Made by a program: the position numbers and the translations under genes
Assembly (NCBI GenBank): GCA_903825285.1
Contig: CAIJZY010000003.1
Span: 62,001-126,000 of the forward strand
Source of the DNA: an uncultured Opitutia bacterium
GTDB taxonomy: Bacteria; Verrucomicrobiota; Verrucomicrobiia; Opitutales; Opitutaceae
DNA: 64,000 nucleotides
Direction: 5' to 3'
Notes under the pieces: model-generated
Seen by the model: the letters and a program-made list of their open reading frames with translations, nothing else
What the model was told of the DNA's origin: nothing
Databases searched by the model: none
Shown here: in pieces, positions 1-64,000 of the stretch
How positions within the stretch are numbered: position 1 is the first letter of the stretch
How the letters are laid out: each line of letters starts with the position of its first letter

Positions 1-1431
1 GTGGCGCGGCTGCGCGCGCGGCTCGAGGCGATCGCGCCCGGGCACCGCTGCGTGGTCTGGCACAGCCACCTGAGCGAGGGCGAGCGCCTCGACGGCTGGC
101 TCGCGCTGGCCACGGGCGAGGCGCGCGTGGTGGTGGGCGCGCGGTCCGCGGTCTTCGCCCCCGTGCACAACCTGCGGCTCATCGTCGTGGACGAGGAGCA
201 CGAGCCGGCCTACAAGCAGGACGAGACGCCGCGGTACCACGGCCGGGACGTGGCGGTGATGCGCGCGAAGCTCAACCGCGCGACCTGCGTGCTCGGCTCG
301 GCGACGCCCTCGCTGGAAAGTTACGCCAACGCGCAGGCGGGGAAGTACCGGCTGCTGGAACTGCGGGAGCGCGTGGACGCGCGCAAGCTGCCGCACATCC
401 ACGTGGTGGACCTCCGCGTCGAGGCGCTGAAGCAGCGCGCGATGCCGACGCTGTCCCAGGGGCTGGTGTCCGCCATGCGCGACCGGCTGGAGCGGCGCGA
501 GCAGACGATCCTCTTCATCAACCGCCGCGGCTATTCCTCGGCCATGCTCTGCACCAAGTGCGGCCACACGGAGGAGTGCCCGCACTGCAGCATCGCGCTG
601 ACCTACCACCGGGCCGACGAGACGCTGCGCTGCCACCTCTGCGGCGAGCAGCGACCGGCGCCGGTGCGCTGCCCGCAGTGCGGCGCGCCGGAGATCCGCT
701 GGCGCGGCCTCGGCACGCAGCGGGTGGAGGAGGCCGTGCGGCGGCTGCTGCCGCGGGCGCGGATCGAGCGCATGGACACCGACACGATGTCGAAGAAGAA
801 CCGCTTCCGCGAGGTGCTCTCCCAGTTCCGCGCCGGCCGGATCGACGTGCTCGTCGGCACCCAGATGATCGGCAAGGGCCTCGACTTCCCCAACGTCACG
901 CTGGTGGGCCTGATCGACGCGGACATCTCCATGCACATCCCGGACTTCCGGGCCAACGAGCGCACCTTCCAGCTCCTCGTGCAGGTCGCGGGCCGGGCCG
1001 GCCGCGGCGACCGCGCGGGCGAGGTGATGGTGCAGACCTTCACGCCGCACGCCGAGGCGATCCAGTTCTCGCGCCACGCGGATTTCGCCGGCTTCGCCGC
1101 GGCCGAGCTGAAGATCCGGAAGGAGTTCCGCTACCCGCCGTACCGGCACCTGATCCACCACCTGTTCCGCGGGCCGAATCCCGAGAAGCTCAAGTTCTTC
1201 GCCGAGCAGTGGGCCCGGCTGGTGGAGCGCGAGCTCGGCAGCCGCCTCGAGGTGCGGGGACCGTCGCCGTCGCCGATCGAGAAGATCAAGGACGAGTACC
1301 GCTGGCAGGTGTGGTACTTCACCGCCGCGGTGACGCAGGTCGTGCCCGAGCTGGCCCGCCTGCGCGCAGCCTTCAAGTGGCCGGACGACCTCACGCAGGT
1401 GATGGACGTGGACCCGATGAGTCTGGTCTAA
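1..1431 (+). CDS. priA: Primosomal protein N' (PriA helicase), C-terminal part
   Basis: This is the C-terminal 476 residues of the replication-restart helicase PriA, which reloads the replisome at stalled forks. Visible are the DEEH Walker B motif ([10 protein letters not shown]), the GSATPS motif, and the zinc-binding insertion with four paired cysteines (CTKC, CPHC, CHLC, CPQC). The helicase C-lobe follows with [12 protein letters not shown] and the AGRAGRGDR motif VI. The GTG at base 1 is almost certainly an internal valine, because the Walker A half and the DNA-binding domain are missing, so the gene starts before the window. The stop is TAA. The 9-nt repeat arrays begin about 20 bases downstream. 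Confidence 0.96.
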
Positions 1432-1450
1432 ACCGGCGACGATTTGGGGA

Positions 1451-1524
1451 AACGCTAATGGACGCTCATTTTCGCTTATGCGTCGGCAGCTGACCGGATT
1501 TGCGGGCATTAGCGTCAATTAGTG
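1451..1524. repeat. Inverted arrays of a 9-nt unit (ACGCTAATG type)
   Basis: The left arm (1451-1477) reads as three degenerate 9-mers: AACGCTAAT, GGACGCTCA, TTTTCGCTT. The right arm (1507-1524) is CATTAGCGT then CAATTAGTG, the reverse complement of the same unit. About 30 bases separate the arms. It lies between the priA stop and the next gene and shares the architecture of the other short-unit arrays in the window. Confidence 0.6.
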
Positions 1525-1560
1525 GTTCCCACCGGACCGGAACCAACTATGGTCGGCGGC

Positions 1561-1803
1561 ATGTCTTCCAGCATTCACGGGCACGACGTCATTGATATGA
1601 TCCAGGCGTCGGGCCTGTCCTACACCACCGAAACGCTGCAGGCGGCGATCGTCGCGCGGTTCGGCGCCGAGGCGCGGTTCCACACCTGCTCGGCGGAGGG
1701 CATGGATGCCGGCCAGCTGATCGCCTTCTTCGACCAGCGCGGCAAGTTCGCGGGGACCGCCGAGGGATTTACCATCCCTGCGGACCGGGTCTGCTCGCAC
1801 TGA
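1561..1803 (+). CDS. YecH-family metal-binding protein (DUF2492)
   Basis: This 80-residue protein resembles the YecH family: it opens with SIHGHDVIDM, has the conserved core ARFGAEARFHTCSAEGM, and ends with a Cys-x-His pair (VCSH). The His and Cys residues (HGH near residue 6, FHTCS near 39, CSH at the end) are the presumed metal ligands of the family. An upstream ATG at 1549 would add four residues and the frame stays open to 1522. I chose 1561 because family members begin with MSSIHGH. The biological role is not established, and it stands alone with no obvious operon partner. Confidence 0.75.
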   Translation: MSSSIHGHDVIDMIQASGLSYTTETLQAAIVARFGAEARFHTCSAEGMDAGQLIAFFDQRGKFAGTAEGFTIPADRVCSH

Positions 1804-1929
1804 CGGCGCTTGAGGCGGGGTGGAGCACGCGGCCCGAGTCTGGGTTGCCGCGGATCACGCGGATGATCGCGGATCCGTGCACGGGCGGACCAGCTTGCCT
1901 CGACGCTTGACGCTTGCCATGACCGTTGC

Positions 1930-2448
1930 ATGAAGCGCCCTTGTCTCCCGTTGCTGCTCATGCCCGCGCTCCTGGCGTATCCCGTTTGCGCTTCAGCGGC
2001 TTCCCGGACCGAAGATCATGCCAGCATGGCGGTTGGATCCGCCGAGACTTTCCCTGCGACCAACAGCCAGATTGAGAATCAGCGCGGGACGATCAGCGAA
2101 CTTGATTGGCGCCTGCTCCAGGTCATCGGGCACTACAAATACACCAACAACATTTCGTACAATCGTGAGACCGGAGTGTTCGAAGCGATCTTTTATGAGA
2201 GCGTCTTTGCCGTCTCGGGGAATTCGCCGGACAAGCTCCGGGAATCGATGGAGATGAAGATCAGACTGCTGAACGGTCTGCTGGGAAAATATTTTCCTGC
2301 CTTCAGAAAGCGCGGATCAATCGACCTCCGCGCGACGTTTTTGCTCGGCCGACGCGGGGGTGATCATATCGCCGAATATGATGGTGCTACACTCAGGTTC
2401 ACGGACGACTATTACAATTACCTGCGGGAAATTGGGCGGCGGTTCTGA
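1930..2448 (+). CDS. Predicted secreted protein of unknown function
   Basis: This 172-residue protein starts with a clear signal peptide (MKRPCLPLLLMPALLAYPVCASA), suggesting export to the periplasm or beyond. The mature part is mixed and hydrophilic, with no motif I recognise; an aromatic stretch DDYYNYLREIG lies near the C-terminus. Codon use is visibly more AT-rich than in neighbouring genes (for example the stretch around 2140-2180), which could mean recent acquisition or low expression. It is flanked by unrelated housekeeping genes in the same direction. I cannot assign a function. Confidence 0.65.
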   Translation: MKRPCLPLLLMPALLAYPVCASAASRTEDHASMAVGSAETFPATNSQIENQRGTISELDWRLLQVIGHYKYTNNISYNRETGVFEAIFYESVFAVSGNSPDKLRESMEMKIRLLNGLLGKYFPAFRKRGSIDLRATFLLGRRGGDHIAEYDGATLRFTDDYYNYLREIGRRF

Positions 2449-2587
2449 GTGCGGTTTGTGCGCAGGGAGACAAGGCGCTCATTCAGCCCAGGTCTCTGCA
2501 ATGGTTCGGAGCCTGATCGAATGAGGGCGGATGAGCGTCGCTTCATCGTTCCAGGAGCGCCCACTCTCGCCGCGATTGAGGGCGGTG

Positions 2588-2616
2588 TTGACCCCGCGGG
2601 CCGGGTGTAGGTTAAC
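2588..2616 (+). promoter_or_regulatory. Possible promoter of mpl
   Basis: TTGACC at 2588-2593 and GTTAAC at 2611-2616 are separated by 17 bases. If used, transcription would start almost at the mpl ATG, giving a leaderless or nearly leaderless message. The -10 match is weak. Confidence 0.25.
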
Positions 2617-2622
2617 GGTGCC

Positions 2623-4044
2623 ATGCGCATCTATTTCATGGGTGTCTGCGGGACGGCGATGGGCAACGCGGCGCTGCTGGCGCGGGCCGCGGGGCACGAG
2701 GTGCTGGGGGCCGACGCCGGCGTCTATCCGCCCATGAGCACCGTCCTCGCCGAGGCGGGCATCACGGTCCACGAGGGCTACGATCCCGCGCGCCTGGCGC
2801 AGCTCGCCCCCGACCTGGTCGTGATCGGCAACGCCATGTCGCGCGGCCATCCCGAGGTGGAGTGGCTGCTGGAGTCGCGCGCGCTGCCCTACACCTCGCT
2901 GCCGGCGCTGCTCCACGACTCCGTGCTGTGCTCACGCCGCAACCTCGTCATCTGCGGCACCCACGGCAAGACCACCACGACGGCGCTGACGGCGTTCCTC
3001 CTGCGCGAGAACGGCCGCGACCCGGGTTACCTCATCGGCGGCGTGCCGCAGGATCCCCCGACGGGCAGCCACCTCGGTGCGGCGGCGGACCCGTTTGTGA
3101 TCGAAGGCGACGAGTACGACAGCGCGTTCTTCGACAAGCGCAGCAAGTTCATCCACTACGCGCCGCACATCGCCGTGCTGAACAACTTGGAGTTCGACCA
3201 CGCGGACATCTTCCGCGACCTGGCGGACGTGCAGCGGACGTTCAGCCACCTGACCCGGATCGTGCCGCGCAACGGCTGGATCGTGCGCAATGGCGACGAT
3301 GCCAGCCTCGCCGCGCTCGGGCCGACGCCGTGGACCCGCACGGTGAAAGTCGGCACGGGCGAAGGCAACGACCTGCGCCTCCTGGCGTTCGCCGAGGACG
3401 CGCACGGGGCGGCCTTTGGGCTCTCGTGGCGGGGGCGCGAGTGGGGGACGGTGCACTGGGCGCAGCCCGGCTTGTTCAACGCCCGCAACGCCGCCATGGC
3501 GGCCGCGGCCGCGGGCCTGGCGCTGTATCCTGACGACCCCACGCGGCTGCAGCTGTCCGCGCTGGCCCGGTTCCGCGGCGTGAAGCGCCGGCAGGAGCTC
3601 CATGTGGACCGTCCGACGCTGAAGGTGATGGAGGATTTCGGGCACCATCCCACTGCGCTGGCGGAGACGCTCCAGTCGTTCCGCGCGCGTTTTCCCGGGC
3701 ACGTGATCCACGCGGCGTTCGAGCCGCGGAGCAACACCTCCCGGACCAAGGTGATGCAGTCGGCGTTCATGCGGGCGCTGGCGCTGGCAGACGAGGTGTA
3801 CCTCGGGGCGGTGGACCGCGCCGACAAGGTTAAGGCGGAGGAGCGCTTCGACGCCGAGGCGCTGGTCCAGTTCCTCGACTCGCAGGGCGTGCATGGCCAC
3901 ACCGCGCCGACCAACGACGCGCTGCTGGCGCAGCTGCAGGAAAACATCCGCGCCGCGGGCGACCAGCCCCAGCTGGTGGTGTTCTTCACCAACGGCTCGT
4001 TCGGCGGCATCATCGGCCGCTACGTCGAGTCGGTCCGCGGGTAA
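2623..4044 (+). CDS. mpl: UDP-N-acetylmuramate:L-Ala-gamma-D-Glu-meso-DAP ligase
   Basis: Mpl attaches the recovered tripeptide L-Ala-D-Glu-meso-DAP to UDP-MurNAc, the cytoplasmic step of murein recycling. The N-terminus is the Rossmann-like Mur domain (MRIYFMGVCGTAMGN). The ATP loop GTHGKTTTTALT lies near residue 112, EGDEYDSAFFD near 165 and LNNLEFDHADIF near 190, all typical of Mpl rather than MurC. The C-terminal domain carries DFGHHPTA and EPRSNTSR. At 473 residues the length fits the family. It is transcribed alone and converges on rimO. Its presence implies a DAP-type murein sacculus that is actively recycled. Confidence 0.95.
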   Translation: MRIYFMGVCGTAMGNAALLARAAGHEVLGADAGVYPPMSTVLAEAGITVHEGYDPARLAQLAPDLVVIGNAMSRGHPEVEWLLESRALPYTSLPALLHDSVLCSRRNLVICGTHGKTTTTALTAFLLRENGRDPGYLIGGVPQDPPTGSHLGAAADPFVIEGDEYDSAFFDKRSKFIHYAPHIAVLNNLEFDHADIFRDLADVQRTFSHLTRIVPRNGWIVRNGDDASLAALGPTPWTRTVKVGTGEGNDLRLLAFAEDAHGAAFGLSWRGREWGTVHWAQPGLFNARNAAMAAAAAGLALYPDDPTRLQLSALARFRGVKRRQELHVDRPTLKVMEDFGHHPTALAETLQSFRARFPGHVIHAAFEPRSNTSRTKVMQSAFMRALALADEVYLGAVDRADKVKAEERFDAEALVQFLDSQGVHGHTAPTNDALLAQLQENIRAAGDQPQLVVFFTNGSFGGIIGRYVESVRG

Positions 4045-4077
4045 CGTGTCTCGAGCCGGAGCGGTTTCCCGCCACGC

Positions 4078-5493
4078 TCACTGGGCCTGCTTCGCGATCT
4101 TGTAGACGACGGGCTGCTGGCCCTTGGGCAGGGCGATCAGGTCGTAGTCGTGGAAGGAATTGATCTTCACGTCGGCGAACTCGCCGACGGGCAGGTCGCG
4201 GGAAACGTAGACGCGGCCGTCGATGTCGGGCGCATCGCCCTCGCCGCGGGCGACGCCAGGCTCCTCCACGAGCACGCGGAGGGTGCGGCCGACACTGGCC
4301 GAGGAGACCTCTCGGGCGACCTCCCGCTGCAGCGCCATGGTGCGGTGCCAGCGGGCCTCCTTCACCTTGGCGGGAACCTGGTAGTCCATCTTGGCGCCGC
4401 GCGTGCCCTCCTCCTGGGAGTAGCGGAACACGCCGAGCCGCTCGAATTTGGTCTCACGGATGAAGGCCAGCAGCTCGTCCACGTCGGCCTCGGTCTCGCC
4501 GGGGAAGCCGACGATGAAGGTGGTGCGGACCGCGATGCCCGGGATGCCGGCGCGGATCCGGCGCAGGAGGTCCCGGATGTAGTCGCCACTGGTCTCGCGC
4601 TGCATGCGGCCGAGCATGGCGTCGCTGATGTGCTGGAGCGGGATGTCGATGTAGCGGGCGACCTTCGGGCACTCGGCGATGGTGCGGATGAGCTCGTCGC
4701 TCCAGTGCGCCGGGTGCGTGTAGAGCAGCCGGATCCAGAAGTCGCCCTCGATGGCGTTGAGCTCGCGCAGCAGGGTGGTGAGGGCCGTGCCGCGGGAGGA
4801 GTCCACCGGCGTGCGCGGGTTCGGCCGCTGCTCCCACGTGTCCATGCCGAAGAAGGTCGTGTCCTGGGAAATGAGGTTGATCTCGCGCACGCCCTCCCGG
4901 ACCAGCTGCCGCGCCTCGGCGACGACGCTGGCGACGGTGCGGCTGCGGTGGCGGCCGCGGATCTGCGGGATGATGCAGAATGTGCAGGGGTGGTTGCAGC
5001 CCTCGGCGATCTTGATGTACGCGAAATGCTTCGGCGTGAGCCGGAAGCGCGGCGTGTCGTAGTCGGGGATGTAGGTGGAGCGCGGGGTGACGAAGTCGGC
5101 GGGGGCGGCCGCCGCGGCGCGCTCCTTCGCGTAGAGCCCCGTGATGATCGGGGCGACCGACGTGACCTGGTCCAGGCCGATGAACGCGTCCACCTCGTGC
5201 GCGAGCTCGCCGGAGAGGTCCTTCGAGAACCGCTGCGCCATGCAGCCCGCCACGATCAGCTTCTGCTCCTTGCGGCGCTTGCGCAGCCCGCGGTTCTGGT
5301 GGACCTCGAGGATGTGGCCGATCGACTCCTCCTTGGACGAGTCGATGAACGAGCAGGTGTTGACGATCACGACGTCCGCCTTCTCCGCGTCCGGGATCAC
5401 GGTCATGCCGGCCTGGTGGAGGTGGCCGATCATGATCTCGCTGTCGACGAGGTTCTTGGCGCAACCGAGGGAGATGAGGCTGACCTTGATCAT
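4078..5493 (-). CDS. rimO: Ribosomal protein S12 methylthiotransferase RimO
   Basis: RimO is a radical-SAM enzyme that adds a methylthio group to an aspartate of ribosomal protein uS12. The N-terminal UPF0004 domain supplies three cluster cysteines (SLGCAKN, C11; VNTCSF, C47; VAGCMAQ, C84). The radical-SAM motif CNHPCTFC follows, and a TRAM domain forms the C-terminus after about residue 400. SLGCAKNLVDSE at the start is diagnostic for RimO as opposed to MiaB. The protein has 471 residues. A strong terminator directly upstream separates it from the small basic gene, so rimO should have its own promoter in 5494-5521 or be read by run-through. Confidence 0.95.
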   Translation of the reverse strand: MIKVSLISLGCAKNLVDSEIMIGHLHQAGMTVIPDAEKADVVIVNTCSFIDSSKEESIGHILEVHQNRGLRKRRKEQKLIVAGCMAQRFSKDLSGELAHEVDAFIGLDQVTSVAPIITGLYAKERAAAAAPADFVTPRSTYIPDYDTPRFRLTPKHFAYIKIAEGCNHPCTFCIIPQIRGRHRSRTVASVVAEARQLVREGVREINLISQDTTFFGMDTWEQRPNPRTPVDSSRGTALTTLLRELNAIEGDFWIRLLYTHPAHWSDELIRTIAECPKVARYIDIPLQHISDAMLGRMQRETSGDYIRDLLRRIRAGIPGIAVRTTFIVGFPGETEADVDELLAFIRETKFERLGVFRYSQEEGTRGAKMDYQVPAKVKEARWHRTMALQREVAREVSSASVGRTLRVLVEEPGVARGEGDAPDIDGRVYVSRDLPVGEFADVKINSFHDYDLIALPKGQQPVVYKIAKQAQ

Positions 5494-5521
5494 GCGGCGG
5501 GGATCGCGGGAGGTGGGAACT

Positions 5522-5546
5522 AAAAAACCGCGGCCGGTGGCCGCGG
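5522..5546 (-). terminator. Rho-independent terminator of the 35-residue gene
   Basis: Read on the minus strand this is CCGCGGCC, loop ACC, GGCCGCGG, then six T. The 8-bp perfect stem followed directly by a T run is a textbook intrinsic terminator. It lies 28 bases after the stop of the small basic gene and before rimO. Confidence 0.88.
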
Positions 5547-5573
5547 TCGGTGGTCCGTCAGGGGCGCAGCGCG

Positions 5574-5681
5574 TTACTTCTTCTTGGCGGCGGCCGCGGC
5601 GGCCTTGAGGCGGACCTTGCGACGCTTCAGGTAGGCGGCGCGACGTTTACGTTTGATGTGCTTGTTGAGTTGTTGGCCCAT
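5574..5681 (-). CDS. Small highly basic protein, possibly ribosome-associated
   Basis: This 35-residue ORF begins MGQQLNKHIKRKRRAAY and continues LKRRKVRLK before a run of six alanines and KKK. Nine lysines and six arginines give a very high positive charge, as in tiny ribosomal proteins such as bTHX or bS22, but it matches neither consensus. It looks like a genuine monocistronic gene: a TTGACT/AATGCT promoter-like pair lies upstream and a strong terminator downstream, with TAA stop. An RNA- or DNA-binding role is inferred from charge only. No clear Shine-Dalgarno sequence precedes the ATG. Confidence 0.72.
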   Translation of the reverse strand: MGQQLNKHIKRKRRAAYLKRRKVRLKAAAAAAKKK

Positions 5682-5703
5682 GGTGATGTGAAAGGAAGGG
5701 GGC

Positions 5704-5731
5704 AGCATTCGGAGCCGCCGGGGAGAGTCAA
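5704..5731 (-). promoter_or_regulatory. Probable promoter of the 35-residue gene
   Basis: On the minus strand TTGACT (5731-5726) and AATGCT (5709-5704) are 16 bases apart, placing a start point about 15-20 bases before the ATG at 5681. The -35 box is 5 of 6 to consensus and the -10 box is weak. Confidence 0.4.
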
Positions 5732-5768
5732 GGGTGTGATTTGTCGGCGCGCGAGGGCGATGGATATC

Positions 5769-5799
5769 TGTAGGGCGGGGTCAGCGATCCCGCCCTACA
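5769..5799. repeat. REP-like palindrome TGTAGGGCGGG
   Basis: Perfect 11-bp inverted arms, TGTAGGGCGGG and CCCGCCCTACA, flank a 9-base loop. The same arms recur at 20960-20970 and 21020-21030, so this is a dispersed palindromic element. Confidence 0.75.
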
Positions 5800-5821
5800 C
5801 TCCATCTCAGCTTGGCCCGCG

Positions 5822-6805
5822 CTAGCTCTCCAGCCCGAGAATCGTATCACCCTCCCGCCTCCACCGATAAACCAGCGGCTCCTTCGTGCGGTCGAGGAGC
5901 TTGAACAGCGCGGAATCGGCGCGCTTGGGGAGGGTGAGCTCGGCGAGGCCGGTGGCGTCGCAGTTCAGCAGGCGCGCATAGGGCTTGAAGTGCTCGGGGC
6001 GGCCGATCACGCGTGACCAGCCGGCGGGCGGCGCGACGGCCGGGGCGCGGTCGAGCGCGAGGAACGCATAGGGCAGGCTGCGCAGGTCGATGCCGGCGCG
6101 CTGGCCGAACTTGACCCAGTCGGAGTTGGCGAAGATCTCGGGCGGCGGCGGGGCGAAGTGGTGACACCAGTCGCGCTCGCGGCCCGGCGCCAGGACGGGA
6201 CACGGGCCCTGGTGCGTGCAGGGCGCGATGAGCGTGAACTGGGAGCGGAACTCCTCGCGCAGCACGCCGAGCGACCGGCTGACCGCATGGGTGCCGGGCT
6301 CGACCCAGAGGACGGCGGCGGCCCGTGCGACCAGGGCGCGCAGCGCGGCGAGCGACTCGGGTGAGAGCTCGTTGAGCACGTGGCTGACGAGCAGGAGCCC
6401 GATCGGCTCGGTCGAGGCCAGAAACCCGGGCGTGACGGTGCTGACGGCGAGCTTGGGGAAAGCGCGCGTGGCCGCCTCGGCGGCGTAGTCACAGGCGGCG
6501 GGCGAGTGGTCCCAGAGCTGGAGCGCGTCAAATTGATCGGGCCCGAACGCCTCGATGACCCGGCGCGCGGCAACGCCGCTGCCGCAGCCCCAGTCGAGGA
6601 CCGTGCGGGCGGACGGTGACCAGCCGCGAAGCTTGAGCTCGCGGAGGACGTGGTCCCATTTCCAGCCGATCCGCTCGCCGTAGGTGAAGTCGTAGCTCGC
6701 CAGGTCGCTCGCGGATTTCCAGTACGGGCCGGTGGCCGCGCTGCCGGTGAGAAATGCCTCGCGCAGGCGGTCGAGGGCGGGCCAGTCGAGTTCGGTCCAG
6801 GTCAT
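5822..6805 (-). CDS. Rsm22-like (METTL17-type) protein
   Basis: This 327-residue protein has a class I SAM-binding motif (TVLDWGCGSGVAARR, residues 68-82) and HVLNEL (142-147), and resembles the small-subunit rRNA methyltransferase Rsm22/METTL17 family. Four cysteines fit the iron-sulfur-type cluster of that family: C196 and C202 in CTHQGPC, C214 in DWCHHF and C282 in LLNCDATG. The family acts in assembly of the small ribosomal subunit; whether this one is catalytic is unknown. The ATG at 6805 is preferred because the frame further upstream is antisense-like and overlaps the next gene. It follows the 389-residue methyltransferase gene by 13 bases, so the two are probably co-transcribed. Confidence 0.82.
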   Translation of the reverse strand: MTWTELDWPALDRLREAFLTGSAATGPYWKSASDLASYDFTYGERIGWKWDHVLRELKLRGWSPSARTVLDWGCGSGVAARRVIEAFGPDQFDALQLWDHSPAACDYAAEAATRAFPKLAVSTVTPGFLASTEPIGLLLVSHVLNELSPESLAALRALVARAAAVLWVEPGTHAVSRSLGVLREEFRSQFTLIAPCTHQGPCPVLAPGRERDWCHHFAPPPPEIFANSDWVKFGQRAGIDLRSLPYAFLALDRAPAVAPPAGWSRVIGRPEHFKPYARLLNCDATGLAELTLPKRADSALFKLLDRTKEPLVYRWRREGDTILGLES

Positions 6806-6818
6806 GGCGGGCCGCGGC

Positions 6819-7988
6819 TCAGCCTTCCACCAGCGCGACTCCCAGATGCTGGGCGAGGCGCTGCGTGCGAATGCCGTAGAAGGCCGCGAAGGCGCGCAGG
6901 CGGGCCGCGCTGGCGGCATCACCGGCCGGGAGGGCCCGGATGCCGGCGACCATGAGGTTTTTCGCAGTGTGCTCGGTGGCGATGAACTCGAAGACCTTGG
7001 TCCGGTAGCCGGCCCACTCGAGCAGCTGGGCGCGCAGCGCATCGGTGACGAACTCCGCCTGGCGCTCCTGGAAGATGCCGTGACGCAGCGCGTCGGAGAG
7101 CACGTCCGGCGCGCGCAGCTGGGGCCGCAGCTCCTTCTGGCAGCAGGGGGCGACGACCAGCAGGGCGGCGTGGGCGGCGATGCCCTGCGCGAGCGCGTCG
7201 TCGGTCGCGGTGTCGCAGGCATGGAGCGCGATGAGCACGTCGGCCGCGGGCAGTGGCGTGGCGGAGATCGCGCCGGCGGTGAAGCTGAGCCGGGGCGCGA
7301 AGCCCTGCTCGCGCGCGACGCGGTTGCAGAGTTCCACCAGCTCGGGCCGGGCCTCGACGCCCTGCACGGTGGCGCGGTCACCGAGCAGCGCGCTGACAGC
7401 GAAAGTCAGGTAGCCCTTGCCGCAGCCCATGTCCACGACGGTGAGCGGGCGGTCCGTGGGAAGGGGCGCGTCCGCGAGCAGGTGCCCGAGCAGCTCGGCG
7501 AACTTCTGGATCTGCCGGAACTTGTCCGCCATGCCCTCGCGGGGCTGGCCGCGGTCGTTGGTGACGCCGAGCGCGCGCAGCCACGCGGCGTCGGCGGGGA
7601 TGGGCCGGACCTTCGCGCGGTCGTGCGCCGCGGCGGGGGCGGCCGGGGCGGACGCCTTCACGCGCAGCCGCGCCGTTCCGTCCGGTTGGCATTCCAGCTG
7701 GGCGGACGAGCTGGTGGTGAAAAGGTGCGCATCCAGGAAATCCGCGCCGATCAGCGGCTCCAGCAGCGCCAGCGCCTCGGCCGGGGCGTGGTTTTTCGTC
7801 ACGTCCCGGGTCGCGTGCCGCCAGACGAACGCGAGGTGGGGGCCGGCCTTGAGCACGACGGGCCGCACGAAGACGTTCTGCAGCGTGACATCGGCGCCGC
7901 GGTGCTTGCCGAGCGTGAGCTTGACGAGCGTGCCGTCCGCCACGGCGGCGTGCAGGAGGGTGAGGAAGCGGGTGCGAGGGTCGTTCAT
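6819..7988 (-). CDS. SAM-dependent methyltransferase (Methyltransf_32 type)
   Basis: This 389-residue protein has an N-terminal region of about 160 residues of unclear fold and a C-terminal Rossmann methyltransferase. Visible are TVVDMGCGKGYLTF for SAM binding, GVEARPELVELC for the acidic loop, ALHACDTATDDAL, and VAPCCQKELR. This set is typical of a family of putative RNA-directed methyltransferases (PF13679-like, GSTCD relatives). The substrate is unknown. It lies upstream of, and probably in one operon with, the Rsm22-like gene, which suggests a shared role in RNA modification or ribosome biogenesis; that is inference from context. Confidence 0.8.
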   Translation of the reverse strand: MNDPRTRFLTLLHAAVADGTLVKLTLGKHRGADVTLQNVFVRPVVLKAGPHLAFVWRHATRDVTKNHAPAEALALLEPLIGADFLDAHLFTTSSSAQLECQPDGTARLRVKASAPAAPAAAHDRAKVRPIPADAAWLRALGVTNDRGQPREGMADKFRQIQKFAELLGHLLADAPLPTDRPLTVVDMGCGKGYLTFAVSALLGDRATVQGVEARPELVELCNRVAREQGFAPRLSFTAGAISATPLPAADVLIALHACDTATDDALAQGIAAHAALLVVAPCCQKELRPQLRAPDVLSDALRHGIFQERQAEFVTDALRAQLLEWAGYRTKVFEFIATEHTAKNLMVAGIRALPAGDAASAARLRAFAAFYGIRTQRLAQHLGVALVEG

Positions 7989-7991
7989 TGA

Positions 7992-8019
7992 ATCTGGCTA
8001 CCGGCAACCGGATATCGGA
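7992..8019. repeat. Single-arm array of a 7-nt unit (NNTCGGN type)
   Basis: Four consecutive 7-mers, ATCTGGC, TACCGGC, AACCGGA, TATCGGA, run directly upstream of the methyltransferase start. No convincing opposite arm follows within 100 bases. Confidence 0.45.
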
Positions 8020-8100
8020 TTGAGAGCCGCGCGCGAGGAGATTGCTGCGCGGTGGGCGAGGTGAGTCCTGCTCCGCCCCTGTGCCCGGTCGCGATTCTGG

Positions 8101-9069
8101 TCAGGGCAGGAACTCGGTTGTCATGACCTTCGCGACCGTGACCTTGCCCTTGGGCAGGATGCCGAGGTCCTCCAGCTGGCTGATCTGCGTGGCATAGCGG
8201 GCCGGGTCCAGCCGGCCGACCTGCGCGGGTCCGCCGTTGGCGTCGCGGCCCGTGACCAGGTGCTCGTCCACGATCATCTTCCGCTCGAAGGCCATGAACT
8301 CGTCCGTGTTGTTCGAATTGGCGGCCTTCAGCGCGGCGTGGGCGGGGGCCGGGTCGCCGGCGACGTAGTCCTGCCAGCCGCGGACGTAGGCCCGCAGGAA
8401 GGCGCGGAGCTCGGCCGGATGCTCGCGGGCGAACTTCCGGTTGGTGACGAGCACGGCGTAGGAGCGGAAACCGGCGTCCCAGGTCGAGAGAAACCGCGGC
8501 ATCTTCCCGCCGGCCTTCACGATGTGGTAGGGCTCGGCGATGAAGTAGCCCTGCTGGATCGCCTCGTGGTTGCCGAGGAAGGCGGCGACGGAGAAGTTCT
8601 GCGGCACCACGGTGAGCTGCAGGCCGTACTTCTTCTGGAGGAAGCGCAGGAAGGCCCATTCGGGGCGGGCGATGACGGTGCGGCCCTGGAGGTCGGCAAA
8701 GGTGTGGACCGTGCTGTCGGCGTGGATGAGCAGCCCCGACGGGTCGTCCTGGAACACCGCGGCGACCTGGACCACGGGCAGGCCCTCGGCCTGCTGGAGC
8801 AGCGTGTTGGTGCTGTCGGCCTGGCCGATGTCCACCTTGCCGGTGGCGACCTTCGGCATGACAAACGCATTGGGACCGCCCGGGATCAGCTCGACGTCGA
8901 GGCCCTCCTCACGGAAGAAGCCCTTGGCCAGGGCCTGGTAGAGCCCGCCGTGCTCCGGTTCGGCCACCCAGTCGAGCTGGACGGTGAGCTTGGTCAGGGG
9001 CTTGTCCGCGGCGAGGGCGGTGGCGGCGGAGAAAAGGACGAGCGAAAGTACGGCGAAGGGTTTGGACAT
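8101..9069 (-). CDS. ABC transporter substrate-binding protein, NMT1/SsuA type
   Basis: This 322-residue periplasmic binding protein starts MSKPFAVLSLVLFSAATALAA, a signal peptide, then KLTVQLDWVAEPEHGGLYQALAKGFF, the hallmark opening of the NMT1/THI5-like family that binds pyrimidine precursors, sulfonates or nitrate. VDIGQADSTNTLL and VIARPEWAFL belong to the ligand pocket region. The exact ligand cannot be read from sequence. A start 21 codons upstream (9132) is possible in frame, but those codons coincide with a tandem repeat array, so I use the ATG at 9069. The matching permease and ATPase lie upstream on the same strand, separated by two unrelated genes. Confidence 0.88.
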   Translation of the reverse strand: MSKPFAVLSLVLFSAATALAADKPLTKLTVQLDWVAEPEHGGLYQALAKGFFREEGLDVELIPGGPNAFVMPKVATGKVDIGQADSTNTLLQQAEGLPVVQVAAVFQDDPSGLLIHADSTVHTFADLQGRTVIARPEWAFLRFLQKKYGLQLTVVPQNFSVAAFLGNHEAIQQGYFIAEPYHIVKAGGKMPRFLSTWDAGFRSYAVLVTNRKFAREHPAELRAFLRAYVRGWQDYVAGDPAPAHAALKAANSNNTDEFMAFERKMIVDEHLVTGRDANGGPAQVGRLDPARYATQISQLEDLGILPKGKVTVAKVMTTEFLP

Positions 9070-9097
9070 GGTGCGTGGGTGGAAACCGGGGAAAGAG

Positions 9098-9132
9098 CAC
9101 TCAACGTTCAACGCTGAACGCTCAACGTTCAA
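9098..9132. repeat. Single-arm array of five 7-nt units (CGTTCAA type)
   Basis: Five consecutive heptamers, CACTCAA, CGTTCAA, CGCTGAA, CGCTCAA, CGTTCAA, fill 35 bases exactly. It lies just upstream of the substrate-binding protein gene. The unit resembles the TTGAAAG-type arrays found elsewhere in the window but differs in sequence. Confidence 0.7.
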
Positions 9133-9201
9133 GTCGCGGACGCAATTTTCCGACTCGATAAGACCAAGCGTTGAGGTCTGGTCATGTCGTGCGGTGCTTT
9201 G

Positions 9202-9540
9202 TCAGTGAAACGGGCGCACCTCGACCGGTGCGCGACAGGCGACGACAGCCTTGCGCCCCCAAGCCAGCGCCTCGTCAAGGCTGGCGGCTTCCAGCACCCA
9301 AAACCCGGCCACGTGCTCCGAGGTTTTGAGGTAGGGCCCGTCGGTGACGAGCACCTTGCCATCAGGCTGAGCGCGCAACGACTTCGCGCTGCCTGGAGGG
9401 TGCAGGCCGCCGACGAATTTCCTGACACCTGCCGCCACCATCTCGTCGTTGAGCACGTCGATCGCGTGCGCCATGGTTGCGTCCTCGGAGACCGCGGGGT
9501 CGTAGTTGTCCGGGTGGTGAATTGCTATCAGGTACTTCAT
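9202..9540 (-). CDS. YCII-related (DGPF) domain protein
   Basis: This 112-residue single-domain protein starts MKYLIAIHHPDNY and contains VTDGPYLKTSEHVAGFWVLEAASLDEAL, the signature of the DGPF/YCII family (PF03795). The dimeric ferredoxin-like fold is used by some members as a small enzyme or as a domain fused to ECF sigma factors; here it stands alone. The C-terminus VEVRPFH is typical. Function in this organism is unknown. It sits between the binding-protein gene and a secreted protein gene in a cluster otherwise devoted to an ABC importer, which is unexpected. Confidence 0.85.
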   Translation of the reverse strand: MKYLIAIHHPDNYDPAVSEDATMAHAIDVLNDEMVAAGVRKFVGGLHPPGSAKSLRAQPDGKVLVTDGPYLKTSEHVAGFWVLEAASLDEALAWGRKAVVACRAPVEVRPFH

Positions 9541-9591
9541 GATGATTTTTCCTTGAGTCGAACGTCAGAGATGAGCCGTGGCCTCAGGCGT

Positions 9592-10104
9592 CTAGCTCGG
9601 CTTTGCCGGCTTCGGTTGGCTGTTCTTCACCGCGATGCGCACCTCGTCCACGCTCATGGCCTCGCTGCGCACCTCGCTCAGGGTGGCCGGATCCGCGACA
9701 CCTCTCAGCCCCTTTCGTCCATAATCCACTTCCTTTTGAAACGTTGATACCCGCCCCTCCTCAGTAACCGGTATGACCCACCTGGTCGGCAATCCCGTGG
9801 GCCGGTCCGCCCGGAACTCGAAGACAATCGCGTCCCGCTCCGGAAACCGCATGCGCGCGTCGTAAGGCAGGGGCCGGCCATAAGCGGTTCCAACCGGGGG
9901 CAGGGGCCCTGCGCTGGAGTCGAACCGCCAAACCTCCTTCACATACGAGTGGATCTGGTGGTCCTGCACGACCCGTTTCACGAGCACCACTGACGTCGCA
10001 AACTCCAACGCCTGGTCCGGCGTCGGCGGAGCGCCGGATCCAAGCGAGGCGAGCACCAGCGCAGACACAGAACAGAATGTCATTCTTAGCTGCTTCAGGT
10101 TCAT
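9592..10104 (-). CDS. Predicted secreted protein of unknown function
   Basis: This 170-residue protein starts MNLKQLRMTFCSVSALVLASLGSGA, a plausible signal peptide, followed by a compact domain with VWRFDSSAGPLPPVGTAYG and EVDYGRKGLRGVADP. I recognise no family. The frame is open 31 codons further upstream to 10197, but those codons lie in an AT-rich spacer and encode no signal peptide, so the inner start is preferred. The lower GC of its 5' end and upstream region differs from the neighbours and may indicate insertion into the ABC importer cluster. Confidence 0.6.
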   Translation of the reverse strand: MNLKQLRMTFCSVSALVLASLGSGAPPTPDQALEFATSVVLVKRVVQDHQIHSYVKEVWRFDSSAGPLPPVGTAYGRPLPYDARMRFPERDAIVFEFRADRPTGLPTRWVIPVTEEGRVSTFQKEVDYGRKGLRGVADPATLSEVRSEAMSVDEVRIAVKNSQPKPAKPS

Positions 10105-10239
10105 CGAGTATAACCTAGCCAAAATATTGTTTGGGTGCGTCGCCCGCAGGACCGATTGGGTGCTGAGTTCGTTTCCTTCAATTTTTCTGCCATCCACGCG
10201 GGCTGAGGTATGTAAGAGATGCGGCGTTCGCCTGTCCTC

Positions 10240-11031
10240 TCACCGATCCGCCCGCTCGTACGAGTCGTGCCAGTGGTGCAGGGCGAGCCAGCTGAGGCTG
10301 AGGACGATGGCGACGAAGATGAAGCCGAGCACGCACGTCACGGCGGCGGTCGCGAACAGCGCGGGGTACTTGGCCTGGCTGGAGTAGATGATGGCCTGGA
10401 AGCCGAGGCCGCCGCCGTCGCCCGCGGAGCTGCCGGCGGTGTAGTCGCCCACGAGGGCGCCGATGGGGGCGAGGGTGGCGGCGATGCGCAGGCCGGTGAA
10501 GAAGTACGGCAGCGCGGACGGCACCCGCAGCAGGAAGATCTCCTGCCAGCGGCTCGCGCGGTACATGCGGAAGAGCTCGACGAGGTTGCGGTCGGTCGAG
10601 ATCAGGCCCTGCGTCGTGTTCACCACCAGCGGGAAAAAGCAGATGAGGAAGGTGATCACGACGACGCTCTTCAGCCCGGCGCCGACCCAGAGCACGAGGA
10701 TGGGCGCGAACACGATGACGGGTGTCATCTGCAGCATCATCAGGTAGGGATAGAGGCTGACGCGGACGAGCGACGAGAGCGACAGGGCGAGGGCGAGGGC
10801 GATGCTGATGGCGATGGCGGCGGCGAAGCCCAGCAGGGCGCCCTCCGTGGTGTTGAGCGTGGCGCGGGCGAGGGCGTCGCCGTTTTCGCGGAAGGCGCCG
10901 ATGATCTCCCCGGGCGTGGGCAGCAGGAACTGCATCTCGTCCGCGAGGGAGAACCGGAACACGTACCACACGGCCACGAACAGCGCGCCGGCGGCGGCGG
11001 GGAGCAGGATGTTGCGGAGGCGCGGCGGCAT
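10240..11031 (-). CDS. ABC transporter permease, SsuC/TauC type
   Basis: This 263-residue inner-membrane protein has about six hydrophobic segments, starting with NILLPAAAGALFVAVWYVF. The EAA loop typical of binding-protein-dependent permeases is visible as ELFRMYRASRWQEIFLLRVPSALPYFFTGLRIA around residues 150-185. It belongs to the nitrate/sulfonate/taurine permease family. Its start lies two bases after the stop of the ATPase gene, so the two are translationally close and form one operon. It should work with the NMT1-type binding protein at 8101-9069. Confidence 0.9.
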   Translation of the reverse strand: MPPRLRNILLPAAAGALFVAVWYVFRFSLADEMQFLLPTPGEIIGAFRENGDALARATLNTTEGALLGFAAAIAISIALALALSLSSLVRVSLYPYLMMLQMTPVIVFAPILVLWVGAGLKSVVVITFLICFFPLVVNTTQGLISTDRNLVELFRMYRASRWQEIFLLRVPSALPYFFTGLRIAATLAPIGALVGDYTAGSSAGDGGGLGFQAIIYSSQAKYPALFATAAVTCVLGFIFVAIVLSLSWLALHHWHDSYERADR

Positions 11032-11033
11032 GG

Positions 11034-11804
11034 TCAGGCGGCGGCGCCCTCGACGGAGCGCAGCAGGCGGGAAACCTCGGCGACGAGGTCAAGGTACTCG
11101 CGGGAGAGCCGCGTGGCCGCGGTGCGCGGATAGGCGAACGGCACGGCGATCTCGGCGTGCACGCGGCCGGGGCCGGCGGCCATGACGAGGATGCGGTTGG
11201 ACAGGAAGACGGCCTCGGCCACCGAGTGCGTGACGAAGAAGGCGGTCCAGGCCTGCAGCTCGCGGATCGCGAGCAGTTCCTCGTTGAGGTGCTCGCGCGT
11301 CATCTCATCCAGCGCGCCGAAGGGCTCGTCGAGCAGCAGCAGCCGCGGGGCGAGCGAGAGGGCACGGGCAAGGGAGACGCGCATCTTCTGTCCGCCGGAG
11401 AGCTGGCGCGGATAGGCGCCGGCGCGGTCGGCGAGCCGCACCAGCTCAAGGACGCGATGCGTGGCCGCCGCGCGCTCGGCGGGGGCGGCCCCGCGGAGCT
11501 GGAGCGGCACGGCGACGTTGTGCGCGACGCTGAGCCAGGGCAGCAGGGTCGGCTCCTGGAAGACGAAGGCCAGCTCGGCGGCGGCCTCCTCGGGGGTGTG
11601 GCCGCAGACGGTGACGGCGCCGGTGGTGAGCGGGCTGAGGCCGGCGATCAGGCGCAGCAAGGTGGACTTCCCGCAGCCGCTGGGGCCGATCAGGCTCACG
11701 AAGTCGCCGGGCGTCGCGGCGAGGCTCACGCGGTCGAGCACGACGGGTCCGTCACCATAGCGCTTGGTGACATCGCGGAGATCGACGAGCGGCGTCGCAG
11801 GCAT
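11034..11804 (-). CDS. ABC transporter ATP-binding protein, SsuB/TauB type
   Basis: This 256-residue ATPase carries Walker A GPSGCGKSTLL, the Q loop FVFQEPTLLPWLSV, signature LSGGQKMRVSLARAL, Walker B LLLLDEPFGALDEMT and the H loop VTHSVAEAV. The sequence is closest to the nitrate/sulfonate/thiamine-precursor importer subfamily. It heads the operon ATPase, permease, then (after two unrelated genes) the binding protein. A repeat element of 7-nt units occupies the spacer upstream of its start. Confidence 0.92.
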   Translation of the reverse strand: MPATPLVDLRDVTKRYGDGPVVLDRVSLAATPGDFVSLIGPSGCGKSTLLRLIAGLSPLTTGAVTVCGHTPEEAAAELAFVFQEPTLLPWLSVAHNVAVPLQLRGAAPAERAAATHRVLELVRLADRAGAYPRQLSGGQKMRVSLARALSLAPRLLLLDEPFGALDEMTREHLNEELLAIRELQAWTAFFVTHSVAEAVFLSNRILVMAAGPGRVHAEIAVPFAYPRTAATRLSREYLDLVAEVSRLLRSVEGAAA

Positions 11805-11878
11805 CGGCGGAGGAAATTGGCGGGGAATCCCGCGGTGACGAGACGGAACTGAAAGCCGGGTGAGCCCCGGCGTTCAGT

Positions 11879-11979
11879 CGGAGTTCGGGTTTCGCAGCTC
11901 GGAGATCGGGCGGACGGTGACGGCGGCCGAAGCGAGTGCGGTGGTTCCGAACGGCGAACTTCGAGTTGCGAACTGCGCC
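11879..11979. repeat. Inverted arrays of a 7-nt unit (AGTTCGG type)
   Basis: The left arm 11879-11913 is CGGAGTT, CGGGTTT, CGCAGCT, CGGAGAT, CGGGCGG. The right arm 11945-11979 is TTCCGAA, CGGCGAA, CTTCGAG, TTGCGAA, CTGCGCC, i.e. the same unit reverse-complemented. Five units per arm stay in exact 7-nt register around a 31-base core. It fills the spacer between the TPR gene and the ABC ATPase gene. Confidence 0.72.
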
Positions 11980-12013
11980 CTCGCGAAGTTGAAACAGGCC
12001 GGACGCGTCCGGA

Positions 12014-12874
12014 TTATTTCAGCTTCGCGAGGGCGTCCCGGGCCTGGGTGAAGTTGGGATCCTCCTTGAGCGCGGCCGCGTAGGCGGCGCGGGCGGCGGG
12101 GGTGTCGCCGCGCTTCTCGGCGATATTGCCGAGCCGCCACTGTACCGGCGCATGGCCGGGCTCGCCCGGGCCCGGCGTGAGACCAAGACAGCGGTGCAGG
12201 ACCTGCTCGCCGCGGTCGAGGTGGAGGCCGGTCTGCGCGGCGGCGCGGCCGATGGCGTAGAGGAGAAGGTAGTTGTCGGGCGCGGTTTTTAGTGTCTCCT
12301 CGTAGAGCGTGAAGGCCGGCTCGAACTTCTGCTCCGCGAGGTAGAGCTGGCCGAGGACGCTGGCGCCGACGATTGGGTTGCGGCGGCGGATCTCCTCGGC
12401 CTCCGCATAGGCCTTGCTCATGCCGCCGCCGACAAAGGTGGGGGCGGAGCGATAGAAGGAGACGAGGCCGTTGCGGGCCTCGATGTTGCTGGGGTCGAGC
12501 AGAACGGCCCGCGCCAGGGCCGCCTGGCACTTCTGCGCGAACCCGACCTTGGCGAAGAGACCGGCGTGGCCGGCCGCGGTGCCATAGGCGCCACCGAGCT
12601 CGGTGAAGTATGCGGACTTGGTCGGATCGAGCGTGGTGGCCTCCTCGAGCCGGCGGACCGCCTCGTCCGTGTCATTCCGCTTCTGCGCGAGCACGCCGAG
12701 GTAGTAGCGCGCCTCGGCGTTCTTCGCATCGCCGGCGGCGATCGCCTCGAATGCGATGCGGGCATCGGGATAGCGCTTGGCCGAGTACAGGGCGAGGGCG
12801 TCGTCCATGGGACCGGCGGCGTGCAGCGGGACAGCTGCGAGGGCCAGGACGAGCAGGACGGAGCGCGGGGTCAT
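12014..12874 (-). CDS. Secreted TPR-repeat protein
   Basis: This 286-residue protein has a signal peptide (MTPRSVLLVLALAAVPLHAAG) and then at least five tetratricopeptide-like repeats, for example ALALYSAKRYPDARIAFEAI, EARYYLGVLAQKRNDTDEAV and QWRLGNIAEKRGDTPAARAAY. TPR arrays mediate protein-protein contacts; no catalytic domain is visible. The frame is open well upstream, but that part is antisense to nothing protein-like and precedes the signal sequence, so the ATG at 12874 is chosen. GGAGG lies about 20 bases upstream, further than usual. It follows the MacAB-like operon and the NHL/TPR gene on the same strand. Confidence 0.85.
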   Translation of the reverse strand: MTPRSVLLVLALAAVPLHAAGPMDDALALYSAKRYPDARIAFEAIAAGDAKNAEARYYLGVLAQKRNDTDEAVRRLEEATTLDPTKSAYFTELGGAYGTAAGHAGLFAKVGFAQKCQAALARAVLLDPSNIEARNGLVSFYRSAPTFVGGGMSKAYAEAEEIRRRNPIVGASVLGQLYLAEQKFEPAFTLYEETLKTAPDNYLLLYAIGRAAAQTGLHLDRGEQVLHRCLGLTPGPGEPGHAPVQWRLGNIAEKRGDTPAARAAYAAALKEDPNFTQARDALAKLK

Positions 12875-12894
12875 GGACAGTGAGACACATTCCT

Positions 12895-12913
12895 CCCGGG
12901 ATGTTGCCCCGGG
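12895..12913. promoter_or_regulatory. Hairpin in the leader of the TPR gene
   Basis: CCCGGG at 12895-12900 and CCCGGG at 12908-12913 can pair across a 7-base loop, 20-40 bases before the TPR start codon. A role is not evident. Confidence 0.3.
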
Positions 12914-12917
12914 CGAC

Positions 12918-12948
12918 AAAAAAACGCGCCGCCGCCGGTCAGGGCGGC
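12918..12948 (-). terminator. Possible intrinsic terminator overlapping a stop codon
   Basis: On the minus strand GGCGGC pairs with GCCGCC, and a seven-T run (12924-12918) follows after a few bases. It overlaps the last codons of the beta-propeller gene, so the TPR gene downstream may need its own promoter. Confidence 0.5.
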
Positions 12949-14213
12949 CCGAGACGCATGAGCCGAACCGGGTGCGGCGCGGGGTGGCCGGGCGGATCAA
13001 AGCCGGCCCAGCCGCTCTGGCTGACGACGTGAGCCCGGCCCGCGATGCGCGTGAGCAGCGTGAGGTCGTCGAATCCCGGCAGCGCCGCGGCCAGGATTTC
13101 CACGCTGGCGATGGCGTCGAAGCGGGGCGTGAACCCAAGCCGAACGACGCGCTGTGGCTCGATGCCGTTCTGCACGCCGAGGATGCCGTTGCCGTCGGCC
13201 AGCAGGCCATCGAGGCCGAGCAGCGTGGTGAGGGGTGGCGGCGGGATCGCGGTGATCCCCGTCGGGTGCGCGAGATCGATCGCCCAGAGGCCGTTGGAAT
13301 AGTCGGAGACGACGAGGCGGCGGTCGTGGTCGACCAGGGCCAGGCCCTGCAGCGAGGAAAAGACCGGTGACTCGAGGAAGATCTCCAGCTGATCGGAGCG
13401 GGGCGCGAGGCGCCAGATGACGGGGGCCACGCTGTCGGTCACGTAGACCGTGCCGTCCGGGGCCAGGAGCAGGTCGCCGAGGCAATGGTCGCGTCCGTCG
13501 GCGGGCAACGGGCAACGCCGCACCACCGCGCCGGTGGCGAGGTCGAGCGCGCAGAGGGCGCCCGTGCCGCGCAGGTCGGCGGTGTAGCCCTCGATCTCCG
13601 GCACGGCGGAGGTCGTCAGCCAGAGCACGCGGCGGGTCTCGTCGACCGTGACATTGAACACGCCGCCGAGCCCGGCGTCGGCGGCGCTGAACCGGGCGAG
13701 GGTGCCGTCGGGCGCGCGGCGCCACGCGCAGCGATGGCGGACATCGCCGAAGAAATACTCGCCGGTGGCGGGCCGGCCGGCGACCCCCTCGATGATCCCG
13801 GTCTGGCTGGGCAGCTCCAGCACCGCGGTGGCGGCGCCGCGCGGGCGGGCGTGCTCGGCCAGGCGGGCGAGCACCGCCTGAAATCCTGGGGTGGCACGCA
13901 GCGGGGCCAGGTCGGGTACGCGGTCGAGCGGCAGGACGACGCCGAGGTCAGCGAGCCGCTGGAGCGTGGCGAGGGCATCGTCGGGACGGCCGGTGCGGAC
14001 CTGGCCGACCGCGAGATCGAGCAGGTAGCGTGGGGAGTCGGGCCGCAGCGCGAGCGCGGCCTGTGTGGCGGCGAGGAAGGCCGGGTAGTCCTGCCGGGCC
14101 CGCGCGGCGGCGGCGATGCGGCGCCAGTCCTGGTGAGTGGTTGCCGGCGGGGTCGCGGCCCCGGCGAGCGTGGCGGCGAAGAGCAGGAGGAGGGCGAGCC
14201 GGCGGCGGTTCAT
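12939..14213 (-). CDS. Secreted protein with TPR and beta-propeller (SMP-30/NHL-like) regions
   Basis: This 424-residue protein starts MNRRRLALLLLFAATLAGAA, a signal peptide. Residues about 25-120 look like two TPR-type helical repeats (ALALRPDSPRYLLDLAVGQ). The rest contains blade-like repeats such as LLLAPDGTVYVTDSVAPVIWRL and GLALVDHDRRLVVSDYSNGLW, resembling SMP-30/NHL propellers. It probably resides in the periplasm and binds or senses something; enzymatic residues cannot be assigned. Its ATG overlaps the TGA of the MacB-like permease gene, so translation is probably coupled and the protein may be linked to that export system. Confidence 0.75.
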   Translation of the reverse strand: MNRRRLALLLLFAATLAGAATPPATTHQDWRRIAAAARARQDYPAFLAATQAALALRPDSPRYLLDLAVGQVRTGRPDDALATLQRLADLGVVLPLDRVPDLAPLRATPGFQAVLARLAEHARPRGAATAVLELPSQTGIIEGVAGRPATGEYFFGDVRHRCAWRRAPDGTLARFSAADAGLGGVFNVTVDETRRVLWLTTSAVPEIEGYTADLRGTGALCALDLATGAVVRRCPLPADGRDHCLGDLLLAPDGTVYVTDSVAPVIWRLAPRSDQLEIFLESPVFSSLQGLALVDHDRRLVVSDYSNGLWAIDLAHPTGITAIPPPPLTTLLGLDGLLADGNGILGVQNGIEPQRVVRLGFTPRFDAIASVEILAAALPGFDDLTLLTRIAGRAHVVSQSGWAGFDPPGHPAPHPVRLMRLGPP

Positions 14214-15424
14214 TCGTACCGGAGCGCGTCGATGGGATCGAGCAACGACGCCTTGCGCGCCGGGTAGTAGCCGAAAACCATGCCAACGGCGGCGCTGAAG
14301 AAGAAGGCGACGACGACCGCGGTGGTGGAAACCAGCGTGGGCCAGTTGTTCAGCGCGGAGAGCAGTTCCGAGGTGGCGATGCCGACGAGGATGCCGAGGG
14401 TGCCGCCGAAGGCGCTCAGCACGATGGACTCGGTGAGGAACTGCAGCTGGATCTCGCGGCCGTGGGCGCCGACGGCGAGCCGGATGCCGATCTCGCGGGT
14501 GCGCTCGGTGACGGAGACCAGCATGATGTTCATGATGCCGATGCCGCCGACGATGAGGGAGACGCCGGCGATGGCGCCGAGCAGCAGCGTCATGGTGTTG
14601 GACGTCGCGGTGGCGGCCTGGGCGATCTCGACCTGCGAGCGCACGGTGAAGTCGTCGGTCTGCTCGGTCGTGCGGTGGCGCTGCCGCAGCAGGCCGATGA
14701 TGTCGTTCTGGGCGAGGTCGAGGGTCTCGGCCGAGGTGGCCTGCACGCTGATCGAGCGCAGCATGGTCTGCTTGGTCACGCGCTTCATCGCGCTGGAGTA
14801 CGGCACGATCACGAGGTCGTCCTGGTCGGCGCCCTGGACGGAGAGCCCCTTGGCGGAGAGCACGCCGACCACCTTGAACGGCTGGCTGCGGATGCGGAGG
14901 GTCTGGCCGACCGGGCTGCCGTCGGGGAACAACTGGGTGGCGATCGTCTGGCCGATGATGCAGACCTTGCCCACGCTGCGGACGTCGCCGTCGGTGAACA
15001 TGGCGCCCTCGCTGAGCGGCCAGGCGCGGATGGCGAGGTAGTCGGGGCCCTCGCCGAGGATCTGGGTGGACCAGTTGAGGCCGTTGGCGAGCACCTGGGC
15101 GCCGGTGCGGACCTCGGGGCTGACGGCGACGACGGTGGAGACCTCGCGCCGGATGGCCTCGGCGTCGTCCACCGTGAGCGTGCCGGCGCCGAACGCGCCG
15201 CTGCGGGCGCCGCCCTGGTTGAAGCTGCCGGAGAAGACGAGGAGGACGTTCTCGCCGAGGGAGGCGATCTGGGCCTCGACCATGGACTTGGCGCCGTTGC
15301 CGATGCTGACCATGGCGATGACCGCGCCGACGCCGATGATGATGCCCAGGGCGGTGAGTAGCGACCGCATGGGATTGCGGCGCAGGGCGCGGAACGAGAC
15401 GGTCAGGGTGGAGCCGAGATGCAT
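14210..15424 (-). CDS. MacB/FtsX-family ABC transporter permease
   Basis: This 404-residue protein has the MacB layout: one N-terminal transmembrane segment (MRSLLTALGIIIGVGAVIAMVSIG), a large periplasmic domain from about residue 45 to 270, and three C-terminal segments (NTMTLLLGAIAGVSLIVGGIGIMNIMLVS, then two more). The ERTREIGIR motif follows the second segment, as in the FtsX fold. Such permeases drive mechanotransmission to a periplasmic adaptor instead of moving substrate through the inner membrane. The nucleotide-binding domain is on a separate gene. The next gene downstream overlaps its stop by four bases. Substrate unknown. Confidence 0.9.
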   Translation of the reverse strand: MHLGSTLTVSFRALRRNPMRSLLTALGIIIGVGAVIAMVSIGNGAKSMVEAQIASLGENVLLVFSGSFNQGGARSGAFGAGTLTVDDAEAIRREVSTVVAVSPEVRTGAQVLANGLNWSTQILGEGPDYLAIRAWPLSEGAMFTDGDVRSVGKVCIIGQTIATQLFPDGSPVGQTLRIRSQPFKVVGVLSAKGLSVQGADQDDLVIVPYSSAMKRVTKQTMLRSISVQATSAETLDLAQNDIIGLLRQRHRTTEQTDDFTVRSQVEIAQAATATSNTMTLLLGAIAGVSLIVGGIGIMNIMLVSVTERTREIGIRLAVGAHGREIQLQFLTESIVLSAFGGTLGILVGIATSELLSALNNWPTLVSTTAVVVAFFFSAAVGMVFGYYPARKASLLDPIDALRYE

Positions 15425-15433
15425 TTTATTTGA

Positions 15434-15512
15434 GCACGAAGGGGGGAAATTCGAGAGGGCGGAACGCGGGAATTCAGTTTTTGAATTTCGTGCTTCAGGT
15501 TTCGATTTTGCA
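15434..15512. repeat. AT-richer dyad with approximately 7-nt units
   Basis: Between the permease and ATPase genes, AATTCGAGAGG and GGAATTC face GAATTTCGTGCTTCAGGTTTCG. The right half reads as 7-nt steps (ATTTCGT, GCTTCAG, GTTTCGA); the left half is less regular. Confidence 0.4.
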
Positions 15513-15515
15513 AAG

Positions 15516-16277
15516 TCAGTCGGTGAGCTTGGCGGCGGACTCGGCCTCGCGGAGGCGGGTCATCTCGACCTCGGCGACCAGGCGGTCGGGGACGGGGATG
15601 TCGCTGACCACGCGGCCGTCGCGCATGATGAGGTTGCGGCGGCAGTAGCGGGCGATGTCGAGCTCGTGGGTGACCATCACGATGGTGATGCCCTGCGCGT
15701 TGAGCTTCTGGAACACGCCCATGACCTCGACGGAGGTCTTGCTGTCGAGGTTGCCGGTGGGCTCGTCGGCGAGCAGGACCTGCGGCTCGTTCACGAGCGC
15801 GCGCGCGATGGCGACGCGCTGCTGCTGTCCGCCGGACAGCTGGCTGGGAAAATGGTCGGCGCGGTCGGAGAGCCCGACGATGTCGAGGCTGCGCATGGCG
15901 CGCTCGTGCATCTGGGAGGACGAGTGCCGGCGCTGGCCGTAGAGCATGGGCAGCTCGACGTTTTCGCGGGCGGTGGTGCGGGCGAGCAGGTTGAAGCCCT
16001 GGAACACGAACCCGAGCTTGGCGTTGCGCAGGTCGGCGAGTTCGTTGCGGTCGAGGCCGGAGACGTCCACGCCGTCGAGCAGGTAGCGTCCGCGCGTGGG
16101 CCGGTCGAGGCAGCCCAGCGTGTTCATGAGGGTGGATTTGCCCGAGCCGCTCGCCCCCATGACGGCCATGAACTCGCCCCGGTGGAGCTGCAGGGTCACG
16201 CCGCGGACGGCGTGCACCGGCACCTCGCCGGAGTCGTAGATCTTGTGGATGTCCTCGAGCTGGACGACGGGGGGCAT
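15516..16277 (-). CDS. ABC transporter ATP-binding protein, MacB/LolD type
   Basis: This 253-residue ATPase has Walker A GASGSGKSTLMNTLG, the Q loop VFQGFNLLARTTA, signature LSGGQQQRVAIARALVNEP, Walker B LLADEPTGNLDS and the H-loop VTHELD. The GNLDS sequence after Walker B and the HAVRGV start are typical of the LolD/MacB subfamily that works with FtsX-like permeases. The ATG at 16277 gives the standard family start (MPPVVQLEDIHKIY). It lies 16 bases after the adaptor stop and upstream of the permease, completing a tripartite set. Confidence 0.92.
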   Translation of the reverse strand: MPPVVQLEDIHKIYDSGEVPVHAVRGVTLQLHRGEFMAVMGASGSGKSTLMNTLGCLDRPTRGRYLLDGVDVSGLDRNELADLRNAKLGFVFQGFNLLARTTARENVELPMLYGQRRHSSSQMHERAMRSLDIVGLSDRADHFPSQLSGGQQQRVAIARALVNEPQVLLADEPTGNLDSKTSVEVMGVFQKLNAQGITIVMVTHELDIARYCRRNLIMRDGRVVSDIPVPDRLVAEVEMTRLREAESAAKLTD

Positions 16278-16293
16278 GCGCGCGAGGGCCGGC

Positions 16294-17688
16294 TCAGAAG
16301 CCGCGGCGGGGGCCGGCGCCACCGAAGGGATTGTTGATGGCGCCGGATGAGCTCTTCGCGCCGGGCAGGACGGCGGCGGTGATGACCGCGTCGCCTTCCT
16401 TGAGGCCCTCGATGACCTCGGTGGCGGAGCCGTCGCTGATGCCGAGCTTGACGGTGACGGGCTCGACGTGGGCGGTCTTGGGGTCACTGCCGACGAGCAC
16501 GTAGAGCGTGCGGGTGACGGGGCCGCTGGTGTCGCCGCCGCCGCCGCCGAAGCGGCCGAAGGGCAGCTCGATGCCGCGCTCCTTGGCGAGGTCGCGCATC
16601 TTGGCGATCACCTCGGGGGAGGGCGGGCCGTTGCCGCGGACAAAGCCGGCGTCGCGCATCAGCTCCTGGAGCTTCTGGCGGCGCTCCTCCTCCGTGAGCG
16701 GCTTGGCTGCGGGCGTGGCGGCCGCGGTGGCGGGTGCGGCGGGCTTGGCCGGGAGGAGCGAGTCGGGAATGCGGACGCGCAGGGCGCCGTTCGGCACCTT
16801 GAGGGTGCCCGGGCGCTGGGCGATGATGACTGAGACGTTCGCGGTCATGCCGGGCTTGAGCTTCAGGTCGCTGTTCCGGACGTCGATCATCACGTCGTAG
16901 ACCACGACATTCTGCGTGGTCTTGGGCGAATTGCGGATCTGCGAGACGACGCCGTGGAACTGGCGGTTCGGGTAGGCGTCCACCGTGAAGGTCACCCGCT
17001 GCTTCTCCTGGATGTTGCCGATGTCGGCCTCGGAGACGGCGGTATCGATCTGCATGCTGCGAAGGTCGTTCGCGATCTGGAAGAGGACGGGGGCGCTGAA
17101 GCTCGCCGCGACGGTGTTGCCGACGTCCACGCTGCGGGAGATCACGATGCCGTCGATCGGGGAGTAGATGGTGCAGCGGCTGAGGTTCACCTCGGCGGTG
17201 TCGTAGTTCGCGGTCTGGATCTTCACCTGCGCGTCGGCCTGGGCGAGCTGGGCGAGGGCGGTGTCGAGGTCGCTCTGCGCAATGAGCTTCTGGGCGAACA
17301 GGTCCTGCGTGCGCGTGGCGTTGGCCTTCATCAGCGCGTAGTTCGCCTTCGCGTTGGCGAGCTGCCCCTCGGCCTGCTTGAGGACGGTCTGATAGTTCGA
17401 CGGGTCGATCTCGGCCAGCACCTGGCCCTTCGTCACGGGGGAATTCCAGTCCACGTTCAGCTTGGCAACATTGCCGGAGATCTGGCTGCTGATGTCCACC
17501 GTCGTGACCGCCTGCAGCGTGCCCGTCGCAGTGACCGTCTGCGTCAGGTCGCCGCGGGTGATGGCGGCGGTGGTGTACTCGGCGGGCTTGTCCGCGCTTT
17601 GCTTCCAGAAGTACCACCCAGCGGCCGCGAGCGCCGCGAGGATGATGAGGACGATGAGGATGCCGCTGGAACTCTTCGATGAGGCCAT
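16294..17688 (-). CDS. MacA/HlyD-family periplasmic adaptor subunit
   Basis: This 464-residue protein is an efflux RND/MacA-type adaptor. One membrane anchor (ILIVLIILAALAAAGWYFW) is followed by the lipoyl half motif TGTLQAVTTVDISSQISG, a coiled-coil hairpin of about 100 residues (NYQTVLKQAEGQLANAKANYAL...), the second lipoyl half with CTIYSPIDGIVISRSV, and the beta-barrel region. An insertion of about 90 residues near 320-400, rich in Ala/Pro then Lys/Arg (EEERRQKLQELMRDAG), and a Gly-rich C-terminus are unusual. It heads the export operon. I chose the ATG at 17688; the 39 upstream codons lack adaptor-like features. Confidence 0.9.
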   Translation of the reverse strand: MASSKSSSGILIVLIILAALAAAGWYFWKQSADKPAEYTTAAITRGDLTQTVTATGTLQAVTTVDISSQISGNVAKLNVDWNSPVTKGQVLAEIDPSNYQTVLKQAEGQLANAKANYALMKANATRTQDLFAQKLIAQSDLDTALAQLAQADAQVKIQTANYDTAEVNLSRCTIYSPIDGIVISRSVDVGNTVAASFSAPVLFQIANDLRSMQIDTAVSEADIGNIQEKQRVTFTVDAYPNRQFHGVVSQIRNSPKTTQNVVVYDVMIDVRNSDLKLKPGMTANVSVIIAQRPGTLKVPNGALRVRIPDSLLPAKPAAPATAAATPAAKPLTEEERRQKLQELMRDAGFVRGNGPPSPEVIAKMRDLAKERGIELPFGRFGGGGGDTSGPVTRTLYVLVGSDPKTAHVEPVTVKLGISDGSATEVIEGLKEGDAVITAAVLPGAKSSSGAINNPFGGAGPRRGF

Positions 17689-17814
17689 GGTGAGTACGAG
17701 AGAAGATGCCCCGCTGACGGCGCGGGCAACCAAACTTTGGCGCCCGCCGCAGCGTTGCTGGGTGTGACGCGACGCCGGCCAGAAGGTTACGAAATTACGG
17801 GTCAAATCTGACCG

Positions 17815-19248
17815 TCAGGATGCGGGCCTCATCCCCGCCGCCCGCGTGCCTAGATAGTCCGCATACAGCCGAGCGGGCAGCCCGCGATCCGGGGCGCCGA
17901 ACAGATCCGAGGTCGGATGACGGACCAGCGCGGCGTCGAGCAGACGGGCGTCCTCGGGCAGGATGTCCCAGCCGGCGAAGTAGAGTGTGTTGCGCACGCC
18001 GAGGCCGGCCGCGGTGCTGACCAGGCGGTCGGTGCCGATGTGGCGGTCCATGACGCGCCGGGGATCGGTCGGATAGAGGTACGACTGGCTGGTCGGGAGG
18101 TAGATCACGCGCTCCGGACCGAGGGCCGCCACCCAGCGGTGGATCGTCCACGGCGTCGCGGCGGACTCCTCCCACGCGTAGTGCCAGACGGCGACGCGGA
18201 AATGCAGCGGCAGCTCCGCCAGGTACGTCGAGATGTGGTCGTCCAGCCACCAGCAGTTCGCCATGATCCATTCCAGCCCGGGGCGCAGGCGCTGGGCGTG
18301 GTCGGAGTATTCGGCGAGGAAGCGCGCGAAGGCGCGGTTGTGCCACACCCGGCGGACGTCGGCCGGCTCGGCGCGGAGGTCGCGGCCGGTCTCGGTGCGG
18401 TAGGCGGCGAGGGATTCCTCATTGAACCGGTCGGGATCGCTCTCGGTGGGATGGATCGCAATGCCGTCGGCGGCAGGATACAGCTCGAGCACCTCCTCCA
18501 GCACGTCGAACAGGTAGCGCCGCGTGGCGGGATGCTCGAGGGCGAGCCCGTGGTGCGGGCCCGGGCCGCCGGTGGCGTCGCGCCGCACGGCCTCGGGGTG
18601 GGCGACACTGAAGTCCCGGCCGTGCCCGTCGGTCGTGAGCATCAGAAAGACCTTCACGCCGCAGCGGTGCGCGTGGGCGATGACGTCGCCGAGGAAGTTG
18701 TCCGTGACATTCCGCGCGAAGCGGTCGCGGAGTTCGGGGTAGCGCCGCGAGGGGTAGGCGAGGGTGTAGCCATTCAGCAGGACCCACAGGCGGTTGAGTC
18801 CGTGGCCGCCCATCCATGTGACGAGATCCAGCCACTGCTCGCGGCTCCAGCTGGCAAGGGGATGGGTTTCCTGGCCGGTGATGATGGGATAGTCGCCGCA
18901 GCCGAGGAACACGTAATAGCCGGCCTCGTGCAGCGCGCGCCCGGGCGGGGACTCGGCCGCGGTGAAATAATCGCGGCCGCAGAGGGCGCGGCCGGCGACC
19001 GTCGCGCGCGCCGTGAGCGCGTGGAAACCCGGCCGGGTCAGGCGGCCCTGCCAGCGCAGGCCGCCGGCGGGCAGCGGGATGGGGTCGGCGGCGGGGACGA
19101 AGCCGGGAAAGTCGAGGCGCGCGTCCGCCAGTTGGGCGATGGGGGTGTCGGCCGCGACGACGTCAAAGGCGAATTCGCGGCCGGCGGGGACGACGCGTCC
19201 CGGTGTGCGGATGAGCAGGTCCTCGGCTGGAGCCAGCGGCGCGGCCAT
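17815..19248 (-). CDS. Probable TIM-barrel glycosidase-like protein
   Basis: This 477-residue protein has no signal peptide. The N-terminal 110 residues look like a beta-sandwich (FDVVAADTPIAQL, GFHALTARA). The remainder resembles a (beta/alpha)8 barrel of glycoside-hydrolase type: HGLNRLWVLLNGY, CGVKVFLMLTTDGHG, DGIAIHPTESDP, LEWIMANCWWLDDHI, FRVAVWHYAWEES. GIAIHPTESD is in a position where such barrels carry a catalytic acid, but I cannot assign a GH family or substrate. It starts six bases after the coaD stop, so it is probably co-transcribed with coaD, without any evident functional link. Confidence 0.6.
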   Translation of the reverse strand: MAAPLAPAEDLLIRTPGRVVPAGREFAFDVVAADTPIAQLADARLDFPGFVPAADPIPLPAGGLRWQGRLTRPGFHALTARATVAGRALCGRDYFTAAESPPGRALHEAGYYVFLGCGDYPIITGQETHPLASWSREQWLDLVTWMGGHGLNRLWVLLNGYTLAYPSRRYPELRDRFARNVTDNFLGDVIAHAHRCGVKVFLMLTTDGHGRDFSVAHPEAVRRDATGGPGPHHGLALEHPATRRYLFDVLEEVLELYPAADGIAIHPTESDPDRFNEESLAAYRTETGRDLRAEPADVRRVWHNRAFARFLAEYSDHAQRLRPGLEWIMANCWWLDDHISTYLAELPLHFRVAVWHYAWEESAATPWTIHRWVAALGPERVIYLPTSQSYLYPTDPRRVMDRHIGTDRLVSTAAGLGVRNTLYFAGWDILPEDARLLDAALVRHPTSDLFGAPDRGLPARLYADYLGTRAAGMRPAS

Positions 19249-19254
19249 GGCCGG

Positions 19255-19731
19255 TCAGGCGTAGGCTTGCTTGAGGGCGGCGGCGACGTTGGGCGGGACG
19301 AAGTGCGAGACGTCGCCGCCGTATTTCGCGACCTGCTTCACCAGCGAGGAGCTGGTGTAGCTGAACTGCTCGTTGGGCATGACGAAGATCGTCTCCACCT
19401 TCGGCTTCAGGTGCCGGTTCATGAGGGCCATGTTGAACTCGAACTCGAAGTCGGAGAGGGCGCGCAGGCCGCGGATGATGGCGTCGGCGTGCTGGGCCAC
19501 GCAGAAGTCGACGAGCAGGCCGTCGAAGGGGATCACGGTCACGTTGCCGAACATGGCGACGTTGGCCTCGAGCAGGGAGATGCGCTCGGCGGAGCTGAAG
19601 AGCGGGCGCTTGCCGGGGTTGTCCGCGACCGCGACGGTGACGCGGTCGAAGAGCTTGGCGGCCCGGCCGAGCACGTCGAGGTGACCGTAGGTGATGGGGT
19701 CGAAGGTGCCGGGGTAGATGCAGTGGCGCAT
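19255..19731 (-). CDS. coaD: Phosphopantetheine adenylyltransferase
   Basis: CoaD transfers AMP to 4'-phosphopantetheine, the penultimate step of coenzyme A synthesis. The 158-residue protein opens MRHCIYPGTFDPITYGHLDVL with the T/HxGH nucleotidyltransferase motif, has ALSDFEFEFNMALMNRHL for substrate binding, and YTSSSLVKQVA near the C-terminus. Length and motifs match the family fully. The ATG at 19731 gives the standard start. It is transcribed divergently from pgsA, 124 bases away. Confidence 0.96.
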   Translation of the reverse strand: MRHCIYPGTFDPITYGHLDVLGRAAKLFDRVTVAVADNPGKRPLFSSAERISLLEANVAMFGNVTVIPFDGLLVDFCVAQHADAIIRGLRALSDFEFEFNMALMNRHLKPKVETIFVMPNEQFSYTSSSLVKQVAKYGGDVSHFVPPNVAAALKQAYA

Positions 19732-19855
19732 GGCGGAGCGGGGACGAGCAAGGCAGGAAAACGGGCGCGGGGAAAGCGGAGAATGGCCGGGCCGGCATGG
19801 TTTGGCACATGATAGGCTTGCGAAACCCGCCACGGGCCCAACCGTCATTCACCGG

Positions 19856-20449
19856 ATGAATCTGCCGAACCTCATCACGCTGTCCCGCGTGCCCCTGATG
19901 TTTGTGATCGTCGGACTGATGTATTCCGACCGTCTTGGGGCGCCGTCGCTGGCGTTCTGGCTGTTCATCGCGTGCGCGATCGGCGACGGGCTCGACGGCT
20001 ACCTGGCGCGGAAGCGCGGGCTGGTCTCGACCTTCGGCAAGCTGATGGACGCGCTGACCGACAAGATCATGGTGGTCGGGCTGGTGATCGCGTTCGTGGA
20101 CAAGCACGAGATCCCGGTGCCGCTGGCGCTGATCACGATGTGCCGCGAGTTCCTCATCACTGGCATGCGCATGGTCGCGGCATCCAAGGGCGTGATCGTG
20201 TCGGCGGACCGCGGCGGCAAGAGCAAGACCGTCACGCAGCTTATTGCGCTCGGCTTCCTGCTGGGCGCGCCGATGGCGGCGCGCGACTGGGCCTACGTGC
20301 TGCCCTCGGTCGACCTGAGCACCTTCGTGGAGTATGTCCACAAGACCGGGCTGGTGATCTTCGTGGTCGGCACGTTCCTCGCGGTGTGGTCGGGCTGGCG
20401 GTATGTGATGCAGTACAAGGACGTGGTGTTCACGGACGCCGACAAATGA
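19856..20449 (+). CDS. pgsA: CDP-diacylglycerol--glycerol-3-phosphate 3-phosphatidyltransferase
   Basis: PgsA makes phosphatidylglycerophosphate from CDP-diacylglycerol and glycerol-3-phosphate in the inner membrane. The 197-residue protein starts MNLPNLITLSRVPL and contains the CDP-alcohol transferase motif DG-x2-AR-x8-G-x3-D-x3-D as DGLDGYLARKRGLVSTFG followed by KLMDALTDK. About six hydrophobic segments are present. The 46 codons upstream in frame look non-coding. Its TGA overlaps the ATG of pgpA, so the two consecutive steps of phosphatidylglycerol synthesis are coupled. Confidence 0.95.
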   Translation: MNLPNLITLSRVPLMFVIVGLMYSDRLGAPSLAFWLFIACAIGDGLDGYLARKRGLVSTFGKLMDALTDKIMVVGLVIAFVDKHEIPVPLALITMCREFLITGMRMVAASKGVIVSADRGGKSKTVTQLIALGFLLGAPMAARDWAYVLPSVDLSTFVEYVHKTGLVIFVVGTFLAVWSGWRYVMQYKDVVFTDADK

Positions 20450-20964
20450 AGCTCGAGCAGCCGATCTGGCCGCGGTTTTTGCCGACGCGCACGGTGCTCC
20501 TGCTGGCGACGCTCGGCCCGGTGGGCCGGAAGCTGCCGGCGCCCGGCACCTGGGGCTCGGTGGCGGGCATGCTCTACTACACGGTCTTCTTTCTCGGCCG
20601 GCTCGGCCTGGTGGGCAACCTCGTGGCGACCGCCGTCGGCACCTACGTTGCGGTGGCTTTTTGCGGCGAGGCGGAGTTTCGCATGGGCCGGAAGGACCCC
20701 GGCGAGGTGATCCTCGACGAGTTCGTGGCGATGCCGCTGTGCTACCTGGGCTGGCCGGCGCTCGTCGCGGTCCTGCCGCCGTGGGCCGTGCTGCTGGCGG
20801 GCTTCGGACTTTTTCGGTTTTTCGACATCCTGAAGCCGCTTGGGATCAACCGCCTCCAGGACCTGCCGTCGGGCTGGGGCGTGGTGGTGGACGACCTGGC
20901 GGCCGCGCTCGCGGCCTGCGCCACCCTCCATCTCGGGCTCTGGCTCTGGCGCGTGGCGCTGTAG
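20446..20964 (+). CDS. pgpA: Phosphatidylglycerophosphatase A
   Basis: PgpA removes the phosphate from phosphatidylglycerophosphate, following PgsA. The 172-residue protein has the family motifs GKLPAPGTWGSVAG-like start (KLPAPGTWGS), VILDEFVAMPL with the metal-binding Asp/Glu, FRFFDILKPLGI, and WGVVVDDLAAAL near the end. Several hydrophobic segments fit the membrane location. The start overlaps pgsA by four bases (ATGA). The TAG stop lies inside a REP-like palindrome arm, so the element has been accommodated by the gene end. Confidence 0.92.
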   Translation: MKLEQPIWPRFLPTRTVLLLATLGPVGRKLPAPGTWGSVAGMLYYTVFFLGRLGLVGNLVATAVGTYVAVAFCGEAEFRMGRKDPGEVILDEFVAMPLCYLGWPALVAVLPPWAVLLAGFGLFRFFDILKPLGINRLQDLPSGWGVVVDDLAAALAACATLHLGLWLWRVAL

Positions 20965-21030
20965 GGCGGGGGCGCGGATCCCGCCGCTGGTGCTCGAAAG
21001 ACAAGGCGGGGTCGGCGACCCCGCCCTACA
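20960..21030. repeat. REP-like palindrome pair TGTAGGGCGGG
   Basis: TGTAGGGCGGG at 20960-20970 is matched by CCCGCCCTACA at 21020-21030. Internal GC-rich segments are partly palindromic too (GGCGGGGTCGGCGACCCCGCC at 21004-21024). It includes the pgpA stop codon and lies in the convergent spacer. It could act as a bidirectional transcription stop. Confidence 0.72.
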
Positions 21031-21037
21031 CCTGAGT

Positions 21038-21967
21038 TTACTTCGGCGCCGCGGCGGCGGCGTGGAAGGCGAACTCGACGCGGACACTGCCGTTGACGCC
21101 GAGCTCGGTGCCGTCGGGGCCGTGCACCGCGCGTCCGCCGAAGATGAGCAGCAGGTGCGTGCGCGTGGCGACGCCAGGCTTGCGCGTGAGCGGGATCAGC
21201 ACGTCCGGGCGCAGCGAGAAGAGGTTGTGATTCTCGTTGGTGAGCAGCGAGGTGGTGCTCCAGTTGCCGGTGAGCGCGACGCGGAAGCGCTTGAAGTCGC
21301 GTGTGACGCCGGTGGAGAAGGTCGTGGAGTTGCCGTGCAGCTGGTTGCGCCCGAAGTTGGATGGCAGCGGCGAGTGGGAGAGAAAATCCAGGCCGACGCT
21401 GGAATATCCGATGAGGCGGCTGTCATCCAGCAGTACATGGGTGAAGGCCACGTACGGCAGCAGGTGACGGTGGCCGTCGGTGAGCTCCATCGGCGGGCGG
21501 CTCAGGGGCGTCTCAAAGTCGGTGCCCACGCTCCAGCCGAGCGGATGTGCCAGGGTCATGACCTCCTCGTACTTGGTCCCCACGCGGTACCGGGAGAGGC
21601 CGTAGCCGGCGGCGTCGCCGAATCCGTGCGTGAAATAGGTCTCCAGCTCGGTCGCGACCTCGACATGGTCGGTGATCTGCGCGCGGGCCCCGATGGGGAG
21701 CCGCATGTAGTCCCGGTGGAACAGGTCGCCGAGCCGCGGGCGGGCGTAGTACTTGAGCGGGAAGGGGGAGTCGGAGGTGAGCTTGCCGAACGGGGACATG
21801 GTCGGCAGGCGATCCAGGAGCTCGCTGATGTCCCAAGCCCCGGTGGCGGCGCCGCTGGTGTCCGACTGGGCCCGCGCGGCGGGCAGCAGCCCGAGCCCGA
21901 CCAGGGCCACCCCGGCGCAGAGGCGGAGGGCGGAGAACGGCCGGAAGGAGGACAAGCGGGCTTTCAC
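21038..21967 (-). CDS. Secreted protein, possibly outer-membrane barrel-like, function unknown
   Basis: This 309-residue protein has a long signal peptide (to about residue 33, ...GLGLLPAARAQ). The mature part has alternating hydrophobic/polar stretches with many aromatic ends (RLPIGARAQITDHVEVATELETYF, HLLPYVAFTHVLLDDSRLIGYSSVGLDF, RFRVALTGNWSTTSLL), compatible with transmembrane beta-strands. No family is recognised, and the C-terminal residue is Lys instead of the aromatic usual in porins. Its start overlaps the stop of the NusG-like gene by four bases, so the two are coupled. Confidence 0.7.
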   Translation of the reverse strand: MKARLSSFRPFSALRLCAGVALVGLGLLPAARAQSDTSGAATGAWDISELLDRLPTMSPFGKLTSDSPFPLKYYARPRLGDLFHRDYMRLPIGARAQITDHVEVATELETYFTHGFGDAAGYGLSRYRVGTKYEEVMTLAHPLGWSVGTDFETPLSRPPMELTDGHRHLLPYVAFTHVLLDDSRLIGYSSVGLDFLSHSPLPSNFGRNQLHGNSTTFSTGVTRDFKRFRVALTGNWSTTSLLTNENHNLFSLRPDVLIPLTRKPGVATRTHLLLIFGGRAVHGPDGTELGVNGSVRVEFAFHAAAAAPK

Positions 21968-22473
21968 GGGAGGATCTGGAGATTTTCCGCTGGCAGGCGC
22001 ACGTGCAAGCCTTGCCGCAGTACGTCCACTGACAGGACAATCCCCTGCGGGTTCGTCGGATCGTCCACAAATCCCTCCAGCCCGTGGAGCGGGCCGCCGA
22101 TCACGCGGACGCGGCGGCCGCGGGCGAGGAGCGGGAGGACGGTGAGCTCGCAGCCGGAGGCCACGATGGCGCGGACGTCGGCGAGCTGCCGGAGAAACGC
22201 CGGCTCGTCGTCCACCGGGAGCAGGCGCGCGAGCAGGTCCTGCTGGTAGAGCCGCGCCTTGCGGGCGGGCGGGGCCTGGACGAACACGTAGCCCGGGAAG
22301 AGCGGCTTGGTGAACCGCTTCGTCTGCTTGGCGTAGCGGCGCACGCTGGTCACGAGCGGCAGGTAATGGGCCAGCTTCTCGGCGGCGGCCAGGGCGGCGA
22401 ACTTCTTCTCGCAGCGGGGCCGGGTGTGGCCCACGAACCAGCAGGCGTCGGGATCGGGCGCGGGGGAAACCAT
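21964..22473 (-). CDS. NusG-like transcription elongation factor (RfaH/UpxY type)
   Basis: This 169-residue protein has an NGN domain (WFVGHTRPRCEKKFAALAAAEKL, then LPLVTSVRRYAKQTKRFTKPLFPGYVFVQ) and a C-terminal KOW motif (RGRRVRVIGGPLHGLEGFVDD). This is the layout of NusG paralogues such as RfaH and UpxY, which bind paused RNA polymerase and allow read-through of particular operons. The housekeeping nusG usually sits beside rplK, so this copy is likely specialised. It lies between aroQ and a secreted-protein gene it may help express; that link is inference. Confidence 0.88.
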   Translation of the reverse strand: MVSPAPDPDACWFVGHTRPRCEKKFAALAAAEKLAHYLPLVTSVRRYAKQTKRFTKPLFPGYVFVQAPPARKARLYQQDLLARLLPVDDEPAFLRQLADVRAIVASGCELTVLPLLARGRRVRVIGGPLHGLEGFVDDPTNPQGIVLSVDVLRQGLHVRLPAENLQILP

Positions 22474-22476
22474 GGG

Positions 22477-22908
22477 TCAGGCCCCGGCCAGGCGCCGGAG
22501 CGCCTGCAGGTAGCCGGGGAACCCCTGGCCGCTGATCAGGGCGACGCAGGCGCCGGCGGTCATGGACGTGCGGCGGAATTTTTCCCGGCGCTTGATGTCG
22601 GAGATGTGGACCTCGACCGCCGGGAGGCCGGCGGCCGCGAGCGCGTCGCGCAGGGCGATGCTCGTGTGGGAGTAGGCGCCGAAGTTGACGATGAAGCCGT
22701 CGATCCCGCGGTCGGTCAGGGCGTGGATTCTGTCGATGAGCGCCCCCTCGTGGGCGGACTGGAAGAACGTCAGCGTCAGGCCGAGCCGCCGGGCCTCGGC
22801 GCGCATGAGGCGCTCGAGGTCCGCGAGGGTGTCGGAGCCGTAGATTTCCGGCTGGCGCCGGCCGAGCCGGTCGAGGTTGGGTCCGTGGAGGACGGCGATC
22901 TTCTTCAT
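22477..22908 (-). CDS. aroQ: 3-dehydroquinate dehydratase, type II
   Basis: AroQ dehydrates 3-dehydroquinate to 3-dehydroshikimate in the shikimate pathway. The 143-residue protein shows the family motifs HGPNLDRLGRRQPEIYGS (with the catalytic Arg and Tyr), FFQSAHEGALIDRIH, FGAYSHTSIALRDAL and EVHISDIKRREKFRRTS with the catalytic His. The family usually has N-P-G in NPGAYTHTS; here it reads NFGAYSHTS, a mild substitution. The ATG overlaps the stop of the Nif3-family gene upstream (TATGA), indicating translational coupling. Confidence 0.94.
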   Translation of the reverse strand: MKKIAVLHGPNLDRLGRRQPEIYGSDTLADLERLMRAEARRLGLTLTFFQSAHEGALIDRIHALTDRGIDGFIVNFGAYSHTSIALRDALAAAGLPAVEVHISDIKRREKFRRTSMTAGACVALISGQGFPGYLQALRRLAGA

Positions 22909-23657
22909 AGCGGATTCTCCGTGGCGATGAACTCCCAGGGCAGGCGGAATTTCCGCGCGAGCTCGGCGGCGAGGGCGCGGACGGCGTGGACCTCGGTGGC
23001 GTAGTGGCCGCAGAGGTAAAGGTTGAGGTTCTCCTCCTGCGCGCGGTTGAAGTGCTCCTCGCGCAGCTCGCCCGTGACGAGCGTGTCCACGCCGGCGGCC
23101 GCGAGCTCGGGCACGGCGTGGTTGCCGCTGCCGCTGCAGAAGGCCACCGCGCCCGGGCGCTCTGAGCCGAACTCGATGGCGATGACGCGGGGATAGAGCG
23201 ACTCGAGCTTCCGCCGCAGCGCGGCGCGGCCGAGGCGGCTGGGGGCGATCCAGCCGACGTGCTGGTCGCCGGCGGGCAGGAAGGGCCGGGTCGGCCGGAG
23301 GCCGAGCTGCCGGGCCAGCAGGACGTTGTTGCCCAGCCGGGGGTGGGCGTCGAGGGGCAGGTGGCTCGAGTAGAGCGCGCAGTTGCCCTCGGCCAGCGTG
23401 GCGACCCGCTCGTAGGCGGGACCGGTGAGCGGCCGGGGCATGTCCCAGTACATGCCGTGGTGCACGATCAGGAAATCCACGCCCGCGGCGACCGCGCGCC
23501 GGAAGGGGACGACGCCGGCGTCGACCGCGGCACCGATGCGCGTGACCCGGCCGCGGTTGGCCAGCTGGAGCCCGTTGCAGGCGCCGGGCGAGTCCGTGAA
23601 CGCCGTGCGGCGGGTGCGCTGGTCACAATAGGCGACAAGGTCGTTGAGCGTGGGCAT
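22905..23657 (-). CDS. Nif3-like dinuclear metal-centre family protein
   Basis: This 250-residue protein belongs to the Nif3/YbgI family: MPTLNDLVAYCDQ start, then VDFLIVHHGMYWD with the metal-binding His pair, and LYSSHLPLDAHPRLGNN. The C-terminal TGELREEHFNRAQEENLNLYLCGHYATE has the conserved GHxxTE. Members bind two metal ions and are reported as GTP cyclohydrolase-like or of unknown activity. An in-frame start 17 codons upstream (23708) is possible. It is first in a run Nif3-aroQ-NusG-like-secreted protein, all with touching or overlapping ends. Confidence 0.88.
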   Translation of the reverse strand: MPTLNDLVAYCDQRTRRTAFTDSPGACNGLQLANRGRVTRIGAAVDAGVVPFRRAVAAGVDFLIVHHGMYWDMPRPLTGPAYERVATLAEGNCALYSSHLPLDAHPRLGNNVLLARQLGLRPTRPFLPAGDQHVGWIAPSRLGRAALRRKLESLYPRVIAIEFGSERPGAVAFCSGSGNHAVPELAAAGVDTLVTGELREEHFNRAQEENLNLYLCGHYATEVHAVRALAAELARKFRLPWEFIATENPL

Positions 23658-23767
23658 GGGACAGCCGATCCGGCTGATCAGTGCGGTAACCCACCCGGGG
23701 AAAGTCACGAGCCAAAAATCCGCCGGGCGGCGCGTCCTTGGGCGAGTTCAGACTGGTTTCGGGCTCT

Positions 23768-23832
23768 CCACGAAGGGCACGAAGCGCACCCAGCCCGGGG
23801 CATGACCTTGGCGCCCTTCGTGTGCTTCGTGG
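23768..23832. repeat. Inverted arrays of a 9-nt unit (CACGAAGGG type)
   Basis: CCACGAAGGGCACGAAG at 23768-23784 faces CCCTTCGTGTGCTTCGTGG at 23814-23832. Each arm is about two 9-nt units. It lies in the 332-base spacer 23658-23989 between divergent genes, where I see no other gene apart from the array at 23862-23888. Confidence 0.65.
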
Positions 23833-23861
23833 CGGATCATCCGATCCCAATCGGGTTTGAC

Positions 23862-23888
23862 CGCCAAGGTCGCCAAGATCGCGAAGCC
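23862..23888. repeat. Array of a 9-nt unit (CGCCAAGGT type)
   Basis: Three 9-mers in exact register: CGCCAAGGT, CGCCAAGAT, CGCGAAGCC. It is about 30 bases from the preceding dyad and of similar style. Confidence 0.5.
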
Positions 23889-23989
23889 TGAGCGCAACGT
23901 CGGCCCGCGCCCAGCCGAGTCGGATCATTTTCCACCCCAGACGGGGGTTGCCGGACTGCGGTCGGCCGTGCAAGCTGTGGTCAACCGTC

Positions 23990-24466
23990 ATGAGCAAAGC
24001 CCGCCAACACCCTGTCGATCTGATTGCCGCCGCGGCCGAGAAATTTCCGACGCGCCCGTCGTGGGACGAGTATTTCATGGCCACCGCGGTGCTGCTGTCG
24101 TCGCGCTCGAACTGCGAGCGTCTCCATGTCGGCTGCGTGATCGTGACGGGCGGCGCGCGCAAGAACCGGCTGGTGGCCGCGGGCTACAACGGCTTCCTGC
24201 CGGGCACGCCGCACCATTCGCGGCTGCGGGACGGGCACGAGCAGGCCACCGTGCACGCGGAGCAGAACGCGGTGGCGGACGCCGCGCGCCGCGGCAGCTC
24301 GGTCGAGGGCTGCGTGGCGTATGTGACCCATTACCCGTGCATCAACTGCGCGAAGATCCTCGCCGCGGCGGGCATCGCCGAGGTGCGCTACCGGCTTGAT
24401 TACGCGAACGACCCGCTGGTGGCGCCCCTGCTGGCCGAGGCGGGCGTCCAGATCCTGCAGCTCTGA
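23990..24466 (+). CDS. Deoxycytidylate (dCMP) deaminase family protein
   Basis: This 158-residue zinc deaminase converts dCMP to dUMP for thymidylate synthesis. Visible are SNCERLHVGCVIV (substrate strand), the catalytic HAE in VHAEQNAVADAARRG, and the zinc-binding PCxxC in THYPCINCAKIL. A long insertion YNGFLPGTPHHSRLRDGHEQATVHAE is normal for dCMP deaminases. The ATG at 23990 is preferred to one 14 codons upstream because family members begin close to DEYFM. It is followed by yqgE with 13 bases between, probably one operon. Confidence 0.9.
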   Translation: MSKARQHPVDLIAAAAEKFPTRPSWDEYFMATAVLLSSRSNCERLHVGCVIVTGGARKNRLVAAGYNGFLPGTPHHSRLRDGHEQATVHAEQNAVADAARRGSSVEGCVAYVTHYPCINCAKILAAAGIAEVRYRLDYANDPLVAPLLAEAGVQILQL

Positions 24467-24479
24467 GTCTGACTCTTCC

Positions 24480-25034
24480 ATGCGCGAGCGCCGCAAAGCC
24501 ACCAAGTCCTCGATCGCCGGCTCGCTCCTGCTGGCGCACCCGTCGCTCAAGGACCCGAATTTCCGCCGCACGGTGGTGCTGATGTCCGCGCACGGGGCCG
24601 ACGGAGCGATGGGCGTGGTGCTGAACCGCCCGCTGGGCCGGCGGCTGGGCGACCTGAACGGGGAGTTTGCCCTCGGACCGCTGGCGGCGGTGCCGCTCTA
24701 CTGCGGCGGTCCGGTCGAGCCCAAGCAGCTCCTGCTCGCGGCCTGGCAGCCGCGGGAGGACGGGTTCCAGCTGCAATTCGGCATCGAGCCCGACAAGGCC
24801 GCCCAGCTCTGTGCGGAGCCGGGCGCTCACATCCGGGCCTTCCTGGGTTACTCGGGCTGGACGGGCGGGCAGCTGGAAAATGAATTGAAGCAGAATACCT
24901 GGATCGTGACGGAGGTGCCGGCTGACCTGATGGACCATCCGCAGGACGACGGGCTCTGGCGCGGCGTGCTGGGCGGGGTGGGCGAGGAGTGGCGTCTGCT
25001 GGCCGAAGAACCGGACGACACGAGCCGGAATTGA
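24480..25034 (+). CDS. YqgE/AlgH family protein (DUF179)
   Basis: This 184-residue protein carries the YqgE signature: GSLLLAHPSLKDPNFRRTVVLM, GVVLNRPLGRRL, LYCGGPVEPKQLLLA and AFLGYSGWTGGQLENELKQ with NTWIV. The family is widespread in Gram-negative bacteria and usually has about 185 residues; its molecular function is not established. It is downstream of the dCMP deaminase gene, probably in the same transcript. Confidence 0.93.
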   Translation: MRERRKATKSSIAGSLLLAHPSLKDPNFRRTVVLMSAHGADGAMGVVLNRPLGRRLGDLNGEFALGPLAAVPLYCGGPVEPKQLLLAAWQPREDGFQLQFGIEPDKAAQLCAEPGAHIRAFLGYSGWTGGQLENELKQNTWIVTEVPADLMDHPQDDGLWRGVLGGVGEEWRLLAEEPDDTSRN

Positions 25035-25114
25035 GCGGCTAAGCGGCTGCGCGATGACGCGCTTAGTCCTTGTAGTCGAACGTACTAACGCCCACAAGCG
25101 CGGTTGCACGCACA

Positions 25115-25969
25115 ATGGGAATCCAGTTCGATCTCCGCAGCGCGGTCTTTTTCAATGCAGTCATAGGATTAGTTTTTTTTCTGTATACTCTGTATTTCGG
25201 TCGAATGCACCGCACCCATCCGGGATTCCGGGAATGGATGCTTTCCTCGCTGTTCTATTTTGTCTCGCAGACGCTCATCGGGCTGCGGGGCCACATTCCT
25301 GATTGGGCGTCCATCGTGGTTGGCGGCAATGTCCTGCAGTTGCTGACCTGCACGTTTCTCGCGGAGGGACTCGGGCAGTTTTTCGGCCAGACCAGCCGGC
25401 TGCGGTGGCTGAGCGTGCCGCCGGTGATCGGCCTGATCACGGGCAGCTATTTCACCTATCTCGCGCCGAACCTGGCGGCGCGGATCATCACGGTATCGTT
25501 GTTCACCCTGCCGGCGCTCGTCTACGGGCTCTGGCTCATGCGCCTGGCGGCGCGGTCCTTCTCGCTGGCTTCCTCATTTTGGCTGGTGCTCACCTTGGGC
25601 GGGCTGATCGCGCTGAACCTCGCCCGCGCGGCGGAGACGGCCAGCGCGGACATTGCGCCGCTCAGCGACCTCATGCGGGCCCCGATCAGCCAGTCCTATT
25701 TCGCGCTGCTGCTCTCGCTGTTTGTCCTCGCGCTCTACCTGGGCCTGCTCGGGCTGCATTCCCGGAGGACAGAGGTCGAGTTGAACACGGCGTTGGTCGA
25801 GCTGAACGCCCTGGAGGGCATGCTGCCGATCTGCTCGTACTGCAAAAAGATCCGCGATGAGAAAGGGGAGTGGAACCAGCTCGAGGCCTACATCAGTGAC
25901 CGCTCCGCCGCGGAGTTCACCCACGGCTATTGTCCGGAATGCGCGACGAAGTTCATCAAGGACCTGTAA
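25115..25969 (+). CDS. Membrane protein with C-terminal CxxC...CPxC sensor-like module
   Basis: This 284-residue protein has about seven hydrophobic segments in residues 8-225 ([19 protein letters not shown] first), then a short helix ([16 protein letters not shown]) and the motif [19 protein letters not shown] ... GYCPEC. That terminal module, with four cysteines that could bind zinc or a haem/cluster, is seen at the end of many histidine kinases and response regulators of this group. Here no kinase, GGDEF or other output domain follows it. The upstream spacer has CTAAGCG/CGCTTAG arms near 25040-25065. Role unknown; signalling is inferred from the module only. Confidence 0.7.
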
Positions 25970-25972
25970 CAG

Positions 25973-25996
25973 GCGGCTTTGCGCTCGCGCAGCCGC
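25973..25996. terminator. GC hairpin between the membrane sensor and rpmJ
   Basis: GCGGCT pairs with AGCCGC, with an inner GCGC/GCGC stem. There is no T run, so termination strength is uncertain. It precedes the rpmJ promoter. Confidence 0.35.
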
Positions 25997-26021
25997 TGGG
26001 ACGGGGCGGCGGACATTTCAG

Positions 26022-26050
26022 TTGACACTCCTATGCGCGAGCTCTGTTTT
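26022..26050 (+). promoter_or_regulatory. Probable promoter of rpmJ-rpmE2
   Basis: A perfect TTGACA at 26022-26027 is followed after 17 bases by TGTTTT (26045-26050). The rpmJ ATG is 10 bases further, so the leader would be very short. I see no palindrome that I could call a Zur site. Confidence 0.45.
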
Positions 26051-26060
26051 GGTTTCTTTT

Positions 26061-26186
26061 ATGAAAGTCGTTTCCTCCATCAAATCTGCCAAGAAGCGCC
26101 ACCCGGCCTGCCAGGTCGTGCGTCGCAAGGGCAAGATCTACGTCATCAACAAAGTCGAGCCGCGCTACAAGGCGCGCCAGGGCTGA
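26061..26186 (+). CDS. rpmJ: 50S ribosomal protein bL36, cysteine-poor (type B)
   Basis: This 41-residue protein, [20 protein letters not shown] followed by [21 protein letters not shown], is a bL36 of the longer type B kind (like YkgO). The zinc-ribbon cysteines of the classical form are absent apart from one Cys at 17, so it should not need zinc. The frame is open far upstream, but the ribosomal protein begins at 26061. It is followed 19 bases later by type B bL31. Confidence 0.93.
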
Positions 26187-26205
26187 TTAAACCCATTTTA
26201 CCGCC

Positions 26206-26457
26206 GTGAAAGCCGAAGGTCATCCCACGCTCAACAACGTCTGCTACCTCGATATTGGTACCGGCAGGCGCTTCCTCACCAAGTCCACGATGAAATCTGC
26301 CCGCAAGGAGAACATCGATGGCGTCGAGTACTTCGTCGTCGCCCGCGACGTGACGATGGATTCGCATCCCGCCTACACCGGCGAGAAGCGCATCGTCGAC
26401 ACCGCCGGCCGCGTCGAGAAGTTCACCTCGAAGTTCAAGCGCAGCTCCAAGAAGTAA
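26206..26457 (+). CDS. rpmE2: 50S ribosomal protein bL31, type B
   Basis: This 83-residue protein starts with GTG: MKAEGHPTLNNVCYLDIGTG, then RRFLTKSTMKS, and ends with AYTGEKRIVDTAGRVEKFTSKF. TAGRVEKF and the longer length mark the type B (YkgM-like) form, which lacks the CxxC zinc pair. It binds the large-subunit central protuberance. It is co-transcribed with rpmJ and followed by a strong terminator. Confidence 0.95.
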   Translation: MKAEGHPTLNNVCYLDIGTGRRFLTKSTMKSARKENIDGVEYFVVARDVTMDSHPAYTGEKRIVDTAGRVEKFTSKFKRSSKK

Positions 26458-26485
26458 ACGGTCTCCACCGTCCGACTCCTTTCCC

Positions 26486-26509
26486 GCCCTCCACCCGGAG
26501 GGCTTTTTT
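26486..26509 (+). terminator. Rho-independent terminator after rpmE2
   Basis: GCCCTCC (26486-26492), loop ACCC, GGAGGGC (26497-26503), then six T. A perfect 7-bp stem with a T run, 29 bases after the rpmE2 stop. Confidence 0.92.
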
Positions 26510-26545
26510 GTTGCCGCCCGCCGGGCGGGAGTGGCTCTGTGGGGT

Positions 26546-27187
26546 GTGCCTGACACGAAGCTGATCTGCCTGGACTGCGACAGCACGCTGAGCGCGCTGG
26601 AGGGCGTGGACGAGCTGGCACGACTGCGCGGGCCGGAGATCCTGGCGCGAGTGGAGCAGATGACGAACGACGCGATGGACGGCCGCGTCGCGGTCGAGGC
26701 GGTCTTCGGCCGCCGCCTGGAGATCATCCAGCCGCGCCGGGCGGACGTCGCGGCCGTGGGCCGGCGCTATGTCGAGACCATCGAGCCGACGGCGCGGGCC
26801 ACTCTGGCGGAGCTCCGGGCCCGGGGCTGGACGGCGGTGATCGTGAGCGGCGGCTTCACGCCGGCGATCCGGCCGCTGGCGGACCTGCTCGGCGTGACGC
26901 GCGTCGAGGCCGTGGAGCTTTTCTTCGCCGAGGACGGCAGCTACCGGGGCTATGACGCGGCCTTTCCCACCACGCGCTCGGGCGGCAAGTCCGAGGTCAT
27001 CCGGCGGCTGCGCGCCGAGCTGCAGCCGGTGCGGACCGTGATGGTGGGTGACGGCGTGAGCGACCTGGAGGCGAGCCCGGCGGTGGACCGCTTCATCGGC
27101 TTCGGCCGCTATGTCGCGCGGCCGCGGGTCCAGACGGAGGCGGCCGGCTTCATCCGTTCGCTCGACGAGCTGCTCCAACTCCTATGA
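26546..27187 (+). CDS. HAD-family phosphatase, SerB-like
   Basis: This 213-residue protein has the HAD motif I as LICLDCDSTL near the N-terminus, then GVDELARL, motif II in TAVIVSGGF, the Lys of motif III in GGKSEVIRRL, and motif IV in VMVGDGVSDLEA. The layout matches phosphoserine phosphatase (last step of serine synthesis), although other small-molecule phosphatases of this branch look alike. The start is a GTG, either at 26546 or five codons earlier at 26531. Its TGA overlaps the ATG of the transporter gene (ATGA), so the two are coupled. Confidence 0.82.
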   Translation: MPDTKLICLDCDSTLSALEGVDELARLRGPEILARVEQMTNDAMDGRVAVEAVFGRRLEIIQPRRADVAAVGRRYVETIEPTARATLAELRARGWTAVIVSGGFTPAIRPLADLLGVTRVEAVELFFAEDGSYRGYDAAFPTTRSGGKSEVIRRLRAELQPVRTVMVGDGVSDLEASPAVDRFIGFGRYVARPRVQTEAAGFIRSLDELLQLL

Positions 27188-28524
27188 GCCCGATTCTCCC
27201 CCTTGCCTCGGCGGCCGGCGCGTTTGAACTGCCACCGGTGCTGCTCGTGCCCTTTGGCCTGCTGCTCCTGCTGATCGCGGTGATGCCGCTGACGCCAGTC
27301 CGGGCGCACCACTGGTGGGAGCGGAATTATCCCTACGTCTCGATCGGGTTGGCGCTGCTGGTGGCGAGCTACTATCTCCTCCGCGTGCCGTCCGGCGGCG
27401 TCACGCTCACGCATTCACTGCACGAGTATGTCTCCTTCATCGCGCTGATCGGCTCGCTGTATGTCGTGTCGGGCGGCATCCACCTCCGCGTGAAGGGCGA
27501 GGCCACGCCCTGGGAGAACGTGCTCTTCCTCGCGGTGGGTGCGGTGCTGGCAAACGTCATCGGCACCACCGGCGCCTCGATGGTGCTGATCCGGCCGTGG
27601 ATCCGGATGAACAAGATCCGCGTCAGCGCGTACCATGTCGTCTTCTTCATCTTCGTGGTCTCGAACCTCGGCGGCGCGCTCACGCCGATTGGCGATCCGC
27701 CGCTGTTCCTCGGCTACCTCCGGGGCGTGCCGTTCTTCTGGCTGGTCGCGCACCTGTGGGACGAGTGGCTGGTCACGCTGGCCCTGGTGCTGGCCGTGTT
27801 CTGGGTGGTGGACCACTGGGGTTTCCGCCGGATGCCGCCGGACATCCAGGGCGAGCTGGAGGGGCGGAAAGAATCCTTCCGGATCGAGGGCCTGCCGAAT
27901 CTCGCGCTCCTGGCGGTGATCGTGGCCGGCGTGTTTCTCCCCGAGACATGCCTGATCCGGGAAATCGTGATGCTTGCGGCCGCCGGCGCCTCGCTGTGGA
28001 TCACACCACGGGAGATCCATGAGCAGAACCACTTCAATTTCGGGCCGGTGAAGGAAGTGGCCTTCCTGTTCATCGGCATCTTCACGACGATGATGCCGGC
28101 GCTGAACTACCTCGAGGGCCATGGCAGCCAGCTCGGCTTCACGCGGCCGGCGCAGTATTACTACGCGACCGGCGGGCTGTCGGCGGTCCTGGACAATGCC
28201 CCGACCTATGTGAATTTCCTGAAGCTGGCCGAGACGACCTTCGTCACGGAAACCGGCGAGGAGCAGGCGGCCGGCGGCGGCGACTATGACCGTCGCGCGG
28301 TGGCGATCCTGCTGAAAACCCACCCGGACATCGTGGCGGCCATCAGCCTGGGCGCGGTCTTCTTCGGCGCGCTGACCTACATCGGCAACGGTCCGAACTT
28401 CATGGTGCGCTCGATCGCGCAGAGCTCGGGCGTGCACTGCCCGAGCTTCTTCGGGTATATCTTCCGCTACAGCCTGCCGGTGCTGCTGCCGATCCTCGGG
28501 CTCAGCGGCTGGCTGTTTCTGTAG
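27184..28524 (+). CDS. Sodium:proton antiporter / CitMHS-like permease (NhaD type)
   Basis: This 446-residue inner-membrane protein has about 11-12 hydrophobic segments. Conserved-looking loops are ANVIGTTGASMVLIRP, FIFVVSNLGGALTPIGDPPLF and SAVLDNAPTYVNFLKLA, all typical of the ion transporter superfamily branch that includes NhaD and CitMHS_2 proteins. Ion specificity (Na+/H+ exchange or organic anion) is not provable from the sequence. It overlaps the SerB-like gene by four bases. The TAG stop is immediately followed by a hairpin and a repeat element. Confidence 0.85.
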   Translation: MSPILPLASAAGAFELPPVLLVPFGLLLLLIAVMPLTPVRAHHWWERNYPYVSIGLALLVASYYLLRVPSGGVTLTHSLHEYVSFIALIGSLYVVSGGIHLRVKGEATPWENVLFLAVGAVLANVIGTTGASMVLIRPWIRMNKIRVSAYHVVFFIFVVSNLGGALTPIGDPPLFLGYLRGVPFFWLVAHLWDEWLVTLALVLAVFWVVDHWGFRRMPPDIQGELEGRKESFRIEGLPNLALLAVIVAGVFLPETCLIREIVMLAAAGASLWITPREIHEQNHFNFGPVKEVAFLFIGIFTTMMPALNYLEGHGSQLGFTRPAQYYYATGGLSAVLDNAPTYVNFLKLAETTFVTETGEEQAAGGGDYDRRAVAILLKTHPDIVAAISLGAVFFGALTYIGNGPNFMVRSIAQSSGVHCPSFFGYIFRYSLPVLLPILGLSGWLFL

Positions 28525-28541
28525 GGCGCCGGAAGGCGCCC
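28524..28541. terminator. GC hairpin after the NhaD-type gene
   Basis: GGGCGCC, loop GGAA, GGCGCCC form a strong stem at the stop codon, without a T run. The TTGAAAG repeat element starts right after it, as at the end of the GH2 gene. Confidence 0.5.
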
Positions 28542-28630
28542 GGTTGAAAGTTGAAAGCTGAGAGTTGATAGACGGAGTTGAAGCTGGCCGCGGGGCGCGG
28601 CTTTCAACTCGGCTCTTTCAACCCTCAACT
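28542..28630. repeat. Inverted arrays of the 7-nt unit TTGAAAG (copy 1)
   Basis: Left arm 28542-28576: GGTTGAA, AGTTGAA, AGCTGAG, AGTTGAT, AGACGGA. Right arm 28601-28628: CTTTCAA, CTCGGCT, CTTTCAA, CCCTCAA. The GC-rich core contains CTGGCCGCGGGGCG. The spacer of two convergent genes is almost completely occupied by it. The core and the AGACGGA unit are shared with the copy at 38591. Confidence 0.8.
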
Positions 28631-28649
28631 GCGCCGCTCGGCGCGGCGC

Positions 28650-29924
28650 TTACGGGAAGAGCCCGCGGGCGGCCTTTGCCTCGGCGACGCGGGCGATGCC
28701 CAGGGTCAGCGCGGCGAGCCGGCGGTTGAACTTGAACTTCCGCTTCTGCGCGTCGACCGAGTCCTTCGCCTTGTCGAGCATGGCGAAGAGCTTCGTGAGC
28801 ACCTCGTCGCGCGTCCAATAGAAGCTCGAGAGGTTCTGCAGCCACTCGAAGTAGGAGACGATCACGCCGCCCGAATTGCACAGCACGTCGGGGATCAGCT
28901 CGATCTCCTCGCGCTGCTCCAGGATGCGGTCGGCGGCATTGGTCGTGGGGCCGTTGGCGCCCTCGGCCAGGACGCGGCACTTGAGCTTCGGGGCGTTCTT
29001 CTCGGTGATGACGCGCTCGAGCGCGGCCGGGATGAGGGCGGTGCATTTGAGCTCCAGCATGTCCTCGTTCGAGATGGGCTCGGCGCCGTCAAAGTCCTTC
29101 AGCACCTTGGCGTACTGGAGATAGGCGAGGGCCTTCTTGATGTTGATGCCCTTCGGATTGTAGAGGCCGCCGGTGTAGTCGGAGATCGCGATGATCTTCG
29201 CGCCGTAGCTCTCGAGCGCGATCGCGGTCTCGCTGCCGACGTTGCCGAAGCCCTGGATGACCGCGGTCGCCTTGTTGACCGGGATCTTCATGTCCTCGAG
29301 GTATTTCTTGGTGAGGTAGGCGACGCCCGCGCCCGTGGCCTCGCGGCGGCCCTGCGAGCCACCGAGGGAGATGGGCTTGCCCGTGACGACCGCCGGGGAG
29401 AGGTGGCCGACATGGGTCGAGTAAGTGTCCATCATCCAGCCCATGATCTTCTCGTTCGTGCCGACGTCCGGTGCCGGCACGTCGGTCTGCGGCCCGAGGA
29501 AGTTCACCATCTCCTGCATGTAGCGGCGGGAGAGGTGCTCCAGCTCGGACTCGGAAAGCTGCTTGGGGTCCACGATCACGCCGCCCTTGGCGCCGCCGTA
29601 GGGCAGGCCGGCCAGCGAGCATTTCCAGCTCATCCACATCGCGAGCGCGGCGACCTCGCCGATGGTGACGTCCTGGTGGAAGCGAATGCCGCCCTTGGAC
29701 GGACCGGTGGAGACGTTGTGCTGGACGCGGTAACCCTCGAAAACCGTTACACTTCCATCGATGCGACGCACCGGCAGCGTGACGGCCATGCAGCGCCGGG
29801 GGTACTTGGTTCGGTCGCGGATCGCCTCCGGGAGGTTGATGGCATCGGCAGCTTGATCAAACTGCCGGCAGGCCATTTTAAAGACTTCTGAATCGTAGAG
29901 GCTCGAAACAATTGCTTTGGACAT
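28650..29924 (-). CDS. gdhA: Glutamate dehydrogenase (Glu/Leu/Phe/Val family)
   Basis: This 424-residue enzyme interconverts glutamate and 2-oxoglutarate plus ammonia. Visible are PSKGGIRFHQ, the catalytic lysine region LAGLPYGGAKGGV, PAPDVGTNEKIMGWM, and the Rossmann loop IQGFGNVGSETA followed by ISDYTGG. The length and the absence of extra domains fit the hexameric small GDH class. Coenzyme choice is not certain. It converges on the NhaD-type gene and is divergent from the coiled-coil membrane protein gene, 145 bases away. Confidence 0.93.
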   Translation of the reverse strand: MSKAIVSSLYDSEVFKMACRQFDQAADAINLPEAIRDRTKYPRRCMAVTLPVRRIDGSVTVFEGYRVQHNVSTGPSKGGIRFHQDVTIGEVAALAMWMSWKCSLAGLPYGGAKGGVIVDPKQLSESELEHLSRRYMQEMVNFLGPQTDVPAPDVGTNEKIMGWMMDTYSTHVGHLSPAVVTGKPISLGGSQGRREATGAGVAYLTKKYLEDMKIPVNKATAVIQGFGNVGSETAIALESYGAKIIAISDYTGGLYNPKGINIKKALAYLQYAKVLKDFDGAEPISNEDMLELKCTALIPAALERVITEKNAPKLKCRVLAEGANGPTTNAADRILEQREEIELIPDVLCNSGGVIVSYFEWLQNLSSFYWTRDEVLTKLFAMLDKAKDSVDAQKRKFKFNRRLAALTLGIARVAEAKAARGLFP

Positions 29925-30069
29925 GGGACTGGGGTTGGGGAGGCTTTTGGGTAGGGTCCGTTTTGGATGATGAGAGCATGGGAAAAAGCCGCGGGTTTAG
30001 CAATTGGCATCGGGCTACACCACGCGTTCAATGATGGAGACTAATTGTTTAGAAAACCGGGCATGATAC

Positions 30070-31494
30070 ATGGGGGCGTTGATTAAAATAGTCCGCTGGT
30101 TCCTCGAAAAGACCGCCACCGCCGGCCTGATCCTGGGCTTGTCCCTGGCTGCCGGAGGATTGTGGCTGTACCTGCGGGACAACGTGGACTTCGACGAATG
30201 GCGCCATGACGTCATCCGGACCCTTACCGGGGAGCGCGCCAAGGTGCAGTCGGCCCTGGATGATGTCCGGCTGCGGCTCAACCACACCACCGCGGATATC
30301 GCGGCGGAGCAGGAGCGCATCCGGCAGGCCGACAAGGTGATCGCACAATTGGAGGAGCTGGACAGCACCTGGGACCGCATCACCGGCGATCCGCAGCAAC
30401 GGGCAAACCGCGAGCGGCGGGAAAAGCTGGCCCAGACCCGGGCCGAATCGCAGGCCCGCGTGGCCAAGCTGCAGGAAGATTTCACCCGGACGACTTGGGA
30501 GCGCGACGGGCTGGAGATCGCGCTGGGCAAGGTGGACGCGCAGCTGCGCGCGATCGAGGCGAAGCGCTCGAAGGTGCTGCACTACCTCGAGCGGATCTGG
30601 AATTACCCGGTCGGCCGGCTCACCGTGAAGGGCTGGGTCTATCTCGCGTTGGGGCTCTATTTTCTGGGTCCGACCCTGGGCAAGCTGGTCCTGTTCTTCG
30701 GGCTCGCGCCCCTCATCGTGCGGGGCCGTCCCGTCCAGCTCGCGACGACGCTGCCCGAGATGCCGGGCGTGGGTCCCAGCTCCGTCTCCACCGACCTGAC
30801 CCTGCTGCCCGGTGAGCGGCTGTGGGTGCGCGAGAAGTTCCTGCAGGCGTCCGACGAGGGCCTGCGGCGGCGGACGCGCTGGCTGCTCGACTGGCGGATG
30901 CCGTTCACCTGCTACGCGAGCGGGCTCAAGGAGATGGTGGAGATGAGGAATCCCCACCTGCACCGGGAGTACCGCTGCACGCTCTCCCACCAGGCCGACC
31001 CGCACGCCGAGCTGGCGATCGTGACCCTGCGCCCGGAGTCGCGCATGGTGATCCGGCCGAGCTTCCTCGCGGGCGTGCTCGTGGGCGGCGACGCCGGCCT
31101 GGTTGTCCATCGCCGGTGGCAGTTTCTGCGCTGGCAGTCGTGGGTGACGCTCCAATTCCGGTTCCTGGAGTTTCAGGGGCCGTGCCGGCTGGTGATCGCG
31201 GGGAGTCGCGGGGTGCGGACGGAGTGGCTGGTGGGCGGCCCCGATGACTCGCGTCCGGCGCGGCGGGCCAACCAGGATGCCACGATCGGCTTCACGCCCA
31301 ACCTCGAGTACCGCCCGGTGCGGGCCGAGTCCTTCTGGGGCTACTACCGCGGCATGAACCCGCTCTTCGACGACCTCTTCGCGGGCTCCGGGCTGTTCCT
31401 GTGCCAGCAGGTCGCGACGGAGGGTGAAGCGAAGGCTGCACGCCGGTTTTGGTCGAATGTCTGGGGCGGCGCCCTCAGGGTGTTCGGGCTCTGA
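30070..31494 (+). CDS. Membrane-anchored coiled-coil protein of unknown function
   Basis: This 474-residue protein has a transmembrane segment near 17-36 ([19 protein letters not shown]), a predicted coiled coil from about 50 to 175 ([19 protein letters not shown]..., [17 protein letters not shown]-like heptads), a second hydrophobic stretch at about 190-215, and a soluble C-terminal half. The latter contains [22 protein letters not shown] and [13 protein letters not shown], faintly reminiscent of AIM24-type domains, but I would not assign that family. It ends two bases before uvrB, so both are probably on one transcript. Function unknown. Confidence 0.72.
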
Positions 31495-31496
31495 CC

Positions 31497-33518
31497 ATGC
31501 TGTTCAAACTGAAGTCCGACTACGCCCCCAAGGGCGACCAGCCCCAGGCCATCGAGCAGCTGGTCAAGTCCATCCGGGCCGGCAACCGTCACCAGACCCT
31601 CCTCGGCGTCACCGGCTCCGGCAAGACCTTCACCATGGCGAACGTCATCGCCCAGTGCGACCGGCCGACGCTCATCATCTCGCACAACAAGACCCTCGCC
31701 GCGCAGCTGTACTCCGAGTTCAAGAATTTCTTTCCCGACAACGCGGTGGAGTACTTCGTCAGCTACTACGACTACTACCAGCCTGAGGCCTACATTCCCT
31801 CCAGCGACACCTTCATCGAGAAGGACTCCTCGATCAACGAGGAGATTGAGCGCCTGCGCATCGCCACCACCAGCTCCCTGGTCTCGCGCCGCGACGTGAT
31901 CGTCGTCGCCAGCGTGTCCTGCATTTACGGCCTGGGCTCGCCCGAGGAGTTCACCTCCATGCGCATCATGCTGCGCCGCGGCCAGCCGTTCGGCCGGCAG
32001 CAGCTGCTGGAGCGGCTGGTGGAAAACCTGTACGAGCGGAACGACTATGACCTGAAGCGCGGGTGCTTCCGCGTGCGGGGCGACGTCGTGGACATCATGC
32101 CGGCGTACCTCGAGCGCGGGCTGCGAGTGGAGTTCTTCGGGGACGACCTCGAGGCGCTGAGCGAGTTCGATCCGCTCACCGGCACGGTGCTGCGGCCGCT
32201 GGATCAATTCGACCTCTACCCGGCCAACCAGTACGTCACGAGCCGCGGCCGGCTCGAGCCGGCCATCGCGGGGATCAAGGCGGAGCTCGACGAGCGCGTG
32301 GCGTACTTCGAGAAGCAGGCGCAGTACCTGGAGGCCCAGCGGATCCGAATGCGCACGAACTACGACCTGGAGATGCTCCAGGAAATGGGCTTCTGCAGCG
32401 GCATCGAGAACTACTCCCGCCACCTCACGGCCCGGAAGGCCGGCGAGCGCCCGTTCTGCCTGATCGATTTTTTCCCCCAGGACTACCTGCTGATGATCGA
32501 CGAGAGCCATGCCACCGTCCCGCAGGTCGGCGGGATGTACAACGGCGACCGCTCGCGCAAGCAGACGCTGGTCAACTTCGGCTTCCGGCTGCCGTCGGCG
32601 CTCGACAACCGCCCGCAGAGCTTCGCGGAGTTCCAGCAGATCGCCGGGCAGACCCTCTACGTCTCGGCGACGCCGGCGGAGTACGAGCTGAAGCAGTCGG
32701 CCGTCGTGGCCGAGCAGCTGATCCGGCCCACCGGGCTGCTGGACCCGGAGATCACCGTGCGGCCGGCGCAGGGGCAGGTGGAGGACCTGATGGCCGAGAT
32801 CCGCCGCGCGACCGCGGCCGGCGAGCGGGTGCTCGTCACCACGCTCACCAAGCGCCTGTCCGAGGACCTCACGACCTACCTGCGCGAGGCCCAGATCCGG
32901 GTCGAGTACCTGCACTCCGACATCGACGCGATCGAGCGCATCGAGATCCTGCGCAACCTGCGCCTCGGCAACTTCGACGTGCTCATCGGCATCAATCTCC
33001 TGCGCGAGGGCCTGGACCTGCCGGAGGTCGCCCTCGTGGCGATCCTCGACGCCGACAAGGAGGGCTTCCTGCGCAGCGAGACGAGCCTCATCCAGACCGC
33101 GGGCCGCGCCGCGCGGCACGAGAAGGGCCGCGTGATCTTCTACGCCGACCGCCTGACCGAGTCCATCAATCGCACCGTCGCCACCGTCACCTACCGGCGC
33201 GCCAAGCAGCTCGCGTACAACCAGGAGCACGGCATCACGCCGCACAGCGTGAAGCGCGCCGCGCAGTCCAGCCTGCACACCTACGACGGCTCGGGCGAAC
33301 GCACGGAGCCGATGGCGGCCGAGGCGGTGGACGACGTCGCGGCGGTGATCGCCGAGCTTGAGGAGGAGATGCAGGAGGCCGCCGGCCGGCTGGAGTTCGA
33401 GCGGGCGGCAGTGCTGCGCGACCAGGTCAACTCGCTCCGGTCCGGCGACTACAAGCAGGCCGCGCGTCCGTCCAAGTACCCGTCCCGCGGCGCGGGCAAG
33501 CCCCGCGCCCCGCGCTGA
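31497..33518 (+). CDS. uvrB: Excinuclease ABC subunit B
   Basis: UvrB verifies damage and loads UvrC in nucleotide excision repair. The 673-residue protein shows Walker [14 protein letters not shown], the beta-hairpin [13 protein letters not shown], the DExx box [10 protein letters not shown], helicase motifs including [16 protein letters not shown] and QTAGRAARH, and a C-terminal UVR domain ([22 protein letters not shown]) for UvrC binding. The ATG at 31497 gives the usual start ([19 protein letters not shown]). It follows the coiled-coil protein gene closely and converges on hpt. Confidence 0.97.
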
Positions 33519-33522
33519 GCGC

Positions 33523-34089
33523 CTAGGCCGGCGCCTGCTGGCGCTCGGCCTTGAGGACGCCGATGCTGGTCAGGTTCCGGTAGCGCTCCGCGTAGTCGAG
33601 CCCGTAGCCGACGACAAACTTGTCCGGGATGGCGAAACCCACGAAGTCGGCCTCGAACGGCACCTGCCGCCGGCCCTTCTTGTCGAGCAGGACGCAGACC
33701 CGCACGCTCGCCGGCTGCAGGCCGCGGATCATGCCCGTGACGAGCGCGAGCGTCTTGCCGGTGTCGAGGATGTCGTCCACGAGCAGGACGTGGCGATGGG
33801 TGACGTCGAGGGTGAGGCTGTGGACCAGCTTGGGCGTGCCGCGGGATTCGGTGGCGTTGCCGTAGCTCGAGATGCGGATGCAGTCGAGGCGGACGGGGTT
33901 GTCGAGCTGCCGGAGCAGGTCGGCGGTGAAGAGGATGGCCCCGTTCATGATCGAGATGACGGTGAGCTCCTCCTCGCCGTACACGCGCTTCAGCTCGGCG
34001 CCGAGCTCGCGCACGCGGCGCTGGATGGACTCCTCGCTGACCAGGATCGTCTCGATGTCGGGGTGCAGGGCGGGGGCGGGATGGGCCAT
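33523..34089 (-). CDS. hpt: Hypoxanthine phosphoribosyltransferase
   Basis: This 188-residue enzyme salvages hypoxanthine/guanine using PRPP. The PRPP-binding motif VLLVDDILDTGKTL is at about residue 100, preceded by ISIMNGAILFTADLL and followed by KKGRRQVPFEADFVGFAIPDKFVVGYGLDY, the typical HPRT C-terminal substrate loop. An in-frame Met seven codons upstream (34110) is less likely. It converges on uvrB with four bases between the stops. Confidence 0.95.
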   Translation of the reverse strand: MAHPAPALHPDIETILVSEESIQRRVRELGAELKRVYGEEELTVISIMNGAILFTADLLRQLDNPVRLDCIRISSYGNATESRGTPKLVHSLTLDVTHRHVLLVDDILDTGKTLALVTGMIRGLQPASVRVCVLLDKKGRRQVPFEADFVGFAIPDKFVVGYGLDYAERYRNLTSIGVLKAERQQAPA

Positions 34090-34161
34090 GGGAAAACCCG
34101 AGCGAGACAAACGAGGGCAGCGGTGGCAACCGCGTTTCGCCGGCCCGCCCTTCGCGCTGCG

Positions 34162-34189
34162 GCTTTCGAATTTCGAATATTCCCTCTCG
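34162..34189. repeat. Single-arm array of a 7-nt unit (AATTTCG type)
   Basis: GCTTTCG, AATTTCG, AATATTC, CCTCTCG lie in register in the spacer between hpt and the ABC ATPase gene. A matching opposite arm is not evident. Confidence 0.4.
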
Positions 34190-34193
34190 TGCT

Positions 34194-34216
34194 GCCCGGC
34201 GCCCCTCGCGCCGGGC
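34194..34216. promoter_or_regulatory. Strong GC hairpin upstream of the ABC ATPase gene
   Basis: GCCCGGCGC and GCGCCGGGC pair perfectly over nine bases around a five-base loop. A TTGACT (34226-34231) follows and might be part of a promoter, but a good -10 box is missing. Confidence 0.4.
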
Positions 34217-34274
34217 TGTATTCCTTTGACTTGGCCGGAGGCGAAATCTTGCCTCGGCGCCGATTCCCCGCGGC

Positions 34275-35345
34275 ATGATCTCCATTCGCATCCAGAACCT
34301 CACGAAGCGCTTCGGCGCCGTCACGGCACTGGACCACCTGGACCTGGCGATCGAGGCGGGCGAACTGTTCTTCCTCCTCGGCCCGAGCGGCTGCGGCAAG
34401 ACGACGCTGCTGCGCTGCCTGGCGGGTTTTTATATCCCTGACGAGGGCACGATCCGGTTCGGCGACGAGGACGTGACCCGGCTCGAGCCCCACAAGCGGA
34501 ACACGGGCATGATGTTTCAGAGCTACGCGCTCTGGCCGCACCTCACGGTCGCCGAGAACGTCGCGTTCGGGCTGGAGGAGCGGAAGGTGCCGAAGGCGGA
34601 GCTGCGGCGGCGGGTGGGCGAGGCCCTCGAGTCCGTGCACATGGGTCCTTACGCGTCGCGCCGCCCGAACCAGCTCTCCGGCGGCCAGCAGCAGCGGGTC
34701 GCGCTGGCGCGGGCGCTCGTGATCCGGCCGCGCTGCCTGCTGCTCGACGAGCCGCTCTCGAACCTCGACGCGAAGCTGCGGCTGGAGATGCGCGCGGAGA
34801 TCCGCCGCGTCTGCCAGGAGTTCAAGCTCACGACCGTCTACGTCACCCACGACCAGAAGGAGGCGCTGTCCATCTCGGACCGCATGGCGGTGCTCGACGC
34901 CGGCCGCGTGCTCCAGGTCGGCACGCCTGCGCAGATCTACCGCCGGCCCACGAGCCGGGTCGTCGCGAATTTCATCGGCGAGACTGATTTCATCCCGGGA
35001 CGCGTGGCGGCGGTGGCGGGGGAGCGGGTGACCGTGGCCACGGCGGTCGGCACATTCGCCGGCATCCCGGGCGACCCGAACGCCGCGCTGGCGGTGGACG
35101 AGGCGGTCACGCTTTCGATCCGGCCTGAGTGCTGGCAGCTCAGCCGCACGCGCCCGGCGGGCAACGCCGTGGCCGGCCGCATCGGCGCCGCGGTCTACCT
35201 CGGCGAGGTGGCCCAGTACGAGTTCCTGGCCGGCGGCCAGGCGCTGAAGATCCTCGAGCTGAACCCGCGGTTCCTGGGCGCCGCCACCGGCGGCGAGCTG
35301 TTTGCGGGCGTGGCCGAGGCGGACGTCGTCGTCCTGCGCGGCTGA
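34275..35345 (+). CDS. ABC transporter ATP-binding protein, FbpC/PotA type
   Basis: This 356-residue ATPase has Walker A GPSGCGKTTLL, the Q loop MMFQSYALWPHLTV, signature LSGGQQQRVALARALVIRP, Walker B LLLDEPLSNLDAKLR and H loop VTHDQKEAL. The C-terminal 110 residues form a TOBE/OB-type regulatory domain. The subfamily imports iron, spermidine/putrescine, thiamine or phosphonate-type solutes. Only a binding protein follows; no permease gene is next to it, so the partner must be elsewhere or the set is incomplete. Confidence 0.92.
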   Translation: MISIRIQNLTKRFGAVTALDHLDLAIEAGELFFLLGPSGCGKTTLLRCLAGFYIPDEGTIRFGDEDVTRLEPHKRNTGMMFQSYALWPHLTVAENVAFGLEERKVPKAELRRRVGEALESVHMGPYASRRPNQLSGGQQQRVALARALVIRPRCLLLDEPLSNLDAKLRLEMRAEIRRVCQEFKLTTVYVTHDQKEALSISDRMAVLDAGRVLQVGTPAQIYRRPTSRVVANFIGETDFIPGRVAAVAGERVTVATAVGTFAGIPGDPNAALAVDEAVTLSIRPECWQLSRTRPAGNAVAGRIGAAVYLGEVAQYEFLAGGQALKILELNPRFLGAATGGELFAGVAEADVVVLRG

Positions 35346-35352
35346 GCGCACC

Positions 35353-36963
35353 ATGCTCAAGCGCACGCTCATCCTGGTGGCGCTGGTGGCGACGGTGGCC
35401 CTGCCGTTCATCCTGCGGCCGAAGCGCACCACGCTCCAGGCGGCGGACGACACCGTCATTGTCATCACCCCGCACAACGAGGCCATCCGCACCGAGTTCG
35501 CGCTGGGCTTCAAGTCCTGGTACCACGCGCGCACCGGCCGCACCGTGCTGGTGGACTGGCGCGTGATCGGCGGGACGAGCGACATCACCCGTTTCCTCGA
35601 GTCGGAGTACACCGCGGCGTTCCGCCGGCGCTGGACCGGGCCGCTGGACCGGGAGTGGAGCGCGGAGATCCAGGCGGGGTACGTGAACCCGGCGCTGCGG
35701 TCCGACGCGCCGGCGGCGGTGCGCGAGGCGCGGGCGCAGTTCCTCGCGTCCGACGTCAGCTGCGGCATCGACGTGTTCTGCGGCGGCGGCAGCTACGATT
35801 TCATCCGGCAGGCCGACGCCGGGCGGCTGATCGCGGTGCCGCTGCTGGCGCGGCACCCGGACTGGTTCACGGACGACGTGCTGCCGCAGCGCTATTCCGG
35901 CGAGACCTACTGGGACGCGGGCGGCCGGTGGTACGGGAACGTGCTCAGCACTTACGGCATCCTCTACAACCGCGACGCGATCGCCCGGCTGGGCCTGGCG
36001 CATCCGCCGGAGCGCTGGGACGACCTGCAGGACCCGAAGCTCGCGGGCGAGCTGGGCCTGGCGGACCCGACCAAGAGCAGCTCCATCGCGAAGGCGTTCG
36101 AGAACCTCATCCAGCAGAAGATCCAGCTGCGGCTCACGGCCCCGGGCCCGGGGCCGGCGGACCGCGCGCAGGCGGTGCGGGACGGCTGGAGGGATGGGCT
36201 GCGGCTGATCCAGCGGATTGGCGCCAATGCGCGCTATTTCACCGACAGCTCGCAGAAGCCGCCCATCGATGTCTCCCAGGGCGACTGCGCGGCGGGCATT
36301 GCGATTGATTTCTACGGCCGCGCGCAGGCGGAGGTTACGGACCACCGGACCGCGGGTCCGCCGCGCGTGGTGTTTGTGACGCCGCGGGGCGGATCGGTCA
36401 GCTCGGTCGATCCCATCGCGCTGCTGCGCGGCGCGCCGCACCGGGCGGTCGCGGAGCTGTTCATCGAGTACACCCTGACGATGGAGGCCCAGAAGCTCTG
36501 GAATTTCCGCCCCGGCACGCCCGGCGGCACGCAGCGGTTCGCGCTGCGGCGCATGCCCGTGCGGAAGGATTTCTACACGCACGCCGAGTGGCGGCCGTAT
36601 CGGAGCGACCCGGACGACTCGCCGTTCGGCGACACGGAGCACCTGGTCTATCATCCCGAGTGGACCGGCGGACTGTTCCGCGAAATGGCGTTTGTGATCC
36701 GCATCCTGTGCCTCGACACGCATGACGAGCTGGCGGTGGCCTGGCGGGAGATCATCAAGGCCGGGCTCCCAGCCGACGCCGTGGCGGTGCTGGGCGACAT
36801 GTCGGCGGTGGATTACGACTGCATGGCGGGCATCAAGCGGCGCCTGGACTCGAAGGACAAGGTGGACGAGCTCCGCCTCGCCAACGAGCTTGCCGAGCAT
36901 TTCCGTGCGCAGTACCGCCGGGCGGCCGAGCTGGCTCGGGCCCACGCGGTCCCCGTCAGGTAG
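35353..36963 (+). CDS. ABC transporter substrate-binding protein, iron/AfuA-like
   Basis: This 536-residue protein has an N-terminal signal or anchor (MLKRTLILVALVATVALPFIL) and an extracellular solute-binding fold: TVIVITPHNEAIRTEFALGF, GIDVFCGGGSYDFIRQADAG, GNVLSTYGILYNRDAIARL and LADPTKSSSIAKAFENL. The last two stretches are typical of the AfuA/FbpA-like class. It is about 150 residues longer than most members, with an extra C-terminal helical region after residue 400. It begins seven bases after the ATPase stop. Ligand unknown; ferric iron is only a family-based guess. Confidence 0.85.
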   Translation: MLKRTLILVALVATVALPFILRPKRTTLQAADDTVIVITPHNEAIRTEFALGFKSWYHARTGRTVLVDWRVIGGTSDITRFLESEYTAAFRRRWTGPLDREWSAEIQAGYVNPALRSDAPAAVREARAQFLASDVSCGIDVFCGGGSYDFIRQADAGRLIAVPLLARHPDWFTDDVLPQRYSGETYWDAGGRWYGNVLSTYGILYNRDAIARLGLAHPPERWDDLQDPKLAGELGLADPTKSSSIAKAFENLIQQKIQLRLTAPGPGPADRAQAVRDGWRDGLRLIQRIGANARYFTDSSQKPPIDVSQGDCAAGIAIDFYGRAQAEVTDHRTAGPPRVVFVTPRGGSVSSVDPIALLRGAPHRAVAELFIEYTLTMEAQKLWNFRPGTPGGTQRFALRRMPVRKDFYTHAEWRPYRSDPDDSPFGDTEHLVYHPEWTGGLFREMAFVIRILCLDTHDELAVAWREIIKAGLPADAVAVLGDMSAVDYDCMAGIKRRLDSKDKVDELRLANELAEHFRAQYRRAAELARAHAVPVR

Positions 36964-37408
36964 CCGGGTTGGCGCGCTGGTAGACGCCGGGATCGAGCTT
37001 TTCCATGTAGCGCTCGGCGTGCGCGACGGCGGCGAAGCCGTGCTGCGCATACAGGCCGTGGGCGTCGCGGGTCACGAGATTGAGCCGCCGCAGGCCCTGC
37101 AGGCGCGGGTGGGCCAGCGTCGCCCGGATGACCGCCTTGCCCAGGCCATGGCCGCGGTGGCCCTCAAGCACATAGACGTCGCAGAGGTAGGCAAAGGTCG
37201 CGCTGTCGGTCACGACGCGCACCAGTCCGACCTGGGCGCCATCGGCGGCATAGACGCCGACGCACAGCGAGCCGGCCAGGGCGCGGGCCACGACGTCGCG
37301 CGGGATGCCGGCGGCCCAGTAGCTCGTGCGCAGGAACGCGTGGACGGCGTCCACGTCGAGCCGCGCGGGGTCGTCGGACAGCAGGTAGGTGCCGTGCCGG
37401 GCTTCCAC
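36956..37408 (-). CDS. GNAT-family N-acetyltransferase
   Basis: This 150-residue protein has the acetyl-CoA binding motif as VYVLEGHRGHGLGKAVIRATL (R/Q-x-x-G-x-G/A) and a C-terminal YAQHGFAAV strand, typical of GNAT enzymes. Substrate is unknown. Its 3' end overlaps the binding-protein gene by eight bases in convergent orientation. It lies just downstream of rpe (stop-to-start gap of three bases), so it is probably the last gene of the rpe transcript. Confidence 0.88.
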   Translation of the reverse strand: MEARHGTYLLSDDPARLDVDAVHAFLRTSYWAAGIPRDVVARALAGSLCVGVYAADGAQVGLVRVVTDSATFAYLCDVYVLEGHRGHGLGKAVIRATLAHPRLQGLRRLNLVTRDAHGLYAQHGFAAVAHAERYMEKLDPGVYQRANPAT

Positions 37409-37411
37409 GGC

Positions 37412-38068
37412 TCAGCCCATCCGGTTGAACGCCGCGACGAACGCGGCGCGGTCGGCGGCGCGGAAGAACGAGGTGCCCGCGACGAAGGTGTCGGCCCCTG
37501 CGGCGCGGCACTCGGCGGCAGTGGCCAGGTCGATGCCGCCGTCGACCTCCAGGCGGAAGTTTAGCCCGCGCTGCTGGCGCCAGGCCGCGATTTCCCGGAG
37601 CTTGGGCAGCATGTCGCGGCGGAAGGCCTGCCCGCCGAAGCCCGGCTGGACGGTCATGACGAGGACCAGGTCCACCTGGCCCAGCAGCGGCTCGATGGCG
37701 GCGGCGGGCGTGCCCGGGTTCAGCACGAGGCCGCACTGGCACCCAAGGGCGCGGATGCGCGCGAGCGTGGCGGCGTGGTCATAGGCGGGCTCGATGTGGA
37801 TGCTGATCAGGTTGGCTCCGGCCTGCGCGAACGCCTCGATGTACCGCTGGGGCTCGGAGAGCATCAGGTGCGTGTCGAAAAAAAGCTTCGAGGCCGGGCG
37901 CAGCGCGGCGAGCGTCTGCGGGCCAAAGGACAGGTTGGGGACGAAATGCCCATCCATGATGTCGAGGTGGATCCAGGACAGGCCGGCCTCGGAGACGAGG
38001 CGCGCGCTGGCGCCGAGCTGGGCATGATCTCCGGCGAGGAGGGAAGGGGCGAGGAGTGGCGCAGGCAT
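37412..38068 (-). CDS. rpe: Ribulose-phosphate 3-epimerase
   Basis: Rpe interconverts ribulose-5-phosphate and xylulose-5-phosphate. The 218-residue TIM barrel shows LAPSLLAGD, HLDIMDGHFVPNLSFG with the metal-binding His and catalytic Asp, FFDTHLMLS, MTVQPGFGGQAF and LEVDGGIDLATA with the second catalytic Asp. The ATG at 38068 is chosen over an upstream start that would run into lptE. It is seven bases downstream of lptE. Confidence 0.96.
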   Translation of the reverse strand: MPAPLLAPSLLAGDHAQLGASARLVSEAGLSWIHLDIMDGHFVPNLSFGPQTLAALRPASKLFFDTHLMLSEPQRYIEAFAQAGANLISIHIEPAYDHAATLARIRALGCQCGLVLNPGTPAAAIEPLLGQVDLVLVMTVQPGFGGQAFRRDMLPKLREIAAWRQQRGLNFRLEVDGGIDLATAAECRAAGADTFVAGTSFFRAADRAAFVAAFNRMG

Positions 38069-38075
38069 GGGATTC

Positions 38076-38585
38076 TTACCAGACATCGAGCACGGCGTGG
38101 GAGACCTTGTCGGCCAGCGCCTCGGCGAGCAAAGGCAGCGCCTGGTACTCGGACTGGAGCTGGCCGCCATCCGTGAAGGCATCGCGGCTCACGCTGACCG
38201 CGCGGCCGGCGAACAGGTCGCGGCTGCCGCGGTTGTCGCGCAGCGTGCATTTTGCGCCGAGCGTGAGCGCGAACTTGCGGGCGAGGCCGGTGTCATCCTC
38301 GCGCGCCGAGCGGACGTCGCGGTGGTAATCCTCCAGGACCACGGTGAGCGTGGCGTCGGCTTCCGCGGGCGAGTTGGCCAGGCTGACGCGGCCGTCGTGG
38401 AGCAGGGCCTCGCGGAGCTGGGTGCTGACGATGGCCTGGGCCTGCGGCAGCATGGTCTTGTTCACGACCGGGGCGACATACAGCGTGGAAAAGCGAAGCT
38501 GGCCGGTGGTGCCGAGCTGGTAATGGCCGCAGCCGCAGAGCACGAGCACGGCGAGCAGGCCGAGGAAGGCGGGGCGGAAAGGCAT
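38076..38585 (-). CDS. lptE: Lipoprotein with LptE-like (LPS assembly) features
   Basis: This 169-residue protein starts MPFRPAFLGLLAVLVLCGCG, with a lipobox placing Cys19 as the lipidated residue. The mature part begins HYQLGTTGQLRFSTLYVAPV, similar to LptE, the plug of the LptD outer-membrane translocon for lipopolysaccharide. Sequence conservation of LptE is low, so assignment rests on size, lipobox, opening motif and context beside bamD and fatty-acid genes. Co-transcription with rpe downstream is likely. Confidence 0.72.
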   Translation of the reverse strand: MPFRPAFLGLLAVLVLCGCGHYQLGTTGQLRFSTLYVAPVVNKTMLPQAQAIVSTQLREALLHDGRVSLANSPAEADATLTVVLEDYHRDVRSAREDDTGLARKFALTLGAKCTLRDNRGSRDLFAGRAVSVSRDAFTDGGQLQSEYQALPLLAEALADKVSHAVLDVW

Positions 38586-38590
38586 GGCCT

Positions 38591-38683
38591 AGTTGAAAGT
38601 TGAATGAGGAAAGTTGAAAGACGGAAACGAGCCTGGCCGCCGGGGCGGGGCGAAGCCCTCAACCTTCAACTTTCTGCCTTCAA
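38591..38683. repeat. Inverted arrays of the 7-nt unit TTGAAAG (copy 2)
   Basis: Left arm 38591-38625: AGTTGAA, AGTTGAA, TGAGGAA, AGTTGAA, AGACGGA. Right arm 38656-38683: CCCTCAA, CCTTCAA, CTTTCTG, CCTTCAA. The core carries CTGGCCGCCGGGGCG, close to copy 1. It lies between bamD and lptE, which are in the same orientation. Confidence 0.8.
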
Positions 38684-38709
38684 CCAAACGCCAGCGGCGG
38701 TGGCGCGGC

Positions 38710-39753
38710 TCAGAACAGCCAGAAACGCTTCTTTTTCTTGGTGGCCGGCTCGACGGGCTTGCCGGAGGCCTTGGCCTCGACGGCGGCGAGCCGCACGCGG
38801 GCGAGCTTTGCGACTTCCGAATCCGGGTACGCGGTGATCGCCTCGTTGTAGAACACCTTTGCCGCGACGTAATTGTCGCGCTTGTAGAAATAGAAGTCCG
38901 CCATGTTCATCTTGCTCTCGGCGAGGAGTTTTTTCATGGCGTCGAGTCCCTTGGCCGCCTCCGCGATCTTCATGTCGTTCGGGTAAAGGATCATGAAGTC
39001 CTCGTAGTAGGTGATGGCCTCCTGCGTGGACGCCTGGTCGTAGGCGGGGCCCTGCACGAGCGACTGGTTGGCCTGGGCGATGCGCAGGTAGGCATCGGGG
39101 GCGAGCAGGCTCTGCGGGTAGCTGTTGATCATCCGGTCGAGGGCGCCGATGGCCTCCTCGGTGTCCTTCATCATCAGGTGGCCGCGGGCGATGTTCATCA
39201 GCGCGAGCGGCGCGTAGTCGCCGTAGGGGGCGTTGACCAGAATGTACTCGAAGAACTCGATGCCGCGGTTGCGGGCCTCGAGGCCGGGGAAGAGGCCCCA
39301 GATGCGGGGACGCGCGCCGTCAACCAGCATGGCGGAAATGCGGTACTGCTCGCCGATGATCTCGCTGAAACGCTTCGTATTCGGGTAGCGTCCGACGACC
39401 TGCTGGTAGGACTCGAAGGCGTGGATGTACTGCTTCCGCTCAAACCGGAGGTGCGCGATGCGGAACAGCGCCTCGGGCGTGTAGATGGAGTTCGGGAATT
39501 TCTTGGCGACCTTCGCGTAGGCGTGGATGGCCGTGAGCCGGTTGCCATGCTCCTCCGCGGTGCGCGCCTTGTTCATCAGATCGAGCGCGTTGCGGCCCTC
39601 GGAGCCGGTGAGCCCGGCGGCCACGCCGCCCTCGAGGCGCCAGCCGGTTTGGGGCGTCCAGACCAGCTCGGCGGCCAGCCGCGCGGGCAGGATGCAAAGC
39701 ATGGCCGCAACCATGAGCCCGGAGAGCAGACGACAGAGCGAAAAGCGCAGCAT
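38710..39753 (-). CDS. bamD: Outer membrane assembly factor BamD-like TPR protein
   Basis: This 347-residue protein has a signal peptide (to about ILPARLAAE) and five TPR-like repeats, e.g. AIHAYAKVAKKFPNSIYTPEALFRIA and AFESYQQVVGRYPNTKRFSE, the arrangement of BamD. BamD helps the Bam complex insert beta-barrel proteins. The classical lipobox is missing: the Cys at 20 is not in a good lipobox, so the anchor may differ. The C-terminus ends in KKKKRFWLF. It lies 10 bases after fabH in the rpmF-plsX-fabH operon. Confidence 0.82.
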   Translation of the reverse strand: MLRFSLCRLLSGLMVAAMLCILPARLAAELVWTPQTGWRLEGGVAAGLTGSEGRNALDLMNKARTAEEHGNRLTAIHAYAKVAKKFPNSIYTPEALFRIAHLRFERKQYIHAFESYQQVVGRYPNTKRFSEIIGEQYRISAMLVDGARPRIWGLFPGLEARNRGIEFFEYILVNAPYGDYAPLALMNIARGHLMMKDTEEAIGALDRMINSYPQSLLAPDAYLRIAQANQSLVQGPAYDQASTQEAITYYEDFMILYPNDMKIAEAAKGLDAMKKLLAESKMNMADFYFYKRDNYVAAKVFYNEAITAYPDSEVAKLARVRLAAVEAKASGKPVEPATKKKKRFWLF

Positions 39754-39763
39754 GACGGTGAAA

Positions 39764-40756
39764 TTACCAGCGAATCAGCGCCGCACCGTAGGTCAAGCCC
39801 GCCCCAAAGGCCACGAACAGCGTGATGTCGCCACGCTTGATCCGACCGGCCCGGCGGGCCTCGTCGAGGGCGATGGGAATGGAGGCGGAGGAGGTGTTGC
39901 CGTAGCGCTCCACGTTCACGTAGAAGCGCTCCATGGGGAGCTCGAGGTACTGGGAGATCGCCTCGATGATGCGGAGGTTGGCCTGGTGGGGAATCACGAG
40001 CGTAATCTGATCCGCACGCAGGTGCTGTTGTTCCAAGATATCCCGCGCCGCCTCTTCCATCGCCCGGACGGCGATCTTGAAGACCTCTTTACCCTTCATT
40101 TGGAGGAAATGGTCGCCGGCGGCGACACTTTCGGCCGACGGGGGGTTCGAACTGCCGCCGCGGGGGATGCAGAGCAGGTCCACGCTGTCGCCGTAGGCAC
40201 CGAGCTTGGTGCCGAGCAGGCCGACGCCCGGCTCGTGGCTGATTCCGACCACGGCGGCGCCGGCGCCGTCGCCGAAGAGCACGCAGGTGGTGCGGTCCTT
40301 CCAGTTGACGATCGAGGAGAGCTTCTCGACGCCGATGACCAGCGCGTGGCGGTAGCGGCCGGACGAGAGCATGGCGCAGGCCGTGTCGAGGGCGTAGACG
40401 AAGCCCGAGCAGGCGGCATTCAGGTCGAAGCAGGCCGCGTGGGTTGGCACGCCGAGCTTGTGCTGGATGGAGCAGGAGACGGCCGGGAGGGTCTGGTCGG
40501 GGGTGACCGTGGCGACGATCAGGAGGTCGATGTCGGCGGCGGTCAGCTTGGCGTCGATCAGCGCGGCCTTGGCGGCGGCGACGGCCATGTCGGACGTGGC
40601 CTCGCCGGGGGCGGCGATGTGGCGCTCGCGGATGCCGCTGCGGGTGCGGATCCACTCGTCGGAGGTGTCAACCAGCTTGGCGAGCTCGGCGTTGGTGAGG
40701 ATCCGCTCTGGTGCGTAGGAACCGGTGCCGAGGATGATCGTGGAGGCAGTGGCCAT
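39764..40756 (-). CDS. fabH: 3-oxoacyl-ACP synthase III
   Basis: FabH condenses acetyl-CoA with malonyl-ACP and starts fatty-acid synthesis. The 330-residue protein has ILGTGSYAPERILTNAELAKLVDTSDEWI, the catalytic Cys in LNAACSGFVYAL, His in VIPHQANLRI and Asn in GNTSSASIPIAL. LFGDGAGAAVV completes the thiolase fold. The ORF follows plsX by 17 bases and precedes bamD, a standard operon order. Confidence 0.97.
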   Translation of the reverse strand: MATASTIILGTGSYAPERILTNAELAKLVDTSDEWIRTRSGIRERHIAAPGEATSDMAVAAAKAALIDAKLTAADIDLLIVATVTPDQTLPAVSCSIQHKLGVPTHAACFDLNAACSGFVYALDTACAMLSSGRYRHALVIGVEKLSSIVNWKDRTTCVLFGDGAGAAVVGISHEPGVGLLGTKLGAYGDSVDLLCIPRGGSSNPPSAESVAAGDHFLQMKGKEVFKIAVRAMEEAARDILEQQHLRADQITLVIPHQANLRIIEAISQYLELPMERFYVNVERYGNTSSASIPIALDEARRAGRIKRGDITLFVAFGAGLTYGAALIRW

Positions 40757-40773
40757 GAAAGGGATGGGGCGGG

Positions 40774-41832
40774 TCAGCTGGTGTGCTGGGGGGCGAGGCG
40801 CTCGTTGACACGGGCGATGTCGTCCTCGATGCGGTGGTTCATGTCGGCCTTGATGATCTGGCTGGCCGCATGGATGGCGCTCTTGATCGCGTGGCGGTTG
40901 GACGAGCCGTGCGCCTTGAGAATGTTGCCCTTGAGGCCCAGCAGCGGCGCACCGCCGTAGCGCTCGGGGTTGATGCGCTCCTTGAGCGCGCTGAAGGCGG
41001 ACTTGGCCAGCAGGGCCCCGGTCGCCCGCATGGGGTTGGCCTGGAGCTCCTCGCGGAGCATGCTCGAGAAGAACCGGACGAGGGATTCCCAGCTCTTCAG
41101 CATGATGTTGCCCACAAAACCGTCGCAGACGACCACGTCGACATGGTCCGCGAACACTTGGAAGCCCTCGATCGGGCCCGCATAGTGGATGATGTCACTC
41201 GTGTGGCGAAGGAGGTCGTTGGTCTCGGTGATCAGGGCGTTGCCCTTGCCGTCCTCCGTGCCGATGGTCATGAGGCCGACCCGCGGCGAGGGGATGCCGA
41301 GCATGACCCGGCAGTAATGCGAGCCGAGGACCGCGTTGTGGACGAGGTGCTCCGGCTTGGCCTCGGGGTTGGCGCCGGCGTCGATCAGGACAAAGTGGCC
41401 GTTTTCCCGCGGGACGACCGCGGCGAGGGCGGGACGGGCGACGCCCTCCATGGTGCGGAGGCGCAGCGTGCCGCAGGCCATCAGGGCGCCGGTGTTGCCG
41501 CAGCTGACGACGACGCTGGCCTGGCCGTCCTTGACCAGCTCGATGGCGCGGACCATCGACGAATCCTTTTTCCGTTTCAGCGCCATCAGCGGCTTGTCGT
41601 CCATCGTGACGACCTCCGAGGCGTGATGGATGCTGACGTGGTGGCGGCGGCCGAGGCCGGCCTCCTGGACGAGCGGACGCAGGATCGCCTCGTCACCGAC
41701 CAGGGTCACGGGATTGAGGGCGGGATACTGGCGCAGGGCCAGCTTGACGGCCTCGACGACTTCGGAGGGGCCCATGTCGCCCCCCATCGCATCGACTGCA
41801 ATCCGCCCCGTTTCGCCGGAAGAAGTGCCCAT
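40774..41832 (-). CDS. plsX: Phosphate acyltransferase PlsX
   Basis: PlsX makes acyl-phosphate from acyl-ACP for phospholipid synthesis. The 352-residue protein has IAVDAMGGDMGPSEVVEA at its start, VVSCGNTGALMACG, DAGANPEAKPEHLV and FVGNIMLKSWE, which are family signatures. It follows rpmF by 32 bases and precedes fabH, the classical rpmF-plsX-fabH order. Confidence 0.97.
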   Translation of the reverse strand: MGTSSGETGRIAVDAMGGDMGPSEVVEAVKLALRQYPALNPVTLVGDEAILRPLVQEAGLGRRHHVSIHHASEVVTMDDKPLMALKRKKDSSMVRAIELVKDGQASVVVSCGNTGALMACGTLRLRTMEGVARPALAAVVPRENGHFVLIDAGANPEAKPEHLVHNAVLGSHYCRVMLGIPSPRVGLMTIGTEDGKGNALITETNDLLRHTSDIIHYAGPIEGFQVFADHVDVVVCDGFVGNIMLKSWESLVRFFSSMLREELQANPMRATGALLAKSAFSALKERINPERYGGAPLLGLKGNILKAHGSSNRHAIKSAIHAASQIIKADMNHRIEDDIARVNERLAPQHTS

Positions 41833-41864
41833 CTCGAGGATGGTGGGGGTGGAAAACGCGAGGT

Positions 41865-42044
41865 TTAGACCTCGACGTTCAGGATCTGACGGCCGCGGTA
41901 CATGCCGTTCTTCGGGTTCACCCGATGCGGGCGGAACGCACTGCCATCGGTCGGATCCTTGGCGAACTCGGGAGCCTTGAAGGCGTTGGCGGCGCGGCGG
42001 TTGGCGCTGCGGCGTTTGGACTGTTTGCGTTTCGGATTGGCCAT
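41865..42044 (-). CDS. rpmF: 50S ribosomal protein bL32, cysteine-free form
   Basis: This 59-residue protein starts MANPKRKQSKRRSANRRAAN, typical of bL32. The usual zinc-ribbon cysteines (two CxxC pairs in the C-terminal half) are absent; the region reads AFRPHRVNPKNGMYRGRQIL. The protein therefore belongs to the zinc-independent class. The frame is open 32 codons upstream but those encode nothing ribosomal. It heads the fatty-acid/outer-membrane operon. Confidence 0.95.
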   Translation of the reverse strand: MANPKRKQSKRRSANRRAANAFKAPEFAKDPTDGSAFRPHRVNPKNGMYRGRQILNVEV

Positions 42045-42074
42045 GGTAGGAAAGGTTTGGACGTGCGCAGAGTC

Positions 42075-42104
42075 GCTATAAAACAGCGCGCAAGTCGGGT
42101 GAAA
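42075..42104 (-). promoter_or_regulatory. Possible promoter of the rpmF operon
   Basis: On the minus strand TTTCAC (42104-42099) and TATAGC (42080-42075) are 18 bases apart, with the rpmF ATG about 30 bases downstream. The -10 box is 4 of 6 to consensus. Confidence 0.4.
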
Positions 42105-42216
42105 GGTGTTGGAGTAAAAGGCGAGGTCCGGGTGCGTCAAGCGTCATAATCGGACCGAATCCAGCGCAGGTTATCTGCAAGTGGGAAAAGGAGGGGGTGG
42201 ACCGGGGTTTTCGGGC

Positions 42217-43200
42217 TCAAAGCCAGGTGATCGCCGCAAGCAGGGCCGCCAGGGCAAGCCGGTAGTAGGCGAAGGCGGCCATGCCGTGCCGCGAGAGCCA
42301 GGAGACGAGGAAACGCACCGCCAGGGCGGCCGTCACGGTCGCCACCACGCAGCCTAGCAGCACATGCGACCAGCCGAAGACCTGGATCATGGCCGCGCCG
42401 CTGTGGTAACTCTTGAAAACCGTGGCCGCCGTGAGGGTCACAAAGCCAAGCAGGAAGCTGAACTCGGCGGCGCGCCGCGGGTCGAGGCCCGCGAGGTAGC
42501 CACCGACGATTGTCATCATTGAGCGGCTGGTGCCCGGCCAGAGCGCGGCGCATTGCAGGAGGCCGATGTTCACCGCCTGCCGGGCCGAGATGCCATCCGG
42601 GGTGGCCGTTCCCGCGGGCAGCCGGCTCCGGCGGCGCTCCGCCCAAAGGATGAAGACCGCGCCCCCCACCTGGGCGGCGATGACCGCCCCGATCGAAAAC
42701 AGGTGCGCGTCGATCCAGCGGTGGGTGGCGAGTCCGATCACGGCGGCGGGAAGAAAGGCCAGCAGGAGATTGCGCAGCAGCCGCCCGCCCGCGGGGTCGC
42801 GGCCCAGGAGCCCGTTGACCATGCTCAAAAGCTGGCGCCAGTAGAGCAGCGCGACCGCGGCGATCGCGCCAAACTGGATCACGACGGTGTAGGTGTCGGC
42901 GGCCAGCTTCGTGGTGAGGGGGACACCGGTGGGATTCTTCGCGGAGGGCGGGGTGTACCACAGCGGCCGGCCGTCGCGGCCCACGAGCGGGCGCTCCGAC
43001 TCCAGCCCGAGGAGCTTGGTCGCGATGATCAGGTGGCCGGTGGACGACACCGGCAGGTATTCGGTCACGCCCTCGACCACGCCGAGCACGATGGCTTCAC
43101 TGACCTGCAGCTCGGCGGCGGGCGCCGGGGGTGAATCAGCCGCGGCCAGACGGCCGCATCCCAGGATCAGGCCGAGTCCGGCGAGCAATAAGCGACGCAT
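42217..43200 (-). CDS. uppP: Undecaprenyl-diphosphatase
   Basis: UppP (BacA) recycles the lipid carrier for cell-wall synthesis by removing a phosphate from undecaprenyl diphosphate. The 327-residue membrane protein has VLGVVEGVTEYLPVSSTGHLI (first signature) and LWPGTSRSMMTIVGGYLAGLDPRRAAEFSFLLG (second, PGxSRS). An N-terminal extension of about 30 residues with a signal-like stretch, and a 40-residue loop between the two halves of the first domain, make it longer than the usual 265-280. It is divergent from trpD. Confidence 0.93.
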   Translation of the reverse strand: MRRLLLAGLGLILGCGRLAAADSPPAPAAELQVSEAIVLGVVEGVTEYLPVSSTGHLIIATKLLGLESERPLVGRDGRPLWYTPPSAKNPTGVPLTTKLAADTYTVVIQFGAIAAVALLYWRQLLSMVNGLLGRDPAGGRLLRNLLLAFLPAAVIGLATHRWIDAHLFSIGAVIAAQVGGAVFILWAERRRSRLPAGTATPDGISARQAVNIGLLQCAALWPGTSRSMMTIVGGYLAGLDPRRAAEFSFLLGFVTLTAATVFKSYHSGAAMIQVFGWSHVLLGCVVATVTAALAVRFLVSWLSRHGMAAFAYYRLALAALLAAITWL

Positions 43201-43280
43201 GCGGCTTTGCTTCCAGAACCATTAACCCTACGCAATTTTATTTGCGACGCGCCCGCGGGCCGCAACGCTGCGCTTTTCCC

Positions 43281-44327
43281 ATGGACGTCCTTCCCCCGCT
43301 CACCGCCGAGCTCACCGCCGGACATGACCTGCCCGCCGCCGCGATGGCGGCCGCGGCCGGGGCACTGGCCGAGCCGGGGGTGCCCGACGTCCAGAAGGAG
43401 GCCTTCCTCGTGGCGCTGACCACCAAGGGCGAAAGCCCGGCCGAGATCGCCGCGCTGGCGGAGGCGTTCCGGGCGCGCGCGATCAACCCGGGGGTCGAGG
43501 CCTGGGCCGGCCGGGCGATCGACGTCGTCGGGACCGGCGGCGACCACGCCGGCGGCTTCAACATCTCCAGCCTGGTCACCCTCGTCCTCGCCAGCGCCGG
43601 CGTGGTCGTCATGAAGCACGGCAACCGCGGCGTCACCTCGAAGTGCGGCAGCGCGGACCTCCTGGCCGCGCTGGGCGTCAACCTCGAGGCCCCGCCGGCG
43701 CAGCTGCGCCGCGCGCTCGACGAGCTGGGCTTCGTCTTTTTCTTCGCGCCGGCCTGGCACCCGGCCTTCAAGGCGATCACCCCGACGCGGAAGACGCTCG
43801 CGGCCCGCGGCCAGCGCACGGTCTTCAACATCCTCGGCCCGCTCATCAACCCCGGCCGCCCCGCGCACGTCCTGCTGGGCGCGGCCACCGCGCCGCTGGT
43901 GGACAAGCTGGCTGCCGCGCTCGACGCGCTCGGCCCGCAGGCCGGGCTGGTGGTGCACGGCGTGATCACGGCGGACCGCGGCATCGACGAGCTCACGACG
44001 GCGACCCCCAACCGCGTGCGCGGGGTGGGGCGGCTGCGCGCCCTCGCAGAGGAATGGCGGCCGGCGGACCTGGGCTTCCGCTCGGCGCCGTTCTCGGAGC
44101 TGCTGGGCGGCGACCTGGCGGCCAACCTTGCGCTGACCGAGGCCGTGCTGGCCGGACGCGGTCCGGCCGGGCTGGTGGACACGATCGTCTTCAACGCCGC
44201 CGCCGGGCTGTGGCTCTGCGGCCGCGCCCACTCGGTGCGGGAAGGCATCGAGCCCGCGCGCGAGCTGCTGCTCGGCGGGGCCGTGGCGCGCAAACTGGCC
44301 GCGACGCGCGAATTCTACCGCTCATGA
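43281..44327 (+). CDS. trpD: Anthranilate phosphoribosyltransferase
   Basis: TrpD joins anthranilate and PRPP in tryptophan synthesis. The 348-residue protein shows IDVVGTGGDHAGGFNISSL (PRPP loop), VMKHGNRGVTSKCGSADLL, FFFAPAWHPAFK, FNILGPLINPGRP and VVHGVITADRGIDELTT; the family usually has GxDG[ILM]DE, so RGIDE is close to normal. Residues 1-70 form the helical N-domain. The stop overlaps the ATG of glmM (ATGA). No other trp gene is nearby. Confidence 0.95.
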   Translation: MDVLPPLTAELTAGHDLPAAAMAAAAGALAEPGVPDVQKEAFLVALTTKGESPAEIAALAEAFRARAINPGVEAWAGRAIDVVGTGGDHAGGFNISSLVTLVLASAGVVVMKHGNRGVTSKCGSADLLAALGVNLEAPPAQLRRALDELGFVFFFAPAWHPAFKAITPTRKTLAARGQRTVFNILGPLINPGRPAHVLLGAATAPLVDKLAAALDALGPQAGLVVHGVITADRGIDELTTATPNRVRGVGRLRALAEEWRPADLGFRSAPFSELLGGDLAANLALTEAVLAGRGPAGLVDTIVFNAAAGLWLCGRAHSVREGIEPARELLLGGAVARKLAATREFYRS

Positions 44328-45642
44328 CCCGCCAATACTTCGGCACCGACGGCGTGCGCGGCCCCTACGGCGGGCCGCTGGTCAACGAGGACTTCGTGGC
44401 GCGACTCGCGGCCGCGGCGGCCGGCGGCGCGCGACGCGGCCGGGCGTTCATCGGCCGCGACACCCGCGGCTCGGGCGAGTCGCTGGCGGCGGCGGCGGTG
44501 CGCGGCCTGCGCGCCGGGGCCTCGAGCCCGTGCTGCTCGGCGTGCTGCCAACCCCCGCCGTCGCGCGCGCGGTGCGGGACGAGGGCGCGGCGCTGGGCGT
44601 GGTGATCACGGCCTCGCACAATCCGGCCGCGGACAACGGCATCAAGTTCTTCGGCCCGGGCGGAATCAAGCTGACCGACGAGGAGGAATTGCACATCGAG
44701 CAGCGTCTGCCCGCCGCCGTGCCGGCTACGGCCGCGCCGGCGCTGACGGCCGATGCCGCGGTCGCCTACCGCGCCGCCGCCCAGTCGCTGCTGCCGCCCG
44801 ATGCACTGCGCGGCTGGCGCGTCGTGCTCGACACCGCCAACGGCGCGACCTGTGCCACGAGCCCCGCGGTTTTCCGCGCCTACGGGGCGGAGGTCATCGG
44901 GCTCGGTGACGCGCCCGATGGGCGGAACATCAACGCCGGCGTCGGCAGCGAGTTTCCCCAGGCGCTGGCGGCCCGCGTGCGCGCCGCGGGCGCCCGGCTG
45001 GGCGTGGCGCACGACGGCGATGGCGACCGCTGTGTCGTGTGTGACGAGCGCGGCGAGGTGCTCGACGGCGACGAGGTGCTCACGCTGCTCGCGACGCACG
45101 CGCTGCGAACCGGCCGGCTGGCCAACGGCATTTTTGTCACCACCGTTCAGAGCAACCTCGGCCTGGATGCCGCCATCGCGGCGACCGGCGGGCGAGTGGT
45201 CCGCACCGCCGTGGGCGACCGCTATGTGATCGAGGGCATGCGCCGCGAGGGCGCGACGCTCGGCGGTGAGTCGAGCGGCCACATCATCTGCTCGGACCTC
45301 TCGCCCACGGGCGATGGACTCGTCGCGGCGCTGAAGGTGATCGAAGTCATGCTCGCGACCGGCCGGCCGCTGTCGGAGCTCCGCGGCGTCCTGCGCAAAT
45401 TTCCCCAGCTCACGCGGGCCCTGCCCGTCGCGGTCAAGCCGTCGCTGGAATCGCTGCCCGGGCTCGCCGCCACCGTCCGCGCGCTGGAAGCGGAGCTGGC
45501 CGGCCAGGGGCGCGTGCTCGTCCGCTACTCGGGCACCGAGCCGAAGCTCCGCCTGCTCATCGAGGGACCGAGCGACGCGGTCATCCGCGCCGGCATGGCT
45601 CGCCTTGAGGCCGCGGTGCGCGCTGAGCTGACCGTGCTCTGA
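44324..45642 (+). CDS. glmM: Phosphoglucosamine mutase, interrupted by an apparent one-base frameshift
   Basis: GlmM converts glucosamine-6-phosphate to glucosamine-1-phosphate for peptidoglycan and LPS. The first frame (from 44324) encodes MTRQYFGTDGVRG... to AAAVRGLRAG; the second (to 45642) encodes LEPVLLGVLPTPAV, VVITASHNPAADNGIKFF with the phosphoserine, AHDGDGDRC for metal and GGESSGHIICSD for sugar. The switch is needed at the four G at 44516-44519: one extra G restores a normal GLRAGGLEPVLLGV junction. Since the gene is usually essential and both halves are well conserved, a base-calling error in the G run is likelier than decay. Total length about 440 residues is normal. Confidence 0.9.
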
Positions 45643-45779
45643 TCCGCAGGCGCCGTTGCGATGGCGGCAGGAAGCGCGGGGATTATCTCAAGCGCGGAAT
45701 CACCCTATTTTCTGCAGAACAATGACATAAATACACTCAGTCATTGACCTCGGTGAATTGAAACCGTGGTTGATGGCGG

Positions 45780-46400
45780 ATGCCTGGGATCGAACTAGCA
45801 TCATTGAGTGCGCGTCAGCAGCAGCTCGCCGAGAAGGCGCGGCAGGCGCTGGCGCTGGGGCAATTCGAGTATGCGCTCGAGGCGACTGGGGAGGTGCTGC
45901 GCAGCGTGCCCGGCTGCGTGGCGGTGCGAAGGCTGCAGCGCGAGGCCCAGTTGGCGTGGAGCCGGCGTCACGGCTCGATTTTCCGCCGCGCGCGCGCGCG
46001 GGTCGGCCTGCTGTTGCTTTGGCTGCGGCATCCGCCGGCGCCGGCCGACCGGCTGGCCGCGGCGGAAGGGCTGCTGGCGCTGGACCCGGCGCAATGCGGC
46101 GCGCTGAAGGTGTTCGCGGCCGCGGCGCTGGAACTCAAGTGGCCGGAGACGGCGGCGTTCATGCGCGAGGCCGTGCGCCAGCAATGTCCGGGGGATCGCG
46201 CCAACGCGATCGCGCTGGGCGAGGCCTGGATCGGCGCGGGTCGGCCGGTGGAGGCCCTGACCCTGGCCGAGGAGATCCTGCGCGAGGCGCCGAACGACGG
46301 CCCCGCCTTGGAACTGCTCCGCCACGCTTCGATCGCCCAGACCGTGGCCGAGGGACGCTGGGAATCGCCGGGCACGTTCCGCGACAAGCTCAAGCGCTGA
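45780..46400 (+). CDS. TPR-like protein of unknown function
   Basis: This 206-residue protein has alpha-helical repeats of TPR style: ARQALALGQFEYALEATGEVL, AAAEGLLALDPAQCGALKVFAAAALE and LGEAWIGAGRPVEALTLAEEILREAPND. Between them lies a hydrophobic, arginine-flanked stretch (ARARVGLLLLWLRHPP) that might be a membrane-associated helix. No signal peptide. It is an isolated gene after glmM; the upstream spacer (45643-45779) contains AATGAC/GTCATT arms near 45720-45745. Function unknown. Confidence 0.65.
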   Translation: MPGIELASLSARQQQLAEKARQALALGQFEYALEATGEVLRSVPGCVAVRRLQREAQLAWSRRHGSIFRRARARVGLLLLWLRHPPAPADRLAAAEGLLALDPAQCGALKVFAAAALELKWPETAAFMREAVRQQCPGDRANAIALGEAWIGAGRPVEALTLAEEILREAPNDGPALELLRHASIAQTVAEGRWESPGTFRDKLKR

Positions 46401-46413
46401 ACGGACGAACTTG

Positions 46414-46481
46414 TCGCGAAAGCGCGGAGGCGCGAAAGCAGACTGAACCTCCGCGTCTCCGTCCCTCCGCGCTTCCGCGAT
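46414..46481. repeat. Inverted arrays of an 8-nt unit (TCCGCGCT type)
   Basis: Right arm 46450-46481: TCCGCGTC, TCCGTCCC, TCCGCGCT, TCCGCGAT. Left arm 46414-46437: TCGCGAAA, GCGCGGAG, GCGCGAAA, the reverse complement of the same motif. The unit length here is 8, not 7. It lies in the convergent spacer between the TPR-like gene and the GH127 gene. Confidence 0.68.
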
Positions 46482-46503
46482 CCACCTAACACCCGGCGCA
46501 GGA

Positions 46504-48387
46504 TCACCACGCGGTGAAAATGCGGTCGGCGACGAAGCGCGTCACCCGCCGGAGCGGCGCCCGCGGCGTGCGCAGGCGGTCGCGATCGCGGTAGAGCGGA
46601 AAATCGTTGGGTTTCAGTTCCGGCCCGCCCTGCAGCGAGACGAGCGTGCTGCCGCGGAAGACGCAGGAGTAGGCCTCCTCGACCGGCGTGCCACGGTTGA
46701 TCACGTAGGCGTACGTTTGCTCGGTCACGGGGAACGTGACGGTCAGGCGCTCGCCGGGACGGCGGTCGCGGACCGTGAGGTAGCGGCCGAGCCGCTCGGA
46801 TGGCACCAGCGTTCCCTGATGCCGGATCTCGACGGTCGCGAGTTCGACCCAGCGGGGAATGCGGATGGAGATGCGGCCCGGCGCCTTCACGTCCAGGTCC
46901 ACACGGCCCTCGTGCGGCAGGTGGCTGTGGACGTCGACGCGGCGCCCGGCGCGGTTGAGGAGGAGGTTCAACACCGCGCCCTCGGCATCCTCGCGCAGCG
47001 CGCCCTCCCAGGCGTAGTAGAGTCCCTGCGAGGCGTTCGCGGTGCAGCAGTGCATCACCCAGGGATCGGTGACGACCCCGGGCTTGGACATGCCAAAGAA
47101 CACGCCGACGCTGCGGTTCACCACGTCGTCGGTGGACTCGAAGCTGGCCGGGTGCTCCGTCTGGCGCGGCAGCTCGGGCTGGTTGGCGCAGAACGCCGCC
47201 AGCGCGGGGCCGTCGGTGATCTGCTGCTCGGCGAGCTGGTTCCGCACCAGCGCGTCCACGTCGTCCCAGTAGTCGCCCGCCCCGGCATCCGTCAGCCGGA
47301 TCGCGAGCGCGGCGAGGTCGCCCAGCGCGCAGCCCTCGCAGGCGCTGATGGGCGGGTAGGTGTTGATCCAGCCCATGCGCGGGATGCCCTGCGTGAGGGT
47401 GAACTCGTAGGCGGACCGCACGAACTCGAGCGCGCGGTCGTCGCCGCAGGCCTGGGCATAGTACAGCAGGCCCCGCAGCGCGATGGCGCGGGCGTGGAAA
47501 TGCACCGTCCAGTGGCCGAGTTGGCTGCCGTCGCGGAAGGGCGCGTCCGGCGCGAGCTGCACGGCCGTCGGGTTGGCGGGATTGATCGTGAGCGTGCCGC
47601 CCCAGAACTTCGGCAGCATCACGTAGCGTGCGAGGCGCGTCGCCAGCTCGCGGGCGACGGGATCGCCGGTGAGGGCGTAGGCCTGGGCGGCGGCGTAGAT
47701 CTGGTGGCCCTGGAAGCAGGTGACGGAGCCCTCGGGACCCTCGCGGTCGCGCGTCGCCTCGGACGTGTCGATCCAGCCGGAGCGCGGGAAGACGAAGCCG
47801 TCGTGCCAGCCGCCGCGGTGCGGGTAGTACGAGTAGTCGTCGTGGTCCACGGCGATGCGCCGCAGGCCGCGGATCAGAGAGGCGCGTGCCGCGGAGGTGT
47901 CCGTGCCATTGACGGCCGACCACGCGGCGAGGGCGCGGATCATGCGCGCCACGCCCCAGACGCTGGCGAAGTCCTCGGCGCGGCCGGTGCCGTAGAGCTC
48001 GGCGCTGTTGTTGTAGATGTTCCGCCACGGCCGTTCCGGCGTGTAGCGGTCCCAGTACAGCCCGCGGTCAATGCGGCTGAGGAGCTCGGCGCGGTAGTCC
48101 TGCTCGGCTCCGGCCCGGAAGTCGGTGCCGCCCATCAGCCGCATGAGCGGCAGGGACTCGGCGAACTTGGCGTCGAGCGGGATGTCGGCGGACCAATGGC
48201 GCAGGACCGGGGTGCGGGCGTTGAAGTGGATCAGCCCGAACATCGTCCGCAGCGCCGGGTCGAGCGTGTTGAGCATGCCGCGCGCGGCCAGGCTGGCGCG
48301 CTCGGCGAGGTCCAGCGTGTCGGGCACCTCGGCGGCGTAGGTCTGGCCGGTGGGCAGGACCGGGTGGAGGGAGGCGGGGGCACTCAC
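46504..48387 (-). CDS. Glycoside hydrolase family 127-like (beta-L-arabinofuranosidase type)
   Basis: This 627-residue protein matches the GH127/DUF1680 group. The zinc-cysteine catalytic arrangement of that family is visible: Glu351 and Cys353 in ACEGCALGD, and Cys447-Cys448 in MHCCTANASQ. An (alpha/alpha)6 barrel region precedes two beta-sandwich regions (RVDLDVKAPGRISIRIP). No signal peptide, so it probably acts in the cytoplasm on imported oligosaccharide. Substrate could be L-arabinofuranoside or another non-standard sugar. It is the last of three minus-strand genes (UroD-like, PocR/AraC, GH127). Confidence 0.88.
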   Translation of the reverse strand: MSAPASLHPVLPTGQTYAAEVPDTLDLAERASLAARGMLNTLDPALRTMFGLIHFNARTPVLRHWSADIPLDAKFAESLPLMRLMGGTDFRAGAEQDYRAELLSRIDRGLYWDRYTPERPWRNIYNNSAELYGTGRAEDFASVWGVARMIRALAAWSAVNGTDTSAARASLIRGLRRIAVDHDDYSYYPHRGGWHDGFVFPRSGWIDTSEATRDREGPEGSVTCFQGHQIYAAAQAYALTGDPVARELATRLARYVMLPKFWGGTLTINPANPTAVQLAPDAPFRDGSQLGHWTVHFHARAIALRGLLYYAQACGDDRALEFVRSAYEFTLTQGIPRMGWINTYPPISACEGCALGDLAALAIRLTDAGAGDYWDDVDALVRNQLAEQQITDGPALAAFCANQPELPRQTEHPASFESTDDVVNRSVGVFFGMSKPGVVTDPWVMHCCTANASQGLYYAWEGALREDAEGAVLNLLLNRAGRRVDVHSHLPHEGRVDLDVKAPGRISIRIPRWVELATVEIRHQGTLVPSERLGRYLTVRDRRPGERLTVTFPVTEQTYAYVINRGTPVEEAYSCVFRGSTLVSLQGGPELKPNDFPLYRDRDRLRTPRAPLRRVTRFVADRIFTAW

Positions 48388-48441
48388 GCGGGCCCAGCGA
48401 ACGCCAGAACCGGAAGGGAGGAAACAAGAAACCGCCGGCGG

Positions 48442-49350
48442 CTACGCGGCGGAGGAGCGGTGCAGGTTCGCGCGCCAGGCGGTCGGCGTCTCGCCGACCA
48501 GGTGGCGGAACACGCGGTTGAACTGGGACAGCGACTGGAAGCCGGCCTCGAAGGCCGCCTCGCTGATCGTCTTCTGCGGGTTCTGGAGGAGGTTCTTCAC
48601 CTTCTCCACGCGCAGCTGCGCGAGATAGTCGGTGAACGTGAGGCCCGTGGCCTGGTGAAACATCTTGCAGAAATAAAACGCGCTCGTGTTCACCGCCTTC
48701 GCCGCCTGGACCAGGCTGAGCTCCTCCGTCTGGTGCTCGACGATGTAGAGCTTGGCCCGCGTGATCATCGGCGCCTCGGCCTGCTGCTTCATGGTCGTAA
48801 GCTGCGTGCTGATCTCGGCGAGGTGCTTGGCGAAGATCGTCAGGAGCCGGATCACCGCCTCGTACTGCGTGCGGTCCAGGACGCGCGTCTGGAAATAGGC
48901 CTCCTCGAGCTTCTTCACGTCCACGTCGGTGCCGAACTTGAGCAGCTCGCGCGTGACCTTCTTGAACTCGCGCCGGTTCGGCTTGTGCAGCAGGATGCCG
49001 CCGGTCTGGAGGAACGCGATGACGTTGTCGCCCACCCGGATCGGCACGGCCGAGTCACAGAGGCCGGCGAAGCACTTCAGGGTCTGCGGCTCCAGCTGCG
49101 CCTCCTGCTCCACGCGCGCCTGCAGCTCGAGGCAGGCGGAGCAGGACTTGTTCGTGCGGGCCATGAGCGCGCAGAAGGGCGCCTCGTGCTTGGTACCGTG
49201 CAGCGGCATCACGACCGAGTTTAGCGCGCGCAGGGCGAGTGGAAGCGAGAACGTGTCGGCGAACGCCGTGATATAGTCCTGATAGATCTTGGTCCCCTTC
49301 AGGCCATCGACCACGCTTTGACTGCTGGGTTGAATTGCATCCGGATCCAC
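48442..49350 (-). CDS. AraC-family regulator with N-terminal PocR-type sensor domain
   Basis: This 302-residue protein has an N-terminal region of about 170 residues with the cysteine pattern CSACLELQARVEQ ... LKCFAGLCDSAVPI, typical of PocR ligand-binding domains thought to bind small hydrocarbon-like or sugar-derived ligands. The C-terminal 100 residues form the two AraC helix-turn-helix motifs (SLVQAAKAVNTSAFYFCKMF and TISEAAFEAGFQSLSQFNRVFR). It probably controls the flanking GH127, UroD-like and perhaps GH2 genes. Effector unknown. Confidence 0.9.
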   Translation of the reverse strand: MDPDAIQPSSQSVVDGLKGTKIYQDYITAFADTFSLPLALRALNSVVMPLHGTKHEAPFCALMARTNKSCSACLELQARVEQEAQLEPQTLKCFAGLCDSAVPIRVGDNVIAFLQTGGILLHKPNRREFKKVTRELLKFGTDVDVKKLEEAYFQTRVLDRTQYEAVIRLLTIFAKHLAEISTQLTTMKQQAEAPMITRAKLYIVEHQTEELSLVQAAKAVNTSAFYFCKMFHQATGLTFTDYLAQLRVEKVKNLLQNPQKTISEAAFEAGFQSLSQFNRVFRHLVGETPTAWRANLHRSSAA

Positions 49351-49441
49351 GCGCGCAAGAAATGCGCAGCCGACCGGACTTACAATCAGGAACAGTCGAT
49401 TTTCAGAGGGAAACGAGCGCGGAGGGCGCTATTCCGAATGC

Positions 49442-50665
49442 TTATAGCTCGCCGGCCGCGGCGCGGTACAGGGCGATGATCTTCTCCGGCGGGATGTCAG
49501 CCAGCAGGTTGTGGATGTTCGCGAAGACGAAGCCGCTGTTGGCGCCGAGGATGGCCACGGTGCGCGCGACTTCGCGGCGGATGTCGTCCAGCGAGCCGAG
49601 CGGGAGCGTGTGCTGCGAGTCCACGCCGCCGCCCCACAGGGTCATCCGGCCGCGGGCCACATCCTTCCAGACCTGCGGATTGTGCCCGCCGGCGGGCCAT
49701 TGCACGGGATTCAGGATGTCGGTCCCGCTCTGGACGATGAGCCCGAGGATGTCGTGGAGCGCGCCGCAGGAGTGGAGGAAGGTCTTCACGCATGGCGCGA
49801 GCCGGTGGATTTCCGCGTTGTGGCTCTGGCGGTACGGCAGGAACAGCTCCCGGAAGGTCGCCGGCGACGCCATCAGCGACGCCTGGTTACCCCAGTCGTC
49901 GGCGTCGATGCCGATCACGTCCACGTAGTCGCGGATCTCCGGCAGCAGCCGGCGGGCGTTCTCGAGGGCGAACTCGAGGTGGAGCGAGTGCAGCTCGTGG
50001 ACGAAGGCAGGATCCTCGAGGCAGAGCACCGGAAAGACCGCGAGGCCGCCATAGCCGTGGATGCAAAGGCCCATGCCGAGCTGGCCCCAGAAGAAGACCG
50101 CCCGGTCGCTGCTCTCGCGCACGCGTCGGCAGGTGTCGCGCAGGGACTTCACCTGCGCGGGGGTGACCAGGCTGCGGGCCAGGGTGGCGCGGACCTCCTT
50201 GAGATCCGGCCGGGGCAGGTCGCCGTCGAGGATCAGCGGCTGGCCGGCGTGCTCCGAGTTGAACACGAAGGCGTCGGGCGGCATGCGGGAGGTCTCATTC
50301 TGGTGCAGCGTGCCGTCGGGTGCGGTGCGGTAGGCCGCGCGGTTGCGGACCTGCGCGTGGGGGATGCGGCCGTTGAAGTCGTAGGGCTCCCAGAGCTCGG
50401 GCTGCTCGAAGGCGTTGGTGAGGCCGTCGCCCTCGACGATCACCACGTCGCAGCCGAGGGCGTCGAGCACGTCGACGTGCGGCAGCGCGAGCATCTGCTC
50501 GGTGTCGTGTACGCGCGTCGGCTTTTGCGGGAGCCCGAGGGCGCGGCGCAGGGCCTGGTAGGTGAAGGCGGAGACGCCCGTGGACCTCATGCCGCCCAGA
50601 TCCTTGGGCAGGCGGTCGGGGGGCAGGTAGTTCAGGGCGGCGAGGACGCGCTGGCGCGAGGTCAT
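49442..50665 (-). CDS. Uroporphyrinogen decarboxylase-like (MtaA/CmuA-type) protein
   Basis: This 407-residue protein starts MTSRQRVLAALNYLPPDRLP and shows VDVIGIDADDWGNQ, VKTFLHSCGALHDIL and DILNPVQWPAGGHNPQ. These are seen in the UroD superfamily branch of corrinoid methyltransferases, rather than in true HemE (which is shorter and has the NFAGAPWT-type motif). The CG motif HSCGA fits zinc- or metal-binding in methyl transfer. Its place beside a sugar hydrolase and a PocR regulator suggests a role in sugar or methyl metabolism, but the substrate is unknown. Confidence 0.8.
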   Translation of the reverse strand: MTSRQRVLAALNYLPPDRLPKDLGGMRSTGVSAFTYQALRRALGLPQKPTRVHDTEQMLALPHVDVLDALGCDVVIVEGDGLTNAFEQPELWEPYDFNGRIPHAQVRNRAAYRTAPDGTLHQNETSRMPPDAFVFNSEHAGQPLILDGDLPRPDLKEVRATLARSLVTPAQVKSLRDTCRRVRESSDRAVFFWGQLGMGLCIHGYGGLAVFPVLCLEDPAFVHELHSLHLEFALENARRLLPEIRDYVDVIGIDADDWGNQASLMASPATFRELFLPYRQSHNAEIHRLAPCVKTFLHSCGALHDILGLIVQSGTDILNPVQWPAGGHNPQVWKDVARGRMTLWGGGVDSQHTLPLGSLDDIRREVARTVAILGANSGFVFANIHNLLADIPPEKIIALYRAAAGEL

Positions 50666-50725
50666 GGAAAAAGCGTCCGGCCGCGCGGGGGCGGGGCCGG
50701 ACTGGGGGGTGGAACGCTCCAGTAG

Positions 50726-50738
50726 GGTTGGGTCAACC
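50726..50738. promoter_or_regulatory. Small dyad in the divergent spacer (candidate operator)
   Basis: GGTTG, GGT, CAACC at 50726-50738 form a five-base inverted repeat between the divergent UroD-like and GH2 genes. It might be an operator for the nearby AraC-type regulator. Nothing else clear is seen in 50666-50876. Confidence 0.22.
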
Positions 50739-50876
50739 GAAGTATGCGCCGGAACGCGGCGGACCGGCTACGCGGGGGTTGGCCGAGTACGCGCATATCT
50801 TGTGTTCACGGTTGCCGGAACGCATTCGCTCGACCCGCGGCGCCCGTTCGCGCAAGGCTGACCCCGACCTCGCCCC

Positions 50877-52823
50877 ATGAAAACCGCGATTCCCCTCGTC
50901 AGCGACTGGAAGGTGATGCACGCCGAGCCCTGGCTCGGGCCGACCGTGGCGTGCTCGGCGCTGCCGCTGGCGGAGCGCTGGGTGCCGGCGCAGGTGCCGG
51001 GCGACGTGCACCTCGACTACGAGCGCGCGGGACTGATCCCGGATCCGTTCTTCGGGCTCAACCACGACCTCTGCCGGTGGATGGAGGACTGGGACTGGTG
51101 GTACCGCACCGAGGTGACCCCGCCCGCGCCCGGTCCGGGCCAGCGGCTGCACCTGCTCTTCGAGGGACTCGACGTCTTCGCCACGGTCTACCTCAACGGC
51201 CAGGAGGTCGCGCGGCACCAGAACATGTTCACGCCGCTGCGCGTGGACGTGACCGACCATGTGGTGCCGGGGTCCAACCGGCTCGAGGTGTGCCTGGGCG
51301 CACCCACGGCGCCGCCGGGGCGCAGCGCGTCGCCGGAGGTGCGGGGCTACGGCTCGCCGCTGCGCCTGCAGGTGCGCAAGGCCCAGTCCAGCTACGGCTG
51401 GAACATCACCCCGCGGCTGGTCACCATCGGCATCTGGCGGCCGGTCTCGTGGCTGCTCGTCGACGCCGTCGAGCTGGCGGACGTGTTTGTGAGCACCGTC
51501 GCGGTCCGGCCCGACGGTACCGCGGAGCTCGAGGCCCTGGTCGAGGTGCGCGCCAACCACGGCGCACCCGTCGCGGCCGCCGTGGAACTCACCGTCGCGG
51601 GCCAGTCGCGCACGGTCACGGTCCCGGGCGACGGCCGCGCGGTGGAGCGCTTCACGGTGCCAAACGCGGCGCTTTGGTGGCCGCACGGCCACGGGGCGCA
51701 GCCGCTCCACGCGTGGAGCGCGGTGCTGCGGCATGGCGGGCGCGAGCTGGACCGCCGGACTGGACGCTTCGGCATCCGGACGGTTGCGCTCATTCAGGAG
51801 CCCGGCGCCGACGGCACGACCTCGTTCATCCTGGCGGTGAACGGCCGGAAAATTTTCCTGAAGGGGATGAACTGGACGCCGGTGGACGCGATCTACGCGC
51901 GGATCACGCCGGCGCGGTACGACGAGCTGCTGCAGGCGACGCGCGCGGCGAACATCAACGCGCTGCGGGTCTGGGGCGGCGGCATCTACGAGGGCGACGC
52001 GTTTTACGCGCGCTGCGACGAGCTCGGGATCCTCGTCACGCACGACTTCATGTTCGCATGCGGCTGCTACCCGCAGGACCTGGCGTTCCTCGACGAGGCG
52101 CGGCGCGAGGCGGAGTTCCAGGTGCGGCGCCTGCGGCACTACGCCTGCATCGTGGCCTGGTTTGGCGACAACGAGAACGACGTGCTCGCCGACCTGAGCT
52201 TCAACCAGCCCGGCTACCGGCACAACCGGCTCAGCAAGGAGATTCTCCGCGAGGCCGTACGGGCGCACGCGCCACTCACACCATACGTGCCGACGTCGCC
52301 GTACTCGCCGACGGTCTACGACCAGAACTCGCCCCTCGAGGGCGACTGCCACCTCTGGGCCCACGGCCAGTCCTACCGGTCCGAGTTTTTCACCCAGCCG
52401 CGTCCGCGGATGGTCACGGAGATCGGCCACATGGGCATGCCCGACCGGACGGTGATCGAGCGATTCGTGAGTCCCGACCGGCTCTGGCCGATCTGGCACG
52501 CGGAGTACCTCACGCATGGCTCCGACTGCACGCGGCTCGACGGCATCGGGCTGCTGCGGACGATCTGGCAGAGCATCGCGGCGCGGGGCTGGGAGGAGCC
52601 GAGTTCCCTCGACGACCTCATCGAAAAGTCACAGCGCCTCCACGCCGAGGCCTCGCGGTTCTGGATCGAGCTGTACGGTGGCCAGCCCGACTGCTGGGGG
52701 CTTTTCCTGTGGAGCCTGTCCGACTGCTGGCCCCAGATCTCGCCGGCGTACATCGCGTATCCCTTTGGGCCCAAGCCCGCGCTCGACGCGGTGCGGGAGG
52801 CCTACGGCCGCATCCAGCGTTAG
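50877..52823 (+). CDS. Glycoside hydrolase family 2, beta-mannosidase-like
   Basis: This 648-residue enzyme has the GH2 order: sugar-binding jelly roll (LHLLFEGLDVFATVYLNGQEVA), immunoglobulin-like domain (about 200-300), and TIM barrel from about 320. The acid/base is probably Glu433 in WFGDNEND and the nucleophile Glu515 in MVTEIGHMG. GLDVFATVYLNG and VWGGGIYEGDAFY are characteristic of the beta-mannosidase branch. No signal peptide, so intracellular. It is shorter than most beta-mannosidases (about 800), lacking the final C-terminal domain. It diverges from the UroD-like gene. Confidence 0.88.
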   Translation: MKTAIPLVSDWKVMHAEPWLGPTVACSALPLAERWVPAQVPGDVHLDYERAGLIPDPFFGLNHDLCRWMEDWDWWYRTEVTPPAPGPGQRLHLLFEGLDVFATVYLNGQEVARHQNMFTPLRVDVTDHVVPGSNRLEVCLGAPTAPPGRSASPEVRGYGSPLRLQVRKAQSSYGWNITPRLVTIGIWRPVSWLLVDAVELADVFVSTVAVRPDGTAELEALVEVRANHGAPVAAAVELTVAGQSRTVTVPGDGRAVERFTVPNAALWWPHGHGAQPLHAWSAVLRHGGRELDRRTGRFGIRTVALIQEPGADGTTSFILAVNGRKIFLKGMNWTPVDAIYARITPARYDELLQATRAANINALRVWGGGIYEGDAFYARCDELGILVTHDFMFACGCYPQDLAFLDEARREAEFQVRRLRHYACIVAWFGDNENDVLADLSFNQPGYRHNRLSKEILREAVRAHAPLTPYVPTSPYSPTVYDQNSPLEGDCHLWAHGQSYRSEFFTQPRPRMVTEIGHMGMPDRTVIERFVSPDRLWPIWHAEYLTHGSDCTRLDGIGLLRTIWQSIAARGWEEPSSLDDLIEKSQRLHAEASRFWIELYGGQPDCWGLFLWSLSDCWPQISPAYIAYPFGPKPALDAVREAYGRIQR

Positions 52824-52848
52824 GCTGCTCGCTCGGGGAGCGAGCAGC
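52824..52848. terminator. Perfect 11-bp hairpin after the GH2 gene
   Basis: GCTGCTCGCTC, loop GGG, GAGCGAGCAGC begins one base after the stop codon (52824-52848). No T run follows; the TTGAAAG repeat element begins directly after it. Confidence 0.55.
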
Positions 52849-52954
52849 GGTTGAAAGTTGAGGGTTGAAAGTTGAAGGACCCTTTCACGGTGGCCCTGTT
52901 GTTCCCGAGTCGCAGGCCGACGGACTCTTTCAACTTTCGACCCTCAACTTTCAA
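52849..52954. repeat. Inverted arrays of the 7-nt unit TTGAAAG (copy 3)
   Basis: Left arm 52849-52876: GGTTGAA, AGTTGAG, GGTTGAA, AGTTGAA. Right arm 52927-52954: CTTTCAA, CTTTCGA, CCCTCAA, CTTTCAA. The core (about 50 bases) differs from copies 1 and 2. It fills the convergent spacer between GH2 and thpR. Confidence 0.82.
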
Positions 52955-53508
52955 CTCCCCAACGCCCCCAGCGGAAACTCGCGCTCGACGGTGTAGAGCG
53001 GTCCGCCGGGCTGCAGCACAGTCGAGTAGTGCGTGAACCGCGTGACGCGGAACTCCGGGCCGGCGAAATCGCGGTGGCGCTTCACGTAATGCGCGGCGGC
53101 CACGGGTGCGGCGTCCGGCCGCAGGCGGGCGAGCGTAACGTGCGGGTGGAACGTGCGCAGGTCGAGGTCGAGTCCGAGCGCCAGCAGGGAGTCGTCGAGG
53201 CGCTGGCGCAGCTGGAAGAGCAGGGGATGTCCGCGGCCCAGGCCGGCCCAGAGCACGGCGGGATGGCCGCGGGGCGGGAACGCGCCCACGCCTTCCAGCG
53301 GCAGGAGAAACGGCGCGACGCGGATGGCGCCGAGGGCCGCGTCCAGCGCCGCGCACCGGTCCGCGTCCAGTTCGCCGAGGAAGCGCAGGGTCACGTGCAG
53401 CTGCTCCGGCGGCGTCCAGGCGAAGCCCGGCAGCTCGGCGGTCAGCCCGGCGAGCACGCGCCGCGCCTCGTCGGGCAGGGGCAGCGCGATGAAATGGCGC
53501 GCGGACAT
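52951..53508 (-). CDS. thpR: RNA 2',3'-cyclic phosphodiesterase
   Basis: This 185-residue member of the 2H phosphoesterase superfamily (formerly 2'-5' RNA ligase) has the two catalytic HxTx motifs: QLHVTLRFLG near residue 38 and FHPHVTLARL near 122. It starts MSARHFIALPLPDEARR, which matches the family. The 3' end overlaps the last four bases of a repeat-element arm. It is convergent with GH2. Confidence 0.93.
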   Translation of the reverse strand: MSARHFIALPLPDEARRVLAGLTAELPGFAWTPPEQLHVTLRFLGELDADRCAALDAALGAIRVAPFLLPLEGVGAFPPRGHPAVLWAGLGRGHPLLFQLRQRLDDSLLALGLDLDLRTFHPHVTLARLRPDAAPVAAAHYVKRHRDFAGPEFRVTRFTHYSTVLQPGGPLYTVEREFPLGALGS

Positions 53509-53556
53509 GACGTCAAGTTGACGGCCAGCGCGTCGGCCGCAACCCGGACCGCGCGA

Positions 53557-53748
53557 TTACAGGTCGCGGCTCGGCCGCGGGAGGGGCCGGCCGGCCGGGA
53601 TGGGGTGGAGGGCACGCCAGAGCCCGCGCCAGTGGAAGCGCATCTCGGCGAGCAGGCCGGGGGAGGCCACGCGCCGGCGGGGGCGCAGCGAGGCCGGGCC
53701 GCGGCCGGAACGGGTCCAGGTGGTCGAGGTGGTCATTTTCGACTCCAT
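53557..53748 (-). CDS. Small Arg/Pro-rich hypothetical protein (doubtful)
   Basis: A 63-residue ORF upstream of thpR on the same strand: MESKMTTSTTWTRSGRGPA start and HWRGLWRALHPIPAGRPL near the end. The tryptophan-rich helix-like end is protein-like, but the low-complexity Arg/Pro content is also what GC-rich non-coding DNA gives. An inner Met at 53736 is an alternative start. No family recognised. Confidence 0.3.
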   Translation of the reverse strand: MESKMTTSTTWTRSGRGPASLRPRRRVASPGLLAEMRFHWRGLWRALHPIPAGRPLPRPSRDL

Positions 53749-53899
53749 CGGCCGCCGGGCGGGAAACTTGAGCCGGGCGGCGGAATATTTGAGCAGTCTT
53801 GGACAAGATCTGCGCAGCCCGCGTCCGGCGATTCTGCTAGTCTGCCGCCCGGCCGGCCGATTCCGGGCTGGTCGTCAAGTCAGGCCGGCTTTCCTGATT

Positions 53900-54193
53900 A
53901 TGCCCCCAACAACGACGAAGGAAAAAAGGATCGACCCCATCCGTGATCGCCGCGTGTGGCTGGAGCGCGAGGCTTTCGCTTTGTCCAAGACCTGTCCCGT
54001 CGAGCATGCCAATCCCGTCAACTGCCCGCTGTGCGACCTGCGTCCGCTGCCGCTGACCGAGCGCCGCGCCTGGATCTGCCAGCTCTCCGACGAGGAACTG
54101 GAGTACCTGGCGGCCTACCACCGCTCCTGCATGGCGCAGAAAAACGTGGCAGCAGGCGCAGCGGCGGCGCCGGCGTCCCGCCCGTCCACCTGA
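53900..54193 (+). CDS. Small cysteine-containing protein, lineage-type, unknown function
   Basis: This 97-residue protein begins MPPTTTKEKRIDPIRDRRVW and has TCPVEHANPVNCPLCDLRPL followed by a helical part (SDEELEYLAAYHRSCMA). Four cysteines (CPVE, CPLC, HRSC) could bind a metal. The C-terminus is an alanine-rich tail. The frame upstream is open but improbable. It is a free-standing gene before the MFS carrier. Function unknown. Confidence 0.7.
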   Translation: MPPTTTKEKRIDPIRDRRVWLEREAFALSKTCPVEHANPVNCPLCDLRPLPLTERRAWICQLSDEELEYLAAYHRSCMAQKNVAAGAAAAPASRPST

Positions 54194-54307
54194 CGCCCCG
54201 CCGGGCTAATCCGCGCTCGCTATCATCCCGCGCCGACCCGAACCTGCCGCCCGACCCCGGCGGCGCGATGGATCACGCGCTGTCTTTCAACCCCCTCGCT
54301 GCCACCC

Positions 54308-55753
54308 ATGAGTGACCCCGCCCCCCGCCAGACCTTCTCCGCCGCCGTCCTCGGCTACTTCCGCGACTTCGGCGTGCTGCGTGAGACGCAGGCCGAATAC
54401 TGGGGCGTCCAGATCGTCAACTTCCTCGACTGCACCGCCTACTTCGCGCTGCTGACGATCGCAGCCGTGTTCCTCTCCGACGACCTCGGGATGACCGACA
54501 AGCAGGCAGGCTACACGATCACGGCGTTCACGTCGGCGACGTCGCTGATGCTGCTGTTCTCGGGCATGCTGACGGACTGGCTCGGCATCCGCCGTGGGCT
54601 GGTCGTCACGATGTGGGGCTCGCTGGTGCTGCGCCTCGCGGTCGTGTGGGTGGGGCTGACGCCCTCGCTGCCGCACCGCGGCATCATCGCCGGCGTGCTG
54701 CTGTTCCTGATGGCGCCGTTCATGGCGGCGATCCAGACGATCTTCCAGTCGGCGACGAACCGCTACACCACGCGCCGCTCCCGCAGCGCGGGCTTCAACC
54801 TCTGGTACCTGTTCATGAACATCGGCGCGGCGGCCGCGGGCTTCTCCATCGACATCGTCCGCCAGTGGCTGCACCTGCCCAACGTCCACATCTTCACCCT
54901 CGGCGTGGTCACGGCGGTGCTCTGCCTCGTGGTGGCCCAGCTGATGATCAAGCGCGAGGACCAGCTGGTGAGCCCCGACGACCCGCCGGCGGCCCAGGCG
55001 GAGGAGAAGCAGGTCGTGCGGCAGAACCCGCTGCAGATCTGGCGCGGCATGATCCGCGAGCCGGCCATCTGGCGGCTGCTGGTCCTGATCGCGCTGATCG
55101 TCGGCGTGCGCGCGGTCTACGTTTATCTCTACCTGCTGATGCCGAAGTACTGGCTGCGCACGATCGGGCCGGACGCGGCGTTCGGCACGCTCAACGCGAT
55201 CAACCCGATCGGCATCGTGATCGGCCTCGTGATCTTCATCCCCTTCGCCAACCGGTTTCCGATCTACCGGATGCTGGTCTACGGGGCGATGATCTCGTCC
55301 ATCGCGCTGGTGCCAATGGCGGTGCCGTGGACCGCCTACGGCATGGACATCGGGCGGGCGCACTACCTCATGGCGCTGCTCTGCATGATCCTGGTCACCA
55401 TCGGCGAGGTCGTCTGGTCGCCCAAGCTCTACGAGTTCACCGCCGCGATCGCACCCAAGGGCCAGGAGGGCACCTACCTCGGGCTCTCCCTCATCCCGTG
55501 GTTCCTCGCCAAGACGCTGGTCAGCGCCTTTTCCGGCCATTTGCTCGAGCGCTGGTCGCCCGAGACCGTGATGGTCCACGGGGTCGCGACCCCGTTGCAG
55601 ACGGCGATGGTCGCGCACCAGCTTGACTACTGGCACCGGCCGGAGGCGATGTGGCTCGTGCTCGGCACCTATGCCCTGGTCGGCTGCATCGGCGCGGCCT
55701 TCCTGGAAAAGTGGCTGACGCAGGGCGTGAAGGCTTCTCCCGGGGCCGCCTGA
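54308..55753 (+). CDS. MFS transporter (POT-like)
   Basis: This 481-residue inner-membrane protein has 12 hydrophobic segments. GYTITAFTSATSLMLLFSGMLTDWLGIRRGL contains the MFS motif between helices 2 and 3 (DWLGIRRG); FQSATNRYTTRRSRSAGFNLWYLFMNIGAAAAGF resembles the central loop of the oligopeptide/POT branch. Substrate is unknown; sugars, peptides or nucleosides are possible. It lies 31 bases upstream of the sodium:solute symporter and is probably co-transcribed with it. Confidence 0.85.
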   Translation: MSDPAPRQTFSAAVLGYFRDFGVLRETQAEYWGVQIVNFLDCTAYFALLTIAAVFLSDDLGMTDKQAGYTITAFTSATSLMLLFSGMLTDWLGIRRGLVVTMWGSLVLRLAVVWVGLTPSLPHRGIIAGVLLFLMAPFMAAIQTIFQSATNRYTTRRSRSAGFNLWYLFMNIGAAAAGFSIDIVRQWLHLPNVHIFTLGVVTAVLCLVVAQLMIKREDQLVSPDDPPAAQAEEKQVVRQNPLQIWRGMIREPAIWRLLVLIALIVGVRAVYVYLYLLMPKYWLRTIGPDAAFGTLNAINPIGIVIGLVIFIPFANRFPIYRMLVYGAMISSIALVPMAVPWTAYGMDIGRAHYLMALLCMILVTIGEVVWSPKLYEFTAAIAPKGQEGTYLGLSLIPWFLAKTLVSAFSGHLLERWSPETVMVHGVATPLQTAMVAHQLDYWHRPEAMWLVLGTYALVGCIGAAFLEKWLTQGVKASPGAA

Positions 55754-55784
55754 GTCATCCGCCCCTGGCCGCTGTCCCGCCGCC

Positions 55785-57734
55785 ATGCACTCCCTCGCGG
55801 TCCTCGACTACGCCATCATCGGCGGCTACCTCGCCGTGAGCCTGGTGATGGGCGTGCTGATGACGCGCAAGGCGAGCGCGGGGCTGGACCACTACTTCCT
55901 CGGGGGCCGCTCGCTGCCGTGGTACCTGCTCGGCGTGGCCGGCATGGCGAACTGGTTCGACCTCACGGGCACGATGATCATCACGTCGTTCCTCTATCTG
56001 CTCGGGCCGCGCGGGCTGTTCATCGAGTTCCGCGGCGGCGCGGTGCTCGTCCTGGCGTTCCTGCTCGCGTTCACGGGCAAGTGGCACCGGCGCTCGGGCT
56101 GCATGACGGCCGCGGAGTGGATGACCTACCGCTTCGGCGCGGGCCGCGCGGCGGCGGGGGTCCGGCTGCTTACGGCGGTCGTCAACATCCTCATCGCGGT
56201 CATGATGCTCGCGTACCTCATCCGCGGGGCCAGCCTCTTCCTCGGCCTCTTTTTCCCCTGGCCGCCGCTGTACACGACGCTCGCGCTGATCACGGTGACG
56301 ACGCTGTACACCATGAGCGCGGGATTCTACGGCGTGGTGCTGACCGACCTCGTGCAGGGCGTGATTGTCATGGCGTCGTGCGCGATCATCGGCCTGCTCG
56401 CGTGGCAGCGCGTGCCGGACAGCGCCAGCCTCGCGGCGCTGGCGGCCCAGGTGACGGGCAACCAGGACTGGACCAGCTCGCGTCCGGCGTGGCACACGCC
56501 GATGCCCGCGGGCTACGCGGCGTACTCGCCGATGATCATGATGATGCTGTTCTACCTGGCGCGGAACGTCCTCGGCGGCTTCGGCACGGGCGCCGAGCCG
56601 CGGTACTTCGGCGCGCGCAGTGACCGCGACTGCGGCCTGCAGTCGCTGCTGCAGGGCGTGATGGTGATGTTCCGCTGGCCGCTGATGATCGGCTTTGCGG
56701 TGATGGGCCTCTACCTGGTGCACGCGCTGTATCCCGACCCCGCCGTCGTGCAGCGCGCCGCGGCGCTGATCCACGCGCAGTATCCCCAGGTCACCGCCGG
56801 CTCCTGGCACGACCTCACCAGCGCGCTCGTCAACTTCCCGGCGGAGCACCCCGCCGGCCTCATCCGCGACCTGCAGGCGCTGCTCGGCCCGGACTGGGCC
56901 GCGAAGCTGCCGCTGGTCGGCTGGGCGGGAACGGTGAACCCCGAGCAGATCCTGCCCGCGGTGCTGCTCAACCTCGTGCCCACGGGCCTGAAGGGCCTGC
57001 TCGTCGTGGCGATGTTCGCCGCGATGATGTCCTGCAAGAACGGCATGGTGAACGCGGCGAGCGGCTTCTTCGTCAAGGACCTCTACCAGAATTTCCTCCG
57101 GCCGCGGGCCGCGACCCGCGAGCTGATTATCGCGAGCTACGCCTCGACCCTCGCCATCGTGGCCGTCGCGTTCTGGTTCGGCGTGGCGGCGGCGAGCATC
57201 AACAATCTCTGGAGCTGGCTCGTGATGAGCCTCACGTCCGGCCAGCTGGCGCCGCAGGCCCTGCGGCTGTACTGGTGGCGCTGCAACGCCTGGGGCGTCA
57301 TCGGCGGCACGGTGCTCGGCGCCGTCGGCGCGGTGCTGCAGCGGGCGTTCTACCCGCAGCTGCCGGAGACGTCCCAGTTCCTGCTCATGACGGCGATTTC
57401 CTTTCTCGGGACGATTGCCGGCTCGCTGTTGACCGCGCCGACGCCGTTGGCGGTGGTGAAGAACTTCTACCGGACGACGCGGCCGTTCGGCTGGTGGGGC
57501 CCGCTGCGCGACGAGTTCCAGGGCGCGGCGCGGGCCGCGATGGACCGGGAGAACCGGCAGGACCTCGCGACCGTGCCGTTCGCGCTGTTGTGGCAGGTGA
57601 CGCTGTTCCTGCTCCCGATGCAGCTCGTGATCAAGTCCTACGACTCGTTCTGGTGCACGCTGCCGCTGTTCCTCGTCGGCGTGGCCGGCCTGTACCATTT
57701 CTGGTGGCGGCCGCTCTGGGCCCGCGAGCCCTGA
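55785..57734 (+). CDS. Sodium:solute symporter family protein
   Basis: This 649-residue membrane protein belongs to the SSS family (SLC5): ASAGLDHYFLGGRSLPWYLLG at the start, NWFDLTGTMIITSFLYLLGPRGLF, and LTAVVNILIAVMMLAYLIRGASLF. About 13-14 hydrophobic segments are present. A loop of about 70 residues (GSWHDLTSALVNFPAEHP...) is larger than in SglT. Substrate unknown; the neighbouring glycosidases make a sugar plausible. It converges on the hybrid kinase with three bases between the stops. Confidence 0.87.
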   Translation: MHSLAVLDYAIIGGYLAVSLVMGVLMTRKASAGLDHYFLGGRSLPWYLLGVAGMANWFDLTGTMIITSFLYLLGPRGLFIEFRGGAVLVLAFLLAFTGKWHRRSGCMTAAEWMTYRFGAGRAAAGVRLLTAVVNILIAVMMLAYLIRGASLFLGLFFPWPPLYTTLALITVTTLYTMSAGFYGVVLTDLVQGVIVMASCAIIGLLAWQRVPDSASLAALAAQVTGNQDWTSSRPAWHTPMPAGYAAYSPMIMMMLFYLARNVLGGFGTGAEPRYFGARSDRDCGLQSLLQGVMVMFRWPLMIGFAVMGLYLVHALYPDPAVVQRAAALIHAQYPQVTAGSWHDLTSALVNFPAEHPAGLIRDLQALLGPDWAAKLPLVGWAGTVNPEQILPAVLLNLVPTGLKGLLVVAMFAAMMSCKNGMVNAASGFFVKDLYQNFLRPRAATRELIIASYASTLAIVAVAFWFGVAAASINNLWSWLVMSLTSGQLAPQALRLYWWRCNAWGVIGGTVLGAVGAVLQRAFYPQLPETSQFLLMTAISFLGTIAGSLLTAPTPLAVVKNFYRTTRPFGWWGPLRDEFQGAARAAMDRENRQDLATVPFALLWQVTLFLLPMQLVIKSYDSFWCTLPLFLVGVAGLYHFWWRPLWAREP

Positions 57735-57737
57735 GCC

Positions 57738-60503
57738 TCAGGCGGGGGCGAGGGCGGCGGCGATCGCCTCGGCGAGCTCGGACATGCTGAGGGGCTTGTT
57801 GAGCAGCCGGAAGATCCCGAGCGCCTGCATCCGCTCATGGGTAAACTGGCCGGTGAACCCGCTCGCGATGAGGATGGGGATGGTGGGGTGGGCGGCGCGC
57901 AGCTTCTCGGCAAGGTCGAGGCCGGTCATCCCGGGCATCTGGAAATCGGTGAGGACGAGGTCGAAGGACGCGGGGGCGTCGGTGAACAGCCGGCGGGCCT
58001 GCTCCGGGTCGGACTGCACGACGACGGCGTAGCCCAGCCGCTCGAGCAGGATGCGCAGCGACTTCGCGACCGGGGCCTCGTCCTCGACGACGAGGATCCG
58101 CTGGCCCCGGCCCCGCGGCAGCTCCGGGGTGGCCGGGCCGCCGTGGGCGGCGACCGGCGTGTGGGCGGGGAAGAACAGCTCGAAGGTTGTGCCCGCACCC
58201 GGCGCGCTGCGCACGCGGATGGCGCCCTCGTGGCTGCGCACCACGCTGCGCACGACCGCAAGGCCCAGGCCGGTGCCCTCGCCCTTCTTCTTCGTCGTGA
58301 AGAACGGCTCGAAGATCCGTTCCAGCAGCGCGGGGTCCATGCCGCAGCCGTTGTCGGCGACCTCCAGCACCACGCAGGGCCCGGGCGCGAGGTCGTGCAG
58401 CTCCGCCGCCTCGGCCGCCTCGACCTGGCGGGCGAGCAGCCGGATGGTGATCAGGCCGCCGCGCGGCGGCAGGGCCTGCGCGGCGTTGATGGCGAGGTTC
58501 ATCACGACCTGGTGGATCTGGGTGGCGTTGGCGAGGACCACCGGCGCCTGGTGGGCGAGCTCGGTCCGGATCTCCACCGTCGCGGGGATGGTGGACCGCA
58601 GCAGCGAGAGCGTGTCCTTGACCACGTGCTGGAGCAGCAGGGGCCCGCGCTCGGATTCCTCGGAGCGGCTGAACAGCAGGATCTGGCGCACGAGCTCCTT
58701 GGCGCGGTTGGCGCAGTTGAGCACCTCGACGAGGAACTCCCGGATCTGCGGGTGCGTCGGCGGGCAGTCGAGCTCGGCCAGCTGCGCGTAGTTGATCACG
58801 CCGGTGAGGATGTTGTTGAAGTCGTGCGCCACGCCGCCGGCGAGGGTGCCGAGCGCCTCGTACTTCTGGCCGAGCAGCAGCCGCGCCTGGATCTGCGCGC
58901 GCTCGGCCTCGGCCCGGCGCACCGCCGTGATCTCCACCTGCGACGTGAGCAGGCGGGGCCGGCCCGCGATGGTGATCAGCGCGCCGGTGCAGAGCATGAT
59001 CCGCTCGACGCCCGCCTTCGTGCGCAGCGTGGCCTCGTAGGCGCGGACCAGGCGCTCCGTCCGCACCCGGTGCCGGAACTCCTCGAGCTGCTCCGCGCTG
59101 ACCCAGGTGCCGAGCTCGGCGACGGTCTGGCCGATGACCTCGGCGCGCGTGTAGCCGAACAGCTCGAGCGTCACGGAGTTCACCTCGAGCAGGCGCGCGT
59201 CCTCGGCGTCCGAAAGCTGGATCGGGATCGGGCTGGCGTCGAACACGCCGCGGAACATCGCCTCGCTTTCCCGCAGGGTCAGCTCGGCCTGGACGCGCTG
59301 GGTGATGTCGCGCACCACCGTGATGAAGGCCGGCCGGCCCTGGTGGGTGCAGGCCTTGGTGGCGGTCTCGACGTTGATGCGCGCGCCGTCCTTGCGGAGG
59401 CCGACGGACTGGCACGGCGGCCCGAGGGTGGTCCAGGGGTTGAGGGTCGTGCCGGGGGTCGTCCCGGGCGAAATGAGGCCGGCGAGCGTGCGGTCGGCCA
59501 GTTCCTCCGGCGCGTAGCCGAACATGCGCGCATACGCGCCGTTGGCGGTCTTGATCAGCCCGTCCTGGTGGATCACGGAGCCGTCGAAGGCCGATTCGAC
59601 CAGCCCGCGGTAGCGCTCCTCGGCCTCGCTGAGCCGCGCGGCCTGGGCCACGCGCTGGGCGATCACGCGCCGCTGCCAGTAGAACAGGAGGATCAGCGCG
59701 ACGGCGACGATGCCGGCGGGGAGGAAGAACGGGCGGAGGTCGCGGACGCGGATCTGGTGCGGCTCGCTCGGCCCGACCCAGCGGTCGTAGATGCGGTCGA
59801 AGGTGCCATCGTGCAGGACGCGCGCGAGCGCCTGGTTGAGCTGCGCGAGCCGGGCGGCGTCGCCCTTGTGCACGGCGAAGTGGTACGAGTGGATCACGTC
59901 CTCGAGGAACGCGTTGCTCAGCCCGCGCTGCTTGACCTCCGCCGGGGTCAGCCGTCGCGTGAGCAGGGCGACATCGATGTCGCCGCGCGCGAGGGCGGCG
60001 AACAGCTCGTCCTTGCCGTTGAACGGGACGATCGTGCCGTTCCAGCCATGGTGGTGGACGAGGTTGAGGTACTCGAGCGTGCCCGACCGGGCGCCGATCC
60101 GCTTGCCGGCCAACTCGCTGGACCGGTGCGGCGCAGGCTGGTCGTCGCGGACGTAGACGACGCCGTGCATCGTGGCGTGCGCGATCGAGAAATCCATCGT
60201 CAGCGCCCGCTCCTCGGTGAAGGTGACGTTGGCCAGCGCGTCGATCTTGCCGGCCTCGAAGTCCTTGAGGAGGTTCGTCCACGACCCTTTGTGCAGCTCG
60301 AACTGGATGTCGCCGTCGCGGGACATCTCCCGCAGCAGTTCGGGCGTGAAGCCATTTAGGCGCCCCTCCTTGTCCACAAACGACAGGACACCGGTGGACA
60401 GTCCCTCCAAGCCGATCCGGATCGGCTGGGCAGACTCGCCGTGGAGCACGGACGCCGTGGCCAGCGCTAGCGCCGCAATGATCAGGCGCAGGGGCGGAGG
60501 CAT
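57738..60503 (-). CDS. Hybrid sensor histidine kinase with periplasmic binding domain
   Basis: This protein of about 921 residues has, in order: signal peptide (MPPPLRLIIAALALATASVLHG), an SBP_bac_3-type periplasmic domain (about 28-255; GFTPELLREM, SGTLEYLNLV), one transmembrane helix near 264-283, two PAS domains (about 290-410 and 415-535), HisKA with the phosphorylated His560 in GGVAHDFNNILTG, HATPase_c (NLAINAAQAL, ADNGCGMD, GEGTGLGLAVV), and a receiver domain with Asp853 in LVLTDFQMPGM. A GTG at 60536 could add 11 residues. It should sense a small solute outside the cell; no partner response regulator is adjacent. Confidence 0.9.
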   Translation of the reverse strand: MPPPLRLIIAALALATASVLHGESAQPIRIGLEGLSTGVLSFVDKEGRLNGFTPELLREMSRDGDIQFELHKGSWTNLLKDFEAGKIDALANVTFTEERALTMDFSIAHATMHGVVYVRDDQPAPHRSSELAGKRIGARSGTLEYLNLVHHHGWNGTIVPFNGKDELFAALARGDIDVALLTRRLTPAEVKQRGLSNAFLEDVIHSYHFAVHKGDAARLAQLNQALARVLHDGTFDRIYDRWVGPSEPHQIRVRDLRPFFLPAGIVAVALILLFYWQRRVIAQRVAQAARLSEAEERYRGLVESAFDGSVIHQDGLIKTANGAYARMFGYAPEELADRTLAGLISPGTTPGTTLNPWTTLGPPCQSVGLRKDGARINVETATKACTHQGRPAFITVVRDITQRVQAELTLRESEAMFRGVFDASPIPIQLSDAEDARLLEVNSVTLELFGYTRAEVIGQTVAELGTWVSAEQLEEFRHRVRTERLVRAYEATLRTKAGVERIMLCTGALITIAGRPRLLTSQVEITAVRRAEAERAQIQARLLLGQKYEALGTLAGGVAHDFNNILTGVINYAQLAELDCPPTHPQIREFLVEVLNCANRAKELVRQILLFSRSEESERGPLLLQHVVKDTLSLLRSTIPATVEIRTELAHQAPVVLANATQIHQVVMNLAINAAQALPPRGGLITIRLLARQVEAAEAAELHDLAPGPCVVLEVADNGCGMDPALLERIFEPFFTTKKKGEGTGLGLAVVRSVVRSHEGAIRVRSAPGAGTTFELFFPAHTPVAAHGGPATPELPRGRGQRILVVEDEAPVAKSLRILLERLGYAVVVQSDPEQARRLFTDAPASFDLVLTDFQMPGMTGLDLAEKLRAAHPTIPILIASGFTGQFTHERMQALGIFRLLNKPLSMSELAEAIAAALAPA

Positions 60504-60553
60504 CCGCAGCCAGGGTGAATGGAAGGGTGAAGCCACGCGACGGGGGGGCCACC

Positions 60554-60575
60554 AGTCAGGGTGGCCGCCCTGACT
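60554..60575. promoter_or_regulatory. Inverted repeat upstream of the hybrid kinase gene
   Basis: AGTCAGGG (60554-60561), loop TGGCCG, CCCTGACT (60568-60575) form a perfect 8-bp stem without a T run. It could be an operator for the kinase gene or a weak terminator of the 97-residue gene. Confidence 0.4.
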
Positions 60576-60607
60576 GAGTCAATCCACAGGCGCAGGCTGT
60601 AGCCGGT

Positions 60608-60901
60608 TCAGCAGGGCTGGTGACCCCAGTCCTGCTCCTTCAGCTCCTTCTCAAACCGCGCCATCTGCTCCTCCGGGCTGAGGGTGTGAACGGGGGCCGG
60701 TTCGCCGATCTTGGGCTCCGTGGGATCCAGCAAGGGGGGCGGCGGGACCGCGCTGGGCACGGGGGCGGGCGGCTGGCCGGACGGCACGGGGTTCACGTTG
60801 GGACGGTAGCAGGGTCCGGCGGAAACGCCACCCCGACCGGGAAATTGTCGGACTGTCCCGGCGGGTGGCTTTTCGGCGCCAATGGGATTAGGGTCAGGCA
60901 T
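60608..60901 (-). CDS. Small proline-rich protein ending DWGHQPC
   Basis: This 97-residue protein starts MPDPNPIGAEKPPAG, has a proline-rich middle (PPAPVPSAVPPPPLLDP) and a charged helix at the end, EEQMARFEKELKEQDWGHQPC. The terminal DWGHQPC looks conserved-like and I associate it with verrucomicrobial proteins, but I cannot confirm that here. Its start codon overlaps, on the opposite strand, the first possible ATG of pcm: both lie within GCATGC at 60898-60903. Function unknown. Confidence 0.65.
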   Translation of the reverse strand: MPDPNPIGAEKPPAGTVRQFPGRGGVSAGPCYRPNVNPVPSGQPPAPVPSAVPPPPLLDPTEPKIGEPAPVHTLSPEEQMARFEKELKEQDWGHQPC

Positions 60902-61613
60902 GCGCCCGCCTTCCGACAGGCTGGACCGGCCGGGGCCCCCCGACATGTTCGCGGGGGTGCGCCAGCGGATGGTGCAGGAGCAGCTGGCGGGCGACCCGGA
61001 GCGGCCCATCCGGAATTCCGCCGTGCTCGCGGCGATGACCCGCGTGCCGCGCCATGAATTCGTGCCGGCGTCGCAGCACGCGGAAGCCTACATGGCGTGG
61101 CCGCTGCCCATCGGATTCGGCCAGACCATCTCGCAGCCCTACATCGTGGCGCTCATGACCGAGGAACTCGACCCCCAGCCGACGGACCGGGTCCTTGAGA
61201 TCGGCACCGGGTCGGGATACCAGGCCGCCGTGTTGTCCGGGCTCGTCGCGGCCGTGTTCACGGTCGAGATCGTCGAGCCGCTGGCCCGGGACGCGGCCGC
61301 CCGCCTGGGGCGGCTGGGCTGCCGCAACGTGCAGGTGCGCGCCGGCGACGGCCACGAAGGCTGGCCGGAGGCGGCGCCCTTCGACGCGATCATCGTCACC
61401 TGTGCGCCGGAATCCGTGCCCCCTCAGCTGCTGGCACAGCTGCGCGACGGCGGCCGCCTGATCATCCCCGTCGGGCCGCTCGGCGACCAGGAACTCCGGC
61501 TCCTGGAGCAACGTCCCGGCCGGCCGGGACAGCGGGCCGTGCTGCCCGTGCGGTTTGTGCCCATGACGCGGGGGGCCGGGCGCAGTGCGGTGCCCGCCAC
61601 ATTTAATTTGTGA
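60900..61613 (+). CDS. pcm: Protein-L-isoaspartate O-methyltransferase
   Basis: Pcm repairs isoaspartyl residues in aged proteins by SAM-dependent methylation. The protein shows RNSAVLAAMTRVPRHEFVPA, the substrate loop PLPIGFGQTISQPYIVALM, and the SAM motif VLEIGTGSGYQAAVL, followed by FDAIIVTCAPESVPPQLL and GGRLIIPVG. Possible starts are 60882, 60900 and 60945; the last (MFAGVRQRMVQEQL) gives a typical family length and avoids overlapping the start of the divergent gene. I list 60900 as the middle choice. Confidence 0.92.
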   Translation: MRPPSDRLDRPGPPDMFAGVRQRMVQEQLAGDPERPIRNSAVLAAMTRVPRHEFVPASQHAEAYMAWPLPIGFGQTISQPYIVALMTEELDPQPTDRVLEIGTGSGYQAAVLSGLVAAVFTVEIVEPLARDAAARLGRLGCRNVQVRAGDGHEGWPEAAPFDAIIVTCAPESVPPQLLAQLRDGGRLIIPVGPLGDQELRLLEQRPGRPGQRAVLPVRFVPMTRGAGRSAVPATFNL

Positions 61614-61644
61614 CCGGCCCGGGCGCGCGGCACCTTCGGCGGCC

Positions 61645-62013
61645 ATGGAACGCCGCAAGCTGAACCGGATCAGCGCCCTGCTCCTGCTGCTGGGGCTCGG
61701 CAGCGCCGTTGCCATTTTCCTGCTGGCCAAGCCCGAGGAGGACAACGAGCTCCTCAATGATTCACGCGGGGCGCGCCGCTATCACCGCGAGCTGCGCATG
61801 ATCGGGGGCAATGCGAACCTGCTGTCGGCCCAGTTCCGCGAGTGGTTCGACAGCCTCTGGCACGGCCAGGCCCTGGCCGGCACCGTGGCGGTGCTCACCG
61901 TCGGCACCACGCTGGTGTTCCGCTACGTGGCCACGTTTCCCGCGGCGGAAGATCCCGCGACCACCGCCGCCGCGGCCTCACCCCCGCCGGGCGCCAAGGA
62001 TGAAGCCGGCTGA
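61645..62013 (+). CDS. Small membrane protein of unknown function
   Basis: This 122-residue protein has one N-terminal transmembrane segment (RISALLLLLGLGSAVAIFLLA), a polar middle (SRGARRYHRELRMIGGNANLL), and a second hydrophobic segment (ALAGTVAVLTVGTTLVFRYVA), with an alanine/proline-rich tail. No family recognised. Its 3' end overlaps the start of the next gene by 14 bases, so the two are likely translated together and may function together. Confidence 0.72.
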   Translation: MERRKLNRISALLLLLGLGSAVAIFLLAKPEEDNELLNDSRGARRYHRELRMIGGNANLLSAQFREWFDSLWHGQALAGTVAVLTVGTTLVFRYVATFPAAEDPATTAAAASPPPGAKDEAG

Positions 62014-62818
62014 GCCAGTCCACGCGCGCGTCGGCACGCCCGCCCGGATGCTGCTCGGCGCGCTGCTCCTCGCCGGGGGCTTGTCCGCGGCGGAGCCCGA
62101 AGGACTGCGCAGCCGTGACGGTGTGATCTGGGTGATGACAAACAGCCAGCCGGTGCGGCTGAGGCACAACCCGGCGGCGCGCAATCCCACGCTGGCCACC
62201 CTCATGCAGTTCATCCGGAAGGACGACACCAACCAGGTGCCCTACACCACCGGAAAGTTCGTGTGCACGGAGTTCGCCGTCCAGCTCCAGGCCCGAGCCG
62301 AGCGGGCCGGGCTGCGGGCGGGGATCGTCTTTGTCACCTTCACCACCGGACCCGGCCATGCGCTCAACGTCTTCCAGACGGCGGACCGCGGTCTGGTCTT
62401 CGTGGACTGCACCGGCGGGCCGCCGGGCCAGGCGCAGGCGACGGGCGCGTTCGACACCTTCGGGTACCTGCAGAAGGGCCGGCCCTATGGACGCCTGCCG
62501 CTCGACGTGGGGGCCGAGTCGCCGGCCTCGTATGCGCACTACGAGCGCATCATGTCGGCCCGCGAGAAGATCGGCATCTGGGCGCAGTGGCTCGAGTCCG
62601 AGCGCACCGGACTTGCCGCGGATGAGCGCGCGATCGCCGAGGCCCAGGCGCATCCGGGCATCGCGCCCGAGGCGCTCAACGCGCTCATCGACCGCCACAA
62701 CGACCGCGCCCATCTCTACAACGCGCGGGCCGAGATCGTGAACCGCTTCCAGCTTGCGGTGGAGGAGGGCTACGCGATCAATCCGGCTCCGGTGGCGGAT
62801 TTCGAGATCCGCTGGTGA
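62000..62818 (+). CDS. Secreted protein with transglutaminase-like Cys-His-Asp pattern
   Basis: This 272-residue protein has a signal-like stretch starting at Met17 (MLLGALLLAGGLSAAE). The mature part has GKFVCTEFAVQLQARAERAGL, then GPGHALNVFQTADRGLVFVDCTGG. A Cys at a helix start, a His in a strand and an Asp in the next strand is the triad order of transglutaminase/NlpC-like papain-fold proteins, so a peptidase or amidase activity is possible. The C-terminus (EALNALIDRHNDRAHLYNARAEIV) is helical. It overlaps the preceding small membrane protein gene and ends in a 41-base convergent overlap with the next. Confidence 0.68.
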   Translation: MKPAEPVHARVGTPARMLLGALLLAGGLSAAEPEGLRSRDGVIWVMTNSQPVRLRHNPAARNPTLATLMQFIRKDDTNQVPYTTGKFVCTEFAVQLQARAERAGLRAGIVFVTFTTGPGHALNVFQTADRGLVFVDCTGGPPGQAQATGAFDTFGYLQKGRPYGRLPLDVGAESPASYAHYERIMSAREKIGIWAQWLESERTGLAADERAIAEAQAHPGIAPEALNALIDRHNDRAHLYNARAEIVNRFQLAVEEGYAINPAPVADFEIRW

Positions 62819-63371
62819 CCCCGGACACGGCCGCGTGGCGCGGGAAGATCAACGCGCGCCATTCGGCTTCTGTCAGGGGAAACCAGGGCCGCTGGAAGTC
62901 TGTGCCCAGGACCCACGTGACGGTTGCGGCGGGCGCGGATCGGTTGCGCAGCAGGTAGTAGTCGGCCCGGTAGCGCCACAGGCAGCGTGTGTGGCCGATG
63001 GCGATGAGCCCGCGCCGGTCGGTGGGCGCCACGAAATTGAACCGCGCGAAGCGGCGCAGGAAACGCGAGTAATGCTGGCCGATCAGCACGGCCTCGGGCC
63101 GCAGGTAGAGATTGAACCCGTCGATCTGCGGGGTGTCGCGCCCCTCGTGGGCGATGAAGTAGGGGTAGAGCTGCCAGCCCGCGAAGCCGAAGGGGGCGAA
63201 GCCGAGCTCCGCGGGCCGCAGCTGGCCGGCACGCAGCGCGCGTTCGCTCACCTCGCAGAGGGCCGCGCCGCGGTCGAGCCACGCCTTGAAGTCGAGCACG
63301 AGCACCGCATGCACCGCGCCGAGCCCGACCGCGCCCGCGACGACGAGCAACTGGAGCAGCCTACGCGGCAT
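62778..63371 (-). CDS. Predicted secreted or membrane-anchored protein, unknown
   Basis: This 197-residue protein starts MPRRLLQLLVVAGAVGLGAVHAVLVLDF, a single hydrophobic segment (signal or anchor), then a soluble domain with ELGFAPFGFAGWQLYPYFIAHEG and YRADYYLLRN. No motif is recognised. Its ATG lies inside the 3' end of the next upstream gene (63361-64000), overlapping by 11 bases, so the two are coupled. The 3' end overlaps the transglutaminase-like gene by 41 bases tail to tail. Confidence 0.65.
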   Translation of the reverse strand: MPRRLLQLLVVAGAVGLGAVHAVLVLDFKAWLDRGAALCEVSERALRAGQLRPAELGFAPFGFAGWQLYPYFIAHEGRDTPQIDGFNLYLRPEAVLIGQHYSRFLRRFARFNFVAPTDRRGLIAIGHTRCLWRYRADYYLLRNRSAPAATVTWVLGTDFQRPWFPLTEAEWRALIFPRHAAVSGVTSGSRNPPPEPD

Positions 63372-64000
63372 GGCGGGAGTCGACGTCCGGCCACTGGCTG
63401 CCAAAGAAGCCGAGGATCGCGGCATCGATGAAGTAGTAGTCCCACACCGCGCCGCGGAGCGCGATCAGGCCCAGGCTGAGGCCGGCACAGGTCGCCGGCG
63501 CGGCGCGGAGCTGCAGCCCGCGCCAGGTCCAGCCAAGGACGCCGGCCAGCACCAGCGCCTTGAAGTAGAAAAATCCCAGCGGGCCGGACAGCATCGGTTG
63601 CTCCCATTGGACGAAGGAACGCACATCCAGCATGAGCAGCCCGATCGCCAGCAGGGCGAGCCCGGCAACGACTGCAGTCGACCGAAACTCGCGGCGCGGT
63701 GCCACGGGCCGAGTCAGCTGGCCGACCATGAAGCCGAGTCCTGCGGCGCCGAGAAACACGCCTCCGCCGACCATCGCGCTCCGCACCAGGCTGGCACACG
63801 AGGCCCGCGCGAGAAGGTGATCCGTGATCACGGCCTGGGCGTGCGTGTGATTCATGGTGAGCTTGAGCGCGAGATAGACACCGATCCCCGCCAGCGCGGC
63901 CCATGCGGGCGGACCAGGTTGTTCTGCTGAGTTGCCCGCGTCCCGTCGGCGCCAGGCAGAGATTGAGGCGGCCAGGGGCAGGCCGATCCAGGCGAGGGCG
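63361..64000 (-). CDS. Polytopic membrane protein, 5' end beyond the window
   Basis: The visible 212 codons encode at least five hydrophobic segments, including PAWAALAGIGVYLALKL, MVGGGVFLGAAGLGFMVGQL, AVVAGLALLAIGLLML and GFFYFKALVLAGVLGW. A Met occurs at 63855, but the frame stays open and membrane-like upstream to base 64000 (ALAWIGLPLAASISAW), so the true start is outside. No family recognised. It overlaps the following gene by 11 bases. Confidence 0.65.
   Translation of the reverse strand, partial: ALAWIGLPLAASISAWRRRDAGNSAEQPGPPAWAALAGIGVYLALKLTMNHTHAQAVITDHLLARASCASLVRSAMVGGGVFLGAAGLGFMVGQLTRPVAPRREFRSTAVVAGLALLAIGLLMLDVRSFVQWEQPMLSGPLGFFYFKALVLAGVLGWTWRGLQLRAAPATCAGLSLGLIALRGAVWDYYFIDAAILGFFGSQWPDVDSRHAA

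What the first reader, a model, noticed from the sequence alone, without database searches (positions are those of the whole stretch)
28542..28630. Family of intergenic elements built from inverted arrays of the heptamer TTGAAAG
Three spacers (28542-28630, 38591-38683, 52849-52954) hold the same design: 4-5 degenerate 7-mers, a GC-rich core, then 4 of the reverse-complement 7-mers. All stay in exact 7-nt register although the units vary, and copies 1 and 2 share core sequence (CTGGCCGC..GGGGCG) and a diverged AGACGGA unit at the same place. Seven is not a multiple of three, so coding is not the reason. The RNA could fold into a long bulged hairpin, or the units could be a repeated protein-binding site. 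I know of heptanucleotide repeats in cyanobacteria (STRR) but not of this inverted form.
Basis: seen in the sequence. Interest (0 to 1): 0.8.

Follow-up and report, generated by a model that had tools for sequence, protein, structure and literature searches.

The report
Inverted heptamer arrays between genes
Many bacteria carry, in the gaps between genes, small mirror-image elements built from repeated seven-letter words; in this genus they can replace a whole gap, can carry a mirrored copy of the neighbouring gene's end, and sometimes supply that gene's stop codon, by a process that is still unknown.

Summary
The three elements are real and far beyond chance. Under a loose criterion 46 GTTGAAA elements were collected in this genome; of 43 with both neighbours called, 15 are convergent, 27 codirectional, 1 divergent. 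The exact inverted design occurs in 63 stretches of GTDB genomes, among them Bacteroidota, Chloroflexi, Planctomycetales, Acidobacteriota, Desulfobacterales and Opitutaceae. A unit-free scan shows that GTTGAAA is one of several units: 25 of 206 gaps hold inverted period-7 arrays (GTTGAAA, GTAGCGA, CGAACGC, GTCAGAG, others) and 6 hold period-9 arrays, against 0.125 and 0 in surrogates. At orthologous gaps the element replaces the old gap rather than splitting it, at least twice independently at element 2's site. At 26 of 59 gene-end sides a perfect hairpin abuts the array within 1 nt; at one locus seven orthologs show that it is a fresh 18-bp inverted copy of the gene's own end, the original stop being lost and replaced by a TGA of the array. 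RVT_1 was found in none of 12 genomes of the genus; RAYT transposases are not nearby and not always present. Best reading: a dispersed intergenic element class gained through fold-back/template-switch events; the enzyme and the source of the arms are unknown.

The parts
28524..28541 (+). Junction hairpin of element 1, 7-bp perfect stem starting in the last base of the stop codon TAG, foot 1 nt from the array
28543..28570 (+). Element 1 left arm, units GTTGAAA GTTGAAA GCTGAGA GTTGATA
28571..28601 (.). Element 1 core (GACGGAG TTGAAGC.., GC-rich), shares AGACGGA and CTGGCCGC..GGGGCG with element 2
28602..28629 (-). Element 1 right arm, reverse-complement units
28631..28649 (.). Junction hairpin of element 1 on the side of the minus-strand gene, 7-bp stem directly after its TAA stop (28650-28652)
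27238..28524 (+). Flanking gene, CitMHS_2 putative citrate transporter (ORF may start at 27184)
28650..29789 (-). Flanking gene, Glu/Leu/Phe/Val dehydrogenase
38592..38619 (+). Element 2 left arm, 6 nt upstream of the called start codon of the minus-strand LptE-like gene 38076-38585
38657..38684 (-). Element 2 right arm; core between the arms; no junction stem of 6 bp or more on either side
52824..52848 (+). Junction hairpin of element 3, 11-bp perfect stem starting right after the TAG stop, foot 1 nt from the array
52850..52877 (+). Element 3 left arm GTTGAAA GTTGAGG GTTGAAA GTTGAAG (in the family the third unit from inside is often GTTGAGG)
52878..52927 (.). Element 3 core
52928..52955 (-). 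Element 3 right arm; holds the stop codon (52951-52953) of the minus-strand LigT-like gene 52951-53508

Best explanation
These are members of a broad class of small dispersed elements, inverted arrays of short units (7 nt the commonest in this genome), that colonise gaps between genes, the GTTGAAA family mostly at gene 3' ends. Shown: several families with unrelated units share one design in one genome; old gaps are replaced, at least twice independently at one site; no target-site duplication; at one locus the host sequence at the junction has been copied back on itself, directly followed by the array, and many other junctions have the same look; the array can act as a three-frame stop for a neighbouring gene from either side. 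Inferred: each gain is a DNA repair or replication event in which an end near a gene's stop folds back, copies itself for 6-18 nt (a template switch), and is then joined to or extended by array arms, usually with the purine-richer strand running 5' to 3' inward from both sides (exceptions seen). Arms shared across loci and phyla must be copied from elsewhere or made by an unknown trans-acting enzyme. Selection keeps gains that do little harm: next to stops, rarely in divergent promoter gaps.
For: Multi-unit design: 25 of 206 gaps period 7 and 6 period 9 (31 distinct gaps), surrogates 0.125 and 0, all in gaps; second family GTAGCGA in the same contig. Junction: 26 of 59 gene-3'-end sides and 4 of 32 other sides have a stem of 6-18 bp ending 0-1 nt from the array, random 45-mers 1%; gene ends without arrays have a stem anywhere in the 45 nt in 41 of 323, 12.7%, random 10.4%; 9 of 52 sides in relatives; 6 of 126 sides in other phyla against 1.5%. 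Fold-back shown by orthologs: at C6:11012 the genes of all 7 relatives with a readable match end within two codons after the stretch that here reads TGGAGCCGGTTGCGCCGCC; here its 18-bp inverted copy follows, then GGTGAGAGTTGAAAG. At C31:78215 the last residues of a conserved protein (133 aa here, 135 in G008) are encoded by the far hairpin arm and the array. Replacement and repeated gain: element 2's gap carries elements in G000, G008 and G009, while G001, G004, G005 and G010 keep an element-free gap of 63-67 nt alignable among themselves (68-84%) and G007 keeps its start with an insert; G005 is the sister of G009. Location: divergent gaps depleted (1 of 43 against 43 of 198 gaps of 60 nt or more, p 0.0017; against all gene pairs p 0.043), convergent enriched (p 0.0034). 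No target-site duplication.
Against: Fold-back copying is proven against orthologs at one locus only. In G009 at element 2's site the near arm TGATCGCC is shared with element-free G001 but not with its sister G005 (TGAGCGCG), so it helps little. 33 of 59 gene-end sides lack a 0-1 nt junction stem (27 have none, 6 a farther one), and the GTAGCGA (0 of 20 sides), CGAACGC (0 of 10) and 9-mer (0 of 12) families show none. Nothing here shows where the arm sequence comes from. Arms of mostly fixed length (4 units in 35 and 33 of 46) with a loose third unit look more like terminal inverted repeats than like free-running repeat addition. A hairpin at a gene end can also be a terminator. The site-4 elements of the sisters G002 and G004 align at 71%, somewhat above 25 unrelated elements (mean 61, max 67%), and share an irregular left arm, so they are probably one element by descent, not two gains. 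Relatives' gaps hold 7 period-8 against 5 period-7 arrays, so seven is not unique. 9-mer arrays lie in divergent gaps in 3 of 6 cases.
Confidence: 0.4

Rival explanations
1. A MITE-like element: the 29-nt arms are terminal inverted repeats recognised by an unidentified transposase, which inserts just 3' of terminator-like hairpins at gene ends.
For: Arms mostly exactly 4 units with one loose position, inward polarity, 46 collected copies of 69-135 nt, median 91.5. Hairpin foot at 0-1 nt would be the target site.
Against: No target duplication; cores not visibly shared, bar elements 1 and 2; the old gap is replaced rather than split; several unrelated units share the design; at C6:11012 the seven orthologs have no such hairpin to serve as target.
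Confidence: 0.24
2. A functional RNA element: bidirectional terminator or 3'-end stabiliser; hairpins and arms are kept by selection.
For: Sits at gene 3' ends, convergent gaps enriched; folds with z down to -8.9, on both strands; adjacent GC hairpins.
Against: Hardly any arm covariation; no T run after the hairpins; 16 of 27 codirectional copies reach within 12 nt of the next called start; element-free relatives exist at the same gaps.
Confidence: 0.17
3. A repeated-template polymerase, telomerase-like, adds 7- or 9-nt units to both 3' ends of a break, which are then joined.
For: Polarity of units; units of near-constant length but free sequence, 7-10 nt; DRT10 makes 9-nt tandem repeats from an RNA template (section read).
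Against: RVT_1 in 0 of 12 genomes of the genus, while the control rings in 3 of 14 known genomes; arms are not free-length repeats.
Confidence: 0.09
4. REPIN moved by a RAYT transposase.
For: Same outline: two inverted conserved arms, variable spacer, extragenic, tens of copies; Y1_Tnp present in 9 of 12 genomes of the genus.
Against: No GTAG/CGTC tag or palindromic REP arm; no array pair found in the held flanks, up to 1.5 kb, of 19 and 30 Y1_Tnp loci; Y1_Tnp missing from 7 of 17 array-bearing genomes of other groups.
Confidence: 0.05

Closest known systems
REPINs and REP/BIME elements with RAYT transposases (Bertels and Rainey 2011, PMC3116915, abstract and outline seen; PMC3733652, passages seen)
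   Same: Extragenic, tens to hundreds of copies, two inverted arms with a variable spacer, hairpin-forming; REPs occur in PVC bacteria too
   Different: Arms are tandem heptamers, not tagged palindromes; no RAYT link found; several unrelated units; host copies at junctions
TAACTGA heptamer direct repeats (MacGregor 2015, PMC4679880, abstract, two sections and passages seen) and cyanobacterial STRR (recalled)
   Same: Intergenic 7-nt units, patchy across distant phyla, missing from some relatives' gaps
   Different: Direct sets, mostly upstream of starts, one indirect repeat beside 169 direct sets; here two inward-facing arrays around a core
Geobacter metallireducens four-heptamer elements and class 3 sites of five heptamers (PMC2700814, passages seen)
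   Same: Dozens of copies of 4-5 tandem heptamers; class 3 alignments are written looping back to the other strand
   Different: Consensus GGACCGG and MTYCTGA; the first also inside genes; called regulatory; supplements not seen
Template-switch mutations (Monttinen and Loytynoja 2022, PMC8794818, abstract and opening seen)
   Same: Create perfect hairpins by copying the nascent or complementary strand in one event, as inferred at C6:11012
   Different: Described as mutations in RNA genes; here tied to the edge of a dispersed array
DRT10 repeat-making reverse transcriptase (PMC12632851, abstract and one section seen)
   Same: Makes short tandem repeats, 9 nt in the main example, other lengths in others
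   Different: Makes single-stranded cDNA, no genomic arrays in what I read; no RVT_1 in this genus

Membership tests
REPIN/RAYT | Two inverted conserved arms with variable spacer, extragenic, many copies | tested here: met
REPIN/RAYT | GTAG/CGTC-tagged palindromic arm | tested here: not met
   Arms are tandem GTTGAAA-like units; base composition of the flanks shows no such tag
REPIN/RAYT | RAYT gene present and flanked by copies | tested here: not met
   Y1_Tnp absent in 3 of 12 and 7 of 17 genomes; no array pair in the held flanks of 49 Y1_Tnp loci
MITE | Terminal inverted repeats shared by the copies | tested here: met
   Mostly 4-unit arms with one loose unit
MITE | Target-site duplication | tested here: not met
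   46 elements, k 2-11, not above shuffled pairs; 63 loci of other phyla: 3 with 9 of 10 nt, 4.8% against 0.8%, one of them low-complexity
MITE | Autonomous parent with the same ends | not tested
   No whole-genome scan for long elements with these ends was run
Heptanucleotide STRR/LSSR | Tandem 7-nt units, intergenic | tested here: met
   25 of 25 period-7 hits in window plus C14 lie in gaps
Heptanucleotide STRR/LSSR | Direct orientation, copy number varying freely | tested here: not met
   Paired inward arrays, 7 against 0 outward; 68 of 92 arms have 4 units
Intrinsic terminator | GC hairpin followed by a T run | tested here: not met
   Hairpins are followed by 0-1 nt and GTTGAAAG-like units; hairpins with T runs occur in other gaps
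DRT10/telomerase-like RT product | Reverse transcriptase with repeat template in the genome | tested here: not met
   RVT_1 0 of 12; other RT models not tried

The most novel reading that the evidence does not exclude
Many bacterial phyla share an unrecognised process that writes short repeats of near-fixed length (7, sometimes 8-10 nt) but free sequence onto both sides of a break or stalled fork between genes, in some families after each end has first copied itself backwards, leaving an inward-facing inverted array; the unit is set by an interchangeable template.
Probability: 0.18. Interest if true: 0.95.

Novelty: new variant of a known kind. Interest (0 to 1): 0.77.

Why it matters
In the sampled tenth of this genome 31 of 206 gaps of 50 nt or more carry such an element, so it is a main component of intergenic DNA here, and the design recurs in distant phyla. 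It joins two things studied apart, heptanucleotide repeats and small inverted-repeat elements, and the fold-back junctions give a concrete handle on how such elements arise. Because the arrays can replace a gap and supply stop codons, they also change genes.

Tried and rejected
Rfam: no match in the window at gathering scores. Reverse transcriptase: PF00078 0 of 12. RAYT. Viruses: the exact inverted pattern has 1 stretch in IMG/VR, so not a typical viral part. Stop-codon selection as the reason for the unit: 281 of 348 units keep TGA at positions 3-5 and none has TAA or TAG there, so the stop looks like a consequence; on the other side, the second family GTAGCGA holds TAG. RNA pairing. Target duplications; two Bacteroides loci (L035, L036) show the copied host stretch again beyond the far arm, unexplained. 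The permuted-unit control gave up to 10 hits in C14; one search showed that these were a second real family plus the GTTGAAA elements themselves, which led to the unit-free scan. Period-6 hits are mostly coding (15 of 17 and 18 of 20). Element 3's site could not be compared: no relative held has both neighbours close together, G008's gap is 917 nt. Literature: a search for the heptamer pair as printed text gave one paper, on a Haemophilus gene by its title (listing only); wording searches, and an oligomer search, listed no description of inverted heptamer arrays; most subscription journals are not held.

Limits: the 46 mix an unselected sample (window and contig C14) with places found by the exact or one-mismatch pattern, whose listing was cut; the criterion was loose and the two or three lowest scorers (28-31) may not belong; L001's place (site 4) failed it for its decayed left arm. 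Genes are from a home-made caller (86% coding), not annotation; two 'inside' cases are probably caller errors and one lies at a contig end. Loci of other phyla were chosen for GTTGAAA arrays, so the 29 further period-7 arrays there (467 kb, one surrogate run 0) are not an unbiased rate. The tree rests on two loci, 1940 columns. The taxon of the window was not determined by any search.

Full report
WHAT IS THERE. Edges by fixed-register scoring are 28543-28629, 38592-38684, 52850-52955. The genome (3.74 Mb, 62 contigs, window = C3:62001-126000) has 36 exact copies of GTTGAAAGTTGAAAG against 3 of the reversed pattern. In window plus contig C14, an unselected 396 kb, the strict search finds 7 elements, all facing inward, none outward, and none in 100 Markov surrogates of the 198 gaps of at least 60 nt.

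FAMILY ANATOMY. 46 elements of 69-135 nt were collected. Most arms have four units (35 of 46 left, 33 of 46 right). Over 348 units the conservation is G .96, T .82, T .90, G .95, A .88, A .76, A .68; the third unit from inside is loose, often GTTGAGG. Cores are GC-rich and, by eye, mostly not shared. Arms within an element are hardly more alike than arms of different elements (0.790 against 0.773, p 0.025). Of 43 elements with both neighbours called, 15 are between convergent genes, 27 between codirectional ones and 1 between divergent ones; gaps of 60 nt or more in the sample are 28, 127 and 43. 16 of 27 codirectional copies reach within 12 nt of the next called start. In 17 of 57 cases the neighbour's stop codon lies in the array, at offsets 5 (8 cases), 12 (5), 19 (3) or 26 (1), that is the TGA of unit 1, 2, 3 or 4.

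DISTRIBUTION. The exact 15-mer occurs in 10 of 12 genomes of the genus, 1 of 13 of other genera of the family, and 1 of 13 of other families, where the control is equal. The strict inverted pattern (gap 10-40) was found in none of 37 relatives, yet in 63 stretches of GTDB genomes: many Bacteroides and Parabacteroides (records not marked as MAGs among them), Prevotellaceae, Chloroflexi, Planctomycetales, Acidobacteriota, Desulfobacterales and Desulfurivibrionaceae, two Opitutaceae MAGs, and single others. The non-MAG genomes speak against a binning artefact.

NOT ONE UNIT BUT A DESIGN. A permuted-unit control hit a second family in the same contig, GTAGCGA/GTAGTGA. A scan free of any unit then found inverted arrays of period 7 in 25 of 206 gaps and of period 9 in 6 others, with order-2 Markov means (8 runs) of 0.125 and 0; period 5 is near background (7 against 5.4), 6 has 3 against 0.25, 8 has 1, 10-12 none. 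All period-7 and period-9 hits lie in gaps; the period-6 hits of a whole-sequence scan are mostly coding (18 of 20). Families: GTTGAAA 5, GTAGCGA 10, CGAACGC 5, GTCAGAG 2, others 3, 9-mers (CACGAAGGG type) 6 (this stricter scan misses element 1 of the window). In 488 kb of relatives the gaps hold 5 period-7, 7 period-8, 3 period-9 and 1 period-10 arrays. In 467 kb around, but outside, the seed elements of other phyla there are 29 period-7 arrays with many units (GGTATTA, GTTAGTA, GGGTTAT, CAATAAC, TTAACAA and more) against 2, 3, 2 and 4 for periods 6, 8, 9 and 10; one surrogate run gave 1 for period 6 and 0 for the rest (a biased sample).

TURNOVER AT ORTHOLOGOUS GAPS. Element 1's gap (descriptions by eye): bare 12 and 39 nt in G007 and G001; another heptamer array in opposite orientation in G003; a GTCGAAA array plus another inverted repeat in G008; a different inverted repeat in G005 and G009; 444 nt unrelated in G011. 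Element 2's gap: elements in G000, G008, G009; an element-free gap of 63-67 nt, alignable at 68-84%, in G001, G004, G005 and G010, and its start with an insert in G007 (it looks promoter-like by eye). On the tree (3 of 9 inner branches open, but G005+G009 and G000+G008 supported) at least two gains, each replacing the old gap, are the simplest history; transfer between species is not excluded. Site 4, beside L001 (11 of 12 genomes readable): GTTGAAA-type arms, some decayed or half, in G000, G002, G004, G005, G008, G009, G010, G011; none in G001 and G006, whose gaps align over their last 55-60 nt (74%, z 6.7); a GTGCGGA-type array in G003. In the sister trio G002/G004/G006 the flanks are 94-97% identical; the G002 and G004 elements are probably one by descent (71%, z 9.7, shared irregular left arm) with cores that hardly align (z 2.1), and G006 has none. 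Of 54 gap comparisons in the trio 30 align at 83-98%, the rest lower, several through insertions of other repeats.

JUNCTIONS. At 26 of 59 sides that face a gene's 3' end a perfect stem of 6-18 bp ends 0-1 nt from the outermost unit; 4 of 32 other sides; random 45-mers 1%; gene ends without arrays carry a stem anywhere in the 45 nt in 41 of 323 (12.7%, random 10.4%). The stems are locus-specific and some include the stop codon. At C6:11012 the genes of G003, G004, G005, G008, G009, G010 and G011 end within two codons after the stretch that here reads TGGAGCCGGTTGCGCCGCC; here this stretch is followed by its own inverted copy (18 bp) and then by the array, whose TGA ends the gene. The other four relatives gave no readable match there. 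At C31:78215 the last residues of a protein conserved in G008 (133 against 135 aa) come from the far hairpin arm and the array. At C41:17050 the mirrored sequence is a gene start. In G009 at element 2 the near arm is shared with G001 but not with its sister, weak evidence. Junction stems occur at 9 of 52 sides in relatives, at 6 of 126 in other phyla, also beside GTCAGAG and unclassed heptamer arrays, but not beside GTAGCGA, CGAACGC or 9-mer arrays. There are no target duplications.

MECHANISM. Shown: replacement gains, fold-back copying at one locus, array-supplied stops, one design with many units. Inferred: the copying is a template switch at a broken or stalled end, of the kind described for hairpin-making mutations (PMC8794818, abstract and opening); arms are then joined or copied in. 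The source of the arms is open. The lack of RVT_1 and of a RAYT link removes the two ready-made enzymes, at the sensitivity of those models.

NOVELTY. Heptamer direct repeats are known, and heptamers were reported as the commonest long repeat class in most genomes studied (MacGregor 2015, introduction, citing Mrazek 2007, which I did not read). In the searches listed under Tried and rejected I found no account of inverted heptamer arrays, of their many units, or of fold-back junctions. I class it as a new variant of small dispersed intergenic repeats, with a less likely but not excluded reading as a new repeat-writing process.

Noticed in passing
window 23658-23989 (array from 23768) and C14:38707, 47912, 66437, 95569, 175825: Inverted arrays of 9-mers of the CACGAAGGG type, same design with another period; relatives have 8-mer and 10-mer versions.
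   Followed up: partly
G000 C14:45798, 46397, 51453, 68928, 91963, 98971, 131436, 131916, 136767, 137863: Second heptamer family GTAGCGA/GTAGTGA, all ten in codirectional gaps, no junction hairpins; denser than GTTGAAA in this contig.
   Followed up: partly
gaps of G005 (L228), G008 (L224), G010 (L232); L195 (C14:32023): REP-like repeats with GTAG ends in relatives' gaps, and repeated short palindromic-looking stretches around a Y1_Tnp gene of G000, perhaps ordinary REP systems beside the arrays (by eye).
   Followed up: no
L121 (G009 C30), about 1400-1490: Inverted repeat ATTCTTCGCTGCGCTCAGAATGACA beside an array, a sequence I recall from many unrelated genomes.
   Followed up: no
L035, L036 (Bacteroides): Host stretch next to the array is present three times: direct, inverted at the junction, and direct again beyond the far arm.
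   Followed up: partly
gap orthologous to window 38586-38709 in G001, G004, G005, G010: A conserved stretch that looks like a TTGTCA-N17-ATTGCT promoter by eye is missing where the element replaced the gap.
   Followed up: no
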